Of a stretch of DNA of 64,000 bases, positions 1 through 64,000 are shown piece after piece. The first letter of the stretch is position 1. Each line of letters opens with the position of its first letter. The position numbers and the translations under genes are program-made. The notes beneath the pieces were generated by a model that saw only the letters and a program-made list of their open reading frames with translations, was not told where the DNA came from and searched no databases. Source of the DNA: Acidobacteriota bacterium (GTDB taxonomy: Bacteria > Acidobacteriota > Terriglobia > Acidiferrales > UBA7541); the NCBI GenBank assembly GCA_003224085.1, contig QHYK01000060.1, positions 1 through 64,000 on the forward strand. The letters are read 5' to 3'.

Positions 1-534
1 GAACCACGCGATGTTGTTGATGAGAATGTCTTCGATCCCGAAGATGACCGTTGGCCGCACAATCGTGTAAGCCAGACCCGACTCGCTCACCGCCTGCTCC
101 AGTTGCGCTTTCCCCCGGTAGTAGCCCAGCGGTGATTCGAGCGAGGGGTTGGCGATGCTGACGTGCACAATGCGCTTCACTCCCGCGCTCTTCGCGGCGG
201 CGATCAACGTGCGTGTGTTCTGAACCGCGGATTCAAACGTGGATTTGCCGCGCGGAAAACGCACCCAATAGGTGTTGATTAACGTGGACGCGCCGCGAAA
301 TGTTTCTCGAAGCCGTTCGGGGTTGTCGAAGTTGTAGGGAAAAACTTGGACTTTCTCGCTAAACGGATTCTCTCGTTCCGGATGGTACGTCAGCGTGCGA
401 ATCTTGTATCCACGGCTCAGCAGAATTCGCGTAGCGTACTTCCCCGTGTAGCTAAACGCTCCGGTAATAGCGACCGCTTCGCCTTTAGCGTCGTTGGCCC
501 GCGATGGTCCTCGGTTTGTATCATCATGATGCAT
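1..534 (-). CDS. NAD(P)-binding epimerase/dehydratase family protein (3' end outside window)
   Basis: The reading frame runs off the left edge, so only about 178 N-terminal residues are seen. Near the N-terminus it reads EAVAITGAFSYTGKYATRILL, a Rossmann fold with a TGAFSYTG dinucleotide-binding loop, followed by ...LINTYWVRFP and later the segment VKRIVHVSIANPS and YYRGKAQLEQAV, the usual order for atypical short-chain reductases of the NmrA/NAD-epimerase type (S then YxxxK). The start is ATG at 534-532, preceded by AGAGAAG. The substrate cannot be told. It lies downstream of the frameshifted acyltransferase and membrane-protein genes and may have been co-transcribed with them. Confidence 0.8.
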   Translation of the reverse strand, partial: MHHDDTNRGPSRANDAKGEAVAITGAFSYTGKYATRILLSRGYKIRTLTYHPERENPFSEKVQVFPYNFDNPERLRETFRGASTLINTYWVRFPRGKSTFESAVQNTRTLIAAAKSAGVKRIVHVSIANPSLESPLGYYRGKAQLEQAVSESGLAYTIVRPTVIFGIEDILINNIAWF

Positions 535-599
535 CGCGTTTTCTTCTCTGCGATCTCTGCTGAGAACGAACCGTGTCAACGGCTCGCAGCTTCGGCCTC

Positions 600-1059
600 G
601 GCGCGAATGTGTTTCAGCACGCGCAAATGAACCCGATGACTGATGCAGTCGGACCACAACCGCCCCAACCGCCCGGCATCGGGTGGCCAAGAGGTTTTGG
701 CCGTCGCCGCTAACCAGTCGTTTCGACAAATCCGTTGATTCTTAACGGTCGCATCGAAGAATTCGCGTGCATTCATGCCGGGCCACACCAGAAGGTAGGC
801 GGCACTGCGTTTCGAATTCCCTGCGACTCGGCCTGTTGCGCGAGCTTCCCCCCATGTCTGCCATTTGCAACCGGCAAAGATCGCCGCGGCAAGCAGCCAC
901 ATGAAAGCCCAAGGGACGCAGCTTTGTGCCCGGCACAATCGTTATTAACGGCAGAATAATCGAGGGTGCCCAGGCAATCCCCGTTTGTGTGCGACTCGTT
1001 ACGGGCAAGCCAGCGGCTCGCGGTGGCCTCGTTTCGCTAAGAACTTCGGCGGTGCTCAT
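600..1059 (-). pseudogene. Frameshifted, truncated MBOAT/wax-ester-synthase-like acyltransferase remnant
   Basis: The first frame, from ATG 1059, gives MSTAEVLSETRPPR...ITIVPGTKLRP; the coherent continuation RPWAFMWLLAAAIFAGCKW is in the next frame. A single extra base in the GGG run at 913-915 would explain the break. The second frame continues with the segment AAYLLVWPGMNAREFF, which resembles the AYL-WPGMDA motif of membrane-bound wax synthase/O-acyltransferase proteins. Frame coherence is lost again near 690, and the catalytic C-terminal part of such proteins (usually more than 350 residues) is absent. The family call is from memory of the WPGM motif. A sequencing indel could explain one shift but not the missing C-terminus. 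Confidence 0.55.
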
Positions 1060-1075
1060 GGCCGAGGCTCATCGA

Positions 1076-1477
1076 TCAGTGCGCGGGAGAGGCAGCGCGT
1101 AAGTGCCAGCTAGGAAAAGCGCACCGGAGGTGAAATGCAACATCGCCCCAACGATTTTCGCGGCGCAGTTCGGCGTCGTAATAGAGCAGCGGAACCGGGG
1201 CGCGAACGAGCCAGAACAGTGCAATGGCTGGGGCGAGGAAACGCCCGAGGCCGTGGCCGCTCGCTAATTCTCCCGGGAAGCCAAACGTCACGGCCGCGAA
1301 AAGAAGCAGAACGCCTACGATGTAAACGGAGTGAACAACGAAACTTTGCCGGATGACGGGCGAGACTCGGGAAAGATTATCGCGATATTTCAGTTTTGCC
1401 GGGAGGAAGAGATTTGCGGATGCAATGGCCACTTGCACGAGACCGGCAACCCAGAGGAGCAGCAAGAGAACACGCAT
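1076..1477 (-). CDS. Small integral membrane protein, unknown function, C-terminus probably frameshifted
   Basis: This 133-residue frame opens with the hydrophobic MRVLLLLLWVAGLVQVAIA segment and carries two more membrane spans (VHSVYIVGVLLLFAAVTF and LAPAIALFWLVRAPVPLL). The last 20 or so residues in this frame are not membrane-like (CAFPSWHLRAASPAH). The neighbouring frame over the same bases reads TSGALFLAGTYALPLPRTDR and stops 11 bases before the next gene, which is a more natural fourth span. So a one-base indel near 1137 is likely. It sits upstream of the acyltransferase remnant on the same strand and was probably in one operon with it. The protein family is not recognised. Confidence 0.6.
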   Translation of the reverse strand: MRVLLLLLWVAGLVQVAIASANLFLPAKLKYRDNLSRVSPVIRQSFVVHSVYIVGVLLLFAAVTFGFPGELASGHGLGRFLAPAIALFWLVRAPVPLLYYDAELRRENRWGDVAFHLRCAFPSWHLRAASPAH

Positions 1478-1500
1478 GATGGCCTCCTAACGCGCAGGAT

Positions 1501-1944
1501 TCACCTGGAACTTTGATCGACCGCGCACTGCGCCGCCGCGCATTTCCTCCGTGCCGCAATCCACCGGTACCCTTTGCGCAGTATTTCCATGCCCCCGGGA
1601 ATCTTTGAGAACCACACCAGCGGCGCGGCCCACCAGATTTCGCGCGCCAGCTCGACGGCCGCGTCCGCCCCCCCGGAACGCCGACCATCGCTCATCAGGA
1701 ATTGCATCTCTTTCATCAATTCGTCGTGCCGCATGCCGAGTAGAGCCACTACGCGCGGATCCTGCAGCGGCGCGAGCGCCATCCCGCGTCGCTCCATCAT
1801 GGGCGCCAGCCAGCGCGCGATGCGCGTGCAGAATTTGCACTCCGCATCGAAGAACAGCCAGCCTCGCGCGTGCCGCCCTTTCGTGTCCGTGTATTCACTC
1901 ACCAGCGAAATCATTTTTTCGCCCTTGCTCCGCGCTTCTCTCAA
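1501..1944 (-). CDS. DUF393 (DCC-type) thiol-disulfide oxidoreductase-like protein
   Basis: The 147-residue protein carries [19 protein letters not shown] at about residues 28-46, the DxxCxxC signature of the DUF393/DCC family. The family has a thioredoxin-like fold, but its substrates are unknown. ATG 1944 overlaps the stop of the upstream GbsR-type regulator by four bases (ATGA), which favours this start and translational coupling; an internal Met at residue 11 is a possible alternative. The C-terminal part is basic and ends with a CAAAQC cysteine pair. Membership of the family is clear from the motif; any redox role is inferred. Confidence 0.8.
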
Positions 1945-2501
1945 ACGGCCTTTTTACCGAGCATGGTCACCACTTTGCCCCGCAATTTCAGAACGCCTTT
2001 CAGTGCTCCCGCGGGCATGTGGATTACTTCGTCGAACAAACCGGTCATGGCCATCAGGAATTCCCGCATGTCGGTAAGCCGCTCGCGCGTATAAGCGTCG
2101 CCTTGCGGATTCGCTTTGACTTCCTGCACGCACTCGTCGAGCACACGCAGCGTTGGATCGATTTCGCGGCGCTTCCGCTCTTCGGAAACGATGCGGAAGA
2201 TTTCCCAGACATCTTTGATGGACTCGAAATGGTCACGCCGGTCTCCGAGCACGTGCACGACGCGCACAATGCGCCAGCCCTGGAGTTCGCGGAGGCTGGT
2301 GCTCACGTTGGAGCGCGCCACGGCCAGTGTTTCCGCAATTTCGTCCGCCGGAAGAGGCCGCGGCGAGAGGAACAGCAGCGCATGCACCTGCGCGACGGTG
2401 CGGTTGATGCCCCAGCGAGTGCCCATCTCGCCCCAATGGAGGATGAATTTCTGAGCAACAGGGGTGAGGGAATTTGGCGTTGTTTTTGTATGTACGCTCA
2501 T
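1941..2501 (-). CDS. GbsR/MarR-family transcriptional regulator
   Basis: The 186-residue protein begins with a winged helix-turn-helix: [17 protein letters not shown], then [25 protein letters not shown] and the wing segment [12 protein letters not shown]. This pattern (GxNRTVAQVxALL, SNVSxSLREL, GDRRDHFE) is typical of GbsR-like regulators in the MarR superfamily. The C-terminal half is helical and probably dimerises. It is the first gene of a unit with the DUF393 gene (four-base overlap). An inverted repeat sits on its start codon, suggesting autoregulation. The ligand is unknown. Confidence 0.85.
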
Positions 2502-2528
2502 TTCTGTAATTTCTCTCTATTCAGAAAT
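2500..2528. promoter_or_regulatory. Inverted repeat over the GbsR-type regulator start, candidate operator
   Basis: ATTTCTG (2500-2506) and CAGAAAT (2522-2528) form a perfect 7-base inverted repeat with a 15-base AT-rich spacer. It overlaps the start codon and leader of the minus-strand regulator gene. Members of the MarR superfamily commonly bind such palindromes at their own promoters; use as an operator here is inferred from position only. Confidence 0.4.
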
Positions 2529-2781
2529 TACTAAAAACACCGCCCGTTTGTCAAGGGTTTTCTTTGGAGGGGCCTGCTTGGAGCGTTTTCAACGCTTTGC
2601 GAGCAGAACAAGCATGCCGCGCAATTGGCTCGCGCTATCAGGCAGGCGAAGCCGTCCTGGCGGGAGGGGCATTTTGAGGCGCCTTCCTTCTCTGCACTGC
2701 GACTCTCGCGCAAGGCAGGGCCGACACGAAGGGCGGGGCCGGTGGGGCCGTTTCTGGTGCAGCGAAACTGCGCTTAAGCGG

Positions 2782-4803
2782 CTAGTAGTGCAGGTCGAAA
2801 TTCAACAGGTGCCAGTGCACCAGAAACCAGAAAAACCCGACACAGCCGACCGCAACCAGCGTGTTCCAGATTTTGTACCAAACCCACTCTGTCGTATCGG
2901 GCCAGGACTTGACCGCGGCCACCACGGTGATGAGCGCGGTGACGCCGACGAGCCATCCTAGGACTTGCAGCAGATGGAGCTTTAAGTCGCCGCTGGACCC
3001 GAGATCGAGCTTCTCTAAGAGGTTGAGGGTCCACACAAATCCAATCAAGTAAATGATATTGATGATGCATCCGATTTTCACCCAGCGGCGCCATTTCCGC
3101 GCAGCCGGATCCAGCATCAACGATTGTCGATAATGCTTGCGCAAAATCGCCCCAACCGGCCAAAAGAGAATTGTGAGGGCCGCCACGCCAACGCCCAGTC
3201 CAAGGACCACGTAATTGAACATCTGGTTGTCCAGCGTGCTATCGACTTGCTGAAAGACCATGAAGGGATAATCGATGTACGCCACGCGGTGCCCAGCAGC
3301 GTCTTTCACAAAAGCCATTTTCTCCGGGCCATCAACGGAGCGGAAGAGCAATGGGGCAATTTCTCGAAAATGGCGCGGCTGGCCGTTTTCTTTTTTTAGA
3401 AAACCGTCCAGATAAATCGTGTTGTCCTTGGGATCGGCAACAATCTTGGCCTGTCCGAGGACGGTGGTCACCGCCAAAATGTTCGTCTCGAAGCGGCGGC
3501 TGATTTTGTAAGGCCCGGCGACGCTCTGCGCGTCCTGTTTCGCCGTGGCCATTGTGGGCGCGTTCGACGGCCCGGCGGGAAAATAGCGGTCCATGAATTT
3601 GATGTACAGGTCGCCGCGCGCATCGCCATGGTCGGGCCTGCCCGCGCTGTTGTAGGAGACAAACAATCCCACGTTCGAATCCAAGATCAAGAACAGGTCG
3701 CTGTGGAACAACTCCGTGTCGCCGCCGTGCGAGATGACGCGATGGCCGTTCATGTTCTGTTCGTAGAAACCCAAGGCCATCGCGTTCATGCCAGCGGGCC
3801 AGCCTCCTTGCCGCGCGTGCATCTGCATCGCGGTCTCTGGGCTGAGAATCTGCACCTCGCCGTAGCGGCCGTTTTGCAAATGCATAATCATCCAGTGCGC
3901 CATGGATTCGGCGGAAGCGGAGAGGGATCCGGCGGGAGCGACTTCCACCCACTCGAAGTGCTTGGGCTTGCCGGAACCGAGGTCGTAACCGTTGGACATG
4001 AACGGCTTAAGCGATTCCGGCAAGGGCTGACGAAATGTGGCGCGGTTCATGTTGAGCGGCTTGAAGAAATGTTCGTCCACATAATCGTCGAACGGCTGGC
4101 CGGAAACGCGCTCGACCGTATACGCGGCCAGGGTCGTGGCGTAGTTCGAGTAGGCTGGAATTGTACCCGGCGCGAAAATCTGCTTAGGCAAATGCGCCGG
4201 CAAATACTGGGTCATCGGCGTCAACAGTTTCTGATCGCCGACAAAAAGGTCCTTGACGGTTTCTTCAAAACCCGAGCGATGGGTCATGATGTCGCGGAGG
4301 GTCGTGGGTTTGCCGAAGGTCAGCGGAATCTTGAAGTCCAGATACTGGTTTACGTCCACATCCAGATTTAGCTTGCCTTGTTCCACCTGCTGCATCACTG
4401 CGGTCCAGGTGAAAGTCTTCGAGATGGAACCTGGGCGGAAAAGCGTGTCCGGCGGCGAAACGGGCGTTTTCTTTTCGGCGTCGGAGTAGCCGTATCCTTT
4501 TTCGAAGAGCACTTTTCCGTCTTTCACCACGGCAACGACGGCGCCGGCGATGTCGGCTTTTTCAATTTGCTGCGGGATCAGCCCGTCGAGAAACGCAGAG
4601 AGGTCCGCTGCGGTCAATTCCTGGCCGCGCACCGCCGCAGTAGAGGCTGCGCCCGCCGCAGGCGCTGAAGAACTTTTTGTTGCTGCGGAAACGCTCTTCG
4701 TCGCCGGCGGCTTTTGTTCCTGAGCGCGGAGTTGCGAGCTCACAAAGCCAAATCCTGCCAGGAACGCGACGCTACACAGAACCCGTGGACGCCCGCTCGT
4801 CAT
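2782..4803 (-). CDS. Secreted or membrane-anchored serine hydrolase, class C beta-lactamase family
   Basis: A 673-residue protein with an N-terminal export signal (about residues 1-28), an Ala/Ser-rich linker, and then a beta-lactamase/esterase domain. The SxxK motif SISK is at about residues 126-129 (context RPGSISKTFTW), YSN of the YxN motif near residue 215, and an HGGD motif further on that fills the KTG/HxG position. Four C-terminal hydrophobic segments (for example FNYVVLGLGVGVAALTILFW) form a membrane domain. ATG 4803 is preferred over the longer frame because GGGAG lies seven bases upstream. The substrate (peptide, ester or beta-lactam) cannot be told. It stands alone with long leaders on both sides. 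Confidence 0.85.
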   Translation of the reverse strand: MTSGRPRVLCSVAFLAGFGFVSSQLRAQEQKPPATKSVSAATKSSSAPAAGAASTAAVRGQELTAADLSAFLDGLIPQQIEKADIAGAVVAVVKDGKVLFEKGYGYSDAEKKTPVSPPDTLFRPGSISKTFTWTAVMQQVEQGKLNLDVDVNQYLDFKIPLTFGKPTTLRDIMTHRSGFEETVKDLFVGDQKLLTPMTQYLPAHLPKQIFAPGTIPAYSNYATTLAAYTVERVSGQPFDDYVDEHFFKPLNMNRATFRQPLPESLKPFMSNGYDLGSGKPKHFEWVEVAPAGSLSASAESMAHWMIMHLQNGRYGEVQILSPETAMQMHARQGGWPAGMNAMALGFYEQNMNGHRVISHGGDTELFHSDLFLILDSNVGLFVSYNSAGRPDHGDARGDLYIKFMDRYFPAGPSNAPTMATAKQDAQSVAGPYKISRRFETNILAVTTVLGQAKIVADPKDNTIYLDGFLKKENGQPRHFREIAPLLFRSVDGPEKMAFVKDAAGHRVAYIDYPFMVFQQVDSTLDNQMFNYVVLGLGVGVAALTILFWPVGAILRKHYRQSLMLDPAARKWRRWVKIGCIINIIYLIGFVWTLNLLEKLDLGSSGDLKLHLLQVLGWLVGVTALITVVAAVKSWPDTTEWVWYKIWNTLVAVGCVGFFWFLVHWHLLNFDLHY

Positions 4804-5021
4804 TTTCGTCTCCCGTACAAAACGAGGTTTTGACACTCAAAGTGAAACATTTGATGCGCTACTGTCAAGGAACATCGTATGGCCGACACTCTAGGCGGCA
4901 GCCACATGGCTGTCAAGCCACAATTGCGGGAAAACGCCATAGGGTAGCGCATGGCAACATTCGTTGCACTTTGGCGAGGACGACCGGCGCAGGTTTCATG
5001 CCTTGCGGCGGTCAGTGCGCC

Positions 5022-6347
5022 TTATTTTCGCGCTTCCTGAACGGCTGGGACAAGCTCGGGGATTTCGACGCGAATCACAGTACCTTCGCTCGGCCTGCTC
5101 CGGATGTCGAGCTGAAAATCCGTTCCATAGAGAACCCGCAAGCGCTCGCGCACGTTGCTCAGGCCAATTCCTTCCACGTAAACGTGCGGCAGCTTTTCTT
5201 CGGAAATCCCCACGCCGTTGTCCTCAATCTCGATGCTGAGGCGGCCGTCGCGGCCGATAGTCCGCAATTCGATTTTGCCGCCGCCGAGTTTCGGCGCGAG
5301 TCCATGCTTCAGACAATTTTCGACAATCGGTTGAAGCAGCATGCTGGGCACAAAGGCTTCCAGCGCCTCATCGTCGACGTGTTTCACGATTTCCAGGTTT
5401 TCGCGGCCAAAGCGGGCCACTTCAATGTCCAGGTAGTCGTCGATGAACTGGAGTTCCTCGCGAAGCGGCACGAATGTTTCGTGCTTGCGCAACAGCCTCC
5501 GCAGAATGTTGCTCAACTTCAGCACGACGCCGCGAGCCGCGTCGGGGTCAAAACGGATGAGCGCCGTCACGGTATTCAGCGTGTTAAAGAGAAAATGCGG
5601 GTTGATTTGGCGCGACAGCGCGTCCATTCGCGCTTTCATCAAAAGCTGCTGGTGCCGCTCGAGGTTCATCTCGTTGCGCGTGTTGTTCCAGATTTTCAAC
5701 GGCGACGCCACGGCCATTAATGCGGCGATCACCGCGAGCACCAACCCCCAGTCCCACCGAGCATGGATGGCGAAGAGCCACTTCGGTTTGGTGGCCATCA
5801 CCAGCGCCACGCGGCCTACTTCCAGACCGACGCACGTCGCCAGCGGCGCCATCTCCCAGGACAGTTCGGCTTTTCTCAACAAGCGGACGGTGGCCTTGGG
5901 AATGTTCAGAAAAGTGAATGGCCCAAAATTCCAGAGGTCCTCTTTATTAGGAATGGCTTGCCGGATCAGCCCGCCCAGCAAACCCGCGGCAGAAGCCGCG
6001 GGCATCGCCAGCCATTCGTGTCCTACCAAGGCGGGGATGGTGATGATGGCTCCGCCGATGGGCCCAACAACACGGCCGCCCAGCAGCCCCATGAGGAACG
6101 CGCCTTCCAGCGACAAATCCGCAAAGGAATAGCTCGGGCCGCCAATCAGGCGCAGGGTCACACCCAGAATCAGGGGCGGCACCATGAAGAGCATCAGCTT
6201 TAGTTTTTGATCGGGGTCGCGTTGCTCGGTGAATAACACGCGGCGAAACGTGTTCCAGCGTGCGAGGAGCGCGGCAAAGGAGGAGGCTACCGCCACCTTT
6301 AGCAGCAAAGTGAACAGGAATTCGCGGATTGGCGTGGCGGAGTCCAT
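5022..6347 (-). CDS. LytS/YehU-type sensor histidine kinase
   Basis: The 441-residue protein has several N-terminal membrane spans (from LFTLLLKVAVASSF onward) including a 5TM-5TMR-LYT-like stretch with FADLSLEGAFLMG and GGRVVGPIGGA. A His_kinase-type H-box follows, with the phosphate-accepting His in QINPHFLFNTLNTV. An HATPase domain then carries the N box VENCLKHGL, DNGVGI and GIGLSNVRERL. ATG 6347 is chosen because the segment upstream has no domain character. No LytTR-type response regulator is adjacent, so the partner is elsewhere. It is transcribed divergently from ribA. The signal sensed is unknown. Confidence 0.88.
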   Translation of the reverse strand: MDSATPIREFLFTLLLKVAVASSFAALLARWNTFRRVLFTEQRDPDQKLKLMLFMVPPLILGVTLRLIGGPSYSFADLSLEGAFLMGLLGGRVVGPIGGAIITIPALVGHEWLAMPAASAAGLLGGLIRQAIPNKEDLWNFGPFTFLNIPKATVRLLRKAELSWEMAPLATCVGLEVGRVALVMATKPKWLFAIHARWDWGLVLAVIAALMAVASPLKIWNNTRNEMNLERHQQLLMKARMDALSRQINPHFLFNTLNTVTALIRFDPDAARGVVLKLSNILRRLLRKHETFVPLREELQFIDDYLDIEVARFGRENLEIVKHVDDEALEAFVPSMLLQPIVENCLKHGLAPKLGGGKIELRTIGRDGRLSIEIEDNGVGISEEKLPHVYVEGIGLSNVRERLRVLYGTDFQLDIRSRPSEGTVIRVEIPELVPAVQEARK

Positions 6348-6471
6348 CGCGCGTTCTTGTACCTGAGGTAACGCTAGCCAATCTGTAGGTCGAAGTAAAG
6401 CGAGTTGGCGAAAGGGGAAAGGAGGGGCAAACCGGTCCGAACTGCCGTTCCTGCTATACTGCTTGGTTCCC

Positions 6472-7110
6472 ATGAAAGCAAAATCGCGACAAGGCAAGCG
6501 TGCGGCCAACAACAGCGCTAGAGTGCGGAAGATTGCCCAGGCGGATCTTCCAACGCGGTACGGGCGCTTTGCGGTTTTTGGTTTTCAGGGGCGCGGGAAA
6601 AACGAAGAAGCGGTTGCACTGGTTCGTGGAAACTTGAATGGGAAAACCGCTCCGCTCGTGCGCGTGCATTCGCAGTGCTTGACAGGAGACGTCCTGACGT
6701 CGCTGCGGTGCGATTGCCGATCGCAGCTTGAGCTTTCATTGAAGAAAATCGGGCAAGCGCCATCCGGAATTTTGCTTTATTTGCCGCAGGAGGGCCGCGG
6801 TATCGGCTTGATGAACAAGCTCCGCGCGTATGAACTACAAGACGGCGGAATGGATACGGTGGAGGCAAACGAAAAGCTGGGCTTCGCTGCAGACGCGCGC
6901 GAATATGATTTTTCCGCGCAGGTTCTGAAAAAACTTGGCGCCAAACGAATTCGACTGCTTTCGAACAATCCCGAAAAAGTGCGGCAACTCGAAAAAGCGG
7001 GAGTTCAAGTGTTAGAACGCGTGCCGTGCCAGCCCCGTGTGTCCAAAATCTCGCGTGCCTACCTGAAAACCAAAAAACGTAAAATGGGGCATTTGCTTAA
7101 AGGAATCTAG
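6472..7110 (+). CDS. ribA: GTP cyclohydrolase II
   Basis: It opens the imidazole ring of GTP to give 2,5-diamino-6-ribosylamino-pyrimidinone phosphate, the first step of riboflavin synthesis. The 212-residue protein has the zinc ligands C69, C80 and C82 (CLTGDVLTSLRCDC), the substrate-binding RVHSQC, the EGRGIGLMNKLRAYELQD loop and the C-terminal LLSNNPEKV. Stand-alone GCHII proteins are near 200 residues; there is no DHBP synthase (RibB) domain fused to it. A nearby upstream Met at 6463 is an alternative start. It ends convergently with thiS, sharing four bases. Other riboflavin genes are not present in the window. Confidence 0.93.
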   Translation: MKAKSRQGKRAANNSARVRKIAQADLPTRYGRFAVFGFQGRGKNEEAVALVRGNLNGKTAPLVRVHSQCLTGDVLTSLRCDCRSQLELSLKKIGQAPSGILLYLPQEGRGIGLMNKLRAYELQDGGMDTVEANEKLGFAADAREYDFSAQVLKKLGAKRIRLLSNNPEKVRQLEKAGVQVLERVPCQPRVSKISRAYLKTKKRKMGHLLKGI

Positions 7111-7310
7111 CCGCCGCCGACGAATTGCACAATTTCGTAGCGGTCGCCGGGCTGGACGCTGGTTTTCTGCCACTCCGGGCGGGAAAGAATTTCGAGATTG
7201 CGCTCGATGGCCACGCGCCCGGGGTCCAAGCCCATTTCGTGCAGCAAATCCGTGACTGTGGAGCCGGGCTTTGCGTTGCGCTGTTCGCCGTTGACGGTGA
7301 TGGTAATCAT
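7107..7310 (-). CDS. thiS: Sulfur carrier protein ThiS
   Basis: This 67-residue beta-grasp protein (MITITVNGEQRNA...) ends in VQFVGGG, with the C-terminal Gly-Gly that is adenylated and thiocarboxylated to carry sulfur for the thiazole ring of thiamine. Middle motifs TVTDLLHEMGL and VAIERN fit the family. The longer frame upstream is not conserved in character. Usually it sits beside thiG or thiF, but no other thiamine gene is visible here. It follows the hypothetical gene at 7342-7968 on the same strand by about 30 bases, so the two may be co-transcribed. Confidence 0.88.
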   Translation of the reverse strand: MITITVNGEQRNAKPGSTVTDLLHEMGLDPGRVAIERNLEILSRPEWQKTSVQPGDRYEIVQFVGGG

Positions 7311-7341
7311 GAACTTCCTTCCTCGGCAAAAAAGTCCTGGC

Positions 7342-7968
7342 TTAGCTAGCTGAAGGCACACGCGGCTTTGCCCGCAATTGGAAACGCAAATGAGCGTGAG
7401 CCTTCCCTTTGGACGCCTCGATGACCAGCGCCACCTCGGGACCCACCAGGGGTGGCATTTCGAATTCGATTTTTGCCCGACCGAGGGGGCCGGTTTCCGA
7501 GGAAAAAACAGCCGGCTCCGCGCCGCCCTCTACGAGGGCTATCACCGTGGCGTTCGCGACGGGCTTGTTCGCAGCATCATTCACGGCGATTTGCAGCATC
7601 GCGCGCTTGCCGGAAAGCCACGTCCTCGCATTGAGCAGCTCCAGATAAAACGCACCCGCGGGCTCGGCGGCGGCCGCCTTCAGGGGCACCGAGGACTTCG
7701 CATCGTTGGAGGCGCCGAGCCTCAGCTTGCCCGACCGAATTTCATCTACCACGCTGCGGTGCTGCGTATCCACGCGAAGTTTCAGGGCCTGCTCGCGGTC
7801 AGCGTTAAGCGGAAGCAGGTCTTTGAAGCTGTTTGTGCGGCGGTGAAGCACGCGTCCGCGCAAGTAAACCGTCGTATCAATGAGCGCATGGGCAGCCCCA
7901 CGCTCCTCCGTCTGCACGTGATAGGTATCCCCGGCAACGGTCACGTTGGAATTGTGGCCGAATGGCAT
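7342..7968 (-). CDS. Hypothetical protein with an immunoglobulin-like C-terminal half
   Basis: A 208-residue protein starting MPFGHNSNVTVAGDTYHVQTEERG. The N-terminal part includes ALIDTTVYLRGRVLHRRTNSF, a conserved-looking segment that I do not recognise as a named domain. The C-terminal part (about 120-208: AMLQIAVNDAANKPVANATV...ALVIEASKGKAHAHLRFQL) has alternating beta strands with a PVANATV-type motif, like FixH/YtkA or carboxypeptidase-regulatory folds. No export signal is evident with this start. It is transcribed divergently from nuoA, sharing a 104-base promoter region. The function is unknown. Confidence 0.7.
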   Translation of the reverse strand: MPFGHNSNVTVAGDTYHVQTEERGAAHALIDTTVYLRGRVLHRRTNSFKDLLPLNADREQALKLRVDTQHRSVVDEIRSGKLRLGASNDAKSSVPLKAAAAEPAGAFYLELLNARTWLSGKRAMLQIAVNDAANKPVANATVIALVEGGAEPAVFSSETGPLGRAKIEFEMPPLVGPEVALVIEASKGKAHAHLRFQLRAKPRVPSAS

Positions 7969-8072
7969 CTCGTGTTCGTTCCCGCTTGAGCGCCGGCGGG
8001 AGCAAGCCTCGCGGAAATTCCTGCACCCGAATTGACCGAGCGGCATCCAAACCGTATTATAGCAATTTGACC

Positions 8073-8444
8073 ATGGCGGATTCTGGCTTACATACCTACG
8101 CTCCACTTCTCCTACACCTGCTGATCGCCTTCGGGCTTGCTGGCGGGCTCACCGCAGCTTCCGTGCTCGTGGGATGGCGCCGGCCAAGCCGGGCGAAACA
8201 GCAAGCGTATGAATGCGGCATGGAACCCACAGGTGACGCGCGAGAACCCTTCTCTGTCAAGTTCTACCTCGTGGCCATGGTTTTCATTTTGTTCGACGTG
8301 GAAGCCATCTTTCTGTACCCCTGGGCCTACATCTTTCGCAGTTTACGCTGGTACGGCTTTGTAGAAATGATGATTTACATCGCCGTTCTCCTGGTCGGTT
8401 ATCTTTATCTTTGGAAAAAGGGCGCGCTGGACTGGCACAAATAG
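8073..8444 (+). CDS. nuoA: NADH-quinone oxidoreductase subunit A (set 1)
   Basis: A 123-residue membrane subunit of complex I with three spans. The hallmark loop QQAYECGMEP (quinone-site loop between spans 1 and 2) and the FxxFDVEAIFLYPWA second-span motif are present. ATG 8073 gives a normal family length. It is the first gene of an eleven-gene run (A-C-D-EF-G-H-J-K-L-M-N). The expected next gene nuoB is missing: nuoC follows within nine bases. Confidence 0.95.
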   Translation: MADSGLHTYAPLLLHLLIAFGLAGGLTAASVLVGWRRPSRAKQQAYECGMEPTGDAREPFSVKFYLVAMVFILFDVEAIFLYPWAYIFRSLRWYGFVEMMIYIAVLLVGYLYLWKKGALDWHK

Positions 8445-8452
8445 AAGCGCTC

Positions 8453-8992
8453 GTGGGATTGGAAATTGTGACGGAGCCTTCCGGCCAAAAAACTAGTGTT
8501 GTAGCCGAATCCTTCCGGTCGTGGAAGCAAGAAGCGGTTGCCGAGGTCATTGAATTCCGCGGCGAAACCACGATCGTTGTGCCGCGAGAGTTCCTTCGTG
8601 TGGCGGCGGAATATTGCCGCGCGGATGCCAAGCTGCAGTTCAACCTGTTGAGCGACGCCACGTGCGTGGACCGATACCCGGTTGAACCTCGATTCGAGCT
8701 GAACTACCACCTCGTGTCTATTCCCCGGCGCGACCGCGTGCGTTTGCAAGTGAAACTGACCGGCGCAGACCCCATTGTGGATTCTCTGGTGCCCGTTTGG
8801 CCCGGAGCGAACTGGCTAGAGCGCGAAATTTTCGATCTGTTCGGGATTCGCTTTAACGGACATCCCGATTTACGGCGAATCCTGCTTCCCGAAGATTGGG
8901 AAGGCTATCCGCTCCGCAGAGATTTTCCTGTTCCAGGCTTCCGCGATGTGCCCGACACAGGAGACGTCTTCAAGAAGAGCCGCATTTTATGA
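8453..8992 (+). CDS. nuoC: NADH-quinone oxidoreductase subunit C (set 1)
   Basis: The 30-kDa peripheral-arm subunit. The segment WPGANWLEREIFDLFGIRFNG followed by HPDLRRILLPEDWEGYPLRRDFP is the family signature. GTG 8453 lies just after the nuoA stop with AGAAG upstream; a TTG at 8411 would extend the protein by 14 residues into nuoA, so the start is uncertain. The stop overlaps the nuoD start as ATGA. It is separate from nuoD, unlike the E. coli CD fusion. Confidence 0.92.
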   Translation: MGLEIVTEPSGQKTSVVAESFRSWKQEAVAEVIEFRGETTIVVPREFLRVAAEYCRADAKLQFNLLSDATCVDRYPVEPRFELNYHLVSIPRRDRVRLQVKLTGADPIVDSLVPVWPGANWLEREIFDLFGIRFNGHPDLRRILLPEDWEGYPLRRDFPVPGFRDVPDTGDVFKKSRIL

Positions 8993-10185
8993 CAACCGTT
9001 GAAACCGTAACCGGCACAGAAAAAACCATGGTCCTCAACATGGGACCGCAGCACCCTTCCACGCACGGCGTGCTACGCATTGTGCTGGAGCTCGATGGCG
9101 AAACGGTGGTGAAGGCGGTTCCCGACCTCGGTTATCTGCACACGGGCATCGAAAAATCCTGCGAAGACAAGACTTATTCGCAAGTCATCACGCTCACCGA
9201 CCGCATGGATTACCTGAATCCGCTGGGCAATAACCTGGCGTATTGCCTGGCGGTCGAAAAGCTGCTGGGCCTGGAAGTGCCGAGGCGTGCGCAATACATC
9301 CGCGTGATGATGGTCGAGCTGCAGAGGATTTCCTCGCACCTGGTGTGGTTGGGAACGCACGCCATCGACTTGGGCGCGATGTCCGTATTCCTCTATTGCT
9401 TCCGCGAACGGGAAGAAATTCTGAAAATTTTCGAAATGTTCTCGGGCCAGCGCATGATGACTAGCTACATTCGCATCGGCGGAATGGCGCTGGATCCGCC
9501 CCCGGGCTGGCGGCAGGCAGTGCAAAAAGTCTTGGATATGATGCCTAGCCGCGTGGATGAGTACGAGGAGCTGCTCACGCAAAATCCCATTTGGATCCGC
9601 CGCACCAAGGACATTGGCTATATTTCGCCGGAAGACGCTATCGCTTTGAGCATGACCGGCCCGACGCTGCGCGCTGCAGGCGTGCCGTACGACAACCGCA
9701 AAGTTTTCCCGTACTCGAGCTATGAGGAATTCAAGTTTGACGTGCCCACCCGCACGGAATCGGATTGCTATGCGCGGTATCTGGTGCGGGTGGCGGAGAT
9801 ACGCGAAAGCCTGAAAATCGTCAAACAGGCCATGGAAAAAATCACCGACGAAGGGCCCATCAATGCCGAAGCGCCAGGCATCATCCCGCCACAACGCGAA
9901 AAAATGAAGACGGAGATGGAAGCGCTCATCTACCACTTCAAAATTTTCACCGAAGGATTTTCACCGCCGCCGGGAGAAGCGTTTGTTGCCGTGGAATCGC
10001 CACGCGGAGAGCTGGGCTGCTTCGTCGCCAGCGACGGCTCGCCAAAGCCGCTTCGCGTGCATTTCCGAGCTCCGTCGTTCATCAATTTGCAGGCGCTGCC
10101 CAAACTTGTCCAAGGGCAATTAATCGCGGACGTGATCGCCTGCATCGGGACAATCGACATCGTGCTCGGAGAAGTCGACCGGTAG
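8989..10185 (+). CDS. nuoD: NADH-quinone oxidoreductase subunit D (set 1)
   Basis: The 49-kDa quinone-site subunit, 398 residues. It has [13 protein letters not shown] with the conserved His, GYLHTGIEK with the quinone-contacting Tyr, TDRMDYLNPLGNNLAY, and the C-terminal [13 protein letters not shown]. The four-base overlap with nuoC fixes the start. The subunit forms the quinone chamber with NuoB, which is not encoded here. It is distinct from the set 2 copy at 34277-35419 (GYLHRGVEK in the same position). Confidence 0.95.
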   Translation: MTTVETVTGTEKTMVLNMGPQHPSTHGVLRIVLELDGETVVKAVPDLGYLHTGIEKSCEDKTYSQVITLTDRMDYLNPLGNNLAYCLAVEKLLGLEVPRRAQYIRVMMVELQRISSHLVWLGTHAIDLGAMSVFLYCFREREEILKIFEMFSGQRMMTSYIRIGGMALDPPPGWRQAVQKVLDMMPSRVDEYEELLTQNPIWIRRTKDIGYISPEDAIALSMTGPTLRAAGVPYDNRKVFPYSSYEEFKFDVPTRTESDCYARYLVRVAEIRESLKIVKQAMEKITDEGPINAEAPGIIPPQREKMKTEMEALIYHFKIFTEGFSPPPGEAFVAVESPRGELGCFVASDGSPKPLRVHFRAPSFINLQALPKLVQGQLIADVIACIGTIDIVLGEVDR

Positions 10186-10187
10186 CC

Positions 10188-12002
10188 ATGCAACTTTCCC
10201 CCAAACTTTCGGCCAAATTTGAGAAGCTGCAAACCAGCTATCCGCAGAAGCGCAGCGCCCTGATCCCCATGTTGATGTACGCGCAGGACGAAATCGGCCA
10301 CATCAGCGACGAAATGATCGCCGAAATTGCGCGCCGGCTGGACCTCAACAACGTACAGGTCGAGGAAACGCTGGCCTATTATTCGATGCTGCACCGCAAG
10401 CCCATGGGCAAGCATCATGTGCAAATCTGCACGAACGTGGCGTGCATGCTGAAGGGCGGCTACGAAATCCTCGAGCGCGCGAAGAAACGCTTGGAGATTG
10501 GCCACAAGGAGACCACGCAGGACGGCGTATTTTCTCTTGAAGAAGTCGAGTGCATTGGTGCGTGCACCGGCGCGCCCGCCATGCAAGTGAATTACGACTT
10601 CTACGAAAATCTGACACCGCTGAAATTCGACCGTATTATCGAGGAGTTGGACAACGGAAAGCGCCCCGAGCCTGAGCCCGTGACTTCCGGCGCGCTGCAT
10701 GACCGCAACGTCCTCGAGACGCCGCTCATCAGCCGCCACTGGGGCATGAAGGATTCACACAAGCTGGAGGTCTCCGTGATGCAGGGCGGCTACAAAGCGC
10801 TCGAAAAAGCGCTGAAGGAAATGACGCCGGACTCCATCATCGAAGAGGTGAAGAAATCCAATCTGCGCGGGCGCGGCGGAGCGGGCTTCCCCACCGGAAT
10901 GAAATGGTCGTTCGTGCCGAAAGATTCCCCGAAGGCGAGATACGTAATTTGCAACGCCGATGAGAGTGAGCCGGGAACTTGCAAAGACCGGCCGCTGATG
11001 GAAATGGATCCGCACCAGTTGATCGAAGGCATGGTGATCGCCGGCCGCGCCATCAATTCGCACCAAGGATTCATTTATATTCGCGGGGAATACCGCTACG
11101 TGCTGAACATCGTGGACGCCGCTATCGCCGAAGCCTATAACGCAGGCTGCCTCGGAAAGAATATTCTGGGCACGGGATTTGATTTTGATTTGCTGATTCA
11201 CACTGGCGCTGGCGCGTATGAATGTGGCGAAGAGTCAGCGCTGATGGAATCGCTCGAAGGCAAACGCGGCTACCCGCGCATCAAGCCCCCATTTCCCGCC
11301 GTTGTTGGGCTGTACGGCTGTCCGACAATTATCAATAACGTGGAGACCCTCAGCGCGGTCCCCTCCATCATCCGCGAAGGCGGCGAAGCTTACGCCAACT
11401 GCGGCACACCGAAAAATGGCGGAACGCGCTTGCTTTGTGTCGCCGGGCACGTGCGAAAGCCTGGGATATACGAAATCCCCCTCGGGATGAACATGAAGAA
11501 GTTCATTTACGAAGTGGCCGGCGGAGTCCCGGACGGAAAAAAACTGAAAGCCGTGATTCCCGGAGGCAGCTCCTGCCCGCTGCTGACCGCGGACGAAATT
11601 GACATCCCCATGGATTACGATTCGCTGGCCAAAGCCGGCTCGATGCTCGGCTCCGGCGGCATGGTGGTGATGGACGAAGACACCTGTATGGTGGACATGG
11701 CGCGGCGCATCATGCACTTTTACGCGCATGAATCGTGCGGGTGGTGCATCCCCTGCCGCGAAGGAACCTCCTGGCTGCGCAAAACGCTCGAGCGTTTTCA
11801 CGCGGGGCTTGGGCGCGAGGAAGACATTGACCTCATTGCGGACCTCGCGAAAAACATGCTTGGCCGCACGTTCTGCCCGCTCGGCGACGCGGCCGCCATG
11901 CCGACCATCAGCATCATGAAAAAATGGCGCGGCGAGTTTGAGGATCATCTAAAAGGGCGTTGCGCTTACAAATCCGCGGGAGCGCTGGTTGGGGCAAGGT
12001 AA
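10188..12002 (+). CDS. nuoEF: Fused NADH-quinone oxidoreductase subunits E and F
   Basis: One uninterrupted 604-residue frame holds both NADH-input subunits. Residues 1-165 are NuoE (thioredoxin-like [2Fe-2S], N1a) with C81, C86, C122 and C126 (CTNVAC, CIGAC). A linker near 155-185 rich in Pro and Glu leads to NuoF: NLRGRGGAGFPTG for FMN/NADH at about 226-237, the TGAGAYECGEESAL loop, an SLBB segment, and the N3 [4Fe-4S] ligands C517, C520, C523 and C563 (CGWCIPC, FCPLGD). An internal ATG exists before NuoF (MKDSHKLEV) but no stop separates the parts. ATG 10188 lies two bases after the nuoD stop. Confidence 0.92.
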   Translation: MQLSPKLSAKFEKLQTSYPQKRSALIPMLMYAQDEIGHISDEMIAEIARRLDLNNVQVEETLAYYSMLHRKPMGKHHVQICTNVACMLKGGYEILERAKKRLEIGHKETTQDGVFSLEEVECIGACTGAPAMQVNYDFYENLTPLKFDRIIEELDNGKRPEPEPVTSGALHDRNVLETPLISRHWGMKDSHKLEVSVMQGGYKALEKALKEMTPDSIIEEVKKSNLRGRGGAGFPTGMKWSFVPKDSPKARYVICNADESEPGTCKDRPLMEMDPHQLIEGMVIAGRAINSHQGFIYIRGEYRYVLNIVDAAIAEAYNAGCLGKNILGTGFDFDLLIHTGAGAYECGEESALMESLEGKRGYPRIKPPFPAVVGLYGCPTIINNVETLSAVPSIIREGGEAYANCGTPKNGGTRLLCVAGHVRKPGIYEIPLGMNMKKFIYEVAGGVPDGKKLKAVIPGGSSCPLLTADEIDIPMDYDSLAKAGSMLGSGGMVVMDEDTCMVDMARRIMHFYAHESCGWCIPCREGTSWLRKTLERFHAGLGREEDIDLIADLAKNMLGRTFCPLGDAAAMPTISIMKKWRGEFEDHLKGRCAYKSAGALVGAR

Positions 12003-12049
12003 AGGGTTTCCGCAAAAGCTAGAAGAAAAAGGGATCGCAATAAAGATCC

Positions 12050-14284
12050 ATGCCAGACCTGAAACTCATCAAGCTGAAGATTAACGACCGCGAAGTGCAG
12101 GTGCCGCAAGGCACGCTGGTCATTGAGGCGACGCGGCGCATCGGGACGGAAGTGCCGTCGTTTTGCTACTACCCGGGGCTTTCGCTTCAAGCAGCGTGCC
12201 GCATGTGCCTGGTGGAAGTCGAGAAAGCGCCAAAGCTGCAAACCGCATGCACGCTGGTGGCCATCGACGGCATGGTTGTCCACACGGACACCGAGCAAGT
12301 CCGCCAGGCGCGCAAGTACATGCTCGAATTCCTGCTGACCAATCATCCACTAGACTGCCCCGTCTGCGACAAGGGCGGCGAATGCGAGCTGCAGGACATG
12401 GTATTCCGCTACGGCGCGGACTCCAGCCGCTTCGTGGAAGAAAAAATTCACCGGCCGGAAGAAAAATGGTCCGACCTGGTTTATTACGATGCTCCACGCT
12501 GCATCTTGTGCTTCCGCTGCGTTCGCGTCTGCGACGAAGGCATGGATGTGAAGGCGCTTGGTGTCGGCATGCGCGGCGCAAATAGCGTCATCATCCCGAA
12601 CCGCGGCGATCACCTCGAATGCGAAGAATGCGGCATGTGCATCGACATTTGCCCCGTAGGCGCGCTGACCAGCGGCGCCTATCGCTACAAAACCCGCCCG
12701 TGGGAAATGCAATACGTCCCGACCGTATGCGCGCACTGTTCGAATGGATGCAAGACCACGCTGAGCGTGCGCAACCACGAAATTTTGCGAGCCAACAACC
12801 GCGACCTGAGCGGCATCAACAAAGATTTTCTCTGCGTCAAAGGGCGCTTTGGCTTCGATTTTACGAACCATCCGGAGCGCACCCGCCAGCCGTTGGTGCG
12901 CAAAGGAGACAAACTACTCCCCGTTTCCTGGGAAGAAGCCGCGCAAGTTGCCGCAACCAAATTGAAAGCCGCGTATGATGCCGGTGGCAAGGACGCCATT
13001 GGCTTCATTGGTTCAAACCGAACTTCGAATGAAGAGAATTATCTCTTGCAGCGTTTTGCCCGCGCCACTTTTGATACCAACAACATCGATCATCATCGCA
13101 CCGCGGATTACGCAGGGCTAGTCACCGCGTTGGGCGGGCAAGCCGCCGATTCCCTTCTCACCATGGAGCAGTTGTACGAATCGAAAGCTGTGCTGGTCAT
13201 CGGCAACGACCCGACCAATCAGAATCCACTCGTGGCCTGGCAGATCCGCAGCGGAATCCGCCATTTCGGCACCAAGCTGTTTCTCATCAATTCGAACGAA
13301 ATCAAGCTGAAGCGCCAAGCCAAGCAGTTCGTAAGAATCGCAGCCGGCCAGGAGCACGCCGTTTTGAAGTGGCTGGCGCGCGAAGAGGGCCAGCTCGCTC
13401 CGGAGCTTGTCGAACAGCTTGTCCAATTGAAAGCCGCTCTCGAAGCGGAGAGTGACGTGGCAATTGTCTTTGGCGCGGAAATCTCCGGAGCAGCCATGAC
13501 AACGCTCGTGGCCTTCGGTTCGAAGCTCCCGGGCAAGACGCGCTACCTGGCGCTCGCCGATTATTCGAATTCGCGCGGCGCGGGCGACATGGGGCTGCTG
13601 CCGGACCGCTTGCCCGGCTACGCGCACGTGGACGACGCCAAAGCACGGGAAGCGTTCGAACAGCTCTGGGGATGCGTGCTTTCTTCAAAACCGGGACTAA
13701 CCGCGCCGCAGATGGTCGAAGCCGCTCAGGCGGGAAAATTGAAAGCGCTCTACGTTGTTGGCGCGAATCCGCTCGCCCATTTTGGCAAGCCCGGCGAGGG
13801 ACGCGGCAAACTCGATTTGCTCATCGTGCAGGAAATGTTTTTGACCGAAACGGCCAAGGTCGCGGACGTCGTTCTTCCCGCGACTTCGGCTTACGAAAAG
13901 GACGGCACCGTCACGAACACTTCGGGCGAAATCCAGCTCCTTCGCAAGGCTGCGGAGGTGATGGGGCCGCGCAGCGATTTCGACCTGTTGCGCATTCTTT
14001 CCCATCAACTCGAAAAACAAGGACTCGGTAAAGCGTTTCATTACAAGACGCCCGGAGCCGTGTTCGAGGAAATTCGCAAGGCCGTGCCGGCCTACAACGT
14101 GCCCCTTGCCGGCTTGCTGACCGGCGGCGCCGAGGCCACGCGCGTGCAATTCGCCCGCAACGGCCACATGCCTTACGACGTCCCTGTAGGGCTGATTCGT
14201 TCCGCGAACGACACGCTTTTCACCAGCGGCACTCTGGGCCGCTGGTGCACCATGATGGAATCCTTGCCGGAGGCGCACACCTAG
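12050..14284 (+). CDS. nuoG: NADH-quinone oxidoreductase subunit G (set 1)
   Basis: The 75-kDa iron-sulfur subunit, 744 residues. N1b [2Fe-2S]: C39, C50, C53, C67. N5: H99, C103, C106, C112. Two [4Fe-4S] CxxCxxC sets at 151-161 and 191-201 in ferredoxin-like order. Then a molybdopterin-oxidoreductase-type domain opened by C227, C230, C234 and C262, the extra N7-type cluster found in some bacterial NuoG. The C-terminal domain lacks obvious cofactor ligands, as usual. A 47-base gap from nuoEF is the widest in set 1 before the membrane-arm genes. Confidence 0.93.
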   Translation: MPDLKLIKLKINDREVQVPQGTLVIEATRRIGTEVPSFCYYPGLSLQAACRMCLVEVEKAPKLQTACTLVAIDGMVVHTDTEQVRQARKYMLEFLLTNHPLDCPVCDKGGECELQDMVFRYGADSSRFVEEKIHRPEEKWSDLVYYDAPRCILCFRCVRVCDEGMDVKALGVGMRGANSVIIPNRGDHLECEECGMCIDICPVGALTSGAYRYKTRPWEMQYVPTVCAHCSNGCKTTLSVRNHEILRANNRDLSGINKDFLCVKGRFGFDFTNHPERTRQPLVRKGDKLLPVSWEEAAQVAATKLKAAYDAGGKDAIGFIGSNRTSNEENYLLQRFARATFDTNNIDHHRTADYAGLVTALGGQAADSLLTMEQLYESKAVLVIGNDPTNQNPLVAWQIRSGIRHFGTKLFLINSNEIKLKRQAKQFVRIAAGQEHAVLKWLAREEGQLAPELVEQLVQLKAALEAESDVAIVFGAEISGAAMTTLVAFGSKLPGKTRYLALADYSNSRGAGDMGLLPDRLPGYAHVDDAKAREAFEQLWGCVLSSKPGLTAPQMVEAAQAGKLKALYVVGANPLAHFGKPGEGRGKLDLLIVQEMFLTETAKVADVVLPATSAYEKDGTVTNTSGEIQLLRKAAEVMGPRSDFDLLRILSHQLEKQGLGKAFHYKTPGAVFEEIRKAVPAYNVPLAGLLTGGAEATRVQFARNGHMPYDVPVGLIRSANDTLFTSGTLGRWCTMMESLPEAHT

Positions 14285-14286
14285 CC

Positions 14287-15519
14287 GTGCATTCTCTCTT
14301 CGCCACAAAGGACGATCTCTACATCACGCTTGCTAAAGTCTGCGTGCTCCTTTTCGTCGTGCTCACGGTGAACGCCTATCTTACTTGGTTCGAACGCAAA
14401 GTGGTGGCTCACATCCAATCGCGCTGGGGTCCGCATCGCGTCGGCCCGCACGGCTTGCTCCAGCCTTTGGCCGATGGCTTGAAGTTTTTTTTCAAAGAAG
14501 ACCCGACGCCCGCGGGCGTGGACAAATTTGTGTACCACCTGGCGCCGCTTCTCGCATTGGCGCTGGCTCTCACCTCTATCGCTCTCATTCCGTTTGGGCC
14601 GGATCCCATTCGATGGCATGGACACGACATTTACCTGGGGATCGCGCCGCTCAATCTGAATGTCGGTATCCTTGCGTTGTTCGCCATCACCGCGCTGGGC
14701 GTGTATGGCGTTGCGCTCGCCGGCTGGTCCTCGAACAGCAAATATCCGCTGCTCGGCGGGCTGCGCAGCTCCGCGCAAATGATTAGCTACGAGTTAACGC
14801 TGACCATGTCCGTGGTGGGCGTCCTGCTGATGGCAGGCAGTTTTAACCTGCGCGATATCATCGACGCGCAGGCGCGCCATCCGGAGCGAGGTATTCTCGG
14901 CTGGAATGTCTGGCCGCAAATTCTCGGCTTCTTCTGCTTCTTCACCGCGGCGGTCGCGGAGACCAACCGCGTGCCCTTCGACTTGCCCGAAGCCGAGTCC
15001 GAACTCGTCGCCGGCTTCCACACCGAATACGCCAGCTTCAAATTCGCGATGTTCTTCATCGCCGAATACACCAGCATGATCACCGTCTCGTGTTTGTGCA
15101 CCATCATGTTTTTCGGCGGCTGGCTTTCTCCCTTCCCCGCTTCCTGGACTTTCACGCATTATTTGCCCTCGGTCATCCTGATTCCCTCCGGTTTGTGGGT
15201 CATCATGGACGGCTTCCACTACGAAACGCTCTTCGGGCGGATCGTTTTGCCCGGCATCGGAACGGCCATAACGGCCCTGGGCCTGGCTCTTATCGTACTG
15301 CCCCACCAGTACAACGAGTTTATCCAGGCGCCGTTCTGGTTCCTTTCCAAGGTTTTGCTCTTCCTGTTCGTTTACGTATGGATGCGCGGGACGCTGCCAC
15401 GTTTCCGCTATGATCAATTGATGGCGTTTGGCTGGAAACTGCTTTTGCCCGCTTCCATCGTGAACGTGATTCTCACCAGCTTCGTGATCCTGGCGAAGAT
15501 GCAATGGGGTCACCCATGA
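14287..15519 (+). CDS. nuoH: NADH-quinone oxidoreductase subunit H (set 1)
   Basis: The membrane subunit linking the quinone chamber to the pump, about 410 residues and mostly hydrophobic. Signatures: WFERKVVAHIQSRWGPHRVGPHGLLQPLADGLK and the matrix-side loop AETNRVPFDLPEAESELVAGF with its conserved acidic residues. GTG 14287, with GGAGG 12 bases upstream, just follows the nuoG stop; ATG 14245 would overlap nuoG by 40 bases. nuoI normally follows nuoH, but nuoJ comes next here (four-base overlap). Confidence 0.93.
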   Translation: MHSLFATKDDLYITLAKVCVLLFVVLTVNAYLTWFERKVVAHIQSRWGPHRVGPHGLLQPLADGLKFFFKEDPTPAGVDKFVYHLAPLLALALALTSIALIPFGPDPIRWHGHDIYLGIAPLNLNVGILALFAITALGVYGVALAGWSSNSKYPLLGGLRSSAQMISYELTLTMSVVGVLLMAGSFNLRDIIDAQARHPERGILGWNVWPQILGFFCFFTAAVAETNRVPFDLPEAESELVAGFHTEYASFKFAMFFIAEYTSMITVSCLCTIMFFGGWLSPFPASWTFTHYLPSVILIPSGLWVIMDGFHYETLFGRIVLPGIGTAITALGLALIVLPHQYNEFIQAPFWFLSKVLLFLFVYVWMRGTLPRFRYDQLMAFGWKLLLPASIVNVILTSFVILAKMQWGHP

Positions 15520-16019
15520 CGGCGCCTCTCCTTGTTTTTTTCCTTCTCGCTGCGCTCGCAGTGATCGGAGCTGTCAGCCTGATTTTGCAAAAGCATCCGA
15601 TTCACAGCGCGCTTTCGCTGATCGTGGTGATGGTGGCGCTGGCCGGGCTTTATTTGTTGATGGGGGCGGAGTTCGTCGCCGCCGTGCAGATCATCGTCTA
15701 CGGCGGCGCTATTATGGTGCTGTTTGTTTTCGTCATCATGCTTCTGAACGCCGGGGTGGAAGAGCACACCAGCCTTTCGAAACTGGCCGGCCCGCCCGGA
15801 TTGCTGCTGGTGGTGGCGCTGGCGGCGTTTGTGGCGGCAACCATCGCGAAGTCCGGCGCAGGCGTGCAGGCCGCCGCGCAAACCGGAGCGCTCTCTTCCA
15901 CCAAAGGCATTTCCGAAATGGTCTTCAAGGATTTTGTTTATCCGTTCGAGTTGACTTCGTTTTTGATTCTTGTGGCCATTCTCGGCGCAGTTGTTTTGGC
16001 GCAGCGGGAGAAAAGCTGA
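15516..16019 (+). CDS. nuoJ: NADH-quinone oxidoreductase subunit J (set 1)
   Basis: A 167-residue membrane subunit with five predicted spans. The third span carries VYGGAIMVLFVFVIMLLN, the family signature (YxGAIMVLFVFVIM) with the pi-bulge glycines. ATG 15516 overlaps the nuoH stop by four bases, suggesting coupling. The C-terminal AILGAVVLAQREK end is typical. Confidence 0.93.
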   Translation: MTAPLLVFFLLAALAVIGAVSLILQKHPIHSALSLIVVMVALAGLYLLMGAEFVAAVQIIVYGGAIMVLFVFVIMLLNAGVEEHTSLSKLAGPPGLLLVVALAAFVAATIAKSGAGVQAAAQTGALSSTKGISEMVFKDFVYPFELTSFLILVAILGAVVLAQREKS

Positions 16020-16020
16020 A

Positions 16021-16323
16021 ATGGTCCCGACGAACTATTACGTCATCCTGAGCGCAATTTTGTTTGGCTTGGGCGTGTTCGCGTTCATTTTCAAACGCAA
16101 CGTCATTACCATTTTCATGTCCATTGAGCTGATGCTCAACGCCGTGAACCTCGCTTTTGTGGCCTTTAGCCAGGCGCTCGGCAAACTGGACGGCCAAGTT
16201 TTTGTTTTGTTTGTGATCGTGGTCGCGGCGGCGGAAGCGGCCGTGGGACTGGGAATCATCATCTTGATTGCACGCAACCGGCAAACGCTCAATGTCGAGC
16301 GCGTGGATCTTCTCAAACTCTGA
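16021..16323 (+). CDS. nuoK: NADH-quinone oxidoreductase subunit K (set 1)
   Basis: A 100-residue, three-span proton-channel subunit. It has the two conserved membrane glutamates (SIELMLNAVNLAF and [11 protein letters not shown]). Start ATG 16021 is one base after the nuoJ stop and gives the standard family length. The stop shares a base with the nuoL start. Confidence 0.94.
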   Translation: MVPTNYYVILSAILFGLGVFAFIFKRNVITIFMSIELMLNAVNLAFVAFSQALGKLDGQVFVLFVIVVAAAEAAVGLGIIILIARNRQTLNVERVDLLKL

Positions 16324-18314
16324 TGCCTGCACATCCGATGCTCGAGTACTTGTGGATTGTTCCGCTCCTGCCGCTGCTCGGCTCGGCGATCAACGGGCTT
16401 TTCGGTGCGAACTGGCCCAACAAATACGTCACCGCGACGGCTATCAGCTCGACGGGACTTTCCTTCCTCTCGACCCTCGAAGCCGTCCGCGAATTTTTCG
16501 ATTACTTTGGACAAAGTCATCAGCCGTTCCGCAAGGAGTTTTTCACCTGGATCACGGCGGGAGATTTCCGCGCTGGCTTCGACTTGCAAATGGACCAGCT
16601 CACCGTCGTCATGGTGCTGGTAGTAACTGGCGTCGGTTGGCTCATCCACATTTACGCTACCGGCTACATGGCGCATGAAGGCGGCTACTACCGCTTTTTC
16701 TCTTATCTGAATTTGTTCATGTTCTTCATGCTCATCCTGGTGCTGGCCGCGAATTACGCGCTGCTGTTTGTCGGCTGGGAAGGCGTTGGGCTGTCGAGCT
16801 ACCTGCTCATCGGTTTCTACTTCCTGAGAGAATCCGCTTCGGATGCCGGCAAAAAAGCGTTCATTGTCAATCGCATTGGCGATTTTGGCTTCATGCTGGG
16901 CATGTTTTTGCTCTTCCGCGCGTTTGGCACATTGGATTTCACGCAGCTCTTCGCCAAAGCGGACTTGTGGCCCAAAGACGCGATGGGGCAGTTTGGCACG
17001 CTGACGATTGCATGTTTGCTGCTGTTCATGGGCGCGACGGGAAAATCCGCGCAGCTTCCGCTTTACGTCTGGCTTCCCGACGCCATGGAAGGCCCAACCC
17101 CTGTTAGCGCATTGATTCACGCCGCGACGATGGTGACCGCCGGTGTTTACGTCGTCGAGCGCTCGCACATTCTGTTCACGCACTCCCCGACGGCTATGCT
17201 CGTGGCCGCCATCGTGGGCTGCGCCACAGCATTTTTCGCAGCGACGATTGGCTTGGTGCAGACCGACATCAAGAAAGTTCTTGCGTATTCCACGGTCAGC
17301 CAGCTCGGCTACATGTTTCTCGCCTGCGGTGTGGGCGCATTCACCGCGGGCATGTTTCATTTGATGACCCACGCGTTTTTCAAGGCTCTGCTCTTCCTTG
17401 CCGCTGGCTCCGTTATTCACGCCATGGGCGGCGAGCAGGACATGAACAAAATGGGCGGCCTCGGCAAGAAGATTCGCTCTACCTACTGGACCATGCTGAT
17501 GGCAACATTGGCTATCGCGGGCTTTCCTCCTTTCGCAGGGTTCTTCTCGAAGGACGCGATATTGTTCTCTGCTTTACAGAGTGCCGGCGGCGGCCGCATT
17601 CTTTACGGCTTGGGATTATTCACCGCGCTGCTCACCGCGTTTTACATGTTCCGGGTGATCTTCCTCACGTTCACCGGAAAGCCGCGGTACGACGAAAAGA
17701 AAGTTCACGTGCACGAATCGCCCTGGAGCATGCTCGGACCGCTGGTGGTGCTTGCGGTCCTCTCCCTGGTCGGCGGCTGGTTCGCATTGCCCACGTTTTT
17801 TCACGGGCCAGATTATTTCGCGAATTTCCTGACCCCGGTTTTCGGCGGCGCGCCGGAAGCGGCGGACGCTGGCGCCGAAGCCGCGGCGCATGCACTCGAA
17901 CTGATTCTTGCCGGAGTGGCCTTTGGTACGGGATTGCTTGGTCTGGCGGTCGCGTATTGGTTGTACGTCAGCAACCCGCGTAAACCGGACGAACTGGCCA
18001 AGTCCATGAAGCCGACGTACACCATGTTGCTGAACAAATATTACGTTGACGAGCTGTACACAGCCGCAGTCGTGCGGCCACTGCTCTGGCTGTCGACCAA
18101 CGTGTTCTGGAAGGGCGTCGATGTCACCGGAATCGATGGCACCGTGAACGGCATTGCTCACGGCACGACAGCCATTGGCGACAGCGTGCGTCATTCGCAA
18201 TCCGGCAACACGCGGAGTTACGCCGTATGGGTCGTGGCCGGCGCGATTGTCGTGCTCGCCGTCATTTTCTTTTGGTCTGGCGCCAGCAAAACTGTTTTGG
18301 GGTTGGTGCGCTGA
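16323..18314 (+). CDS. nuoL: NADH-quinone oxidoreductase subunit L (set 1)
   Basis: The distal antiporter-like pump, 663 residues with about 15 spans. Key motifs are WEGVGLSSYLLIGF with the TM5 Glu, PDAMEGPTPVSALIHAATMVTAGVY around the TM7-8 Lys region, and the DIKKVLAYSTVSQLGYM segment. The C-terminal lateral helix region continues to an anchor span near residue 640. The start overlaps the nuoK stop by one base. Confidence 0.94.
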   Translation: MPAHPMLEYLWIVPLLPLLGSAINGLFGANWPNKYVTATAISSTGLSFLSTLEAVREFFDYFGQSHQPFRKEFFTWITAGDFRAGFDLQMDQLTVVMVLVVTGVGWLIHIYATGYMAHEGGYYRFFSYLNLFMFFMLILVLAANYALLFVGWEGVGLSSYLLIGFYFLRESASDAGKKAFIVNRIGDFGFMLGMFLLFRAFGTLDFTQLFAKADLWPKDAMGQFGTLTIACLLLFMGATGKSAQLPLYVWLPDAMEGPTPVSALIHAATMVTAGVYVVERSHILFTHSPTAMLVAAIVGCATAFFAATIGLVQTDIKKVLAYSTVSQLGYMFLACGVGAFTAGMFHLMTHAFFKALLFLAAGSVIHAMGGEQDMNKMGGLGKKIRSTYWTMLMATLAIAGFPPFAGFFSKDAILFSALQSAGGGRILYGLGLFTALLTAFYMFRVIFLTFTGKPRYDEKKVHVHESPWSMLGPLVVLAVLSLVGGWFALPTFFHGPDYFANFLTPVFGGAPEAADAGAEAAAHALELILAGVAFGTGLLGLAVAYWLYVSNPRKPDELAKSMKPTYTMLLNKYYVDELYTAAVVRPLLWLSTNVFWKGVDVTGIDGTVNGIAHGTTAIGDSVRHSQSGNTRSYAVWVVAGAIVVLAVIFFWSGASKTVLGLVR

Positions 18315-19939
18315 TGCTCTCCGGCGGACACCTCCTTTCGGTGCTGATCTTCTTCCCTGCCGTCGGCGCGCTTGCGCTGCTGATGCTTCGGGGCGACGAT
18401 CACAAGTTCATTCGCTCCACCGCCATGCTCGTCGCGGCTGCGGAATTTCTTTTTTCGCTGCTGCTCCTGCGCGGCAGTCCGGTGGGGTCTTCCGGATATC
18501 ATCTCGAAGAATTCGCCAAATGGATTCCCGCGCCACCCATCCACTATCACCTTGGCGTCGACGGCATCAGCATGTTCCTCGTCCTGCTGACCACCTTCCT
18601 GACTCCGATTTCGGTCCTGGCTTCGTGGAACAGCATTCAGACCCGCGTGAAAGAATTTTTCGTGATGCTGCTACTGCTCGAAGTCGGCGTGGTGGGCGTT
18701 TTCTTCTCGCTCGACCTGTTCCTCTTCTTTCTTTTCTGGGAATTGATGCTGATTCCCATGGCGCTTCTGATTGGCATTTGGGGCCATGAGCGCCGCGTGT
18801 ACGCTGCGGTGAAATTCGTTCTCTACACCATGGCCGGCTCGATTCTGATGCTGGTCGGCATCATCTGGCTCTACAACGCCACGGGCACGTTTGATTTGCC
18901 GACGATTCAACAAGCGCTGGCAAATGGACAACTCATTCTCGAGCCGCGCACGGAAATGCTGCTCTTCCTGGCGTTCTTTTTTGCGTTCGCCATCAAAGTG
19001 CCGCTCTTTCCGCTGCACACCTGGCTGCCCGACGCGCACGTGGAAGCGCCGACGGCCGGTTCGGTTATGCTCGCGGGCGTGCTGCTGAAGCTCGGCACGT
19101 ACGGCATGATGCGCTTCTGCCTGCCGCTGTTTCCCGACGCTGCGCATCGCGCGGCGCGCTGGATCGCCGTGCTGGCGATCATCGGAATTATTTATGGCGC
19201 GCTGGTTTCGATGGTGCAGCCGAATTTGAAAAAACTGGTTGCGTATTCTTCGGTCAGCCATCTTGGGTTCGTGGTGCTCGGCATTTTCGCGTTTCACAAC
19301 ATTTCCATGCAGGGCGCGGTGTACCAGATGCTGGCGCACGGAATCTCCACGGGCGCGCTTTTCTTGCTTGTCGGCATGCTCCACGACCGCCGGCACACGT
19401 TCGAAATCAGCGAATTTGGCGGACTTTCCACGCCCATGCCGAAGTTCGCGGCGTTTTTCCTATTCGTGGCGCTTTCCTCGCTGGGACTGCCTATGCTTAA
19501 CGGCTTCGTTGGCGAATTTCTGATTCTGCTCGGCACCTATCAGCGGCACTGGGGCTGGGCCGCGTGGGCCGCGCTCGGCGTGATTCTCTCCGCGTGCTAC
19601 CTGCTGTGGTCGTACCAGCGCGTGTTCTTTGGCGAAGCCACCGGTGAGAAAAACCGCACACTGCCCGACGCTTCGGTTCGCGAGCAATGGATTCTTGCGA
19701 CCATGGCGGCGGTCACGCTGTGGATGGGCATCGGCTCGCCATTCATCACCCGGCGCACCGCGGCGGCCACGCAAACCGTGATGGATCAAATCGAACCGCA
19801 GCGCGCGTACGAAACAGCACTGCCAGCGGGCGTGAAACCGCAGGGCAAGAATGTTTCCACAAACGAGACGGCGCAAGCGAAGGGGGATTTTCCGGGCGGC
19901 GCGGCGACAATTTCCATCAAAAGGCTGGGCGTCCGTTAA
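18314..19939 (+). CDS. nuoM: NADH-quinone oxidoreductase subunit M (set 1)
   Basis: An antiporter-like membrane subunit of 541 residues. It shows FFLFWELMLIPMALLIGIWG with the conserved Glu, FPLHTWLPDAHVEAPTAGSV, and NLKKLVAYSSVSHLGFV. ATG 18314 sits on the nuoL stop (one-base overlap). The C-terminus after about residue 500 is polar and Lys/Gly rich, longer than a minimal NuoM. Confidence 0.94.
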   Translation: MLSGGHLLSVLIFFPAVGALALLMLRGDDHKFIRSTAMLVAAAEFLFSLLLLRGSPVGSSGYHLEEFAKWIPAPPIHYHLGVDGISMFLVLLTTFLTPISVLASWNSIQTRVKEFFVMLLLLEVGVVGVFFSLDLFLFFLFWELMLIPMALLIGIWGHERRVYAAVKFVLYTMAGSILMLVGIIWLYNATGTFDLPTIQQALANGQLILEPRTEMLLFLAFFFAFAIKVPLFPLHTWLPDAHVEAPTAGSVMLAGVLLKLGTYGMMRFCLPLFPDAAHRAARWIAVLAIIGIIYGALVSMVQPNLKKLVAYSSVSHLGFVVLGIFAFHNISMQGAVYQMLAHGISTGALFLLVGMLHDRRHTFEISEFGGLSTPMPKFAAFFLFVALSSLGLPMLNGFVGEFLILLGTYQRHWGWAAWAALGVILSACYLLWSYQRVFFGEATGEKNRTLPDASVREQWILATMAAVTLWMGIGSPFITRRTAAATQTVMDQIEPQRAYETALPAGVKPQGKNVSTNETAQAKGDFPGGAATISIKRLGVR

Positions 19940-21409
19940 ATGTTGCCGCAAGCCATCGACGCGTATCGCGTACTGCCCGAATTGATCTGGTGTGGCTTCG
20001 GCGTGCTCGTGATGCTGCTGCAGCCGTTCGTGCGCGGCCGGCAATTGTTCACGTTCCTGGCGCTGCTCGGCTCGCTCGCGGGAACCGCTGCGGCGTTCGC
20101 CTCTTTCCTTCACGGCGGACCGGGCTTCTCCGGTCTGGTCCAGTCGGATTCGTTCACTTTCTTTTTCCGGCTGCTGGTGGGCAGCGTTTCGTTCCTCGTG
20201 GTGCTGGCAGCGGGGCCCTATCTCGATCGGGAAAGACTGCCGGTCGCGGAGTTTTATGCGTTGCTATTTTTCGCCACCGCGGGCATGGGCGTGCTGGCGT
20301 CCGCGCAGGAACTGCTCACCGGTTTCATCGGGCTGGAGATGAGCTCGATCTCGAGCTACATCCTTGCCGGCTACAGGCGCGATTCGTTGAAGTCCAGCGA
20401 ATCGGCGATGAAATATTTTTTGCTGGGTTCGTTCGCTACAGCGTTTTTCCTTTATGGCATCGCACTGGTTTATGGCGCGACGGGCACGACGCGGCTCGAC
20501 AAAATGACCGCAGCCGATGTGACTTCGACCGGCACGCTGTTGAAACTCGGCCTTGCGATGATTTTGATCGGGCTGGGCTTCAAGGTCGCCGCGGCGCCAT
20601 TCCAGGTGTGGACGCCAGACGTTTACGAAGGCGCGCCGACGCCAGTAACGGCGCTTTTTTCCGCGGGACCAAAGGCTGCTGCGTTCGCGCTGCTGTTGCG
20701 CATTTTTGCGACGGTGCCCGCGGCGACACAGTACTGGTTCTGGGCGTTCTGGGTGCTCGCCGCGCTGACCATGTTCGCGGGAAACCTTGGCGCGCTGGTG
20801 CAAACCAACATGAAGCGGCTGCTGGCGTACAGCTCGATTGCGCACGCGGGATACATCCTGGTCGCGTTTGCCGCGGTCACGTCCATGGCGCAAGCCGGAT
20901 CGGCGGAGGCGGCGCCGGCTTATGCCGCGGTGCTGTTCTACCTCCTGAGCTACGCGCTGATGAAGCTGGGCGCCTTTACCGTCGTTTCGCAACTTGGCGG
21001 CTTCGGGGAGAAAAACCTGTCGCTCGACGATTACGCGGGACTGTCGCAGCGGCAGCCGTTTGTCGCGGCGATGCTGAGCATCTATCTGCTGTCGCTGCTC
21101 GGACTGCCGGTGACGGCGGGCTTCTTCGGCAAGTTCTACATTTTCAAGGCGGCGGTAAATTCGCATTTGATTTCGCTGGCCGTGCTCATGGCCATCAACA
21201 GCGTGATCGGCGCGTACTACTACCTGCGTGTGATGGTCGTGATGTACATGCGCGAACCGAGCGCGGAAGCGGCTGCAGCGGCGCCGGTTCCCTTCCCGCT
21301 CGGAGTGAACGCAGTTCTGCTCATCACGTTTGTGGGAACGATTCTATTCGGCGTGTACCCGAATCCCGTCATCCATTTCGTCCTGCGGCCGAATCTGCTC
21401 GGGCACTAA
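19940..21409 (+). CDS. nuoN: NADH-quinone oxidoreductase subunit N (set 1)
   Basis: An antiporter-like subunit of 489 residues and the last gene of set 1. It has GLEMSSISSYILAGYRRDSLKSSE, FQVWTPDVYEGAPTPVTA and NMKRLLAYSSIAHAGYIL. It starts immediately after the nuoM stop. No terminator hairpin was found within the next 60 bases. Confidence 0.94.
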   Translation: MLPQAIDAYRVLPELIWCGFGVLVMLLQPFVRGRQLFTFLALLGSLAGTAAAFASFLHGGPGFSGLVQSDSFTFFFRLLVGSVSFLVVLAAGPYLDRERLPVAEFYALLFFATAGMGVLASAQELLTGFIGLEMSSISSYILAGYRRDSLKSSESAMKYFLLGSFATAFFLYGIALVYGATGTTRLDKMTAADVTSTGTLLKLGLAMILIGLGFKVAAAPFQVWTPDVYEGAPTPVTALFSAGPKAAAFALLLRIFATVPAATQYWFWAFWVLAALTMFAGNLGALVQTNMKRLLAYSSIAHAGYILVAFAAVTSMAQAGSAEAAPAYAAVLFYLLSYALMKLGAFTVVSQLGGFGEKNLSLDDYAGLSQRQPFVAAMLSIYLLSLLGLPVTAGFFGKFYIFKAAVNSHLISLAVLMAINSVIGAYYYLRVMVVMYMREPSAEAAAAAPVPFPLGVNAVLLITFVGTILFGVYPNPVIHFVLRPNLLGH

Positions 21410-21469
21410 GGCCCCACCCGCCTCCTCGCGAAGAACTTCAAGTAATACTTTAGCTCCGGCCACAGGGGT

Positions 21470-21602
21470 GACCCCTCCACTTCCTCGGCAAGTACCTGTG
21501 AAGCGTACCGCGAGCTGATCGAGCAAGGACTCGCCCATGGGCGCAATGCCAAGGCCATCTGGCAGGATCTGGTCACCGATCACGGCTATCCCCGGTGGAT
21601 AT
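21470..21602 (+). mobile_element. IS21-family IstA transposase N-terminal remnant
   Basis: Between 21494 and 21598 one frame reads TCEAYRELIEQGLAHG and then RNAKAIWQDLVTDHGYP. This strongly resembles the N-terminal region of IstA-type IS21 transposases (CEPYRE-IE--L--GRNA-AIWQDLVD-HG). Nothing of the DDE core or IstB follows, so this is a short relic left by deletion. It lies just downstream of nuoN. Confidence 0.6.
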
Positions 21603-22042
21603 CTGAGCAGGATACGCGGATTTCTCTTTAATCCACTTCAAGAGTTTCGGAACATCGACTATGTGTCGGGTAGGCTCCTGATGAATTTCAACCTCAACTC
21701 GCTGTATCGTTTCATTTGTGTTAGATTCGCACCCAACAACTTCCAATCGATTCAATCCGCGAAGAACGGCCTCGTATAATGATTGTGCGTAAACTTCGAC
21801 GCGGTGTTCCTGAAACCTTTGGTGGAGTGAGTGGAGGGGGCTTGTGGCGCGTCTTCGTCCACTGGTCTGCTTCGACGAAATTGCCTGGGCAAAAGATATC
21901 GAAGGTGTGGCCTTCCGTGAATCGGACCTCGTTAATGGTCATCGCGTAATTCGTTGCCACGGACCACAAAGCATCGGCATTGCCGGCCGGTCACTGATCT
22001 GATGTGACCGCGCCGGAATTGCTCGAAATCGGCGACTTGGAA
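21603..22042. other. Intergenic region without a convincing gene
   Basis: This stretch lies between the IS21 relic and the DNA ligase gene. Two minus-strand frames of 60 and 82 codons (21573-21755 and 21721-21969) lack a good ribosome site or recognisable motif. The base composition is AT-richer than the nuo genes, fitting relic or acquired DNA. Confidence 0.5.
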
Positions 22043-23059
22043 CTATGCTCCCTTATCAACCTCTCGCGGATTCTTATCATCGCGCAGTCCTACAAACTTC
22101 GAATGCCTGAGCCGATCCGCCTCTGTCCACTCCAAGAATTCTATTTGGGCAACGGCTTCCGGGCGAAGCCATACGCACTCCTTCATTTTCTCTGCGGTGA
22201 GTTCATCTCCCCAACGGGATTTGTGTGTATCTGGCAAGTTAACGAAGGGCATCGTGGGCGAGACGAGATGACGAATTTTCTCGAAGACCTGGCGACGTGA
22301 TGCCGGGACAAAGCCATTGCGGACGCGAGCGACATAGACCAAATCTTTGCCGCGATAATAGCCCACAATCAGTGAATCAAAACCGTGGGGGCCAGGTATG
22401 TACCCGCCGATTACCAACTCCTGGCCTCGGCTCACGCGGTATTTAACCCACGCGCCCGTACGTTTTCCCGGCTCATAGAGGCTGCCGTAGCGTTTGGCGA
22501 CTACGCCTTCAAGATGTTGCTGCTGCACGGCGACAACTATGTTGTCAGCTGAAGTCTTGAACTGCTCGGAGATGCGGATGCGACCGGAGCGCAGTTTCAA
22601 AACAGATTTCATCAGCTCACGACGTTCGTGGAGCGGCAATTTGGTGCAATCGCGGTCCTTGCAAACGAGCAGGTCGAAGACAAAATAAAGCTTCCGCAAC
22701 GAGGCATCGCGCATCCAATCTTGCAACAGATTGAAATTGGGACGACCCGACTTATCGAGAGCCACGATTTCACCATCAACGACGGTGCCCTCGGGTAGCT
22801 CGCCAAGGGCCTCGACAATGTGCGGATACTGATGATTGAACGATTTGCGCCGCCGCGAATACAGGTCCACGCCGCGATCCGATTTGACACCAATAGCGCG
22901 GTAGCCATCGAGTTTAATCTCGTAAATCCATTCCCATCCGTCGGGCAGCTTTCTGACGGCGGCACAGTCCATCGGTTCGATGAATTCAGCCTTCCTTTTT
23001 GGCAAGGAACTTAGCGGACTCGCGCTGCGTCGTTGCGTCGCCGTTGCAGTTCTTTTCAT
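22043..23059 (-). CDS. ATP-dependent DNA ligase, LigD ligase-domain type
   Basis: A 338-residue ligase of the LigC/LigD ligase-domain type. Motif I is EIKLDGYRA with the adenylated Lys at about residue 49. Further nucleotidyltransferase motifs are VVDGEIVALD, FDLLV, EGVVAKRYGS and WVKYR, followed by an OB-fold with YVARVRNGFVP and the DNA-binding C-terminus (MKECVWLRPEAVAQIEFLEWT). Such ligases act in Ku-dependent or other repair; no Ku, polymerase or nuclease domain is adjacent. A C-terminal piece of a second such ligase lies at 56088-56390. ATG 23059 avoids an upstream extension without domain character. Confidence 0.9.
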   Translation of the reverse strand: MKRTATATQRRSASPLSSLPKRKAEFIEPMDCAAVRKLPDGWEWIYEIKLDGYRAIGVKSDRGVDLYSRRRKSFNHQYPHIVEALGELPEGTVVDGEIVALDKSGRPNFNLLQDWMRDASLRKLYFVFDLLVCKDRDCTKLPLHERRELMKSVLKLRSGRIRISEQFKTSADNIVVAVQQQHLEGVVAKRYGSLYEPGKRTGAWVKYRVSRGQELVIGGYIPGPHGFDSLIVGYYRGKDLVYVARVRNGFVPASRRQVFEKIRHLVSPTMPFVNLPDTHKSRWGDELTAEKMKECVWLRPEAVAQIEFLEWTEADRLRHSKFVGLRDDKNPREVDKGA

Positions 23060-23948
23060 TGGCCCTACATAGAAAATACTACACATTATGCCGCTGAATA
23101 TACGATTGCTGCGAAGCTGGAGCCAGTACAGCTAACCATTGAAGATCGCCGGGGCGCGCAGAGGCTTGAGCACGCACGGAAGATGCTCCAAAGAGCGGCT
23201 ACGAGGGTTAAGCGTGCAGCGACGATTGAGAAGAGATGGAAGCGGAGAGTAACAGCGCTCTGTAGAGCCGCCGCTCCACAAACATCCTGACCGTCGTGAG
23301 CCGTGCCCGGGCACGAAGAGCTAGGAGACACAATCTTCATTGAGCGTATGGATGAAACAGGCGTAACCAGGTTGGCTCTACCGCCACGCGTGGCAACCGC
23401 TATCGCGGCCCAGCGCGTGACGGTGGCCGTTTCGGTGCCGGGAATTCGCCGATAAGAACGCGGGATGGGACGCGCATCTCCGATTTGAAGTGGGACAGCA
23501 CGTAACAGGCAGGAAAGACGCGGGTTGCAAACTCCGAAATGGCCATGGGACAACGAGGCGAAGTCTTCGGGCAGCCCGGCCAGAGTTCCTCTTGCCGGTT
23601 CTCGCTGGCGTTCCCACCGTTCCGCCGCCCAGTGCGGATGCGGCGGAACTGGAACGCGGAACGCTGCGATGCCAGCCGGCCCCTCACCGAGCTCCGGCGA
23701 CCGCATGCCGGATGTTGCTGGCCCGCACCAGGTTCCTTGCATCCGGGTGGGGAACAAATGCCGGGGGTACGGGGGCAGGGCCCTGTAGGGGAGCCCACCC
23801 ACCCCGGCAATTCGTATGGTTATCAAAACAAGGGGACATAAGACAAGGGGTTATAAAATTTGACCGCTGGAAGTTGGTGAAAAGAAAGAGGTTTAAAAAG
23901 TGCAACAAATTTGATCCAAGGCTGTCGAATCTAAAAGAGAGGTGCGCA
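23060..23948. other. Long intergenic region without a convincing gene
   Basis: About 890 bases between the ligase and the outer-membrane protein gene. Open frames exist on both strands (up to 246 codons, minus), but they are Pro/Arg/Ser rich with no start signal or motif, as expected by chance in GC-rich DNA. Near the right end AT-rich DNA (23830-23940) probably carries the promoter of the barrel protein gene. Confidence 0.5.
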
Positions 23949-24551
23949 ATGAAGTGGGCGCGGCTGAATCTCGGTATGGTCCTCGTTTTCGCTTTTGCCA
24001 CTACATCACGCGCGCAGGATCGAGTCGAGGTGTTTGGAGGTTACTCGTACGTCCGCGCGTCAGTGAACGTGAACGCAACGGGGCAGCTCATCTGCCCGGG
24101 TCCGCCCTGCCCAACAAAGACCTTCAGCGCCAATCCCAACTTGAACGGGTGGGAAGCCAACCTCCGATACAAGCCTCTTCGGACTATCGGCCTGGTTGCG
24201 GATTTCGGAGGCAACTATGGAGCACTCCCGGGCAATTTAGGTAATGAGAGCACGCACGTAAACACTTACCTGTTGGGCCCGCAAATCTGTTTTCCAGGGC
24301 GAATCTCGCCGTTCGTGCACGCTTTATTCGGTGGGGCCCATGAGTCCACTGGCAGCGGCGTGGGCAATCTCTACTTCTTCCCTGCGCATTCAAGCAACGC
24401 GTTTGCTCTGGCACTAGGTGGCGGCGTTGACGTCAAAGCGCTCCAGTCTGTGCACGTGCGCCTTATTCAGGTTGAGTACCTAGGTTCAAATCTCCCTCCC
24501 AGCTTTCAGAACCAGGTTCGCACATCGGCCGGTTTGGTATTTCAGTTCTGA
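23949..24551 (+). CDS. Outer-membrane beta-barrel protein (OmpA-like barrel)
   Basis: A 200-residue exported protein. The signal peptide is MKWARLNLGMVLVFAFATTSRAQ; mature strands follow (VEVFGGYSYVRASV, WEANLRYKPLRTIGLVADFGG, VSPFVHALFGGAH-like, LGGGVDVKALQSVHVRLIQVEY) and the end is SAGLVFQF with a terminal aromatic, typical of eight-stranded barrels. ATG 23949 is preceded by GAGAGG. The upstream in-frame extension is not conserved in character. The role is structural or unknown. Confidence 0.8.
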   Translation: MKWARLNLGMVLVFAFATTSRAQDRVEVFGGYSYVRASVNVNATGQLICPGPPCPTKTFSANPNLNGWEANLRYKPLRTIGLVADFGGNYGALPGNLGNESTHVNTYLLGPQICFPGRISPFVHALFGGAHESTGSGVGNLYFFPAHSSNAFALALGGGVDVKALQSVHVRLIQVEYLGSNLPPSFQNQVRTSAGLVFQF

Positions 24552-24619
24552 TCGCTGGTGATCGCCGACTCGGAGGCGGAAGCTCCCGGGCCGTTTGCAT
24601 TTTGCAGCGACCAGACAAG

Positions 24620-24642
24620 GGGACGGGCTGAAAGCCCGTCCC
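24620..24642. terminator. Hairpin between convergent genes, probable terminator
   Basis: GGGACGGGCT, loop GAA, AGCCCGTCCC form a perfect ten-pair stem followed by TTTATAT. It lies between the barrel protein gene (+) and atpE (-), so it can end both transcripts, although the U tract is weak. It contains the GGGCTGAAAGCCC core also seen as a hairpin at 25076-25093. Confidence 0.6.
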
Positions 24643-24670
24643 TTTATATCCGCTTATATCCGCGAAGGCG

Positions 24671-24979
24671 TTAGACTTTGAGGGCGATCATGGCAAGGGT
24701 GAAGAGCACCAGGGTCTCGACGAACACCAAGCCAAGGATCATGGCCGCGCGAATTGCACCGGCGGCTCCGGGGTTGCGCGCCATGCCTTCGCATGCCGCC
24801 GAAGCAATACGGCCCTGCGCCAGGCCGCAACCAAACGCGGCGATGGCCATGCCAAATCCAACCGCAATTCCGGAAAAGGCCTTGCTGCTTCCACCGGTCT
24901 GGTCCTGCGCCAAAGCGGCAGGCGCAAACATAATTACCAAGGCGAGCACCGTCAACATCCACATCCACTGCTTTTTCAT
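24671..24979 (-). CDS. atpE: ATP synthase F0 subunit c, with N-terminal signal-like extension
   Basis: The rotor-ring subunit, 102 residues. The first 25 or so (KKQWMWMLTVLALVIMFAPA, ending ALAQ) look like a cleavable signal peptide, giving a mature hairpin of about 77 residues. The polar loop is ARNPGAAG, and the ion-binding carboxylate is the Glu in VFVETLVLF. Aligned by eye to Ilyobacter subunit c, a Gln in GLAQGR matches Gln32 and the Thr after Glu matches Ser66, resembling sodium-binding rings. A strong AAGGAGG precedes ATG 24979. It is the last gene of the nuo set 2-atp run. Confidence 0.93.
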   Translation of the reverse strand: MKKQWMWMLTVLALVIMFAPAALAQDQTGGSSKAFSGIAVGFGMAIAAFGCGLAQGRIASAACEGMARNPGAAGAIRAAMILGLVFVETLVLFTLAMIALKV

Positions 24980-25075
24980 CACTGCCTCCTTAGAAGCCGC
25001 CAGGAGGTGGTTCCCGGACACCGTGCAGCCGGGCTCACACTGGCGGCAAAACCAAAACCGAGGCGCAGAGAAGAT

Positions 25076-25093
25076 GCCGGGCTGAAGCCCGGC
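25076..25093. repeat. GGGCTGAAGCCC-type hairpin between atpB and atpE
   Basis: GCCGGGC, loop TGAA, GCCCGGC is a perfect seven-pair stem in the 127-base gap between atpB and atpE. A related core is in the hairpin at 24620-24642. No T tract follows on either strand, so it may act on mRNA processing or differential expression of atpE rather than ending transcription. Confidence 0.5.
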
Positions 25094-25106
25094 GCTACAT
25101 GCAAAC

Positions 25107-25943
25107 CTAGTGCTCTTCCGCCGTGGCCAAGCCCAGATAGACGGAAGGAAGAACGGTAAAGACGTAAGCTTGAATGACGGACACAAAGATGTGCAAGCCG
25201 ATGAACGCCACAGGGATGGTGGCGGGGAAAATGGCCAGAATGACGCCAAGCACGGGAGATTTGCTCCATCCAAAGCTAGCGCCGCCGGCGAGAAGTCCAA
25301 GGAAAATCAAGTAAATCAGATCGCTGGCAAACATGTTGGCCCAGAGACGAACGGTGAGGGAGAGGACACGCGCGGTAGTGCTGACGATTTCGACGGGAAA
25401 CAGCAGGATTGCGAGGATCCACGAGCCCAGGTCTTTAGGCGAGCCCGCAAACGTCAGCAAATAGTGGACGAGGCCATGGCGTCGGATGCCCTGCCAATTG
25501 AAGTAGATAAAAGTGAGAACGGCGCAGGCCAGCGGGACGGTGACGTTTCCCGTGGGCGCTTGCAAAAAACTGCCGGGAAAAGCGCCCATGAGGTTGCCGA
25601 TGAGGACAAACACGGAAATGGCTCCGACAAAGGGAATGAATTGGGCGGCGCCATGATGGACATTTTCTTCAAGGAGATCCTTAATGCCGAAGCCCAGGGG
25701 GTTCGTGAGCAGAATCTCGGCCACTTGTTGCATCGGCCCGGGCTTCTCGACGGAGAGGCGCGAACGCAGGACAAGAGCAAAAATCGTTCCGACGATTACG
25801 ACAACGCAAGCCATAACCACGTGTTCGGGGATGGGCAACTCCGGGTTGCTGGGCTGGATGCGCAAAGCGGCCAGCAGGACCAGCGCAGAGTGCCCCAGGT
25901 GATGATTCACGAATTGCGTCAGCCAAGTGACCTGTTCAGGCAT
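25107..25943 (-). CDS. atpB: ATP synthase F0 subunit a
   Basis: The stator channel subunit, 278 residues. The essential Arg lies in SLTVRLWANMFASD; the family pattern FVFVLIGNLMGAFPG and the C-terminal HIFVSVIQAYVFTVL are present. It follows atpI by three bases and precedes atpE. F1 genes and atpF/atpH are not in the window, so the ATP synthase operon is split. Confidence 0.95.
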   Translation of the reverse strand: MPEQVTWLTQFVNHHLGHSALVLLAALRIQPSNPELPIPEHVVMACVVVIVGTIFALVLRSRLSVEKPGPMQQVAEILLTNPLGFGIKDLLEENVHHGAAQFIPFVGAISVFVLIGNLMGAFPGSFLQAPTGNVTVPLACAVLTFIYFNWQGIRRHGLVHYLLTFAGSPKDLGSWILAILLFPVEIVSTTARVLSLTVRLWANMFASDLIYLIFLGLLAGGASFGWSKSPVLGVILAIFPATIPVAFIGLHIFVSVIQAYVFTVLPSVYLGLATAEEH

Positions 25944-25946
25944 TCG

Positions 25947-26372
25947 TCAGTCCGCCGGATTCAGGATTTCCCACGCACTGGCCGCAATCGCCGCCGCGGC
26001 CAAGGCGCAAAAACCCAAGACCATGCTGCCAAGGGGAACGTGTAGAAAAATAAAAATAACATAGACCGTGAAGCCCAGCAACCCGTAGCGAAACAGCGCG
26101 GCAAGATAAGTCGTGATGGGTACTCTGGGCTCTTGGCCGCCTTTCTGGGCCGTGGAAACCACGACGAGCGTGTCCACGGCGCGCTTCAGCCAGCGGAAAT
26201 TGAGCCAGCCCAGGGCAGTTCCGACGGCCAAGCCGGCGGCCCAGGGGTTGTGGCGGAGAGCGGCGGCGATTGCCGCGGCAGCGAAGCCGAAGAGCAAAGT
26301 GAGCCAGCCGATGCGGCGTTCGGTTTGCTCGCCGGTCGCGGGAGCAACTGGCTCAGCCGCTTTAGCGTCCAT
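25947..26372 (-). CDS. atpI: ATP synthase subunit I (AtpI-like)
   Basis: A 141-residue protein with four hydrophobic spans (WLTLLFGFAAAAIAAAL, PWAAGLAVGTALGWLNF, LAALFRYGLLGFTVYVIFIF and MVLGFCALAAAAIAASAW). The pattern GLAVGTALGWLNFRWLKR fits AtpI, which helps assemble the c ring. It is placed between atpZ and atpB with gaps of two or three bases. Confidence 0.8.
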   Translation of the reverse strand: MDAKAAEPVAPATGEQTERRIGWLTLLFGFAAAAIAAALRHNPWAAGLAVGTALGWLNFRWLKRAVDTLVVVSTAQKGGQEPRVPITTYLAALFRYGLLGFTVYVIFIFLHVPLGSMVLGFCALAAAAIAASAWEILNPAD

Positions 26373-26374
26373 TG

Positions 26375-26629
26375 CTACTCCCCCGGGAGACGGCGTAAGA
26401 CTTCGCGCACGCCAGCGAAAAATCCTATGGCTCCCAGCACGAGCGTGAGCCAGGGCCTGGTGTGCAGCCAGCGGTCCAGCAAATATCCCATGGCGGCGGC
26501 GACGGCAATGGGACCGACTAAAGTGAACGGCAACTCGAATGCGAGCGCCGGACCCGAGGCAAACTCCTTCGCTTTTTTCTTTGCCGGCGCCGTCGATGAA
26601 TGTTCGTCGGGTTTATCGTCCGAAGGCAT
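26375..26629 (-). CDS. atpZ: AtpZ/AtpI-family F0F1-ATPase accessory subunit
   Basis: An 84-residue protein with a charged N-terminus (MPSDDKPDEHSS...) and two spans (LPFTLVGPIAVAAAMGYLLDRWL and PWLTLVLGAIGFFAGVREVLRRL). The layout GYLLDRWLHT-P-LTLVLGAIGFFAG is typical of AtpZ, a partner of AtpI in c-ring assembly. ATG 26629 overlaps the 3' end of nuoN2 by 17 bases, joining the complex I and ATP synthase genes in one unit. Confidence 0.8.
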   Translation of the reverse strand: MPSDDKPDEHSSTAPAKKKAKEFASGPALAFELPFTLVGPIAVAAAMGYLLDRWLHTRPWLTLVLGAIGFFAGVREVLRRLPGE

Positions 26630-28232
26630 ATTGAGCGAACCGCGTGAACGGCTCAGGATACAACCCGGCGGCAAGAGTGACAAACACCGTGACGGCGAGC
26701 GCTACGGCCTGGGCGCTGCTCATGACGGGACGCGGCGCTTCGCCGGGCGCCTCGAGCCAGGCGTGGACCACGATGCGGAAGTAGTAGTAAAGCGCGGGAA
26801 CAATGTAAAGCACGGCAAAGACCGCTAACACCGGATGGTGCGTTTCGATGAGCGAAAGGAAAATGAAGTATTTGCCCATGAAGCCGGCCGTGGGAGGAAT
26901 GCCCGCGAGCGAAAGCATGAAGATGAGCAACAGCACAGCCGCTGACGGGCTGCGCTGGTACAAGCCGTTCAAATCCTCGAGCTCTTCGCCGATGAGGCCC
27001 TTCTGCCGCAACACGATGAGAATGGCGAAAGCGCCGGCGGTCATAAAGAGGTACGCGAACAGGTAGTACGCAATCCCGGTTTTCGCAGTATCCGACAAAG
27101 TTCCTGTTTTTTCGTCCCAGGCTACGAGCGCAAGCAGGACGTAGCCGACGTGCGAAATGGAAGAGTAGGCGAGCAGGCGCTTCACGTTGGTCTGCGTCAG
27201 AGCGGCCAGGTTGCCCCAGGTGAGCGAAGCAATGGCAATGCCCGCGACAAGATACATCCAGGTCACCTGCGTGGAGCCGAAGACGAAGATGAACAGGCGG
27301 AGAAGCAGCGCGAAGCTCGCGGTCTTGGATGCGACGCTGACGAAAATCGTGACTGGCGTTGGTGCGCCCTCGTAGACGTCCGGCGCCCACTGATGAAACG
27401 GCACGGCGGCGACCTTGAAAAACATCCCCACGGCCACAAGAACGAAAGCCGCCGCGGCAAGAACAGGTAGCTGATGCGTTAATAAGTAAGGATCCAGATG
27501 AAGTGCGGCGGGATAAGCTTGCGCAAGATATTCGCGCATCATAGCGCCACTGGCGCCTGGTTCCTGGCTCTGGGCGACCATGCTGGCAAGCCGGCTGCCG
27601 GGATTTAGCGCGAAGGCAATGCGGGAGATGCTGGTGCTCCCGGTGAGGCCGTAGAGGATGGAAAAACCATACGCAAGAATCCCGGAGCTGAACGCGCCCA
27701 AGAGGACGTACTTCAAGGAAGCTTCGTTCGAACGCTTTTCGCGGCGCAAGAAGCCGGTGAGGACGTAGAAGCTGAGGGCCATGGTCTCGAGCCCGAGGAA
27801 CATGACGATGAGGTCGTAGCCCGAGGCCATGAACATCATTCCCACGCAGGCAAACAGCAGCAGGGCGTAGTATTCGCCTTCCTGCTCCTGCTCAATCTCG
27901 AGAAATTTTACCGAGAGCAAAATCACGAGCGCCGTGGCAGCCAGGAAAAGCGCGGCGAAGAAAAGAAAGAACGGATCGATAATGACCGACTCTTGAAATC
28001 CGTACTGCGAGCCATTCACGGAAACGGGAATCCGGAGCCGCCACACGGTGTAAGCGCTGAAAATCGTTCCCATCAGCGCCAGCCCGGCGTTCCAATAGCG
28101 TTCTTTGACGCCGAGGGTGAAATCGATGAGCAGGATGCCCAAACCAAAGAGAGTCAGCTCGATTTCGGGAAGAATGACTCGGCCGTCTCCCTGGAGGTAA
28201 TCTCTGAGCGCGCTGATGAAAGGAATGTGCAT
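26613..28232 (-). CDS. nuoN: NADH-quinone oxidoreductase subunit N (set 2)
   Basis: A 539-residue antiporter-like subunit. It has MFLGLETMALSFYVLTGFLRREKRS, FHQWAPDVYEGAPTPVTIFV and NVKRLLAYSSISHVGYVL. An extra segment of about 40 residues (around PGSRLASMVAQSQEPGAS) makes it longer than the set 1 copy. It is the last nuo gene of set 2 and overlaps atpZ. Confidence 0.94.
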   Translation of the reverse strand: MHIPFISALRDYLQGDGRVILPEIELTLFGLGILLIDFTLGVKERYWNAGLALMGTIFSAYTVWRLRIPVSVNGSQYGFQESVIIDPFFLFFAALFLAATALVILLSVKFLEIEQEQEGEYYALLLFACVGMMFMASGYDLIVMFLGLETMALSFYVLTGFLRREKRSNEASLKYVLLGAFSSGILAYGFSILYGLTGSTSISRIAFALNPGSRLASMVAQSQEPGASGAMMREYLAQAYPAALHLDPYLLTHQLPVLAAAAFVLVAVGMFFKVAAVPFHQWAPDVYEGAPTPVTIFVSVASKTASFALLLRLFIFVFGSTQVTWMYLVAGIAIASLTWGNLAALTQTNVKRLLAYSSISHVGYVLLALVAWDEKTGTLSDTAKTGIAYYLFAYLFMTAGAFAILIVLRQKGLIGEELEDLNGLYQRSPSAAVLLLIFMLSLAGIPPTAGFMGKYFIFLSLIETHHPVLAVFAVLYIVPALYYYFRIVVHAWLEAPGEAPRPVMSSAQAVALAVTVFVTLAAGLYPEPFTRFAQYAFGR

Positions 28233-28244
28233 AGGCAGACCGGG

Positions 28245-29828
28245 TTATTTCGGCTCCGCCGTAACCGAAGCGGCAGGGACTTCCGCCGGAGCCAATTTTG
28301 CGCGCTCCATCTGGTAGAAATTCGGATTCACCTGCTCGACGATTTTCTGGACCGGCTTTTCAATGAGCGCGAAGAACGGTTTCGGATAGATGCCGATCCA
28401 GAACGCCATAAAGACGAGCGGGAGAAGTGTGGCCATTTCGCGCAGGTTCAGGTCCGGGAGATGCTCATTGGCGGGTTGCGTGACCGTCCCAAACATCACG
28501 CGCTGGTAGAGCCATAACAAATAGGCAGCGCCAAGAATGACGCCCAAAGTGCCCCAGGCGGCCCAAGCTTTGCTGACCTGGAACGCGCCCTGCAGAATCG
28601 TGAATTCTCCGATAAAGCCGTTCAGCAGAGGCATGCCCAGGGAGCTGAGGCTGATGATGAGGTAGACGGCTGCGAAATTCGGCATGGGCGTGGCCAAGCC
28701 GCCGAACTCGGAAATCAGGCGCGTGTGGCGGCGCTCGTAAAGCACGCCGACGATCAAGAAGAGCGCCCCGGTGGAGATGCCGTGATTAATCTGCTGGAGG
28801 ACGCTGCCGGCGAGGCCGTTGGGCGTGAGCGCAAAAATGCCCAGCGTGCAGAAACCGAGGTGGCTGACCGAACTGTAGGCGATGAGGCGCTTCATGTCTT
28901 TTTGCATCAGGCAGACGAGCGCGCCGTAAACGATGCCGATCAGCGAGAGCAAGATGACAATCTTGATGATGTTGGAACGCATGGCGGGGTCCGCTGGAAG
29001 CAGCGGCAAGGAAAAGCGGATGAAGCCGTAGGTGCCCATCTTCAGCAAAACGCCGGCCAGAATGACCGAGCCCGCGGTGGGCGCTTCGGTGTGCGCGTCC
29101 GGAAGCCAGGTATGGAACGGGAACATCGGCACCTTGATGGCAAAGGCAAAGAAGAAACCCCAGAAGAGCCAAACTTTCAGCGGGTCGGAAAAGTTCTGGG
29201 CCGCAGCGAGCAGTGTCGGAACGTCAAACGTGCGCGTTGCGCCGGGTGCGACGGGAGCGTAGAAGTACAAGGCAAGAATCGCGAGCAGCATAACCACGGA
29301 GCCCGCCAAGGTATAGAGGAAGAATTTGATGGCCGCGTACAGACGCCGGTCGCTGCCCCAGACGCCGATGAGGAAGTACATGGGAACAAGCATCACTTCC
29401 CAGAAAACGTAAAAGAGGAAGAAGTCGAGGGCCACAAAAACGCCCATCATGCCGGTCTGCAACAGGAGAAGCAGAATGTAGTACTCCTTGGTGCGCTGAT
29501 GAATGGCGCTCCAGGAGGAAAGGATGGCGATCATTCCCAACAAGGTGGTGAGCATGACCAAGAGCAGGCTGATGCCGTCAATGCCCAGGTGATAGCGCGC
29601 GCCGATCGAGGGAATCCAGGCGACGTTCTCTTCGAATGAGAATTTTCCAGCGCCGTGATTCCACCAGCGAACCAGGGGAATCGAAACGAGGAAGCCAAGC
29701 ACGCCGAAGATGTTGCCGCCGATCTTGTGCGCCAGCTCCCATTCGCGGGGAATGAAAAGCAACAGAATCGCGCCGACCAGCGGCGTGAAGAGAACAGCGC
29801 TCAAGATGTGATTCGCAAAAAAGTCCAT
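28245..29828 (-). CDS. nuoM: NADH-quinone oxidoreductase subunit M (set 2)
   Basis: A 527-residue antiporter-like subunit. It has FFLFYVFWEVMLVPMYFLIGVWG with the conserved Glu, FPFHTWLPDAHTEAPTAGSV and DMKRLIAYSSVSHLGFC. It lies 12 bases upstream of nuoN2 and 10 bases after nuoL2. The C-terminal tail is Pro/Ala rich. Confidence 0.94.
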   Translation of the reverse strand: MDFFANHILSAVLFTPLVGAILLLFIPREWELAHKIGGNIFGVLGFLVSIPLVRWWNHGAGKFSFEENVAWIPSIGARYHLGIDGISLLLVMLTTLLGMIAILSSWSAIHQRTKEYYILLLLLQTGMMGVFVALDFFLFYVFWEVMLVPMYFLIGVWGSDRRLYAAIKFFLYTLAGSVVMLLAILALYFYAPVAPGATRTFDVPTLLAAAQNFSDPLKVWLFWGFFFAFAIKVPMFPFHTWLPDAHTEAPTAGSVILAGVLLKMGTYGFIRFSLPLLPADPAMRSNIIKIVILLSLIGIVYGALVCLMQKDMKRLIAYSSVSHLGFCTLGIFALTPNGLAGSVLQQINHGISTGALFLIVGVLYERRHTRLISEFGGLATPMPNFAAVYLIISLSSLGMPLLNGFIGEFTILQGAFQVSKAWAAWGTLGVILGAAYLLWLYQRVMFGTVTQPANEHLPDLNLREMATLLPLVFMAFWIGIYPKPFFALIEKPVQKIVEQVNPNFYQMERAKLAPAEVPAASVTAEPK

Positions 29829-29838
29829 GCTCTGCCTC

Positions 29839-31962
29839 TCAGCGCGCTCCGCGCAGCACTACATGGAGGTGTTGTTCGTAATAACCCAAGAGAATCGCGA
29901 GCCCCAGCAAAATCAAAAGGGCGTACGTCGAAAAAGTTCCCGTTTGCAAGAAGCGGACGGGGAAGCTGAGGAGCTGGGTAAGCTTGGCGCCAAAGTTCAG
30001 CAAGCCATCGATAATCCACTTGTCCCACCACATAGAAAGCGTCGAGCCAAAGCGCGCCAGCCAGCCGGTGCCGTCGACGCCCACGCCGTCGATGACTTTG
30101 GCGTCAAACTTGCCGAGCAGCGTGCCGAGATCCTTCGTGCAATTCACAAATAGGGCGTCGTAGAGTTCATCGACGTAATACTTGTGGAAAAGCAGCCGAT
30201 AGACAGAACCCATTTTGCCGGCGATGAGTTCGGGGGCGAATCGCTTGGTGCGGTAGAACCCGTACGCGAGCCAAATGCCGGCGACAGCGACGGCGATCGA
30301 AGCCAACATCAGAAAATATTCGGTTGAGGAGGTCTGCTCAACGACTTTTGCGGATTCTGCCCCCGCTCTAGCAGGCGACACGACAGGTTCGAGAAACTTC
30401 TCGAACAGGTTGCCGCCGCCGAGAGATGCCGGCCAGCCAATCCAGCCGCCAATCACAGAGAGCACGGCGAGAATCACGAGGGGAAGGGTCATCGTCTGGG
30501 GCGACTCATGAATGTGCTTTTGCGCGTGGTCGTCAGCGCGCGAGTATCCAAAAAACGTCAGGAACACCAAGCGGAACATGTAGAACGCCGTCAAGCCCGC
30601 AGTGATGAAGCCGACAATCCACAGCGCGGGATGCCTTTCGAACGCGCGACCGAGAATCTCGTCCTTGCTGAAAAATCCCGCGAGCGGCGGAATTCCCGCG
30701 ATGGCCAGCGTGGCAAACATAAAGGTCCACGCCGTAACCGGGATCTTGCCCCAGAGGCCGCCCATTTTTTGGATGTCCTGCTCGCCGGACATGGCGTGGA
30801 TCACGCTGCCTGCACCAAGGAACAAGAGTGCTTTGAAGAAGGCGTGCGTCATCAAATGGAAAATACCGGCCGCAAACGCGCCCGCGCCGAGCGCCAGAAA
30901 CATGTAGCCGAGCTGGCTGATGGTGGAATAGGCAAGGACTTTCTTGATGTCGTTCTGCACCAGCGCCATGGAAGCAGCAAAAATCGCCGTGATCACACCG
31001 ACGATTGCCACCACCGACATCGCTGTTGGCGCAAGCTGGTAGATGGCGTTCATCCGCACGACCATGTACACGCCGGCCGTCACCATTGTGGCCGCATGAA
31101 TCAACGCGCTGACGGGAGTGGGGCCTTCCATCGCGTCGGGAAGCCAAACGTAAAGAGGAATTTGCGCGGATTTTCCACAGGCGCCGACGAAAAGCAAAAG
31201 CGCAATGGCGGTCAGCACAGACGCTCCGGCGGCCAGCGTATGCGCCTCCAGCGCGCTGTTAAGCGCCTGCAAGATTCCAGAATTTGTCGCCGCGTCTCCC
31301 AATCCCGCAGAAGTGAAACGAATCGTGCCGAACGTGGCGGCGGTCAGCAAAATGCCGAGAATGAAACCTGCGTCTCCAATGCGATTTACGATGAACGCTT
31401 TTTTGCCCGCGTCGGACGCAGATTTCTTCAGAAAATAAAAACCGATCAACAAATAACTGCAGAGGCCCACACCTTCCCAGCCCACGAACATGAGGAGCAT
31501 ATTGTTCGCCAGGACCAGCGTGAGCATGGAGAACATGAAGAGGTTCATGTAGCCAAAGAAACGGTAGTAGCCGCCTTCGTGGCCCATGTAACCGACGGAG
31601 TAGATATGAATTAGGAATCCAACGCCGGTCACAACAAGCACCATGACGGAGGAAAGCGGGTCGAGGAGGTAGCCCCAGTCAGCGGTGAAGCGAATCAGGT
31701 GGCCGTTGCCGAGTAGCATCTGGCCGGGCGTGAGCCATTCGAAAAGAATCTGCTGCGTGAAGCGGTGCTCGGGATCGGCAGACAACAATTGCACGACCGC
31801 GCCAAGCGCAAAGATGAACGAGAATCCGACGCTGCCGACACAAAGCACACTCACCGCGGGATTCGGGAGACGCCGGCCGACAAAAAGCATCAGCGCTGCA
31901 GTCACCAGCGGAAACAGCGGGATGAGCCACAAATGCTCGAGGAAATAGCCCGAAGGCGTCAT
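29839..31962 (-). CDS. nuoL: NADH-quinone oxidoreductase subunit L (set 2)
   Basis: A 707-residue subunit, longer than the set 1 copy by 44. It has WEGVGLCSYLLIGFYFLKKSASD, PDAMEGPTPVSALIHAATMVTAGVY and DIKKVLAYSTISQLGYM. The extra length lies in a loop near residues 215-245 (FGTIRFTSAGLGDAATNSG) and the C-terminal region around the lateral helix. Confidence 0.94.
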   Translation of the reverse strand: MTPSGYFLEHLWLIPLFPLVTAALMLFVGRRLPNPAVSVLCVGSVGFSFIFALGAVVQLLSADPEHRFTQQILFEWLTPGQMLLGNGHLIRFTADWGYLLDPLSSVMVLVVTGVGFLIHIYSVGYMGHEGGYYRFFGYMNLFMFSMLTLVLANNMLLMFVGWEGVGLCSYLLIGFYFLKKSASDAGKKAFIVNRIGDAGFILGILLTAATFGTIRFTSAGLGDAATNSGILQALNSALEAHTLAAGASVLTAIALLLFVGACGKSAQIPLYVWLPDAMEGPTPVSALIHAATMVTAGVYMVVRMNAIYQLAPTAMSVVAIVGVITAIFAASMALVQNDIKKVLAYSTISQLGYMFLALGAGAFAAGIFHLMTHAFFKALLFLGAGSVIHAMSGEQDIQKMGGLWGKIPVTAWTFMFATLAIAGIPPLAGFFSKDEILGRAFERHPALWIVGFITAGLTAFYMFRLVFLTFFGYSRADDHAQKHIHESPQTMTLPLVILAVLSVIGGWIGWPASLGGGNLFEKFLEPVVSPARAGAESAKVVEQTSSTEYFLMLASIAVAVAGIWLAYGFYRTKRFAPELIAGKMGSVYRLLFHKYYVDELYDALFVNCTKDLGTLLGKFDAKVIDGVGVDGTGWLARFGSTLSMWWDKWIIDGLLNFGAKLTQLLSFPVRFLQTGTFSTYALLILLGLAILLGYYEQHLHVVLRGAR

Positions 31963-32010
31963 GCCGGTTCTTTTCCTTGCGTCGTCATTTCGATTTTTTT
32001 GCGCATCGTG

Positions 32011-32313
32011 CTACCACTTCAGCAAATCCATTTCGTCCTCAAGAACGGTTTCGCGGTTGCGGAAAAAGGCGATGATGATTCCCAACCCCACGGCGGCTTC
32101 GGCCGCCGCATCGGCAATGATGAAGAGCGCAAAAACTTGTCCCGCTACATCGCCGTACAAGCGCGAGAAGGCCACGAGGTTGATGTTCACGGCATTGAGA
32201 ATCAGCTCGATGGACATCAGAATAACGATTACGTTGCGCCGCGTGACCACGCCAATCACGCCGATGATGAAAAGCGCGAGACCGAGAAAAAGGTAATGTC
32301 CAATGGGAAGCAT
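32011..32313 (-). CDS. nuoK: NADH-quinone oxidoreductase subunit K (set 2)
   Basis: A 100-residue three-span subunit. The two membrane glutamates are present ([17 protein letters not shown] and [12 protein letters not shown]). It lies six bases after nuoJ2; a 48-base gap separates it from nuoL2. Confidence 0.94.
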
Positions 32314-32319
32314 CGTTGC

Positions 32320-32838
32320 TTATGCCCTCCGTTTTGCCATGACCACGGCGCCAATCATGGCGACCAACAATAAAACCGAGGCAATTTCAAACGGCAGCAA
32401 GTACGACGAGAATAGGCTCTTCGCAACTTCTTCCGAATTGGGCGGCAGTTTGTCGGCAGGCACCGCGGAAAGAACCGGCACTCCCTGCCCCGGCATTTTG
32501 CCGGTCGACCAGAGCATAAGGCCGACTTGAGCGGCCAGCGCCAAGGAAATGAGCAGCGCCACCCATTTTTGTCGCGCGAACCGCAACTGACGAACCGCCA
32601 CGTCCAGGTTCACGAGCATAATCACGAAGACAAAAAGCACCATGATGCCGCCGACGTAGAGAATGATCTGCACAATGAACAGAAATTCTGCGCGGAGCTG
32701 CAGGAAGATTCCCGCCGTTGCCAGGAGCGCCGTGATGAGGAAAATCGCGCTGTGCACGACGTTGCGCCTGGTGACCGTCAATATCGCGCCCGCCACGGCG
32801 ACCGCGGAGAAAAGGTAAAAGATGACTTGATCAAGCAT
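32320..32838 (-). CDS. nuoJ: NADH-quinone oxidoreductase subunit J (set 2)
   Basis: A 172-residue membrane subunit. The signature ILYVGGIMVLFVFVIMLVNL is in the third span. The start overlaps the end of nuoH2 by eight bases. As in set 1, it directly follows nuoH: nuoI is absent here too. Confidence 0.93.
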   Translation of the reverse strand: MLDQVIFYLFSAVAVAGAILTVTRRNVVHSAIFLITALLATAGIFLQLRAEFLFIVQIILYVGGIMVLFVFVIMLVNLDVAVRQLRFARQKWVALLISLALAAQVGLMLWSTGKMPGQGVPVLSAVPADKLPPNSEEVAKSLFSSYLLPFEIASVLLLVAMIGAVVMAKRRA

Positions 32839-34201
32839 AAGTATCCGAGGCGTCGCCGCTCGCCCGCTGCGGCTCGCTCTTTTGTTCTGCGTTCAAAATG
32901 AAAAGCGCGATGATCAGCGCGAGGACGGACGCAGGAATGGTGGTCAGAAGCAGCTGCCAGCCCTCCAAGTGAAAATGACTTCCCAGGATCATTGCGACGC
33001 CAATCACGAGCACGTTGATAATGGACAGCGGAATCAGGAAATGCCAGCCGAGGCGCATCAGCTGATCGAAGCGGTAGCGCGGGAGCGTGAAGCGCAGCCA
33101 CATAAAGAAATAAATGTACAAGCTCACTTTGAAGATGAACCAGAATCCTCCGAGAATCCCATCGTGGTACGGTTTCACCGCCGCGATCAAAGACGACTTG
33201 AAAAACGGGATGAGCACCGGCGCGGCCAGGACGAAGGCCGCCGCAAAACACATACCCGCAACGGCCAACATGAACAATTGCTGCACGCGCGCGGGCTGCT
33301 TCGGCACGCGCAGGAGGCCATAGATGCCGATTCCCGTCATCAAAACCATCGGAAGGAAGTCGAGAAAATCCAACCAGTGCGTGCGCGGAAACGGCCGCAG
33401 CCAGCCGCCGAGGAACAAGGTCGTCGCCACCGAAGCGACCACGATCATGTTCGTATATTCCGCGAGAAAGTAGAGCGACCAGCGGAAACCGCTGAATTCC
33501 GTCATGTAACCGGCCACCAATTCGGATTCCGCTTCCGGCAAATCAAACGGCGCCCGGTTGGTTTCCGCAATGGACGCCACCAAATAGGTGAAAAACGCCA
33601 CGGGGGCAAGCAATCCAAACCAGATGCCCTGGTCGTACTGCGCTTGCACGATCGAAGTGACGTTCAACGTTCCGGCGAAAAGCAGTCCGCTCACCAGCGC
33701 CATGCCCGCTGCCGTTTCGTAGCTCACCAGTTGCGCCGAGCTGCGCAGTGCGCCAATCAGCGAATAATGGCTGTTCGAAGCCCAGCCGCCCAGCACGATT
33801 CCAAAGATTCCCAGCGCGCTGACGCCAACGACGAAAAGAATTCCAATGTTGATGTCTTTGGCGATTTGGAAGGCGGGCCCGATGGCCAAGCCAGCCATCG
33901 CCAGGAGCGCCGCTCCCACGGAAAGAACCGGCGCAAGCCAGAAGACCAGTTTGTCCGCGTCCTCGGGGATGATGTCTTCCTTGATCAGAAGCTTCACGGC
34001 GTCGGCGATGGGTTGCAGCAAGCCGTGCGGGCCAACGCGCATCGGCCCAAGCCGCGCCTGCATGTCGGCCATGATCTTGCGTTCCACAAGAACGACATAG
34101 CCAACAATGAGCGGCAATATCGCGACGATGGCGAAGCCGCAGAGGAGTGGAGCCCAGTATTGCTTCACGAATTCGGTCGTGACTTGCGTTACGGCTTGCA
34201 T
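32831..34201 (-). CDS. nuoH: NADH-quinone oxidoreductase subunit H (set 2)
   Basis: A 456-residue membrane subunit with VLVERKIMADMQARLGPMRVGPHGLLQPIADAVK and AETNRAPFDLPEAESELVAGY. It has extra C-terminal residues (a further span ASVLALIIALFILNAEQ and a polar tail) compared with set 1. It follows nuoD2 after 75 bases. Confidence 0.93.
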   Translation of the reverse strand: MQAVTQVTTEFVKQYWAPLLCGFAIVAILPLIVGYVVLVERKIMADMQARLGPMRVGPHGLLQPIADAVKLLIKEDIIPEDADKLVFWLAPVLSVGAALLAMAGLAIGPAFQIAKDINIGILFVVGVSALGIFGIVLGGWASNSHYSLIGALRSSAQLVSYETAAGMALVSGLLFAGTLNVTSIVQAQYDQGIWFGLLAPVAFFTYLVASIAETNRAPFDLPEAESELVAGYMTEFSGFRWSLYFLAEYTNMIVVASVATTLFLGGWLRPFPRTHWLDFLDFLPMVLMTGIGIYGLLRVPKQPARVQQLFMLAVAGMCFAAAFVLAAPVLIPFFKSSLIAAVKPYHDGILGGFWFIFKVSLYIYFFMWLRFTLPRYRFDQLMRLGWHFLIPLSIINVLVIGVAMILGSHFHLEGWQLLLTTIPASVLALIIALFILNAEQKSEPQRASGDASDTYA

Positions 34202-34276
34202 CAGTGACTCTTCACCCCTTAAGACCGCCCAACCCTCATCTCTGTGCCCAATGAATAGCGGTGATACGACTCGCCC

Positions 34277-35419
34277 CTACCTGTCCACTTCGCCCAGAAC
34301 GATGTCTAGCGTTCCAATGATGGCCACCACGTCAGCAACCAGGTGTCCCCGGGCCATCTTGTCAAACGCTTGCAAATTTACAAACGACGGCGGCCGGATG
34401 CGCACACGATAAGGCTGCACGGTGCCGTCGCTAATGACGTAATAACCCAACTCGCCTTTGGGCGCCTCAATGGCATGATAGACCTCGCCCGGCGGCGGCT
34501 TCAGCACTTTGCCGACTTTCGCCATGATCGGCCCGCTGGGAATATTTTCAATAGCTTGCAGGCAAATCAGGCGGGACTGCCGCATCTCTTCCATGCGCAC
34601 GAGGTAGCGGTCGTACGTGTCGCCAGTGGTGCCCACAGGGATTTCAAATTTGTATTGATCGTATGCGGCATAAGGCATTGCTTTGCGGATGTCCCACTTT
34701 ACTCCGCTAGCTCGCAGGACGGGCCCGGTTGCGCCTAAAGCGATCGCCTCGGCCGCCTTCAAGATTCCTACGCCCTTGGTGCGGCCAAGCCAGATGCGGT
34801 TTTGCGTCAGCAATTCTTCGTAGTCGGTGATACGCGATTCGAAGGCTTTGCAGAAACGCTCGACGTCTTTTTCGAGCGTGTCGTAGGCCTCGTATTGCAG
34901 CCCGCCGATGCGAAACGCATGCGTGGTCAGTCGCGCGCCACAATATTTCTCGAAAATCTTTAGAATTTCTTCGCGTTCGCGGAAGCAATAGAAGAGGGGC
35001 GTGAGTGCGCCGATGTCCAGCGCGTGTGTACCGAGCCACAAAAGGTGGCTGGCAATGCGCTGCAGTTCCGTCAGGATCGTTCGAATGACCTTGGCCCGCG
35101 GCGGGGCTTCGACCATCAGCAATTTCTCAATGGCTTCGCAGTAGCCCAGGCCGTTGCTAACTGCCGCCACGTAATCCATTCGGTCCACGTACGGCGCGAA
35201 CTGTTGATACGTGCGATGCTCGGCGATTTTTTCTACGCCGCGGTGTAAATACCCGATCATGCACTCGGAACCGATGACGCGCTCGCCATCGAGTTTCAGC
35301 TTCACACGCAGTACGCCGTGGGTGGACGGATGCTGCGGCCCCATGTTCAGGACGAGCTCGTCTGCACCCAGCAGCGTCTTCTGTTTTTCGCGCGCATCCT
35401 TGGTGGTGTCAGTAGCCAC
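34277..35419 (-). CDS. nuoD: NADH-quinone oxidoreductase subunit D (set 2)
   Basis: A 380-residue quinone-site subunit. It has [52 protein letters not shown] and the end [14 protein letters not shown]. The conserved His and Tyr of the quinone pocket are kept. It lies 20 bases after nuoC2. The sequence differs strongly from the set 1 copy, so the two sets are not a recent duplication. Confidence 0.94.
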
Positions 35420-35439
35420 GGTCGTTTATCGCCTGTTTT

Positions 35440-36114
35440 TTATTGGCCACTTTCAATGCCCAGGTTTTCTTTCACCCAACTTGTATCCTGCTCAATGATG
35501 TCGTAATCCTTGCGCAGCGGATAGCCTTGCCACTCATCAGGCAAAAGGATACGCGTCAAGTTGGGATGGCCAGCGAAGACGATTCCAAACATGTCAAACG
35601 CCTCGCGCTCCAGCCAATTGGCTGTCGGCCAGACTCCCGAGACGCTTGGAACCGGCTCGCTGGCGGCCGCGCGGGCCTTCACACGCAAGCGTTCATTCTT
35701 CGCAAACGAATAAAGGTTCAGCACTACGTCGAAGCGCTTTTCTCGTCTTGGCCAATCCACGGCTGTCAGGTCGGAAAGCAAGTCGAACTTTTCTTCATCA
35801 CGAAGGTATTGCGAGACTTCCGCTAGTTTCGTGCATTCCACCGTCAGAATCGCTTGCTTGCGATCCTCGATGGCTTCCACCAGGGCTGTTCCAAATTTGG
35901 CGCGGACTCGCCCAACCAGTTCATTGTTCAGAGGCGTCTGCAGCTGCACCGGCGGCTTGGGAGGAACAGGGGCTGCTGGTTTCGGAGGAACTCCTCCGGC
36001 AGGGGACGCGGTTGCCGGCTTGGCGGGGGGAGTGGAAGCGGGAGCAGAGCCGCTTGCGGGCTTTTCGCCCGCAGGCACGGGAGAAGGCTGCTGTTCCTTG
36101 GGTTCGTCGGCCAT
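35440..36114 (-). CDS. nuoC: NADH-quinone oxidoreductase subunit C (set 2), Pro/Ala-rich N-terminal extension
   Basis: A 224-residue protein. Residues 1-60 are low complexity (Pro, Ala, Lys, Gly rich, as in GGVPPKPAAPVPPKPPVQ), and the NuoC fold follows: WPTANWLEREAFDMFGIVFAG and HPNLTRILLPDEWQGYPLRKDY. ATG 36114 is chosen over a TTG four codons upstream. The extension is unusual for NuoC and may be a flexible tether. The 188 bases to nuoA2 hold no nuoB. Confidence 0.9.
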   Translation of the reverse strand: MADEPKEQQPSPVPAGEKPASGSAPASTPPAKPATASPAGGVPPKPAAPVPPKPPVQLQTPLNNELVGRVRAKFGTALVEAIEDRKQAILTVECTKLAEVSQYLRDEEKFDLLSDLTAVDWPRREKRFDVVLNLYSFAKNERLRVKARAAASEPVPSVSGVWPTANWLEREAFDMFGIVFAGHPNLTRILLPDEWQGYPLRKDYDIIEQDTSWVKENLGIESGQ

Positions 36115-36302
36115 AGACCTGTGCAAAGCGGGCTGCGATCCAACTCCTGGCGACCGGAACGCAGAAACTTCGACGCACCGACCGCAGCAAAGATGACCCA
36201 GATTTCAAACGCCCGCGTTTCTAACACACGGCAAAAAGCTAGTCAATCGCAAGAACTTGGAATGCGAAAGAGAGCGCTTGGAACCAAAATGAGTCTTGCC
36301 CA

Positions 36303-36677
36303 TCAAGCCCATTCCAGCGCGCCTTTTTTGTACAGCCATACGTATCCGACCAGCAGAATCCCGAGGAACACGAACATGGAAATCAGCGCAAACAGTCCCA
36401 TGTGTGCTACCACCCAGCTGCGGTACAAAATCGCCCACGGAATCAGGAACATGGTCTCCACGTCGAACACGACGAACAGCATGGCAATGATGTAAAAGCG
36501 TACGGAATAGCGTCCGCGGGAATGGCTCTCGGGAGCAACCCCGCACTCGTACGGTTTCAGCTTCGCGCCATAAGAAGTGGACGCCGGCCGGATCAACTTC
36601 GCAAAAATGAGCGTCACCACGGGAAACGCCACAACGAGCGCCGCATAAATCAAGACGGGAAGATAGGCACCGGGCAC
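36303..36677 (-). CDS. nuoA: NADH-quinone oxidoreductase subunit A (set 2)
   Basis: A 124-residue, three-span subunit with KPYECGVAPES and FDVETMFLIPWAI. It is the first gene of set 2, which reads A-C-D-H-J-K-L-M-N and then atpZ-I-B-E. proC ends 51 bases upstream on the same strand, so read-through is possible. Confidence 0.94.
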   Translation of the reverse strand: MPGAYLPVLIYAALVVAFPVVTLIFAKLIRPASTSYGAKLKPYECGVAPESHSRGRYSVRFYIIAMLFVVFDVETMFLIPWAILYRSWVVAHMGLFALISMFVFLGILLVGYVWLYKKGALEWA

Positions 36678-36727
36678 AGTAACCTCACGCGCAGCATCCT
36701 ATCATTTTTTCGATTCTCGTGAGTTGC

Positions 36728-37555
36728 CTACTTCTCGAAGAGCAGTTCGCCAGCGCGGCTCGTCGCTTTTACCACCGCTTTGATTAACGTCACGCGGAGT
36801 TTGCCTTCTTCCAGTTCGAGGATGCCATCGATGGTGCAGCCCGCCGGCGTGGTCACGGCGTCTTTCAAAAGCGCCGGATGGTCGCCGGTCTCGAGCACCA
36901 CGCTGGCTGCTCCCTTCATCGTTTGCGCCGCCAGCAACGTCGCTACGTCGCGCGGTAGGCCTACTTTGACGCCGGCCTCAGCCAGCGATTCGAGGATGAT
37001 GTACGCAAATGCGGGACCGCTCGCAGAAAGCCCGGTTACCGCATCCATGTTTTTCTCGTCGACCACGACCGTCCGCCCTACGGCGTTGAACATCGTTCGC
37101 GCCATCTCCAGGTGCTCCGTACCAGCGTGTGCGCCGCGGCAGATTCCGGTCATGCCGCAGCCCACCGCCGAAGGGGTATTCGGCATGACGCGCACTACGG
37201 GCACTTTCACTTTGAGGTGCTGCTCGATGTAGCTCGTGGGAACCGAAGCCGCCACGGAAATCACGAGCGCCTTTTCATCCAACTCCGGCGCAATTTCTTG
37301 CAACACCTCGCCCATTACTTTGGGCTTAACGCATAGCAGAATGATGTCCGCGCCTTGCACGGCCTTGGGGTTCTCCGTTTTCACCGCCACGCCCAGTTCT
37401 TTGGATAGCGCCGCGGCTTTTTCTACGTGCGCCACGGTCGCCGTCACGCGCTTCGGCGAAAAAAGCTCCTGCTTCAAGTAGGCGCGCAGCAGGATGCCGC
37501 CGAGCTTCCCGGCTCCCAAAACCACTAGTTTTTTGTCCGCTAGTTTTTGCGTCAT
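36728..37555 (-). CDS. proC: Pyrroline-5-carboxylate reductase
   Basis: It reduces pyrroline-5-carboxylate to proline with NAD(P)H. The 275-residue protein has the Rossmann start LVVLGAGKLGGILLRA, IILLCVKPKVM, VVRVMPNTPSAVGCGMTG, and the C-terminal signature DAVTGLSASGPAFAYIILES plus ALLKDAVTTPAGCTIDG. ATG 37555 is used; a longer frame upstream has no family character. It is divergent from the CocE-type hydrolase gene. Confidence 0.94.
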   Translation of the reverse strand: MTQKLADKKLVVLGAGKLGGILLRAYLKQELFSPKRVTATVAHVEKAAALSKELGVAVKTENPKAVQGADIILLCVKPKVMGEVLQEIAPELDEKALVISVAASVPTSYIEQHLKVKVPVVRVMPNTPSAVGCGMTGICRGAHAGTEHLEMARTMFNAVGRTVVVDEKNMDAVTGLSASGPAFAYIILESLAEAGVKVGLPRDVATLLAAQTMKGAASVVLETGDHPALLKDAVTTPAGCTIDGILELEEGKLRVTLIKAVVKATSRAGELLFEK

Positions 37556-37621
37556 GGTGGAAACATTCTTGACGACAAGCGCATCTTCGTCAACCACCGT
37601 TTCGTCGCGGATTCAAGTACA

Positions 37622-39442
37622 ATGCAGCGCCTGATGATCCTGGCGATCAGAAAACTCCGCCTCAAACTTGGATATTTGATTTGTCTCTTCCTAGCACTCT
37701 GGTTATATGCCACGACTGCCTTCTTCTCTCAAACGCCGCCATCCGTCAAAACTCCAGCGTTCCACGTGACGAAAGACGCCCCAGTTCCCATGCGCGACGG
37801 TGTTGTCCTCCGCGCGGATATCTTGCTTCCCTCTCCTTCCGGCCGCTTCCCGACGCTCGTGTATCGGACGCCGTACAACAAAGAATCAGCTCTTCGCGAA
37901 TACAAAACGTTCGAAAAGGCAATCGCACGCGGCTACGCCGTCGTTGTTCAGGACGTCCGCGGGCGTTATGCCTCGGATGGAGAGTTCAATGCTTACCGGA
38001 ATGAAGGTCAGGATGGCTATGACACCGTCGAATGGGCGGCACGGGAGTCCTGGTCGGACGGAAATGTCGGCACTTTCGGCCTCTCGTATCCGGGTGCGGT
38101 TCAATGGCTGGCGGCGGTGGAAAATCCGCCTCACTTAAAAGCCATGGTCCCAGCCATGACTTTCTCCACGCCAAGGAATTTTTTCTATTCCGGCGGCGTA
38201 TTTGACGGTTCGTGGCTCGATTGGATCTGGTTCAATATCGCGCCAGATATTCGCCGCAGGAAGGATCTTCCCGGTCCCAAAACTCGCAAAGAAGCGGCTG
38301 CAACCTGGGAGAAAGAACATCAGCGATTGCAGAAGTTTCTTCCTCTGCGTGACCTTCCCGACCTAAAGGGTATTTCGCCCTTTTATTATGAATGGCTCTC
38401 GCATCCTCCGGCCGACTCGTGGTGGGATTGGGCCGAACTCCGAAACAAATATGACCGCGTTCATGCGGCGGTCCTGAACCTCTCAGGATGGTATGACGAG
38501 GCCTACGGACCCGATGGCGCCACCACAAATTTCAACGGTCTCCTCGCCGCCCGTCGCGGCGACAAAGATCCGGGTACACGCACCGTTATTGGCCCCTGGA
38601 CGCACGGCGGCGAGGAGGAATCGCGCTCCGGTGAACGCGAATTCGGGCCTTCGGCAGCAATCGATTATGACGAACTCATCCTTCGCTGGATGGACCATTA
38701 CGTCCGGGGAATGGACAACGGCGCTGACCGCGACAGCCGCGTGCGCATTTTTGTCATGGGGAAAAATGTCTGGCGCGACGAAGACGCGTGGCCCCTGAAG
38801 CGCGCCCGTTCCGAATCGTTCTATCTGGCCTCCAAGTCCGCAAGCGATAGGAAGGGAACTCTTGTGCGCAGCGTTGCCACCAGTTCCTACCCTGATTCCA
38901 CTTTTCTTTCGGACCCGGCCAAGCCTCTCACCGATCCTTACACCGCCTATGGTGCGCATGACTATCGCTCGTTGGCAGGACGGAGCGACACTTTGGTCTT
39001 CGACACGGAACCGCTCCCGGCGGATATGGAGGTCACTGGACCCATCCGGGCGGAAATTTGCGTTTCGGCGGACTGCCGCGACCTCGATCTTTGGGTGAGG
39101 CTTTTGGATGTGGCGCCTGACGGTACCGCGTTCAATCTGATGAGTCCTGGTCTCGATGTTCTTCGCGCCAGCTACCGCGATGAGTCGCAACAACCCGAAT
39201 ATCTTGAGCCCGGGAACATCACTCACCTAAGTCTCGATCGCTTGCTCACCAGCAATACTTTCCTAGCCGGGCATCGCATTCGCGTCCAATTGTCCGGCGC
39301 CTTTTTCCCGCACTTTTCGCGCAACCTGCAAACCGGTGCTTCCGAGGTGACCACGGCACAGGGGGGCCGTTGCAAAATTCGGGTCTTACATACAAAAGAG
39401 CATCCATCCCAAATTGTTCTTCCGGTTGTTCCTGGAAAATAA
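37622..39442 (+). CDS. CocE/NonD-family (X-Pro dipeptidyl-peptidase S15-like) hydrolase
   Basis: A 606-residue protein with an N-terminal anchor or signal (LGYLICLFLALWLYATTAFF). The alpha/beta-hydrolase domain has MRDGVVLRADILLP, VVVQDVRGRYASDGEF, and the nucleophile elbow GLSYPG (Ser near residue 165). The candidate acid is in SGWYDEAYG and the His in GPWTHGG. The C-terminal jelly-roll domain (from about 470) includes ADMEVTGPIRAEI and AGHRIRVQLSGAFFP. Such enzymes cleave esters, amides or acyl peptides; the substrate is unknown. The ATG at 37622 precedes the signal; an alternative is at 37634. Confidence 0.88.
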   Translation: MQRLMILAIRKLRLKLGYLICLFLALWLYATTAFFSQTPPSVKTPAFHVTKDAPVPMRDGVVLRADILLPSPSGRFPTLVYRTPYNKESALREYKTFEKAIARGYAVVVQDVRGRYASDGEFNAYRNEGQDGYDTVEWAARESWSDGNVGTFGLSYPGAVQWLAAVENPPHLKAMVPAMTFSTPRNFFYSGGVFDGSWLDWIWFNIAPDIRRRKDLPGPKTRKEAAATWEKEHQRLQKFLPLRDLPDLKGISPFYYEWLSHPPADSWWDWAELRNKYDRVHAAVLNLSGWYDEAYGPDGATTNFNGLLAARRGDKDPGTRTVIGPWTHGGEEESRSGEREFGPSAAIDYDELILRWMDHYVRGMDNGADRDSRVRIFVMGKNVWRDEDAWPLKRARSESFYLASKSASDRKGTLVRSVATSSYPDSTFLSDPAKPLTDPYTAYGAHDYRSLAGRSDTLVFDTEPLPADMEVTGPIRAEICVSADCRDLDLWVRLLDVAPDGTAFNLMSPGLDVLRASYRDESQQPEYLEPGNITHLSLDRLLTSNTFLAGHRIRVQLSGAFFPHFSRNLQTGASEVTTAQGGRCKIRVLHTKEHPSQIVLPVVPGK

Positions 39443-39443
39443 A

Positions 39444-39920
39444 TTAATCGTGGCGGGCGCCGTTCAGAACCTTTACGGCGTGGGGCAGAAGGCGCGCCAC
39501 GGCATCGAGTGACTCAGTAGCGCCTTTGGGGCTGCCGGGCAAATTGACGATGAGCGTCTTGTGCCGCACCGCCGCCGTTCCGCGCGAAAGCACCGCCGTC
39601 GGCGTATGTTCCAGTCCTTTGCGGCGCATCTCCTCAGAAATGCCGGGAACAATGCGGTCGGCCACGGCTTGTGTCGCCTCCGGGGTGTTGTCGCGCGGGC
39701 CGATGCCGGTTCCTCCGGTGGTCAGCAAAACATCCACGCGTCCGGAATCGGCCAGTTCACGCAAACGCTCGCGAATCCCGGCGGGATCGTCGGAAATCGG
39801 CGTTGCCGCGGTGACTTCCCAGCCCAGCCCGCGACAGGCGGCGACGACAGCTGGGCCCGAACGGTCTTCGTGCTCGCCCTTGGCCACGCTATCGCTAATC
39901 GTGAGAACCGCTACGCGCAT
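39444..39920 (-). CDS. mogA: Molybdenum cofactor biosynthesis protein (MogA/MoaB family)
   Basis: It adenylylates molybdopterin before metal insertion. The 158-residue protein has VAVLTISDSVAKGEHEDRSG, LLTTGGTGIGPRDNTPEAT and VNLPGSPKGATESLDAV, all family signatures. It is the last gene of a run with the response regulator, moaC and moeA on the same strand. MogA and MoaB are hard to tell apart by motif alone. Confidence 0.9.
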   Translation of the reverse strand: MRVAVLTISDSVAKGEHEDRSGPAVVAACRGLGWEVTAATPISDDPAGIRERLRELADSGRVDVLLTTGGTGIGPRDNTPEATQAVADRIVPGISEEMRRKGLEHTPTAVLSRGTAAVRHKTLIVNLPGSPKGATESLDAVARLLPHAVKVLNGARHD

Positions 39921-39942
39921 GAGGAGGGAATCTAGTGTAAAA

Positions 39943-40707
39943 TCACGGCGTCGCCACGGGGTCTTGGTCGCGATTCGCCTCGTCCATCAGCCGCATCGCT
40001 TCCATCAGCAATCCCGTGGTGTTTTTTGTCGTAGTGGTACGCTTCGAAGCATTAGCGGCGTTGAAGTCGATCTCAAACTCTCCTGCGGTCCACAAAACGA
40101 CCTTATACACGGCATCGTCGCCTTCCACTTTGCCGACTTTGGCATCGCGGCACTGCCCGCCCGCAAAGTGGAGTTCTCCCTGAACCCCGTTATTGCGCAC
40201 CGTCAGCCGGCAAGATTTTTGCCCCATTTCAAGCGATTGCATCAGGTCGATCATGCTCATTTCTTCCAGCCGCCCTTGGATGACACCCGGTCGCGACGCG
40301 CTCTTCTGTAGCTTCTCCAAGTGCAGGCGGTCGATGACCTTCTTCGCGATTCGAACCAGGTCCTTGACCAGGAACGGCTTGGTAATGAAGTCTTCGACGC
40401 CGTCCACCAGCGGCCTCAAGCGTTCCTCAATGTCCGAACGGCTGGCCATGAACAAAAAGGGGATATGGCGCGTCGTATCGCGGGCGCGCAGCTTTTCAAA
40501 AAGCTGCCTGCCGTCCAATACCGGCATCTTGTAGTCACAAAGAATCACGTCGGGAGGAGTGTCCACTACTTTGAGCAAGGCGTCCGCACCGTCTTTGCAC
40601 AATTCCACTTCGCAGAACGGTTCGAGCCCTTTGACAATCAGGTCGCGCATCAGCGGATTATCTTCCGCCAGCAGCAGCCTAACCGATTTGCCGCTCGCCG
40701 CATTCAT
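39943..40707 (-). CDS. Response regulator with DUF4388 (PATAN-like) output domain
   Basis: A 254-residue protein. The receiver domain (about 9-130) has LLLAEDNPLMRD, the phosphorylation Asp in VILCDYKMPVLDG, and FITKPF with the conserved Lys. Residues 140-235 form a DUF4388-type domain (IQGRLEEMSMIDLMQSLEMGQKS, GELHFAGGQCRDAKVG, and DAVYKVVLWTAGEFEID). Such proteins act in motility or polarity signalling rather than by binding DNA. The start overlaps the moaC stop by four bases, tying it to the cofactor genes. The partner kinase is not seen. Confidence 0.88.
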   Translation of the reverse strand: MNAASGKSVRLLLAEDNPLMRDLIVKGLEPFCEVELCKDGADALLKVVDTPPDVILCDYKMPVLDGRQLFEKLRARDTTRHIPFLFMASRSDIEERLRPLVDGVEDFITKPFLVKDLVRIAKKVIDRLHLEKLQKSASRPGVIQGRLEEMSMIDLMQSLEMGQKSCRLTVRNNGVQGELHFAGGQCRDAKVGKVEGDDAVYKVVLWTAGEFEIDFNAANASKRTTTTKNTTGLLMEAMRLMDEANRDQDPVATP

Positions 40708-41198
40708 CGCGCGCGTCTCACCGGGGCCGCCTTGCGGCGGAAGTCCCCGCTCTTGCCACCAGTTTTCTGGACGAGCACGACATCCGTGATTTCCATCCCT
40801 TTGTCGAGGGCTTTACACATATCGTAAACCGTGAGGGCTGCGGCAGCCACGGCGACCAAAGCTTCCATTTCCACGCCCGTTTGCGCTGCCGTAGTCACGG
40901 CGGATCGCACTTCCACGCCATTCTTGCACAGCCGTGCGGTCACATCAATGTGCGTGAGAGGGAGAGGATGACAAAGAGGTATCCACTCCGCGGTCCGCTT
41001 GGCAGCGGCAATTCCGGCGATTCGCGCCACTTCCAGGGGGTCCCCCTTGGGATTTTTGAGCCCGCGCACCGCTTGCACTACGCTGGACTTCATTTTCACG
41101 AAGCCCCGCGCTACGGCCGTCCGCGTGGTGACCGCTTTGGCCGACACATCGACCATTCGCACTTCGCCCTTCGCTCCGTAATGAGAAAGCTTGGCCAT
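40704..41198 (-). CDS. moaC: Cyclic pyranopterin monophosphate synthase
   Basis: It acts after MoaA to form cyclic pyranopterin monophosphate. The 164-residue protein has [30 protein letters not shown] and [19 protein letters not shown], plus KALDKGMEI with the catalytic Lys region. It lies 20 bases after moeA and overlaps the response regulator by four bases. moaA is not in the window. Confidence 0.94.
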
Positions 41199-41218
41199 GA
41201 CCGTTGATTTATGTAGAC

Positions 41219-42430
41219 CTAAACAACGTCCTTTCTAAGCCACACCGAAACCCGCTCTCCCGTGGCTATTTTTTCTCGCCCTGCGGGCACGACCAGAAAG
41301 CAGTTCGCTCCCGCCAGCGCCGCAATGTCACCGGAGCCTTGCCACTTCAATGCTTTTACTCCCGGTTCAGCGCCGCGCCACTCGATGCGCGCTGGCAAAA
41401 AATGGGCAAGTCCCGGCCGCTCGTTCAAGGCTTCTCCCAGCCGTGCTTCCACCAGCGGCAAAGAATGCCCTTCAGCGCCACTCAGCAGATCGATCGCCGG
41501 TGTCACAAACAATTGAAACGTTACCATCGTCGAGACCGGGTTCCCCGGCAGCCCGAACACCGGCTTGCCCTGGCAAATCGCAAACACCGCGGGCTTGCCC
41601 GGGCGAATCGCCACCGCGTCAAAGAAAAACTCCGCCCCCAGCGCTTTCAATACGCTTTCGACGAGGTCGTATTTCCCCATCGAAACTCCGCCGGTCAGCA
41701 CCAGCGCATCTTTCTTCAACCCACGCTCGATCTTTTCGCCCAGGTCCTCGGCGCGGTCCGCGGCGTTGCCCAAAACTACCGGTTCGCCGCCCGCGATCCG
41801 AACCTGTGCCGCGAGCGACACGGTGTTGCTGTTGCGAATCTGAAATGGCCCCGGCTGCTGATCGATGAGCACAACCTCATCGCCCGTCGACAAAATCGCC
41901 ACCTGCGGCCGTTTCGCGCATTGCAATTGCACGGCGCCAACCTGAGCAGCCAAAGCCAGCTCCGCGAATCCCAGCCGCATTCCAGGCTTCAAAACCGTTT
42001 GCCCCGCCTGCGCTTCGCTTCCGCGCGGCACAATGTTTTGACCGGCTTGCGCTGCGCGTTCGAATCGAACCAGTTCGCCATCCCGTTGCGTGTATTCGAT
42101 CATGATTACCGCGTCCGCGCCGGAAGGTACTGCCGCGCCCGTCATGATCTGCACGCACGTTCCCGCTGCCAGGGGCTCGGTAACGGTATCCCCGGCTTTA
42201 ATCTCCCCGGCGCATTTGAGCTGCGCTCCCGCCTTCACATCCCTCGAACACACCGCATAGCCGTCGCGCGTGGACCGATCAAACGGTGGATAGTCGCGAT
42301 CTGTTTTGACTTCTTGGGCCAGCACCAACCCGAGCGCATCCCACACGCTCACGCTTGCCCTTGCGTGCGGACCTCCCATCTTTCCAACCTGTTCGATTAC
42401 TTTCCGGCGGGCTTCTTCGTGGCTCAGCAT
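41219..42430 (-). CDS. moeA: Molybdopterin molybdenumtransferase
   Basis: It inserts molybdate into adenylylated molybdopterin. The 403-residue protein has the domain III motif STRDGYAVCSRDV, the PSGADAVIMIE segment, AILSTGDEVV, and TGGVSMGKYDLV and FGLPGNPVSTMVTF. The C-terminal domain ends GERVSVWLRKDVV. It heads the moeA-moaC-regulator-mogA run. Confidence 0.94.
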   Translation of the reverse strand: MLSHEEARRKVIEQVGKMGGPHARASVSVWDALGLVLAQEVKTDRDYPPFDRSTRDGYAVCSRDVKAGAQLKCAGEIKAGDTVTEPLAAGTCVQIMTGAAVPSGADAVIMIEYTQRDGELVRFERAAQAGQNIVPRGSEAQAGQTVLKPGMRLGFAELALAAQVGAVQLQCAKRPQVAILSTGDEVVLIDQQPGPFQIRNSNTVSLAAQVRIAGGEPVVLGNAADRAEDLGEKIERGLKKDALVLTGGVSMGKYDLVESVLKALGAEFFFDAVAIRPGKPAVFAICQGKPVFGLPGNPVSTMVTFQLFVTPAIDLLSGAEGHSLPLVEARLGEALNERPGLAHFLPARIEWRGAEPGVKALKWQGSGDIAALAGANCFLVVPAGREKIATGERVSVWLRKDVV

Positions 42431-42526
42431 GACACGGCCTTTTCGGCCCCAATCAGCAGGAAGCTTCCAGTCCTACTTGCCTTTTCCTTACTTCTCTGCT
42501 TCCTTACCTCTTTACTTCCCTCTTTT

Positions 42527-43825
42527 TTAAAGCCACTTCGACAGCAAGGTCCCCGCCGGCACGATCGTAGCGTCGCGCTCGGGCCCCGTGGAAATCATTC
42601 CAATTTCCACTTGGAGAAAATCGGAAATAAACCGCAAATACTCCCGCGCCGCTTTCGGTAGCTTCTCCCCGTCCTTCACACCGCCGGTGGAAGTGCACCA
42701 TCCCGGAACCGTCTTGTATTCCGGCGTGACGTGCTCATATTCCTCCGCCAGCGCGGGCATTTCCTTCAGCGGTTTTCCCTTGTATTTGTAGCCCACGCAC
42801 ACCTGAATCTCGCGTTTCGTGTCGAAAACGTCCAGTTTTGTGATCACCAACGAATCGATTCCGTTGATCATCTTCGCGTAGCGAAGCACCTGCAAATCCA
42901 GCCAGCCGCAGCGCCTTGGCCGCCCGGTTACCGCACCAAACTCGTTTCCGCGGTCGCGCACTTCCTTGGCATCCAGATCGGGCATCTCCGTCGGAAATGG
43001 CCCTCCGCCTACGCGCGTCGTGTACGCCTTGGAGATTCCCAGGACATGCTTGATTTTCGTCGGCGGCACTCCCCCGCCGGTCGCTGCTCCTCCCGAAGTG
43101 GCGCTTGAGGACGTCACAAACGGATACGTGCCATGATCGATGTCCAGCATCGTGCCCTGCGCGCCCTCAAACAAAACCGACTTACCGCCTGCCAGCGCGC
43201 CATTCAGCAGTTCCGCGGTATCGCAGATGTAGCCGCGAATTTTCTCGCCCAGCTTCAGCGTCTCTTCTACTTCTTGGGAAAAGTCGATGTCAGCGCCGTA
43301 CGCGCCTTTTGCCAAGCGGTTTTTCTCGGCCACGACGTGGGCGGCCTTTTTTCGAAACAGCTCCGGCTCGAGCAAATCGCACATCCGCAAACCGCGCCGC
43401 GCCATCTTATCTTCGTAAGCCGGGCCAATGCCGCGCGAGGTCGTGCCGATTTTGTTGGCTCCGCGCGCCGCTTCCGCCGCTTTGTCCAGTTCGCGATGAT
43501 AAGGAAAAATCAGGTGCGCGCGGTTGCTCACGTGCAGCCGGCCGCTCACTTCGACGCCCGCTTTCGACAGGGTCTCGATTTCCGCGACCAGGGCCGCAGG
43601 ATCCACCACTACGCCCGTGCCAATCACCGCGTGGCGCTGCGGACGCAAAATTCCGCACGGAATGAGCTGCAGCACGAAACGATTTTTTCCAATGATGACC
43701 GTATGCCCGGCGTTGTGGCCCCCGGCAACGCGCGCGATATAGTCGAACGAGCCGGAGAGATAGTCGACGACTTTACCCTTGCCCTCATCCCCCCACTGCG
43801 CGCCGACCACAACGACGGACTTCAT
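42527..43825 (-). CDS. purA: Adenylosuccinate synthetase
   Basis: It converts IMP and aspartate to adenylosuccinate with GTP. The 432-residue protein has VVGAQWGDEGKGKVVDYLS at the N-terminus, GGHNAGHTV, TSRGIGPAYEDKMARRGLRM, FEGAQGTMLDIDHGTYPFVTSS and TTRVGGGPFPTE, followed by GRPRRCGWLD. It stands alone, upstream of moeA with a 96-base gap. Confidence 0.95.
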   Translation of the reverse strand: MKSVVVVGAQWGDEGKGKVVDYLSGSFDYIARVAGGHNAGHTVIIGKNRFVLQLIPCGILRPQRHAVIGTGVVVDPAALVAEIETLSKAGVEVSGRLHVSNRAHLIFPYHRELDKAAEAARGANKIGTTSRGIGPAYEDKMARRGLRMCDLLEPELFRKKAAHVVAEKNRLAKGAYGADIDFSQEVEETLKLGEKIRGYICDTAELLNGALAGGKSVLFEGAQGTMLDIDHGTYPFVTSSSATSGGAATGGGVPPTKIKHVLGISKAYTTRVGGGPFPTEMPDLDAKEVRDRGNEFGAVTGRPRRCGWLDLQVLRYAKMINGIDSLVITKLDVFDTKREIQVCVGYKYKGKPLKEMPALAEEYEHVTPEYKTVPGWCTSTGGVKDGEKLPKAAREYLRFISDFLQVEIGMISTGPERDATIVPAGTLLSKWL

Positions 43826-44210
43826 TCTCTTCCCTTCTCCTCACACCTTCCCCGGTCCCCGGGGAACAGCCACGGTCTATCAGGGCCGCACTCTTCCCCC
43901 TCCACGACTTCCTGAGAGGAAATACGACTGGTGGGAAATTGCGGAACAACCGTTTAGAATCGTACGCTGCACGTGCCCCTCAGCGCAAGCAACACCTGCC
44001 TGAGCCAGCTATGACGCATACCCCCACTTCAAGGCAATCCATGAAGGGCGGAGCGATCATGGCAAGGGGGCGACTCAGCTCGCAAGGTGCACCGCGATGA
44101 TTCTCGAGCTGTCTCTTGTGGGATTCCTGAGTCCTCTCGCGCGTAAGTTCGACATCTATCCCTGAGGATCAGGCGCGCGGACCGGACTCAAAAGGGGACG
44201 GAGGACTCCT
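43826..44210. other. Intergenic region between purA and the DruA-transposase element
   Basis: No gene is seen. The purA promoter should lie at its left end. Near 44188-44207 the sequence AAAAGGGGACGGAGGACTCC adjoins the transposase stop and could include the left end of the mobile element; no matching inverted copy was found on the other side. Confidence 0.5.
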
Positions 44211-45755
44211 TCACTCCAAACGAATCTGGCAGGGAGAAGCCAGAAGCTGGCGAATCCGCTCCGCGTCCAACCAGGGTCCGCTACAGGTCGTGCGCAGAAA
44301 CTGAAGCAGACCGCGTAGCCCTCGACTCCGCACCAGACGGACTAGGCGGGCACTGTTTTGTACCAGCATGTTCAGCAGATGCGCAATCTGCATAAGAAAG
44401 TGGAAGCCGCGCATGGCTTCCCAGTTGTAGGAAAAACTGTGTTGATACTGATAGCCCTGCCGCTTCTCCACCAGAATACCTTCCTCGATGCCCCAACGAT
44501 ATCGGGCTCCTAAGTTGCAACGCTCATGCACGTTGTCTCGGTTCAGCGGTACGCTTGAAATCCAAGCATGGCGCGCCCTCTTCGACACCGCCGCGGGCGA
44601 ATTCGCTGCGATCTCTTCCCAGATTTCTTCGCAGACCACCACATGGAGGATCTGTTTCTTGCGCCCCTGCTCGCCGTAGCGATACTCAATTTCGTTCACC
44701 CAGCAGAATCGCTGTTTGCGGTTCCCCCACTTTTGCTCCCGATGATTCTGGAGCTGTAATTTCCCTAACCCCTTCACCTCTTCCCACACCGAGGGGAGAT
44801 CCTTGTCCTGCAGAACGATCATGAACTGCCAGTGGTAGCGGCGGCACAGCTCGAACACCGGACCCTCGGCATAGAGCCCGTCCAGCAAGAGCAAAACGGG
44901 CAGCCGCGGAAAGTGGCCTTTCAAACGCGCGGCCAATCGGTAGAAGGCCTTCAATTCGTAGTCCTGTTTATTCCGCTCCTGATCGCCGTTCTCATAGTTT
45001 AGGAATTCGCTTAACAGCGGGATGGTCATGCCATTGGCAAAGGCCAGCTTCGCTTCCAGCACATACACGTGGTATTGCAGCCGGGTCCCCGTCGCTTCCT
45101 CTTCCTGCTTGGTTTGCACCTGCCGCTCCAGACACTGCTCGGTCCACAGCCAGTCCCGCTTCAGCTTCCCGGTCCCATCGATAGCGATGGGATAACAGTG
45201 CGAAATCAGGTAGCGAGAGAATTTCTTGTTGCGGATGAGTTGTTCGATCAGCTCGAGCAGGCTCTCCTGGATCTGGTTCACTGCGATCCTGGCCAGCAGG
45301 CGGGCCAGCGTATCCTGATGCGGCAAGCTCTCCAGCTCGGGGAACAGCAGTCGCAGGTTCCCCCAGAACTGCGGCAGGCTCATCTCCCGGTTGGCTTCTC
45401 GTCGCGAGCTCATTTGGTACACGAACATCAAAATCCCGTACAACAACAGACAGGTCAGCTTGTGACGGATTAACACTGGATTTCGCGGATCGGGAATCTT
45501 GGCCAGTCGCTTCAACAGTCGGGGCAACACGCAGCGATAGACGCGGAGCTGTTCTTCCGTCGTTTCTTGTCGCGCTTGCTTTTCTTCTTCGACCGTCTCC
45601 CATTCACTTTTTCCATTCCCGATCGTGGCCTTCGGCTGAGGCGCAAGACCTTCGGCTGCCTGACGTTCGCGCAACTTGCGCCGGGCTTCTCGGCGGGCCT
45701 GCTTGTTACGCTTCAGCTCTTCTCTCCGTCGCTGCTGACGGTTGAGCTGCTCCAT
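44211..45755 (-). CDS. DDE transposase partnered with a DUF4338 protein
   Basis: A 514-residue protein. The N-terminus is very basic (QQRRREELKRNKQARREARR), suggesting DNA binding. An ISAs1/IS4-like region follows: IPDPRNPVLIRHKLTCLLLYG, PHQDTLARLL. The catalytic blocks are IAIDGTGKLKRDW (first Asp), VLLLLDGLYAEGPVFE (second Asp) and RWGIEEGILVEKRQGYQY (Glu). ATG 45755 has GGGGAGGAG just upstream. Its overlap with the DUF4338 gene implies coupled translation. The exact insertion-sequence family cannot be settled without a search. Confidence 0.85.
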   Translation of the reverse strand: MEQLNRQQRRREELKRNKQARREARRKLRERQAAEGLAPQPKATIGNGKSEWETVEEEKQARQETTEEQLRVYRCVLPRLLKRLAKIPDPRNPVLIRHKLTCLLLYGILMFVYQMSSRREANREMSLPQFWGNLRLLFPELESLPHQDTLARLLARIAVNQIQESLLELIEQLIRNKKFSRYLISHCYPIAIDGTGKLKRDWLWTEQCLERQVQTKQEEEATGTRLQYHVYVLEAKLAFANGMTIPLLSEFLNYENGDQERNKQDYELKAFYRLAARLKGHFPRLPVLLLLDGLYAEGPVFELCRRYHWQFMIVLQDKDLPSVWEEVKGLGKLQLQNHREQKWGNRKQRFCWVNEIEYRYGEQGRKKQILHVVVCEEIWEEIAANSPAAVSKRARHAWISSVPLNRDNVHERCNLGARYRWGIEEGILVEKRQGYQYQHSFSYNWEAMRGFHFLMQIAHLLNMLVQNSARLVRLVRSRGLRGLLQFLRTTCSGPWLDAERIRQLLASPCQIRLE

Positions 45756-46638
45756 CGCTCCTCCCCTGTAGAAACGATCGAAAGTCCGCCACTAACGGAT
45801 ACACGTAGATCTCCCGCGGCACGGAGGGATGGCGACTGTGACGGCCCATCCGTCCTTCGCCTCGCGTCACCCCCAGGCGAATCCAGTTGGCGGCCTGGTA
45901 GCAAGTTCCCCGGTAACGTCCCACCTCCACGAAAGTCTCCAGCAACACCGGCGCATATCCGTAGCGCTGCTGCCAGTCGCCACGAATTCGCTCGGCAGCC
46001 AACGACAACGCTTTGCTGGCTAAATTTTTGATTCGCAACCAAGGGAATAAAAGGAAGCGCGTGTTCGCCACCACCCAGTTCACCCGCTGCGCCCGATCTT
46101 GTGCGCTCCATCCAATCCAGCGGTCCCGCTCCGCCAGGGCCCAAGCGGCCGCCGCAAACAGCAAACACCCCAGACGGCGCTCCCTTTTCCCCACCAAGAA
46201 GTAGCGCTGGTGCGCCCCAAATGGCCGCCGATATCCCAGCGGGTGATAGCGCGCCACATACTCACTCCACAGCCGGGTGTCGGACTTCCCCAAAACCAAT
46301 TCCAACTGCAGCGGGGCCACATCGCGCACCGTGCCCGTCAGTTCTTCCTCGGGATCGGTGGCGCGGCCGGGAACAACTTCCACGTCCGGCCGCCGGATCG
46401 GTTGCCGCGCCGGCAGCTTGATCAATCCCAGAGCTTCTAACCTCCGCAGAGCGCTGACGCAGGATCTCTCCTTATAGCGACCGGTGGGCGTCACCCAATC
46501 AAGATGCTCGCAGATCGTATAGACCAGCTCGGTCCAGGGCAAACCGCACGTGTCGACGGTCTCCTGAATGTCTTGGATTTCTTGCGCGGTGAACTCGCGT
46601 CCGGACAGAATCTTTGGCGGTCGGTTTCGGATCAGCAT
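45706..46638 (-). CDS. DUF4338 family protein (homologous to Druantia DruA)
   Basis: A 310-residue protein. Residues 15-90 form a winged-helix-like region (FTAQEIQDIQETVDTCGL, LCEHLDW-like block and ALRRLEALGLIKLP). Residues 130-275 match the DUF4338 core: YHPLGYRRPFGAHQRYFLVG, LGCLLFAAAAWALAERDRWIGW, ANTRFLLFPWLRIKNLASKAL, LLETFVEVGRYRGTCYQAANW and LGVTRGEGR. In Druantia anti-phage systems this family is called DruA; its biochemical role is not settled. Here no druB-E genes are present and the partner is a transposase, so a role in transposition is more likely than stand-alone defence. ATG 46638 follows an AT-rich promoter-like stretch. Confidence 0.85.
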   Translation of the reverse strand: MLIRNRPPKILSGREFTAQEIQDIQETVDTCGLPWTELVYTICEHLDWVTPTGRYKERSCVSALRRLEALGLIKLPARQPIRRPDVEVVPGRATDPEEELTGTVRDVAPLQLELVLGKSDTRLWSEYVARYHPLGYRRPFGAHQRYFLVGKRERRLGCLLFAAAAWALAERDRWIGWSAQDRAQRVNWVVANTRFLLFPWLRIKNLASKALSLAAERIRGDWQQRYGYAPVLLETFVEVGRYRGTCYQAANWIRLGVTRGEGRMGRHSRHPSVPREIYVYPLVADFRSFLQGRSDGAAQPSAATERRAEA

Positions 46639-46863
46639 GCGGCAGCCCCCAAGCGCCCGCCATATCATCTCAAAACCGTTTTTGCCTGTCCACTGCTTTT
46701 TTGCGATAAAAAATTTTTGCAGGTGGGCCTAAGTTGTTCGAATTTCACCGGTAGCAGGACTATGCGTCAGAGCTGTGCCTGAGCGCCTGAGCGGACGCCA
46801 TCGATACGATAGCCCAGAAAACCCCAGAGCCTGCCCACTGCATTTCCCGGAGGTAGATATGAT

Positions 46864-47110
46864 ATGAAAAAGACCATTGGACTACTTGGCGCTGCAGGAC
46901 TGTTCGTTTCGGTCGCGTTCGCACAAAGCCATAGAGCGTCAAAGGCTCAAGACGAGCAAGCGCTCCGAAAAATCGAGTCAGAGACCGCTAGTTTTGAGCA
47001 GCAGAATGACCCGTCAACAATGGGTGCGCTCGCCCATGACTGGATCTGCCTCATGAATTTTGACCGGAAGACTCTGTCGAAGGCCGCGTTCCAAAAGAAG
47101 TTGGCGTTTG
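46864..47110 (+). pseudogene. 3'-truncated DUF4440/SnoaL-like secreted protein
   Basis: It starts MKKTIGLLGAAGLFVSVAFAQ, a clear signal peptide, with GGAGG upstream. DEQALRKIESETASFEQQND and MGALAHDWICL follow, like the N-terminal part of DUF4440 (NTF2-fold) proteins. After about residue 80 the frame runs into DNA antisense to tag with no family character, so only about half the domain remains. It lies just outside the DruA-transposase element, which suggests damage linked to the insertion or a neighbouring deletion. Confidence 0.55.
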
Positions 47111-47174
47111 CGGCTTACCAAGATTGCTCCCCCTCCTCCGCGGCCCGCATCCGACTGACAATACATCGCGGTTT

Positions 47175-47765
47175 CTACCGCCGGTCGCTTAACTCTGCGT
47201 GGCGGAAGCAACTCACCACATGGTCGTTGACCATGCCCGTGGCTTGCATCAGCGCATAGCAAATCGTTGAGCCCACGAAGCGGAACCCGCGCTTCTGCAA
47301 GTCCTTGCTCAATGCGTCCGATTCCGGCGTCTTCGGGGGCACTTGTTTGTGTACCTTCCAAGCATTCTGCCTCGGCCGCCCGTCCACAAACCGCCAGATG
47401 TAGCCGTCAAACGATCCAAACTCTTCCCGCACTTTGAGGAACGCTCGCGCGTTGTCAATCGCGGCGTTGATTTTCAATTTGTTGCGGATGATACCGGGAT
47501 CCCGCAGCAGCTCGCGCACTTTCTTCTTGTCATACCGCGCTACCCTCTCTGGATCGAATCCGTTAAACACTTCCCGGTACCGCGCGCGTTTCAGCAGAAT
47601 CGTGTCCCAGCTCAGTCCCGCTTGCGCGCCTTCCAGAATCAGAAACTCGAACCATTTCTTTTCGTCGTGGACTGGCACGCCCCATTCCTCGTCGTGATAA
47701 GGAATGTTCAGCTCATTCTGCGCCCAATGGCAGCGCACCAGATTCGTCTGGCCTGGCTTTTTCAT
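47175..47765 (-). CDS. tag: DNA-3-methyladenine glycosylase I
   Basis: It removes 3-methyladenine from alkylated DNA. The 196-residue protein has VRCHWAQNELNIPYHDEEWG, FEFLILEGAQAGLSWDTILLKR, NKLKINAAIDNARAFLKV and GSTICYALMQATGMVNDHVVSC, with the zinc ligands Cys and His at the N-terminus and HxxxC at the C-terminus. ATG 47765 overlaps the upstream gene stop as ATGA, which fixes the start. Confidence 0.94.
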   Translation of the reverse strand: MKKPGQTNLVRCHWAQNELNIPYHDEEWGVPVHDEKKWFEFLILEGAQAGLSWDTILLKRARYREVFNGFDPERVARYDKKKVRELLRDPGIIRNKLKINAAIDNARAFLKVREEFGSFDGYIWRFVDGRPRQNAWKVHKQVPPKTPESDALSKDLQKRGFRFVGSTICYALMQATGMVNDHVVSCFRHAELSDRR

Positions 47766-49609
47766 TTGCTTTTCCCGGGGGCCAGCCACACATAGTAATG
47801 TGTTTGCTTTATTTGCTGCCATCCTTCGAGGGAACGCGCCGCATCATTTTTTGTCACCACGGCTTTTGCTCCAAGTTCAGAAAATTTGCGGAGCACCTCC
47901 TGCTTGGAAACAGAATTAGCGGCCAGAAAGCTGGCCTGCTCCTTCTCCGGAATTTCAGCGATGATTTTCAAGCCCGCCAGGTGCGCCCAGTACGCTGGCA
48001 GCCCCGACCCGATTGTCCCCACATGCATCCCCGGCGAAATCCCTATTTGGTGCAGGCCAACGGCAACCTGCCAGTGTTCATAGGGCCGGTTTATAAGCAT
48101 CTCCCGCAAGTCACGCACCGCCGGCCACGCGACCGCCAGGCTCAAAGCGAGTATCGCCGCTAGAACCGTGCGTCTTGTCAACGCCTCTCCTTTGCTCACC
48201 GATATGCGCGCGCTCGAACAAATCCATTGCAAAAGCATCAAAGCAAAGGGGCTGACATATCTCTGTTCGACCAGCACCAGCGAGTACATCGCCAGCGCAG
48301 CGACCGAAGGGAGCCAGGCCAACCAGATTCGTCGGCCTCCCCAATCCCATTTTCCTTCCTTCCGCCCCAACAGGATCAGCGCCATAAACACGACATAAAG
48401 CGCGCCGCTTCTCGACAACAGCTTTAAGTACAAATTCGCGCTCCGGAACAACACCCACAATTGTCCCGGCAGGGAAAAGTGCGGCCGGATTCCTTCGTAC
48501 CAATAGGAAGGGTCGTACCACGGAGGATAGCTTCCGGCAACCGGCTGCGCGAACTCATAAATCGCAGGATCTGCGAAAACTCTTCGCGTCGGGTGTGCCG
48601 GAATCCCCGTGCCTGCAGGCTCGCCTTGCCAATGCGTCGTGAGCGGCGCATGGTTCACATATTCCGCATAAGCAATTCTCCCACTGTCCCCAAACGTGGC
48701 GCGGCCCTTCTCTTTCGAAAGCCCCATCACCAACGGCGCGGAGATGGCCAGAAAAACACCCATCGCTAGCGCAGATTTTGCCAACGGATTCGAATAAGAA
48801 CCATGGCTCATCCCACAAAGCATGAACCCGCTCGCGAGAAACACAAACGAAACGGGAAACATGGCGGTCCTCGCGAGATATCCAACACCAAGCACCAGCC
48901 CCAAACTGGCAAACAAAAGCCAGCTTTTCTTCCCCCGGTAAATGCGCAGCAACAGCGCCGTCGCCACGTACACAAGCCCCGCAACAATAATGTCGGGATT
49001 CACCATCGCCGGGCTCAGCCAGAACTGGCTGCTCCACAAGAAAAGTAGGCACCCGCAACTCCACAAGGTATTTTGCGCTAAGGGCCGCAATTCTTTTTCC
49101 GGAATGCTCTCCGCTCGCCGCGCCGCAAGCAGCTCTTTCAGGAAAAACTCAAAGCAAAAAAGGTCCACCAGGTACAACCCAAAGTTCACCACATGGACGG
49201 ACGTAAATTCCCAATACATCCTGGGGTGAAAGAGTCGAAAGCTCACACTTAACAGCAGCGGGTACAGCGGGCTCCAATACGCATTCGCCAGCGCGTGCCA
49301 AGCGCCTCGTGCCGCGGCTTCCGCCATTTCGATATACGAAATGCCGTCCGGGTTCATCTCATTGCGGTGCGCCCACACTTGCAGCGCTCCCAGCGCGATC
49401 GCCAGGCACCAAAAGAGCATCCGCAGTCGCACCCTGACACGCTCTTCAACCAGAAGTTGTGGATTCTCCTGTTCCGCCTGCGCGCGTCCCAGTGGAATCA
49501 CTCCTCCTCCGCGGCCTTGATTTTTCTGATTTTTCTCGATGGACTTGGCAAGACGCTGTGAACGCTCTTGCCGCAATGATACGTAAAATGCGAGAGCCCG
49601 CAAAAACAA
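47762..49609 (-). CDS. GT39-like polytopic membrane glycosyltransferase, putative
   Basis: A 615-residue protein with about 11 spans. An early acidic luminal motif (HRNEMNPDGISYIEMAEAA, with an Asp after the first span) and LANAYWSPLYPLL match the GT39/ArnT-like layout. A C-terminal soluble part (about 530-615) includes VGTIGSGLPAYWAHLAGLK and AKAVVTKNDAARSLEGW. Such proteins move sugars from polyprenyl phosphates; the acceptor is unknown. The first 55 residues are polar, and Met 64 may be the true start. It is followed by tag with coupled translation. Confidence 0.7.
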   Translation of the reverse strand: MFLRALAFYVSLRQERSQRLAKSIEKNQKNQGRGGGVIPLGRAQAEQENPQLLVEERVRVRLRMLFWCLAIALGALQVWAHRNEMNPDGISYIEMAEAAARGAWHALANAYWSPLYPLLLSVSFRLFHPRMYWEFTSVHVVNFGLYLVDLFCFEFFLKELLAARRAESIPEKELRPLAQNTLWSCGCLLFLWSSQFWLSPAMVNPDIIVAGLVYVATALLLRIYRGKKSWLLFASLGLVLGVGYLARTAMFPVSFVFLASGFMLCGMSHGSYSNPLAKSALAMGVFLAISAPLVMGLSKEKGRATFGDSGRIAYAEYVNHAPLTTHWQGEPAGTGIPAHPTRRVFADPAIYEFAQPVAGSYPPWYDPSYWYEGIRPHFSLPGQLWVLFRSANLYLKLLSRSGALYVVFMALILLGRKEGKWDWGGRRIWLAWLPSVAALAMYSLVLVEQRYVSPFALMLLQWICSSARISVSKGEALTRRTVLAAILALSLAVAWPAVRDLREMLINRPYEHWQVAVGLHQIGISPGMHVGTIGSGLPAYWAHLAGLKIIAEIPEKEQASFLAANSVSKQEVLRKFSELGAKAVVTKNDAARSLEGWQQIKQTHYYVWLAPGKSK

Positions 49610-49657
49610 AAAAAAGTGGCGTCATTCCTCACGACGCCACCTCAACCTCTTTTGAGT

Positions 49658-49996
49658 TTACCCGACGTGACGGTCCAGCGCCTTGGTGATCTGTTCCTTC
49701 GGCACAGCCCCGACAATCTGTTCCACGACCTGCCCGTTCTTGAAAACGAGCAACGTAGGGATACCGCGAATGCCGTATCTTCCCGCGGAATTCATCGCTT
49801 CGTCCACGTTCAGCTTCATCACTTTCAATTTGCCTTCGTAGTCGTGCGCGATTTCCGCCACCGTGGGCGCTAGCATGTGACACGGCCGGCACCACTCGGC
49901 CCAGAAATCCACCATTACTGGTTTGGAATTACTCGCGGCCAGCACTTCCGTCTCGAAATTTCCGTCCGTCGCCGCTGGAATGGAATTGTCTGCCAT
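49658..49996 (-). CDS. trx: Thioredoxin with a WCRPC active site
   Basis: A 112-residue thioredoxin. VMVDFWAEWCRPCHMLAPTV holds the redox pair C36 and C39; the canonical WCGPC Gly is replaced by Arg. The cis-Pro loop RGIPTLLVFKNGQ and the VNVDE-like LNVDEA are normal. Arg in this position may shift the redox potential or partner choice. It has its own start after 61 bases from glgA. Confidence 0.92.
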   Translation of the reverse strand: MADNSIPAATDGNFETEVLAASNSKPVMVDFWAEWCRPCHMLAPTVAEIAHDYEGKLKVMKLNVDEAMNSAGRYGIRGIPTLLVFKNGQVVEQIVGAVPKEQITKALDRHVG

Positions 49997-50052
49997 AACC
50001 TTTGTTCTCGGCGGCTGCCTGCCCGGCGCCCGCCAATCTCTCCTTTTTCAAT

Positions 50053-51990
50053 TTAATTAGATGTTGCAACAGGCTTTTGGTTTCCCGCTGCTTCTCCTTT
50101 GTTTCCAGGGGTTTGCCTCGACCGGTGAGGGGCCTCCTCTCGGTTTCCGCGACCCGGCTCCACCGCTTCATCAGAGACTTGCCCCAAGCTTTGCACGCTC
50201 TGCTCAGAATCCGCAACTTGCCCCGCCTCCTGAGAAGTCTGCTCCTTTTCCCGAACCAGCTGCTCCGCTCCCCGAGATGCTTGCCCCGATTCCTTGGTGT
50301 CCGGCCCCGGTTCCTGCGAGGATTCCCCCGCCGCTTGCGCCGCCTTTCTAGACCCACGGCGCGGTGGCCTCTCGCTTCCCCCCGCCTCCTCTATCCTTTC
50401 CACCGTCTCTACCGCTACTACTTTCTGAACCTTCTCGTCCTTCTCTATCTTCTCTGCGCTCTCGAGCACTTCTACTTTTTCTGTCTTCTCTATTCTTTCT
50501 GTCTTGTGTGCCTTCCGTACCTTCTCTACGCTTTGCGCGATGGGCGCAAATCCCCGCGCCACCCGCGCCGCTTCATACAAATTACCGTATTGCCTCGCCG
50601 GCCCCTTCCAGGAAAAATCCTTGGCCATTCCGTTCAGCTGGATCCGCTTCCAGATCCGCTCGTCCATGTGATGATGCAACGCTTGTCGCACCGCATACAA
50701 GAGCGCTTCTCCCGAGTATTCGACAAACTTAAACCCCGTTCCAGTGCCATGCTCCATGTCAAACGGCTCGATGCTGTCGTCCAGCCCGCCCGTCGCTCGC
50801 ACAATCGGCACCGTGCCATATTTCAAGCTGTACATCTGATTCAAGCCCGAAGGTTCGTAGCGCGAGGGCATCAGGAATACATCCGCGCCTGCTTCCACTT
50901 TGTGCGCCAGCACGTTGTCGTAGGCAATCTTTAATCCCACGCGCCCCGGAAACGTCGCCGCCAACGCGCGGAACATCTTTTCGTATTTCCGCTCGCCCGT
51001 GCCCAGCACCACCAGCACCAAATCTTCCTTCATCAGCTCGCGCGCCTTCTCTGCGATCAAATCGAATCCCTTCTGGTCCGCGAAGCGCGACACGATTCCA
51101 ATCAACGGCCGCTCCAGCTGCTCCGGCGGCAGCCCAAAGACCTCGAGCAAATCCTTTTTGCAAAGGTGCTTGCCGCTCAAATCCTTTGCCGAATAATTCG
51201 CCGCAATCAGCGGATCTTTTGCCGGATCCCACGCCCCGTAATCCACTCCGTTCAAAATTCCCACCAGCCGGTCCGCGCGTTTCCGCGCCACGCCGTCCAA
51301 TCCGTGCCCGAATTCCTTCGTTTGAATCTCTTGCGCGTACTTCCGGCTCACGGTCGTCAAATAATCCGAGTAAACCAATCCGCCCTTCAGGAAATTCACG
51401 CTGCCAAAAAACTCGATTCCTTCGGGATGAAAAATCGTCGGCGGCAGCCCCACACGGTCCAGTACTTCTCTCGAAAACTGCCCGTGATACCCCATATTGT
51501 GAATCGTGAACACCACCGGCATGTTCTTCACCAGCGCATCGTTGCCATACGACGTTCGCAGCAGCACCGGCACCAGTGCCGTCTGCCAGTCGTGGCAATG
51601 AAACACATCCGCCGGCCAAACGTGCTTCGCGACCTCAATCGCCGCGCGGCAAAACTCCGCAAACCGCTCCGCATTGTCCGAGTAATCTTTCCCGCCGCTG
51701 CCGTACAACCCGTCGCGGTCAAAATACGCGGGATCATCCACAAAAAAATACCGCACGCCGCCCACCGCTCCATCCGCAATGGCCGGAAAACGCAGCCGCG
51801 CGCCGCCCATCGGAATCGTCAAGCTCGGAATCACCACCGCCGCAGCTTCCGTTCCTCGGTAGCGCGGCAACACCACGGCCACTTCGTGGCCCTGAGCCGC
51901 CAGAGCCTTGGGCAGCGCTTCCAGGACGTCCGCAAGGCCGCCCGTTTTCGAAAACGGCAGCCCCTCCGATGCCACAAACAGAATTCTCAT
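50053..51990 (-). CDS. glgA: Glycogen synthase (GT5) with long charged C-terminal tail
   Basis: It extends alpha-1,4-glucan from ADP-glucose. The N-terminus has FVASEGLPFSKTGGLADVLE with the KTGGL motif, DVFHCHDWQTALVPVLL and FTIHNMGYHGQF. The GT-B C-terminal domain has RFADQKGFDLI, MPSRYEPSGLNQMYSLKYGT and VRATGGLDDSI. The catalytic part ends near residue 490; residues 495-645 are a low-complexity tail rich in Glu, Lys, Gln and Ser with imperfect EKxEK-type repeats. The tail is not part of the GT5 fold and its role is unknown. Confidence 0.92.
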   Translation of the reverse strand: MRILFVASEGLPFSKTGGLADVLEALPKALAAQGHEVAVVLPRYRGTEAAAVVIPSLTIPMGGARLRFPAIADGAVGGVRYFFVDDPAYFDRDGLYGSGGKDYSDNAERFAEFCRAAIEVAKHVWPADVFHCHDWQTALVPVLLRTSYGNDALVKNMPVVFTIHNMGYHGQFSREVLDRVGLPPTIFHPEGIEFFGSVNFLKGGLVYSDYLTTVSRKYAQEIQTKEFGHGLDGVARKRADRLVGILNGVDYGAWDPAKDPLIAANYSAKDLSGKHLCKKDLLEVFGLPPEQLERPLIGIVSRFADQKGFDLIAEKARELMKEDLVLVVLGTGERKYEKMFRALAATFPGRVGLKIAYDNVLAHKVEAGADVFLMPSRYEPSGLNQMYSLKYGTVPIVRATGGLDDSIEPFDMEHGTGTGFKFVEYSGEALLYAVRQALHHHMDERIWKRIQLNGMAKDFSWKGPARQYGNLYEAARVARGFAPIAQSVEKVRKAHKTERIEKTEKVEVLESAEKIEKDEKVQKVVAVETVERIEEAGGSERPPRRGSRKAAQAAGESSQEPGPDTKESGQASRGAEQLVREKEQTSQEAGQVADSEQSVQSLGQVSDEAVEPGRGNREEAPHRSRQTPGNKGEAAGNQKPVATSN

Positions 51991-52104
51991 GGATGGTTCG
52001 TCACAACGTGCCCATCCATTTTACGCTAAGGCAGGCTTGTCAGCAGGTGAATCTCCTAACGGCTCTCCCCATCTTCGATTTTCCTTTCTTCACAATTCTA
52101 TGCG

Positions 52105-52581
52105 TCATGACGCGGCCGCAAAAGTCCTCTTCGCTTGATACGTGCCTGGAACCGCCCGCAGCGAAACCGCCAGACGGTTCCATGAATTGATAACGACCAC
52201 TGCAAACGTCAAATCCAGCAGTTCTTTTTCACTGAAGTGCTTGCGCGCTTGCTCATAAATTTCATCCGGCACATGCGTCTCGGCTACCAACGTCACCGCT
52301 TCCGTCCACTCGAGCGCCGCGCGTTCGCGCTCGCTGTAAAACGGCGTCTCGCGCCACGCGTTCAACGCATAAAGGCGCTGCTCGGTCTCTCCCAGCGCTC
52401 GCGCGTCCTTCGAATGCATATCCAGCCAATACGCACAGCCGTTGATCTGGGACGCCCGCATTTTCACCAGCTCAATCAGCTTCGGCTCTAGACCGCACGC
52501 GTGCACATATTTTTCCAACGCTAGCATTGCTTTCAGCGGCTCCTCGTGAAATTTATCGTGGTATTCAATACGCATCTTCAT
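52105..52581 (-). CDS. AhpD-like carboxymuconolactone decarboxylase family protein
   Basis: A 158-residue all-helical protein. The motif VKMRASQINGCAYWLDMHSKDAR fits the AhpD-like family, but Trp replaces the second Cys of the usual CxxC (CAYW), so peroxidase redox chemistry is doubtful. The segment RERAALEWTEAVTLVAE and NSWNRLAVSLRAVPG are typical of the subfamily. AAGGAG lies before ATG 52581. Confidence 0.88.
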   Translation of the reverse strand: MKMRIEYHDKFHEEPLKAMLALEKYVHACGLEPKLIELVKMRASQINGCAYWLDMHSKDARALGETEQRLYALNAWRETPFYSERERAALEWTEAVTLVAETHVPDEIYEQARKHFSEKELLDLTFAVVVINSWNRLAVSLRAVPGTYQAKRTFAAAS

Positions 52582-52802
52582 GTTCTTCTCCTTTCCGTCT
52601 TTCGTCGGCACACTTCGTCAGTCGCGCCGTAACGCCAACCACTTCGCGCATGGTCATCCCGAGCAGAGCGAGGGATCGAGGCTGGGCGCAAACACTGTCA
52701 CGGTCGCTGTGAACACCTCTCTACCGTACTTTCACCCTCAGCGCCCTTAGGAATCTGCTCGGCGCTCCGTACGGAGAATTGCCGACACTGCATTTTCTTA
52801 GA

Positions 52803-52965
52803 AATAGATGCTCGCCCAGCCGATGCCGGTAATCGCAACAGACCGGACAACAATCGAAATGTTTGCCAATTTGGCTCCCAGGGGCACATCGCCCAAGAAC
52901 GGCGCATACGCAAGCAACCCGGAGAAAACGTGGTTGTTCGCGCGATAGTTCCGGTATTCGGAGTT
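52803..52965 (-). pseudogene. Fragment of an ADOP/MacB-like permease
   Basis: One minus-strand frame reads YRNYRANNHVFSGLLAY and continues through LGDVPLGAKLANISIVV to GIGWASI. This resembles the periplasmic start of acidobacterial orphan permeases (DYR--R-QN-VFSGLLAY). The frame is preceded by a stop codon, and no start, first membrane helix or remaining domain is present, so it is a short relic. Confidence 0.4.
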
Positions 52966-52985
52966 CTATCCAGCATTTTTCTCAA

Positions 52986-53391
52986 TTCCCGCCAAATACT
53001 GCACAAATGATGCATTTTCACCGGTTTCCAGGGAGATACAGTGAGGAAGATCGAAGAAGATTGACCTATCGAGGAACAAAAACTGTGCCATTCTGTGCCA
53101 GCAAAAAATTAGAATCCTGCTGTTTTTTGGTGGTATGGTTTTATCCCTGGCACAGAAATGTCACATCCGAGACCCCCATAGTTCACTCAGTCCTCGGTCA
53201 TTCAGCCCTCATTAGACGCAAATGCTTTTCAACCACGCATGGTCGCGCTTCGTCAGGAACGGGTCCTCCGTATCCCTCGCAAACAACAGATCGCAGTTGA
53301 CGCTTTCCCACTGCTCCGAGCACTCTTCGTTTGCGTCCACACGGACAGACCCAGTCTTCTGCATTGATTATCGGGAAGAAAGCCATTCGTT
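52986..53391. other. Intergenic region without a convincing gene
   Basis: AT-richer DNA between the permease fragment and the small genes at 53392-53828. A 66-codon minus-strand frame (53198-53398) with four Cys follows the upstream small gene closely, but it opens on a weak start and shows no recognisable motif, so it is not called. Confidence 0.5.
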
Positions 53392-53673
53392 TCACCAAAA
53401 ATACGGTGGCTTCTCCGGTTCCTCCAGGTCATTCACGAAAGCCAGCAGCGAGGCTTCGTTCTGGAATTTAACGCCCCAAATTCTTATCGCAGGACTGTAT
53501 GGCGTCAGCCGCTCCCAGTCCTTGGTTTTCGTGACACCGATCTCGCCCAGGTCCACCACTTCACCCGGACCTGTTCGCTTCCCAGGGGCCAACAAGAACC
53601 GCACCCACATCATCCTGATATACGCTTCACGATCTTGCACAGTGCCTCCTCGAATCTTGGTCAGTTCACCCAC
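53392..53673 (-). CDS. Small hypothetical protein
   Basis: A 93-residue frame with no recognised domain. The middle segment GEVVDLGEIGVTKTKDWERL and PAIRIWGVKFQNEASLLAF has normal protein-like composition and ends FVNDLEEPEKPPYFW. It overlaps the upstream small gene (stop at 53661) by 13 bases, consistent with a two-gene unit. An internal start at Met 21 is possible. Confidence 0.45.
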   Translation of the reverse strand: MGELTKIRGGTVQDREAYIRMMWVRFLLAPGKRTGPGEVVDLGEIGVTKTKDWERLTPYSPAIRIWGVKFQNEASLLAFVNDLEEPEKPPYFW

Positions 53674-53828
53674 AAATCCGGTTCAGGCTGCGCAGGCATG
53701 TCGAATGATTTCCGAAGCTCGACTCGTATTTGCGCTTTCTCACGAGGTGACATTTCCTTAATCGCCGCAAGCATATCGAGCATCATCTCTTCGCAGGTGT
53801 ACGCGGTCGGATGGGTCTTGTTTTTCAT
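53661..53828 (-). CDS. Small hypothetical protein (55 residues)
   Basis: It starts MKNKTHPTAYTCEEMMLDML and continues as a helical, acidic and basic region (IKEMSPREKAQIRVELRKSF). The start has an unusually G-rich ribosome site (AAGGGGGGAAACG) directly before ATG 53828. That leader resembles the one at 54190. No family is recognised; the helix pattern suggests a small regulator or structural peptide. Confidence 0.5.
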   Translation of the reverse strand: MKNKTHPTAYTCEEMMLDMLAAIKEMSPREKAQIRVELRKSFDMPAQPEPDLWVN

Positions 53829-54106
53829 CGTTTCCCCCCTTGGGCGCATCGTCTGGCGACTACCACCGTTGCTTTCGCACGGTTGGTGAGGCTGTAGAAC
53901 TAAAGCCTCGTCTGAATGCCCTATCAGTATATCAAACAAACCGGAAATCCCGGTAGCTCTCCCCGTTCTTTCCGCGCCTGGGCAATGGCCCTGGCTGCGT
54001 TGCTACGGCGGCGTGCCGGACGAATGGTGTCCCGGATTGCGTGGTGATCATCTCAACCCCGGCCAACAATCCCGCTCAACTCCCACCCGGCCCCACAATT
54101 TCAAAT

Positions 54107-54190
54107 TCACACCGCATTCCGTGCACGCAGTTTCGTTAACCGATTCTCCATCTTGTCCGCTTCCTTCTGTAACGCCTTCATCAGGTTCAT
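54107..54190 (-). CDS. Very small putative peptide gene (27 residues)
   Basis: A strong ribosome site AAAAGGAGGAAACG precedes ATG 54190. The peptide starts MNLMKALQKEADKMENRL and ends RARNAV; it is basic, heptad-like and helical. The leader GGAGGAAACGATGAA resembles that of the gene at 53828. The function is unknown; chance is possible given the length. Confidence 0.35.
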   Translation of the reverse strand: MNLMKALQKEADKMENRLTKLRARNAV

Positions 54191-54343
54191 CGTTTCCTCC
54201 TTTTCAAATAGTTTCCGATTTGGCCGTTTACCAAGCAGTGGAAATCGGTCTTCCTCTGTTTTCCTCTCATTCCTCTCGCTTGCTCCTGACCTGCAGAAAG
54301 CTTAAGATTTAACGTGTTCGAGCTGCATCAACGGAGTTCATTT

Positions 54344-54880
54344 ATGTCCGCAAAGAACATCCCGCGAAGACTTGCAAGTTGGGCGGTCGTGGGATTTGTT
54401 GCGGCTGTGTTATACGTCTTCATCACGCCGTGGTATCGACAGGGCGAACCGTCTATTGCTGGGAAGAAGGCCGAAGACTTTCCCCTCACCGTTGCAGGAA
54501 AGCAGACTCGACTTTCCGAGTTTAGAGGAAAAGTCGTTGTTCTCAACTTTTGGGCATCTTGGTGCGGTTCCTGCGTGGAAGAGATGCCAGACTTGGACCG
54601 TCTTCAAGCGCGGATCCGCTCACGTGGTGGTATTGTCCTAGCCGTTAGTATGGATAAGAACTGTGGTAACTACGAAGACTTCCTGAAGAATTATCCTGTA
54701 CGATTTTCGACTGCCTGCGAGCCAACGAACAAAGTTTCGTTGGACTACGGAACCGTACAGATTCCCGAAACCTATATCATCGACCGTGAAGGACGCATTG
54801 TGCGAAAGGTTATTGGTCCGCAGCAATGGGACTCCGCAGCAATGAACTCTTATTTTGATTCCATTCTGGCCGCTTCTTGA
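54344..54880 (+). CDS. TlpA-family thiol-disulfide oxidoreductase
   Basis: A 178-residue membrane-anchored thioredoxin-like protein. The anchor is near 10-29 (ASWAVVGFVAAVLYVFITPW). The active site is NFWASWCGSCVEEMPDLDRL, and the cis-Pro loop is QIPETYIIDREG. Proteins of this type reduce or oxidise cysteine pairs outside the cytoplasm, often for cytochrome c assembly. GGAG precedes ATG 54344. It is the only plus-strand gene in its neighbourhood. Confidence 0.9.
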   Translation: MSAKNIPRRLASWAVVGFVAAVLYVFITPWYRQGEPSIAGKKAEDFPLTVAGKQTRLSEFRGKVVVLNFWASWCGSCVEEMPDLDRLQARIRSRGGIVLAVSMDKNCGNYEDFLKNYPVRFSTACEPTNKVSLDYGTVQIPETYIIDREGRIVRKVIGPQQWDSAAMNSYFDSILAAS

Positions 54881-54925
54881 CTCCTGAGTGGCCGCTCCCG
54901 CCACGGACTTCAGCATGCAATTCGG

Positions 54926-55007
54926 TCCGGCTGAGAGGATTCCAACCTCTACCCCTTTCGGGACACTGGCCTAAGCCGTGCGCGTCTGGCAGTTCCGCCA
55001 CAGCCGG
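54926..55007 (-). tRNA. tRNA-Leu (anticodon UAG), divergent, with swapped 19-56 pair
   Basis: Read on the minus strand, the 82 bases fold as a class II tRNA. The acceptor is CCGGCTG with CAGCCGG (seven pairs), then discriminator A as in tRNA-Leu. The D stem is GCG/CGC. The anticodon loop CTTAGGC gives UAG, with stem CACGG/CAGTG (one G-A mismatch). The variable arm is TCCC-GAAA-GGGG and the T arm AGAGG-TTGGAAT-CCTCT. Position 19 is C and 56 is G, the reverse of the near-universal G19-C56. The genome continues CCG rather than CCA. Functional or recently decayed is undecided. Confidence 0.65.
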
Positions 55008-55285
55008 ATTCCTAACGCAGCCTGATATTTTGACAGATGGCTCCTCAGCCTTTCCGCATCGACTCCCGCCTTCGTACACGCATAGAAATACGCTTTGTCA
55101 CTTTCGAGAAGAAACCACACGGCAATTTTCTTCTCCGGAGAATAACGGTCCTGACGTTTTTGTCCATTACACCGACATTGCAGGCGAGGGCTACCGAACA
55201 CTGAAGCCGGGAGATCGCGTTCGAGATCGTGCGAGGCTCCAATGGTCCGCACGCGGCGAACGTAGTTGTTACCGATGACCCCCAA

Positions 55286-55582
55286 TTAAGCTGCTCGCCC
55301 TTGGGCTGGCGGCGATGGTTCGCCTTGTTGGTCATCGGCCCGAAGCTCAACCCCGCACTGCCGACACTTCGGGTTCTGCTTCCATTCCACGACAGCGTAA
55401 TGCTTGCCGCACTGCGGACACGTATAGCGCGTCATCAGCTTCCAATCTTTCTCGGCTTCCATGAGGCACACCTTCGGACGGCGCTGTGGCCACCGTCGAT
55501 TAGGACAACCGTAGACCCCGGAGTTGAACTCGTCAAGCCCCTGCCTTTGACGCCAGTCCATCTCTTCGCCACTCATCTCCAT
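55286..55582 (-). CDS. Small zinc-ribbon protein
   Basis: A 98-residue protein. The C-terminal half has YTCPQCGKHYAVVEW and then NPKCRQCGVEL, two CxxC pairs 16 residues apart that make a rubredoxin-like zinc ribbon. The N-terminal half is polar and could be upstream of the true start (Met 50 before TRYTCPQC is an option). It follows the PilZ gene on the same strand. Confidence 0.55.
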   Translation of the reverse strand: MEMSGEEMDWRQRQGLDEFNSGVYGCPNRRWPQRRPKVCLMEAEKDWKLMTRYTCPQCGKHYAVVEWKQNPKCRQCGVELRADDQQGEPSPPAQGRAA

Positions 55583-55639
55583 TTTGGAAACGTTTTTCGT
55601 GTTTATCGTTATGCTAAACGATCAGTGCGGAAAGCGCCG

Positions 55640-55933
55640 CTATTCTTGCCAAATTGTCCCGCTTTCTAAAACGGTTTCCAGTCCGGCTTCACCTTCACGG
55701 ACCCATCTTACTTGGCACCGCACCGTCAAGAGGTCATCGTCAAACGTTACCTCAACAGCTTGTCCTCGTCTCAAGTGGAAACTCCCGCGCACCCTGAAAC
55801 CGTCTTGCGACCTATCGACAACGACGCTTGGAAACCGCTCCACACGCCCTTTTAGATTGACCAGCAAACTGGCCCGTTTCTTCGTGACGATCCGTTTTGA
55901 TCGACGGCGCTCGGAAGCGGGAGAATTACGCAT
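55640..55933 (-). CDS. PilZ domain protein
   Basis: A 97-residue single-domain protein. The N-terminal RRRSKR fits the RxxxR c-di-GMP-binding motif and VVDRSQDGFRVRG the (D/N)xSxxG motif. Later strands (VEVTFDDDLLTVRCQVRWV) complete the barrel. It probably binds cyclic di-GMP, with an unknown partner. Confidence 0.8.
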   Translation of the reverse strand: MRNSPASERRRSKRIVTKKRASLLVNLKGRVERFPSVVVDRSQDGFRVRGSFHLRRGQAVEVTFDDDLLTVRCQVRWVREGEAGLETVLESGTIWQE

Positions 55934-55956
55934 TGACCGCTGACCTGGCTAATTGC

Positions 55957-56000
55957 GGGGGTGAGATTCCTGTGTTACGAAGGGTACCTATCTCACCCCC
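55957..56000. repeat. 11-base perfect inverted repeat
   Basis: GGGGGTGAGAT (55957-55967) and ATCTCACCCCC (55990-56000) are perfectly complementary with a 22-base spacer. It lies in the gap before the ligase fragment. It may be a terminator-like hairpin or the end of a small mobile element. No second copy was noticed in the window. Confidence 0.5.
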
Positions 56001-56087
56001 TCGTGTATCGACAAGGGAACATATTACTTATCGCAACGCACCTACAGCGCAATCAGGTGAATACGGTGTTCACTTTAGGAATTGTGC

Positions 56088-56390
56088 TTAAAGCATCGGA
56101 TCATCGATGCTTTCTCGCTCGTGTCCGCAACGGTTTTGTCCCGGCGTCACGCCGACAAGTCTTCGAGAAAATCCGTCCCCTCGTATCCCCAACGATGCCG
56201 TTCGTCAATCTGCCTGATGAGCATCCATCGCGTTGGGGTGAAAATCTGACGGCTGACAAAATGAAGGAATGCGTTTGGCTGCGCCCCGAGGCTGTTGCTC
56301 AGGTTGAGTTTTTGGAGTGGACGGCGGGAGATCGGCTGAGGCATAGCACATTTGTTGGGCTGCGTGAGGACAAAAGCGCCCGACTTGGGT
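56088..56390 (+). pseudogene. C-terminal fragment of a LigD-type DNA ligase
   Basis: The frame reads ARVRNGFVPASRRQVFEKIR, then SPTMPFVNLPDEHPSRWGE and MKECVWLRPEAVAQVEFLEW. This matches the last 95 or so residues of the ligase at 22043-23059 almost position by position (for example LPDTHKSRWGD there). The adenylation domain, including motif I, is missing. The DNA is similar but clearly diverged, so this is a remnant of a paralogue, not a recent copy. Confidence 0.8.
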
Positions 56391-56801
56391 TAAGGAGCAC
56401 GTCGGAGAAGCCTGATCGGGTACTGGCCCCCACTTTACCGGTAAGCGGTCATCAGAAAGCAAGTGAATTATGCCGCTGCTCGTTTTGCACAGAATCATTT
56501 TTCGATTCTCCTTGACACGCACGTCCGCGAGGAACAGGATCATTTCGAAGTTTCGCCCTTTGAGGTGAGACTCCCGCTCCGTACTCCGACGGCAGTTTCT
56601 TTAACAGCTAAGCTCTGCGTCGAGCGCCAAGAGGGCAGTACGTCCTCGACTCGTTTTTCTACGCCCGCGACGGGCCTAGCCTTCTGTCCGACGTACACAA
56701 CTGCACGCCCAGGACCGCAGCGGTTCCAGGCCATAACATTCGAGTCCGACGCGCTTCATGCGAGGCCAGTTTTTTGCTTTTCTCAAAAAGGAGAACATCC
56801 C

Positions 56802-57251
56802 ATGTCAGAAGTAAACAAAACTATCGTCCGTCGTCTGTTTGAAGAGGTTTGGAACAAGGGTAATCTGTCGATGGCAGACGAACTCTTTACCCCAAACTAT
56901 GTCCACCATGACCCCTCGACACCCGATCTTGGACGGGGCCCCGAGAGTGAAAAGAAGAGAGCGACGCTCTACCGCTCTGCTTTCCCCGACCTTCGATTGA
57001 CGATCGAGGACATCATTGCCGAAGGCGAAACTGTGATTGCCCGTTGGTCCTGTAGGGGTACCCATAAAGGCGATCTCAGCGGGATTGCGCCAACGGGGAA
57101 GCAGGTCACCATCTCCGGGGTGAGCATCGTCCGCTTCAGTGGCAGCAAGATGGCAGAAAGCTGGATCAACTGGGACGCTCTGGGCCTTATGCAGCAGCTC
57201 GGCGTCGTCCCTGAGCTTGCCAAAGCCAAAGCCGTTGCAGCGAAGCCATAG
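56802..57251 (+). CDS. SnoaL-like ester cyclase family protein
   Basis: A 149-residue NTF2-fold protein: IVRRLFEEVWNKGNLSMADELF, YVHHDPSTPDLGRGPE, DLRLTIEDIIAEGETVIARW, GTHKGDLSGIAPTGKQVTISG and ESWINWDALGLMQQLG are typical of the SnoaL/ester-cyclase group (predicted catalytic His and Asp in the pocket). AAAAAGGAG lies ten bases before ATG 56802. It stands alone; the substrate is unknown. Confidence 0.88.
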   Translation: MSEVNKTIVRRLFEEVWNKGNLSMADELFTPNYVHHDPSTPDLGRGPESEKKRATLYRSAFPDLRLTIEDIIAEGETVIARWSCRGTHKGDLSGIAPTGKQVTISGVSIVRFSGSKMAESWINWDALGLMQQLGVVPELAKAKAVAAKP

Positions 57252-57567
57252 ACTTCGGAGAACTTTCCAACGTTTCTCACGGGAGCGGCTCCCTCCGCTC
57301 CCATTTTCTCCCGGCTTCCACTCGACCGTCGGCGGTCACTTGCCTGTGTAGTCGGGTTACCCTACAAGTGAAATCGGTCATCGGCACTTGATTTCATAAC
57401 AATGTCGGCTCCCTCGACCCGGGCAAACCCTGGGCGTTTCAATTCAATGTTTAGTGTTTCCCCTTCGCCTTCGCTGCCCTATATTTTGCCCACCGCGCTT
57501 AAACGGATTGGCAGGAAGAAGCGGGTAATGTCTGCGACTGCGAGAGCGAAGCTACCGCCTAGAATCT
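57252..57567. other. Intergenic region, no gene seen
   Basis: The region separates the SnoaL-like gene and the convergent minus-strand gene at 57568. Short frames lack motifs and start signals. No hairpin with a T tract was noticed. Confidence 0.5.
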
Positions 57568-57936
57568 TTATCGCTGTTCCCACTGCGAGCGAGCGACTTC
57601 CGCGCACTCCTTGAAAACATCATGGCCGAACTTGTGACTCGCAGCGGCAGCACTCACCTCATCGTAGCTATCAGCATAAGAGCGAAGGGTCTCGGAAACG
57701 ATACAGAGTGCAATGGTACGGACTTCGATGCCGTATCGCTCTCGCAGTAGGTGTGCGTATTGGGGACGCCAAGGAGGTGGGAGACCGTAGGCCAGCACAG
57801 CGTAATGTCCTCGCCAGACATCATAACGAGCCTTCAAGCGGCCACGCATTGGAGCCGTGTATTCCCGAATCAACTCGGCACAAACGACCAAGGCAAGAAT
57901 GCCAACGACCAAAGCGGCTTTTTTGCGGACCTTCAC
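57568..57936 (-). CDS. Hypothetical membrane-anchored protein
   Basis: A 122-residue protein from GTG 57936 with an N-terminal span (KAALVVGILALVVCAEL). The rest is soluble: YDVWRGHYAVLAYGLPPPWRP, YAHLLRERYGIEVRTIALC and the Cys-containing SHKFGHDVFKECAEVARSQW. It is not a known enzyme family to me, but the composition is that of a real gene. It directly follows the truncated permease in the same direction. Confidence 0.65.
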   Translation of the reverse strand: MKVRKKAALVVGILALVVCAELIREYTAPMRGRLKARYDVWRGHYAVLAYGLPPPWRPQYAHLLRERYGIEVRTIALCIVSETLRSYADSYDEVSAAAASHKFGHDVFKECAEVARSQWEQR

Positions 57937-57939
57937 GAA

Positions 57940-58227
57940 AGCACCACCACGTGAACCCCGGATTCTTCGCAAGCGTTCGCGCTCCGTAGCGCAAATCATG
58001 CCAACTAGTTTCCAGCGACACGATGCGCCACGCTTCCCGGCACGCTTCCTTGATCCGCGTAACGTTCCGAATGGCCGTCGCGCCGCATAGCGCGCTTCCA
58101 CTCCTTCCATGTCCCGCGCGCGATTTTTCGCTTCGCGCATGGCCAGATGAAAGGCCAGTTCGTCCTCCAAGTCGCGATCCAATTGCCTCCTCTTGAACAG
58201 CGCCTTGACCCTCATCCACCAGCTCAT
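57940..58227 (-). pseudogene. ADOP-family permease, N-terminal remnant with a frameshift
   Basis: From ATG 58227 the frame reads MSWWMRVKALFKRRQLDRDL, EDELAFHLAMREAKNRARDM and GVEARYAARRPFG, the typical amphipathic start of acidobacterial orphan permeases. Near 58065 coherence moves to the next frame: NVTRIKEACREAWRIVSLET, SWHDLRYGARTLAKNPGFT. It then stops where the first membrane helix should begin, so about 700 residues are missing. The adjacent PadR gene is the usual partner. Confidence 0.75.
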
Positions 58228-58325
58228 GCCATTTCTCCGGATTCTCCCCACCCTGGTAGCCATGGTGGGGGCGCGTTTTGGCGCGTCCCGGTTCCCAATT
58301 TCGATTTTCGAATTTGCGTTCCTCC

Positions 58326-58589
58326 TCACGCCACCTGCATCGCCCTTGCCATGGCCCCCGACATTCGCCGCCCATACTCGGCTTCTTCCGCAAGTTTTTT
58401 GCGCCCAGCCGCCGTAAGCGAATAGTACTTGGCCCGGCGATTGTTTTCCGACGCACCCCACTCGGCCGACAGCAGCCCCTTCCACTCCAGCCAGTGCAGT
58501 GCCGCGTAGAGCGCCCCTTCTTCCACGTGCAAAACGTCGTTCGAGCTTTCATGGATCCATTCTGCCACGCCAAATTTTCCCACTCCCAT
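58326..58589 (-). CDS. PadR-family transcriptional regulator, N-terminally shortened
   Basis: An 87-residue protein. DVLHVEEGALYAALHWLEWKG, LSAEWGASENNRRAKYYSLT and AGRKKLAEEAEYGRRM form the PadR winged helix. Family members usually have about 20 more residues at the N-terminus (first helix); here GVGKFGVAEWIHES replaces it, so DNA binding could be weakened or the gene is decaying. ATG 58589 follows a palindromic leader. Confidence 0.75.
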   Translation of the reverse strand: MGVGKFGVAEWIHESSNDVLHVEEGALYAALHWLEWKGLLSAEWGASENNRRAKYYSLTAAGRKKLAEEAEYGRRMSGAMARAMQVA

Positions 58590-58614
58590 AAACCCTTTAG
58601 GGAGTCACTCTACA

Positions 58615-58632
58615 CCCCTAAATGTTTAAGGG
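58615..58632. promoter_or_regulatory. Candidate PadR operator upstream of the PadR gene
   Basis: CCCCTAAA (58615-58622) and TTTAAGGG (58625-58632) make an imperfect inverted repeat, and CCCTTTAGGG lies nearby at about 58593-58602. Both are within 45 bases of the PadR start, in the promoter region. Autoregulation at such sites is common in the family; function here is inferred. Confidence 0.35.
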
Positions 58633-58808
58633 ATCGTTTTTGTTTCCTCCCGCAGGAAGTTTCGGGATGGCCGTTGCCAGGACAGGCTTTACAAAAAGGG
58701 GTTGGGGTCCCCCGATTTTCACACTTTAAACCTCAAAATCTTATTGGTCTATTCCCTCCTTCTTTACATTCTTATGTCCTTACTTCATTATTTCTTTGCC
58801 TTTTCAGC

Positions 58809-59657
58809 ATGCCTCGCCAGCGTCTTGGTCAACATTTTCTCGCCGACCTCGACTGGCGCGAGCAAATCGCCCGCGCCATTCGCGTCTCTCCGCACTCCCT
58901 GGCGCCGCTTGTCGGCGGCGAGCGTTCCCAGAAGCTTCCTCTTTCTACCGCCGTCACGCATTGCTGGATCGAAATGGGTGCCGGCCACGGCGAGATGACG
59001 CGCCATCTGCTTGCTTCCGACGACCCGGTTACCGCCATCGAACTGGATCCCTCGCTTGCTGCAGGCCTTCGCCGCCTCGCGAAAGAGTTTCCGCAACTTA
59101 CGGTCGTCTCCGGAGACATTCTCAAAACGGATCTGCCCGCGCTCGCCTCCGGCCGACGCATCCGCATCTACGGCAATCTTCCCTACTACATCACTTCGCC
59201 GATCCTTCATCACCTCTTCACCCACGCATCGCTGATCGACGAAATGCACTTCGTCATCCAGACCGAAGTCGCCGCGCGCCTGGCCGCCGCGCCGGGCACG
59301 CGCGATTACGGCTATCTTTCTGTCGTCACGCAGTTCTACGCGCGCCCGGAAATCGTCTTCGAAATTCCGCGCGAGGCATTTCAGCCGCCGCCTGAGGTGA
59401 CTTCCGCGCTCGTCACTCTGCGCCTTCCCGGTGCACGCGCAAAACTCGGCCTGAAAGACGAAGCGCGCTTCCTGAATTTTGTGAAATTGTCTCTCTCGCA
59501 GAAGCGCAAAATGCTGGTGAACAACCTGCGGTCCCTCGCCAAGCCGGAAAAAATTCGCGCCGCGCTGGGTTCGCTCAATCTGCGCCCCGACGCCCGCGCC
59601 GAGCAGCTCACCGTCGCCGAGCTCGCCGCTCTTCATCGACTCTTGGAAGGCTCCTGA
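58809..59657 (+). CDS. rsmA: 16S rRNA (adenine(1518)-N(6)/adenine(1519)-N(6))-dimethyltransferase
   Basis: Also called KsgA; it dimethylates two adenines near the 3' end of 16S rRNA. The 282-residue protein has RQRLGQHFLADLDW, WIEMGAGHGEMTRHLL (SAM motif I), IELDPSLAAGL, YGNLPYYITSPIL (NLPY catalytic motif) and the C-terminal LSLSQKRKMLVNNLR. An insert of about 20 residues around APLVGGERSQKLPL separates the first helix and motif I. ATG 58809 gives the family-typical start. Confidence 0.93.
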   Translation: MPRQRLGQHFLADLDWREQIARAIRVSPHSLAPLVGGERSQKLPLSTAVTHCWIEMGAGHGEMTRHLLASDDPVTAIELDPSLAAGLRRLAKEFPQLTVVSGDILKTDLPALASGRRIRIYGNLPYYITSPILHHLFTHASLIDEMHFVIQTEVAARLAAAPGTRDYGYLSVVTQFYARPEIVFEIPREAFQPPPEVTSALVTLRLPGARAKLGLKDEARFLNFVKLSLSQKRKMLVNNLRSLAKPEKIRAALGSLNLRPDARAEQLTVAELAALHRLLEGS

Positions 59658-59794
59658 TGCGCACTGGCTCGCACGAACATTGGAGCCAGAAAGGAGTTTT
59701 GTCATTCCAGGCGTCCGATTTTGGCGCGAGAAATCTGCTGCCTGTTTGTCGAAAGCGGGGAAAAGATTCATCGTGGCGCCGCGCTTTCGCGCCG

Positions 59795-60526
59795 TCACAG
59801 AACCGCTTCGGGTTCTTTTTTCAGCGCCGCCACCAGGCGATCGGGGTAATCACTCATAATCCCGTCAACGCCGGCTTCGATCAGCAGCCGCATGTGCGCC
59901 GGCTGGTTGATGGTCCAGCAAACGATCTGCAAATCTTTTTTCCGCGCTTTCTCCAGCAGCGCCGGTGTGACCAGCTCGCCGCGGACGACCAACTGCCGCG
60001 CGCCGATTTCCACGGCCTTCTCCACCGGATTGTCGAGCTGCCTGTCGTAAAGCAAGCCGGTCATCACCGTGGGCTCGATTTTGCGCACGTTTAGCACCAT
60101 GGAGGGATCAAAAGAAATCACCACCGCGCGCGGAATTTCTCCGGTTTCGCGCAACGAGGCAATCAGTGCGTGCTCTCCGCCCCAGGAGCCGCTGGGCTTC
60201 ATTTCCAGGTAAAACACCACGTCGTTCTTCTTCGAGAACTGCAGGATTTCATCCAGCGTGGGAATGCGTTCGCCGGCAAATTCGCTGCCGAACCACGACC
60301 CGGCGTCCAGCTGGCGCAATTCCGCAAGCGACAAGTCGTGCACGGATCCGCGGCCGTTCGTGGTGCGGTTCACTTTCTCATCATGGATGGCCACGAAATG
60401 CGCGTCGCGCGAAAGCTGCAGGTCCGTTTCGATGAACGTCGCCCCGAGCGCCACCGCTTTTCGGAATGCAGTCAGCGTGTTCTCCGGCGCGTGCCCCGAG
60501 GCTCCCCGGTGTGCAATCACCAGCAT
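59795..60526 (-). CDS. Glycerophosphodiester phosphodiesterase
   Basis: It hydrolyses glycerophosphodiesters to glycerol 3-phosphate and an alcohol. The 243-residue protein has LVIAHRGASGHAPENTLTAF (catalytic His), FIETDLQLSRDAHFVAIHD (metal Glu and Asp, second His), FYLEMKP and VDGIMSDYPDRLV. No signal peptide, so it is cytoplasmic. It stands alone. Confidence 0.93.
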   Translation of the reverse strand: MLVIAHRGASGHAPENTLTAFRKAVALGATFIETDLQLSRDAHFVAIHDEKVNRTTNGRGSVHDLSLAELRQLDAGSWFGSEFAGERIPTLDEILQFSKKNDVVFYLEMKPSGSWGGEHALIASLRETGEIPRAVVISFDPSMVLNVRKIEPTVMTGLLYDRQLDNPVEKAVEIGARQLVVRGELVTPALLEKARKKDLQIVCWTINQPAHMRLLIEAGVDGIMSDYPDRLVAALKKEPEAVL

Positions 60527-60744
60527 TCCGATTTTCGCTCCCTTTGCGGTTGCACCGCTTCGCGCAACACCGCTCTCGAAAAATAGTTTCTCTTTTCCAA
60601 GGAATTGCTTGAAAAGAGCAGTGGCCCAAACATCATGTTAGCATTTAATTTCCTAAGCCATTCGTGCACCTTTTTCGCCTTCACCGTGAATCTAACTCAC
60701 CAGGGACCTTAGATAGTTTGAGAGAGTTCGTCGAGGAGGACGCC

Positions 60745-61326
60745 ATGGGAAAGGAAATTCGGGCCCTGTTTGCAGCACTCCTATTGACCGCAACGAGTGC
60801 CGCGGCAGCCAACGCGGCGGGATTGCTGCAGGAAAGCAAGCACCAGCGCAGTGAAGACAAATACCGCGCGAGGCTTGCCAACCAAGTGCGCCACCAATTG
60901 GTGATGCTGCCGTGGTATTCGGTGTTCGACAATCTGGCGTTTCGCATCGACAGAGACAAAGTCACGTTGCTTGGCCAGGTGACTCGGCCGGTGTTGAAAT
61001 CCGACGCGGAAGCTGCGGTGAAAAGCATCGAAGGTGTGGCATCCGTGAAAAACGAAATCGAGGTTCTCCCGCTTTCAGCGATGGACGATCAATTGCGCCG
61101 CGCCGTGTACCGCGCAATTTACAGCGGGCCTGGGCTCCAGCGGTATGGACTAGGGGCGATTCCGTCGATTCACATCATCGTGAAAAACGGCAACGTCACG
61201 CTGGAAGGCATCGTGGACAGCGAGATGGACAGGAATCTCGCCAATTTGCGGGCGAACCAGGTACCCAATGTGTTTTCGGTGAAGAATAATCTGGTCGTGG
61301 CGCGCAACGAGAAAAAACGCGCCTGA
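60745..61326 (+). CDS. Exported protein with two BON domains
   Basis: A 193-residue protein. The signal peptide is at about 1-24 (LFAALLLTATSAAAANA). Two BON modules follow, near 40-110 (VTLLGQVTRPVLKSDAEAAV, GVASVKNEIEVLPLS) and 115-185 (VTLEGIVDSEMDRNLANLRA, VFSVKNNLVV). BON domains bind membranes or periplasmic partners. GAGGAGG lies just before ATG 60745. It is divergent from the phosphodiesterase gene. Confidence 0.88.
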   Translation: MGKEIRALFAALLLTATSAAAANAAGLLQESKHQRSEDKYRARLANQVRHQLVMLPWYSVFDNLAFRIDRDKVTLLGQVTRPVLKSDAEAAVKSIEGVASVKNEIEVLPLSAMDDQLRRAVYRAIYSGPGLQRYGLGAIPSIHIIVKNGNVTLEGIVDSEMDRNLANLRANQVPNVFSVKNNLVVARNEKKRA

Positions 61327-61386
61327 AATCCGTCGTGTCGCGAGGGGTTGCGTCGTTCGCAAGAATCGTATCGAAGAAACGGTGCA

Positions 61387-61672
61387 TCACGCCGCGCCTG
61401 CAGCTCCGCTTCGGTGCAACTGGCGGGAAATGCGCCGCGCGATTTCTTTCACCGCTTCGACAATGCGCGGCATGTTTGCTTCGTCCACCTGAGTGAGGGT
61501 GCCGCTGGCGCCCAGAGCCGCAACGACATTTCCTATGACGTTGAAAGTCGGCGCGCCTAGGCAGCGCGCGCCCAAACTGTTTTCTTCATCGTCCACCCGC
61601 ATAGCCTTCTTGCTTGACGCGCTCCAAATCCGCGAGCAGGCATTTGCCGACGCTTGTCGCATTTGGCTAAAC
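61387..61672 (-). pseudogene. IclR-family regulator, C-terminal remnant with a frameshift
   Basis: In one frame VDDEENSLGARCLGAPTF, NVIGNVVAALGASGTLT and PRIVEAVKEIARRISRQL match the end of the IclR effector domain. Just upstream the matching segment TSVGKCLLADLERVKQEGYA is in a different frame, so an indel lies near 61600. The winged helix and most of the effector domain are missing. IclR proteins often control aceB-type genes; the neighbour here is malate synthase. Confidence 0.75.
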
Positions 61673-61749
61673 TTGGACAGCGAATTGCTTTGCTTGGTGC
61701 GCCAACCGGTCCTAAGTCAAATTCGCAACAGAAAGGACTGACGAGCTTT

Positions 61750-63357
61750 ATGACCACCGCTACCAGCAGCCCGAATCTGGCGCTTACGCCACTTCCCTTC
61801 TCCAACCGCGTCGTGCCGGTCAATACCGCGCCCAAGGACTTCGACGCGGAACGCGGTCTCCCCGAAGGAATCCTGGATTTTCTCGCTCCGCTGCACGCCG
61901 CACTGACGCTGCGGCAAAGAGCGCTGCTGGCGCGGCGCGAAAACACGTTGGCGGAAGCCCACGCAGGAAAAGTTCCTTCTTACTTGCCGCCGTCGGTGGC
62001 GACCATGAGCTCCTGGCGGATCGAGCTCCCGGCGTGGTGCGCCGACCAGCGCAATCAAATGACCGGGCCGGCGGATGACGCGGAGCTTGTTGTGAAAATG
62101 CTCAATTCCGGCGCGCCGGGCGTGATGCTGGACCTGGAAGATTCGACGGCGAACACTTGGGAGCACAATTCACAGGGCATTAAGAACATTTTGGAGGCGC
62201 TGGCGGGGCGGCTGGCTTACTTCGATCGCAAACGCAACAAAACGGTTGGCATTAATCCCAGCACGACCGTAATTTTCACGCGGCCGCGCGGTTTGCACCT
62301 GCACCAGGCAGGCGTGCTGCCGGGCGAACTGTTGCCGGCTTCGCTTTTTGACGTGGCGATGGTCGCATATCAAGTGGACTTCAGCGCGCTGAGGCATCCG
62401 CTGTGCATCTACATCGCGAAATCCGAATCGGCGGACGAGGCGCTGTGGTGGCGCGACCTCTTCCAGATGATTGAGCGCATGAAAGGTTTGCCGAAGGGCA
62501 CGCTCAAGTGCATGGCGCTCGTGGAGTCGCATCCGCTGGCGTTTCAGATGGAAGAATTCGCGTGGAATTTGCGCGACCACATTGTGGGCCTGGACCTGGG
62601 CCGCTGGGACTACATGGCCAGTCTGATTCACTTCCTTCTGGAAAATCCGGAGTGGGTGCTTCCCGACCGCAACACGATTCCCCATAACGTGGCGTTTTTT
62701 CAAAATCTGCGCAACTTGATCCCGGAGATTTGCCACAAGCACGGAATGCTGGCGATTGGCGGAATGACGGCGCTTTATCCGAGCCGCGAAGACCCGGAAC
62801 TGAACGCGCGTGCGCTGAAGGTGCTGGCAGAAGACAAGAAGAACGAAGCGAATTCGCTGATGGATGGCGCCTGGACAGGGCATCCCGACCAGAACGAAAT
62901 CGCGGTGAGCCAGTTCCCTGTTCCGAATCAGTTGCAAGCGCGCCCGGCGGCCGCGAATCCGCATCCGGATTTGCGGCCGCTGCCGACGGGAGTGGGCCAG
63001 CGCACGCTTGCGGGCACGCGCGCGGCGGTGCGGACGGTGACTCGCTATCGCAACGGAGTGTTGAACGGAAAAGGCGCGAGTCTGCTCGATGGCTACATGG
63101 AAGACCTGGCCACGGACCGGATTTACCGCCTGATGATCGCGCAGCGCATGAGGCATTCGCGACAAGTCGAGATCCTCGACGACAACGGTGCCGCCGTGCC
63201 GCACACGCCGGAATTGATTAGCCAGCTTTTCGACGAAGAATTGGACCGCCTGCTGCGGGAAGCGAAGAGCGACGATTCACGCGCGGCGGAAACGCTGCCC
63301 GAGGCGCGACGGATGAGCGAAGAGATGATCCGGCGAGAGGAGTTTGATCCAAGGTAG
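61750..63357 (+). CDS. aceB: Malate synthase
   Basis: It condenses glyoxylate with acetyl-CoA to malate in the glyoxylate shunt. The 535-residue length fits malate synthase A. Key blocks are IFTRPRGLHLHQAGVL (catalytic Arg), MALVESHPLAFQMEEF, GLDLGRWDYMASLIHFL with the metal Asp, AIGGMTALYP and GAWTGHPDQNEIA. ATG 61750 is used because the upstream extension lies over the IclR relic. Isocitrate lyase is not in the window. Confidence 0.93.
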   Translation: MTTATSSPNLALTPLPFSNRVVPVNTAPKDFDAERGLPEGILDFLAPLHAALTLRQRALLARRENTLAEAHAGKVPSYLPPSVATMSSWRIELPAWCADQRNQMTGPADDAELVVKMLNSGAPGVMLDLEDSTANTWEHNSQGIKNILEALAGRLAYFDRKRNKTVGINPSTTVIFTRPRGLHLHQAGVLPGELLPASLFDVAMVAYQVDFSALRHPLCIYIAKSESADEALWWRDLFQMIERMKGLPKGTLKCMALVESHPLAFQMEEFAWNLRDHIVGLDLGRWDYMASLIHFLLENPEWVLPDRNTIPHNVAFFQNLRNLIPEICHKHGMLAIGGMTALYPSREDPELNARALKVLAEDKKNEANSLMDGAWTGHPDQNEIAVSQFPVPNQLQARPAAANPHPDLRPLPTGVGQRTLAGTRAAVRTVTRYRNGVLNGKGASLLDGYMEDLATDRIYRLMIAQRMRHSRQVEILDDNGAAVPHTPELISQLFDEELDRLLREAKSDDSRAAETLPEARRMSEEMIRREEFDPR

Positions 63358-63621
63358 ACAGAAAGTTGCAAATCGATTTCGAGGAGCCTGTTGAAGGAAA
63401 AACCGAGAGCGTGTCATTCCGAGGAGCGAAAGCGACGAGGAATCGCAGTCGACGAACCTAACTGTGGACCACGCGGATTTCGCACTGTACCCGTTAGAAG
63501 GAAAGCGTAGTTTCCGCGTCTTGCCCATGGAACGGCCATAAATGGAAGTCCATCCATGACGAGCCATTCCATTTGATGAGCGAACTCTCCAGCATCGGTT
63601 TTCGCTTCTATTGTAGTAGGG

Positions 63622-64000
63622 TTATCTAACGGCCGGGAGCATTTGACCGTCCGCGTCGATGCGGTCGTGGCGCGATGAGCGCAAATCACCCGGAAGCGCC
63701 GGGTCGGCCGCCGGCAGCGCGAAGCTGACGCTCTTGGCATTCTTCATGACCGCGTCAAAAGCGGCCATGAACGCGTTCATTTCTGGCTGCGTGCCAACGG
63801 TGATGCGCGAATAGGTCGGCCAGGCGGGCCAGATGCGCCCGATGAAAACATTCTTAGCCGCCATCGCGTCGATGACTTCTTTGGCCGGGCGCTTGGTGTC
63901 CACCATGAAAAAGTTCGTCTGCGAAGGCACGTAGGAGTAGCCATTGCGGCTGAGCCAGTCGAACGTTTTCTGGCGGACAGTGCTGTTGATGAGCTTGCGG
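63622..64000 (-). CDS. hisC: Histidinol-phosphate aminotransferase-like protein (5' end outside window)
   Basis: The C-terminal 125 or so residues of a fold type I PLP aminotransferase: KLINSTVRQKTFDWLSRNGY, VPSQTNFFMVD, VFIGRIWPAWPTYSRITVGT and EMNAFMAAFDAVM. SQTNFFMVD and RITVGT...EM are typical of HisC-like enzymes. The PLP lysine lies beyond the edge. A tail of about 30 residues follows. The substrate (histidinol phosphate or another amino acid) is not certain. Confidence 0.75.
   Translation of the reverse strand, partial: RKLINSTVRQKTFDWLSRNGYSYVPSQTNFFMVDTKRPAKEVIDAMAAKNVFIGRIWPAWPTYSRITVGTQPEMNAFMAAFDAVMKNAKSVSFALPAADPALPGDLRSSRHDRIDADGQMLPAVR

What the first reader, a model, noticed from the sequence alone, without database searches (positions are those of the whole stretch)
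44211..46638. DruA-like DUF4338 gene translationally joined to a transposase
The DUF4338 protein shares its core with DruA of the Druantia anti-phage system, whose activity is not understood. Here it overlaps a DDE transposase by 50 bases with a strong ribosome site inside the overlap, and no druB-E is present. This suggests DruA-type proteins began as transposon accessory factors (target choice, DNA opening) later drawn into defence. It is the best candidate in the window for a little-described system.
Basis: partly seen in the sequence, partly recalled or inferred. Interest (0 to 1): 0.65.

Follow-up and report, generated by a model that had tools for sequence, protein, structure and literature searches.

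The report
Transposon with a Mom-like partner gene
This is a small bacterial jumping element with two overlapping genes, a cut-and-paste transposase and a protein that resembles the DNA-modifying enzyme Mom of phage Mu; similar partners lie beside or are fused to several other kinds of transposase, so it looks like an unrecognised working part of transposons rather than an anti-phage gene.

Summary
In detail: a PF14236 (DruA/DUF4338) gene at 45706-46668(-) overlaps a transposase at 44211-45755(-) by 50 nt. The pair fills a transposon at 44006-46775 with 15-bp inverted ends and a perfect 9-bp target duplication. In a Bacillota search by transposase, 8 of 8 assessable intact copies carry the partner upstream. 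In 396 Acidobacteriota genomes, 45 of 56 examined PF14236 places abut (34) or are fused to (11, two of them broken) DDE transposases of several families. The protein is a GNAT fold whose best solved match is phage Mu Mom, a DNA base modifier. Transposon-type proteins keep Mom's H, R, S, Y and N, including the serine mutated in the inactive-Mom crystal; Druantia-type DruA keeps only the Y. So the window protein is not Druantia DruA. Best reading: a Mom-like enzyme, probably modifying DNA, that works with the transposase. Fold, partnership and past mobility are shown; chemistry and role are inferred. My paper searches found no link between this domain and transposases.

The parts
44006..46775 (-). 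whole transposon, 2,770 bp, two genes read from the minus strand
   Evidence: terminal inverted repeats plus perfect 9-bp target duplication; L008 matches 46715-44006 at 99.6% and the match ends at exactly 44006
46761..46775 (-). left terminal inverted repeat CAGCTCTGACGCATA
   Evidence: similar ends in L022, L024, L026, L039 and L213
44006..44020 (-). right terminal inverted repeat (read inwards CAGCTATGACGCATA)
46776..46784 (.). left copy of the 9-bp target duplication GCTCAGGCA (minus strand)
   Evidence: sequence
43997..44005 (.). right copy of the 9-bp target duplication
   Evidence: sequence
45706..46668 (-). DruA-domain (PF14236/DUF4338) gene, 320 aa, Mom-like GNAT protein
   Evidence: PF14236 E 1.4e-44; PHROG Mom-like family in 26 of 28 rows of A1; structure
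46429..46599 (-). N-terminal helical region, residues about 24-80, winged-helix-like (my reading; its fold was not searched alone)
   Evidence: secondary structure of the model
45778..46326 (-). GNAT-fold core, residues about 115-297, with H142, R204, S218, D/E248, Y257, N261
45706..45755 (-). 50-nt overlap of the two genes
45758..45766 (-). ribosome-binding site GGGGAGGAG for the transposase, inside the DruA-domain gene
44211..45755 (-). DDE transposase, 514 aa, Tn5-type fold, distantly ISAs1-like; D193, D292, E424

Best explanation
The locus is one transposon that encodes its own transposase and a Mom-like GNAT enzyme as a dedicated partner, made by translational coupling. Shown by sequence: the element, its ends and target duplication, the tight and widespread partnership (neighbour in either order, or fusion), and the fold and conserved residues shared with phage Mu Mom. 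Inferred: the protein is an active acyl-CoA-type transferase that modifies bases, most likely adenine as Mom does, in DNA handled by the transposase (element ends, donor or target). This would be a mark that the element makes for itself, either protecting transposition intermediates from host restriction and nucleases, or timing and limiting transposition as host Dam methylation does for Tn10 and Tn5 (recalled). Druantia DruA is a derived, differently built branch of the same superfamily.
For: Element. Pairing: 8 of 8 assessable intact transposases, in 6 Bacillota genomes, have the gene upstream (one gene frameshifted; three copies are from one genome). Census: 45 of 56 examined Acidobacteriota places transposase-linked, 11 of them fused (domains). 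Ends with an exact duplication of 8 bp or more in 12 of 50 DruA-transposase loci, against 1 of 299 mismatched flank pairs. Mom: 26 of 28 rows match PHROG 1384 'Mom-like DNA modification protein', best E 1.2e-7; best of 999 pre-ranked solved chains is 8bv8 Mom, Z 13.5, rmsd 3.6, 166 residues, next Z 12.0; hhalign with 9 Moms probability 96.6%, E 6e-10, score 72.9, against at most 16.2 in 20 column-shuffled controls. Residues in 86 transposon-type rows, where aligned: H142 84/84, R204 85/85, S218 83/84, Y257 79/82, N261 78/80, matching Mom H 6/6, R 5/6, S 5/6, Y 6/6, N 6/6. S218 aligns with Mom S114, which is Ala in the 'inactive mutant' crystal. Purifying selection: Ka/Ks of the partner 0.13-0.23 in four pairs.
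Against: No biochemistry; the substrate (DNA base, protein, tRNA) is not shown. The window protein alone matches the Mom PHROG only at E 0.037. Other GNATs score close behind Mom (Z 12.0), and Foldseek's own lists showed no entry named Mom in the 50 rows printed. A distant sister transposase family (213-221 bits, 442-446 aa) does without the gene, 0 of 3, so the partner is not needed by all transposases of this type. Six of 56 Acidobacteriota places have no recognised transposase on the same strand within 500 bp, L080 and L110 with an apparently intact gene; in Pseudomonadota only 5 of 16 fetched loci are transposase-linked.
Confidence: 0.55

Rival explanations
1. The GNAT-fold protein is a structural or DNA-binding transposition factor (target choice, end binding, synapsis) and any catalysis is irrelevant.
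For: An N-terminal winged-helix-like region (my reading); fusion and overlap tie it to the transposase.
Against: The conserved part is the catalytic core: H, R, S, Y and N are nearly invariant across 86 rows, whereas in three ISAs1-type fusions scanned the PF14236 match starts only at model positions 60-66, so the N-terminal part seems to be missing.
Confidence: 0.22
2. It is an acyltransferase acting on a protein or tRNA (modifying the transposase, or a GNAT-type toxin or addiction device), not on DNA.
For: Most GNATs act on small molecules, proteins or tRNA (recalled); other GNATs follow Mom closely in structure.
Against: Sequence-profile matches are to Mom: PHROG 1384 in 26 of 28 rows, every other PHROG in 1 at most. 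I saw no third gene in the 7 bounded elements listed.
Confidence: 0.13
3. It is a passenger anti-phage gene (a lone DruA) picked up by an insertion sequence.
For: Pfam names the domain after Druantia.
Against: Presence in 8 of 8 assessable copies, fusions to several transposase types, and Mom-type residues that Druantia DruA lacks; PADLOC 19.8 bits against 410-720; no druB, C or E profile hit in the window.
Confidence: 0.05

Closest known systems
Phage Mu Mom (PDB 8bv8; PHROG 1384; Pfam PF25680)
   Same: GNAT fold; best structural match; aligned H48, R101, S114, D139, Y149, N153 (231-aa numbering) match H142, R204, S218, D/E248, Y257, N261
   Different: 14% identity; extra N-terminal region; partner of small transposases, not a gene at the end of a phage genome; activity untested
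Druantia type I DruA (L171, L172, L173, each with a large helicase gene; L171 and L173 also with genes in the druB/druC places)
   Same: same Pfam family PF14236; shares R155, R181, W187 and Y257 positions
   Different: longer (409-413 aa); H142 to A, R204 to V, S218 to G, N261 lost; helicase gene nearby; separate clade
ISAs1 family transposons
   Same: PF13808 domain; ends start CAG; 9-bp duplication, near the 9-10 bp of four ISAs1-type fusion elements here
   Different: NCBIfam ISAs1 15.5 bits, cut-off 70; an overlapping partner gene
Tn5/IS50 transposase
   Same: closest solved fold, Z 18.6; 9-bp target duplication (Tn5 value recalled)
   Different: 11% identity; different ends and no partner enzyme in Tn5 (both recalled)

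Membership tests
Druantia type I system | druE helicase and druB-D beside druA | tested here: not met
   profiles of the druB, druC and druE places of L171-L173 find nothing in the 64-kb window; no druD profile was made
Druantia type I system | DruA protein of the Druantia subfamily | tested here: not met
   PADLOC DruA1 19.8 bits against 410-720 in six Druantia-type proteins; outside their clade; different active-site residues
PF14236 (DruA/DUF4338) domain family | match above the curated cut-off | tested here: met
   152.9 bits, cut-off 27
Mom-type GNAT DNA modifiers | GNAT fold nearest to Mom | tested here: met
   Z 13.5 to 8bv8, next 12.0, among 999 chains pre-ranked by Foldseek; hhalign 96.6%
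Mom-type GNAT DNA modifiers | Mom key residues (S114 inactive as Ala in the crystal; H48, R101, D139, Y149 recalled as important or taken from conservation) | tested here: met
   residue counts; S114 position
Mom-type GNAT DNA modifiers | match to a curated Mom family | tested here: inconclusive
   window protein E 0.037 to PHROG 1384, while 26 of 28 rows match at E 0.1 or better, best 1.2e-7; Pfam PF25680 below cut-off in two fused relatives and absent for the window protein at E 1
Mom-type GNAT DNA modifiers | modifies adenine in DNA | not testable with these tools
   needs LC-MS of nucleosides
ISAs1 family | NCBIfam transpos_ISAs1 above cut-off | tested here: not met
   15.5 bits, cut-off 70; I call it ISAs1-like only
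DDE transposon (insertion sequence) | transposase, inverted ends, target duplication | tested here: met

The most novel reading that the evidence does not exclude
Mom-like base modification is a general, repeatedly acquired subunit of prokaryotic DDE transposition: transposons mark their own DNA during the jump, and the Druantia defence protein DruA descends from this transposon enzyme.
Probability: 0.35. Interest if true: 0.92.

Novelty: new variant of a known kind. Interest (0 to 1): 0.78.

Why it matters
If true, many small transposons carry their own DNA-modification enzyme, a step not part of any transposition mechanism I know of, and several transposase families share an overlooked partner. 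It gives DruA, a defence protein whose activity the finding calls not understood, a testable chemistry and a possible origin. In practice, a PF14236 match alone should not be read as Druantia: in Acidobacteriota 45 of 56 examined places are transposase-linked.

Tried and rejected
Passenger or defence cargo: rejected (pairing, fusions, two-gene elements). Tree rooting to prove transposon-to-defence: tried with Mom as outgroup; branches of 2.5 and 5.0 changes per column leave the attachment open (quick method). A shared modification site in the terminal repeats was not tested by any search. Sequence search of the PDB with the 28-row profile found only chance-level hits (best E 0.12), so the Mom link rests on structure, PHROG and profile-profile comparison. 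Foldseek against BFVD printed uncharacterised proteins and GNATs, none named Mom among the 50 rows shown; against the PDB it ranked spermidine acetyltransferases first, again without Mom in the 50 rows shown; only the second look by VIA-align put Mom on top. I first took the IS1634 gene in L012 for incidental, until L088 showed a similar pair. L194 and L204 gave no ends with a duplication of 8 bp or more. Papers: 'DUF4338' occurs in 3 held papers; no paper holds three of DruA, IS66, Druantia, 'insertion sequence'; listings for DruA/DUF4338/transposase (20 of 34 shown), Druantia (25 of 1,812 shown) and Mom, GNAT, IS66 and transposase terms (several of these lists capped) showed no title on such a link. 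I read passages of PMC10853773, PMC13192584, PMC7824862 and PMC7251935; PMC12458937 returned no passage for the terms used. Subscription papers are not held, so an earlier description may exist.

Full report
OBSERVATION. The two ORFs, their 50-nt overlap and the internal ribosome site are as described. PF14236 is confirmed at E 1.4e-44. The transposase has PF13808 above its cut-off, stays far below the NCBIfam cut-offs for ISAs1 and IS1380, and its model (pLDDT 62) matches Tn5 transposase at Z 18.6 over 298 residues. D193, D292 and E424 are invariant in 11 rows.

THE ELEMENT. A scan for inverted ends with a flanking duplication gives one clear answer in the window: 46775 to 44006, 15-bp ends differing at one base, perfect 9-bp duplication GCTCAGGCA. 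L008, from another Acidobacteria bin, is 99.6% identical from 46715 (the start of its contig) to exactly 44006 and then differs. The window's own genome holds a 362-bp, internally deleted relative on contig C89 (pieces 69-90% identical) with its own perfect 9-bp duplication. Similar ends (CAG, two variable bases, CTGACGCA) with perfect 9-bp duplications are in L022, L024, L026 and L039 and L213. In G1180 three near-identical copies stop at the same right end; of these only L213 gave a full pair of ends with a duplication.

THE PAIR. Of 40 loci found with the DruA-domain protein, 21 have the window-type transposase (many broken), 5 an IS66-type, 1 an IS1634-type, 1 is fused to an ISAzo13-type (PF07592), and 12 have none recognised; of these 12, four are cut by the contig end inside the gene. 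That set is biased by its query, so I searched by transposase. Of 398 Bacillota genomes 17 match (at most 3 candidates were scored in a genome, so counts are lower bounds). Nine copies are near full length at 566 bits or more; one (L191) starts at a contig edge, and the other 8, in 6 genomes, have the DruA-domain gene directly upstream, one with a frameshift. Three near full-length but distant transposases (213-221 bits: L197, L207, L215) have none. Fragments L201, L203 and L205 also lack it, but they lack the 5' part of the transposase too. In 396 Acidobacteriota genomes, among the candidates scored, the window copy is the only intact one of its family; distant relatives L182-L184 (75-98 bits) have no partner.

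MANY PARTNERS. PF14236 occurs in 32 of 396 Acidobacteriota genomes (59 rows, which I count as 58 places; at most about 5 candidates were scored in a genome, so this is a lower bound, for example 5 of 23 in G322). I examined 56 places (54 regions, L007 and the window) and did not fetch 2. With my own profiles and a 500-bp same-strand rule, 34 (33 plus the window) abut a transposase and 11 are fused to one, two of these broken (L106, L118). Five I read as Druantia or HerA type (L077, L078, L079, L091, L128). Six have no recognised partner (L080, L109, L110, L126, L129, L130), three of them fragments. The places are not all independent: some are copies within one genome or near-identical in two. 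Pfam and NCBIfam give the partners' domains: IS66 downstream or upstream, often with a few nucleotides of overlap; DUF772, DUF4277 (IS1634-type), DDE_5 and DDE_Tnp_1; in fusions, Tn5-type domains and PF13808. NCBI itself calls one fusion 'ISAs1 family transposase'. In Pseudomonadota 16 of 349 genomes match, and in the class of G397 7 of 72. I fetched 16 regions (24 rows listed) and 4 regions (9 rows listed). Of these, 5 of 16 and 2 of 4 are transposase-linked; 7 and 1 have nothing recognised nearby; 4 of the 16 do not match my transposon-type profile at all; 1 of the 4 abuts HerA. L151, L152 and L167 also hold a HerA gene further off. So transposase linkage dominates in Acidobacteriota and is weaker in these smaller, fragment-rich sets. 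Ends with an exact duplication of 8 bp or more were found in 12 of 50 loci, against 1 of 299 mismatched flank pairs. They include two IS66-type elements (L090, L097), one with DUF772 (L081), one with DDE_Tnp_1 upstream (L092), four ISAs1-type fusions (L112, two in G322, L178) and four of the window type. In the 7 bounded elements whose five longest ORFs I listed, the others overlap the partner and transposase genes in other frames or, in L178, continue the transposase.

THE PROTEIN. AlphaFold gives pLDDT 81. The core, residues about 115-297, is a GNAT fold. Of 999 solved chains pre-ranked by Foldseek, the best by VIA-align is phage Mu Mom (8bv8), Z 13.5, rmsd 3.6, 166 residues, 14% identity; the next, other GNATs, are at 12.0 and below. 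Foldseek's own rankings put other GNATs first and showed no Mom in the rows printed. Twenty-six of 28 rows match PHROG 1384, Mom-like DNA modification protein, best E 1.2e-7; the window protein itself only at 0.037. Profile-profile comparison with 9 phage Moms gives 96.6%, E 6e-10, score 72.9; 20 column-shuffled controls reach at most 16.2. With the smaller 28-row profile it was 90.1%, E 1.6e-6. H142, R204, S218, D/E248, Y257 and N261 line up with Mom H48, R101, S114, D139, Y149 and N153, and are nearly invariant in 86 transposon-type rows (D/E248 in 77 of 82). S114 is the residue changed to alanine in the crystallised 'inactive mutant' (S124A in the entry's title). A published survey already calls DUF4338 a GNAT domain (PMC10853773, passages read). 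The Mom chemistry is described in PMC7824862 (passages read) as acyl transfer to adenine N6.

DRUANTIA. L171, L172 and L173 carry genes that NCBI names DruA near a large DEAD/DEAH helicase; L171 and L173 also have hypothetical genes in the druB/druC places (gene order recalled). These, L078, L079 and four HerA-linked long forms make one clade (SH-aLRT 100). In the alignment they lack H142 (A8, I1), R204 (V9), S218 (G9) and N261, and keep Y257 (9 of 9); the alignment is gappy there. Profiles link transposon type to Druantia type (97.6%); against the same six Moms the transposon type gives 92.4% and the Druantia type 1.0%. Mom and the transposon type share the residues, so the Druantia state is probably derived.

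MECHANISM. Shown: past mobility as a unit, pairing in all 8 assessable intact copies of the window family, fusion in others, purifying selection on the partner (Ka/Ks 0.20 window-L009, 0.13 L024-L039, 0.20 L020-L025, 0.23 L023-L013; for the transposase 0.15, 0.16 and 0.13 in the first three), Mom-type fold and residues. Inferred: it is an acyltransferase; its target is DNA; it acts in the transposition complex. The role I think most likely is self-marking of element DNA, protecting or timing the jump.

LIMITS. Many loci are metagenome bins; the census uses my own profiles, seeded from the same loci; labels such as IS1634-type or Tn5-type are by domain or profile; the transposase model is of modest confidence; no experiment was possible.

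Noticed in passing
L077 3884-8013; L079 3863-8309; also L151, L167, L168: Long, Druantia-type DruA in the same stretch as HerA-like ATPase genes; in L077 a NurA-like gene lies between (PF09376). No DruE profile hit in the stretches held: perhaps a DruA-NurA-HerA defence system.
   Followed up: partly
L174 3194-6352, L175 2762-4750, L176 2666-4783: DruA domains in plasmid proteins of about 660-1050 aa, in L175 and L176 near ATP-binding or FtsK-like genes (Hymenobacter, Roseivivax, Haloplanus).
   Followed up: no
L161, L162, L163: PF14236 matches split in two within open frames of 702-1297 aa in Pseudomonadota; architecture unknown.
   Followed up: no
L110 3788-7528: Apparently intact transposon-type DruA gene followed by two genes (352 and 581 aa) without a Pfam match at E 0.01.
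   Followed up: partly
L020 and L025: The DruA-domain gene is more diverged (Ks 1.08) than the transposase (Ks 0.46) between these two elements, suggesting gene exchange between elements.
   Followed up: no
L006 4237-4598: 362-bp internally deleted, MITE-like relative of the element in the window's own genome (contig C89), with perfect 9-bp duplication GCTGCAGTG.
   Followed up: yes
L007 3276-6099: A second DruA-transposase pair, IS66-type, in the window's own genome (contig C150), genes overlapping by 8 nt.
   Followed up: yes
L043 1719-3356: Group II intron reverse transcriptase shortly after a truncated DruA-ISAzo13 fusion, perhaps an intron inserted in the transposase gene.
   Followed up: no
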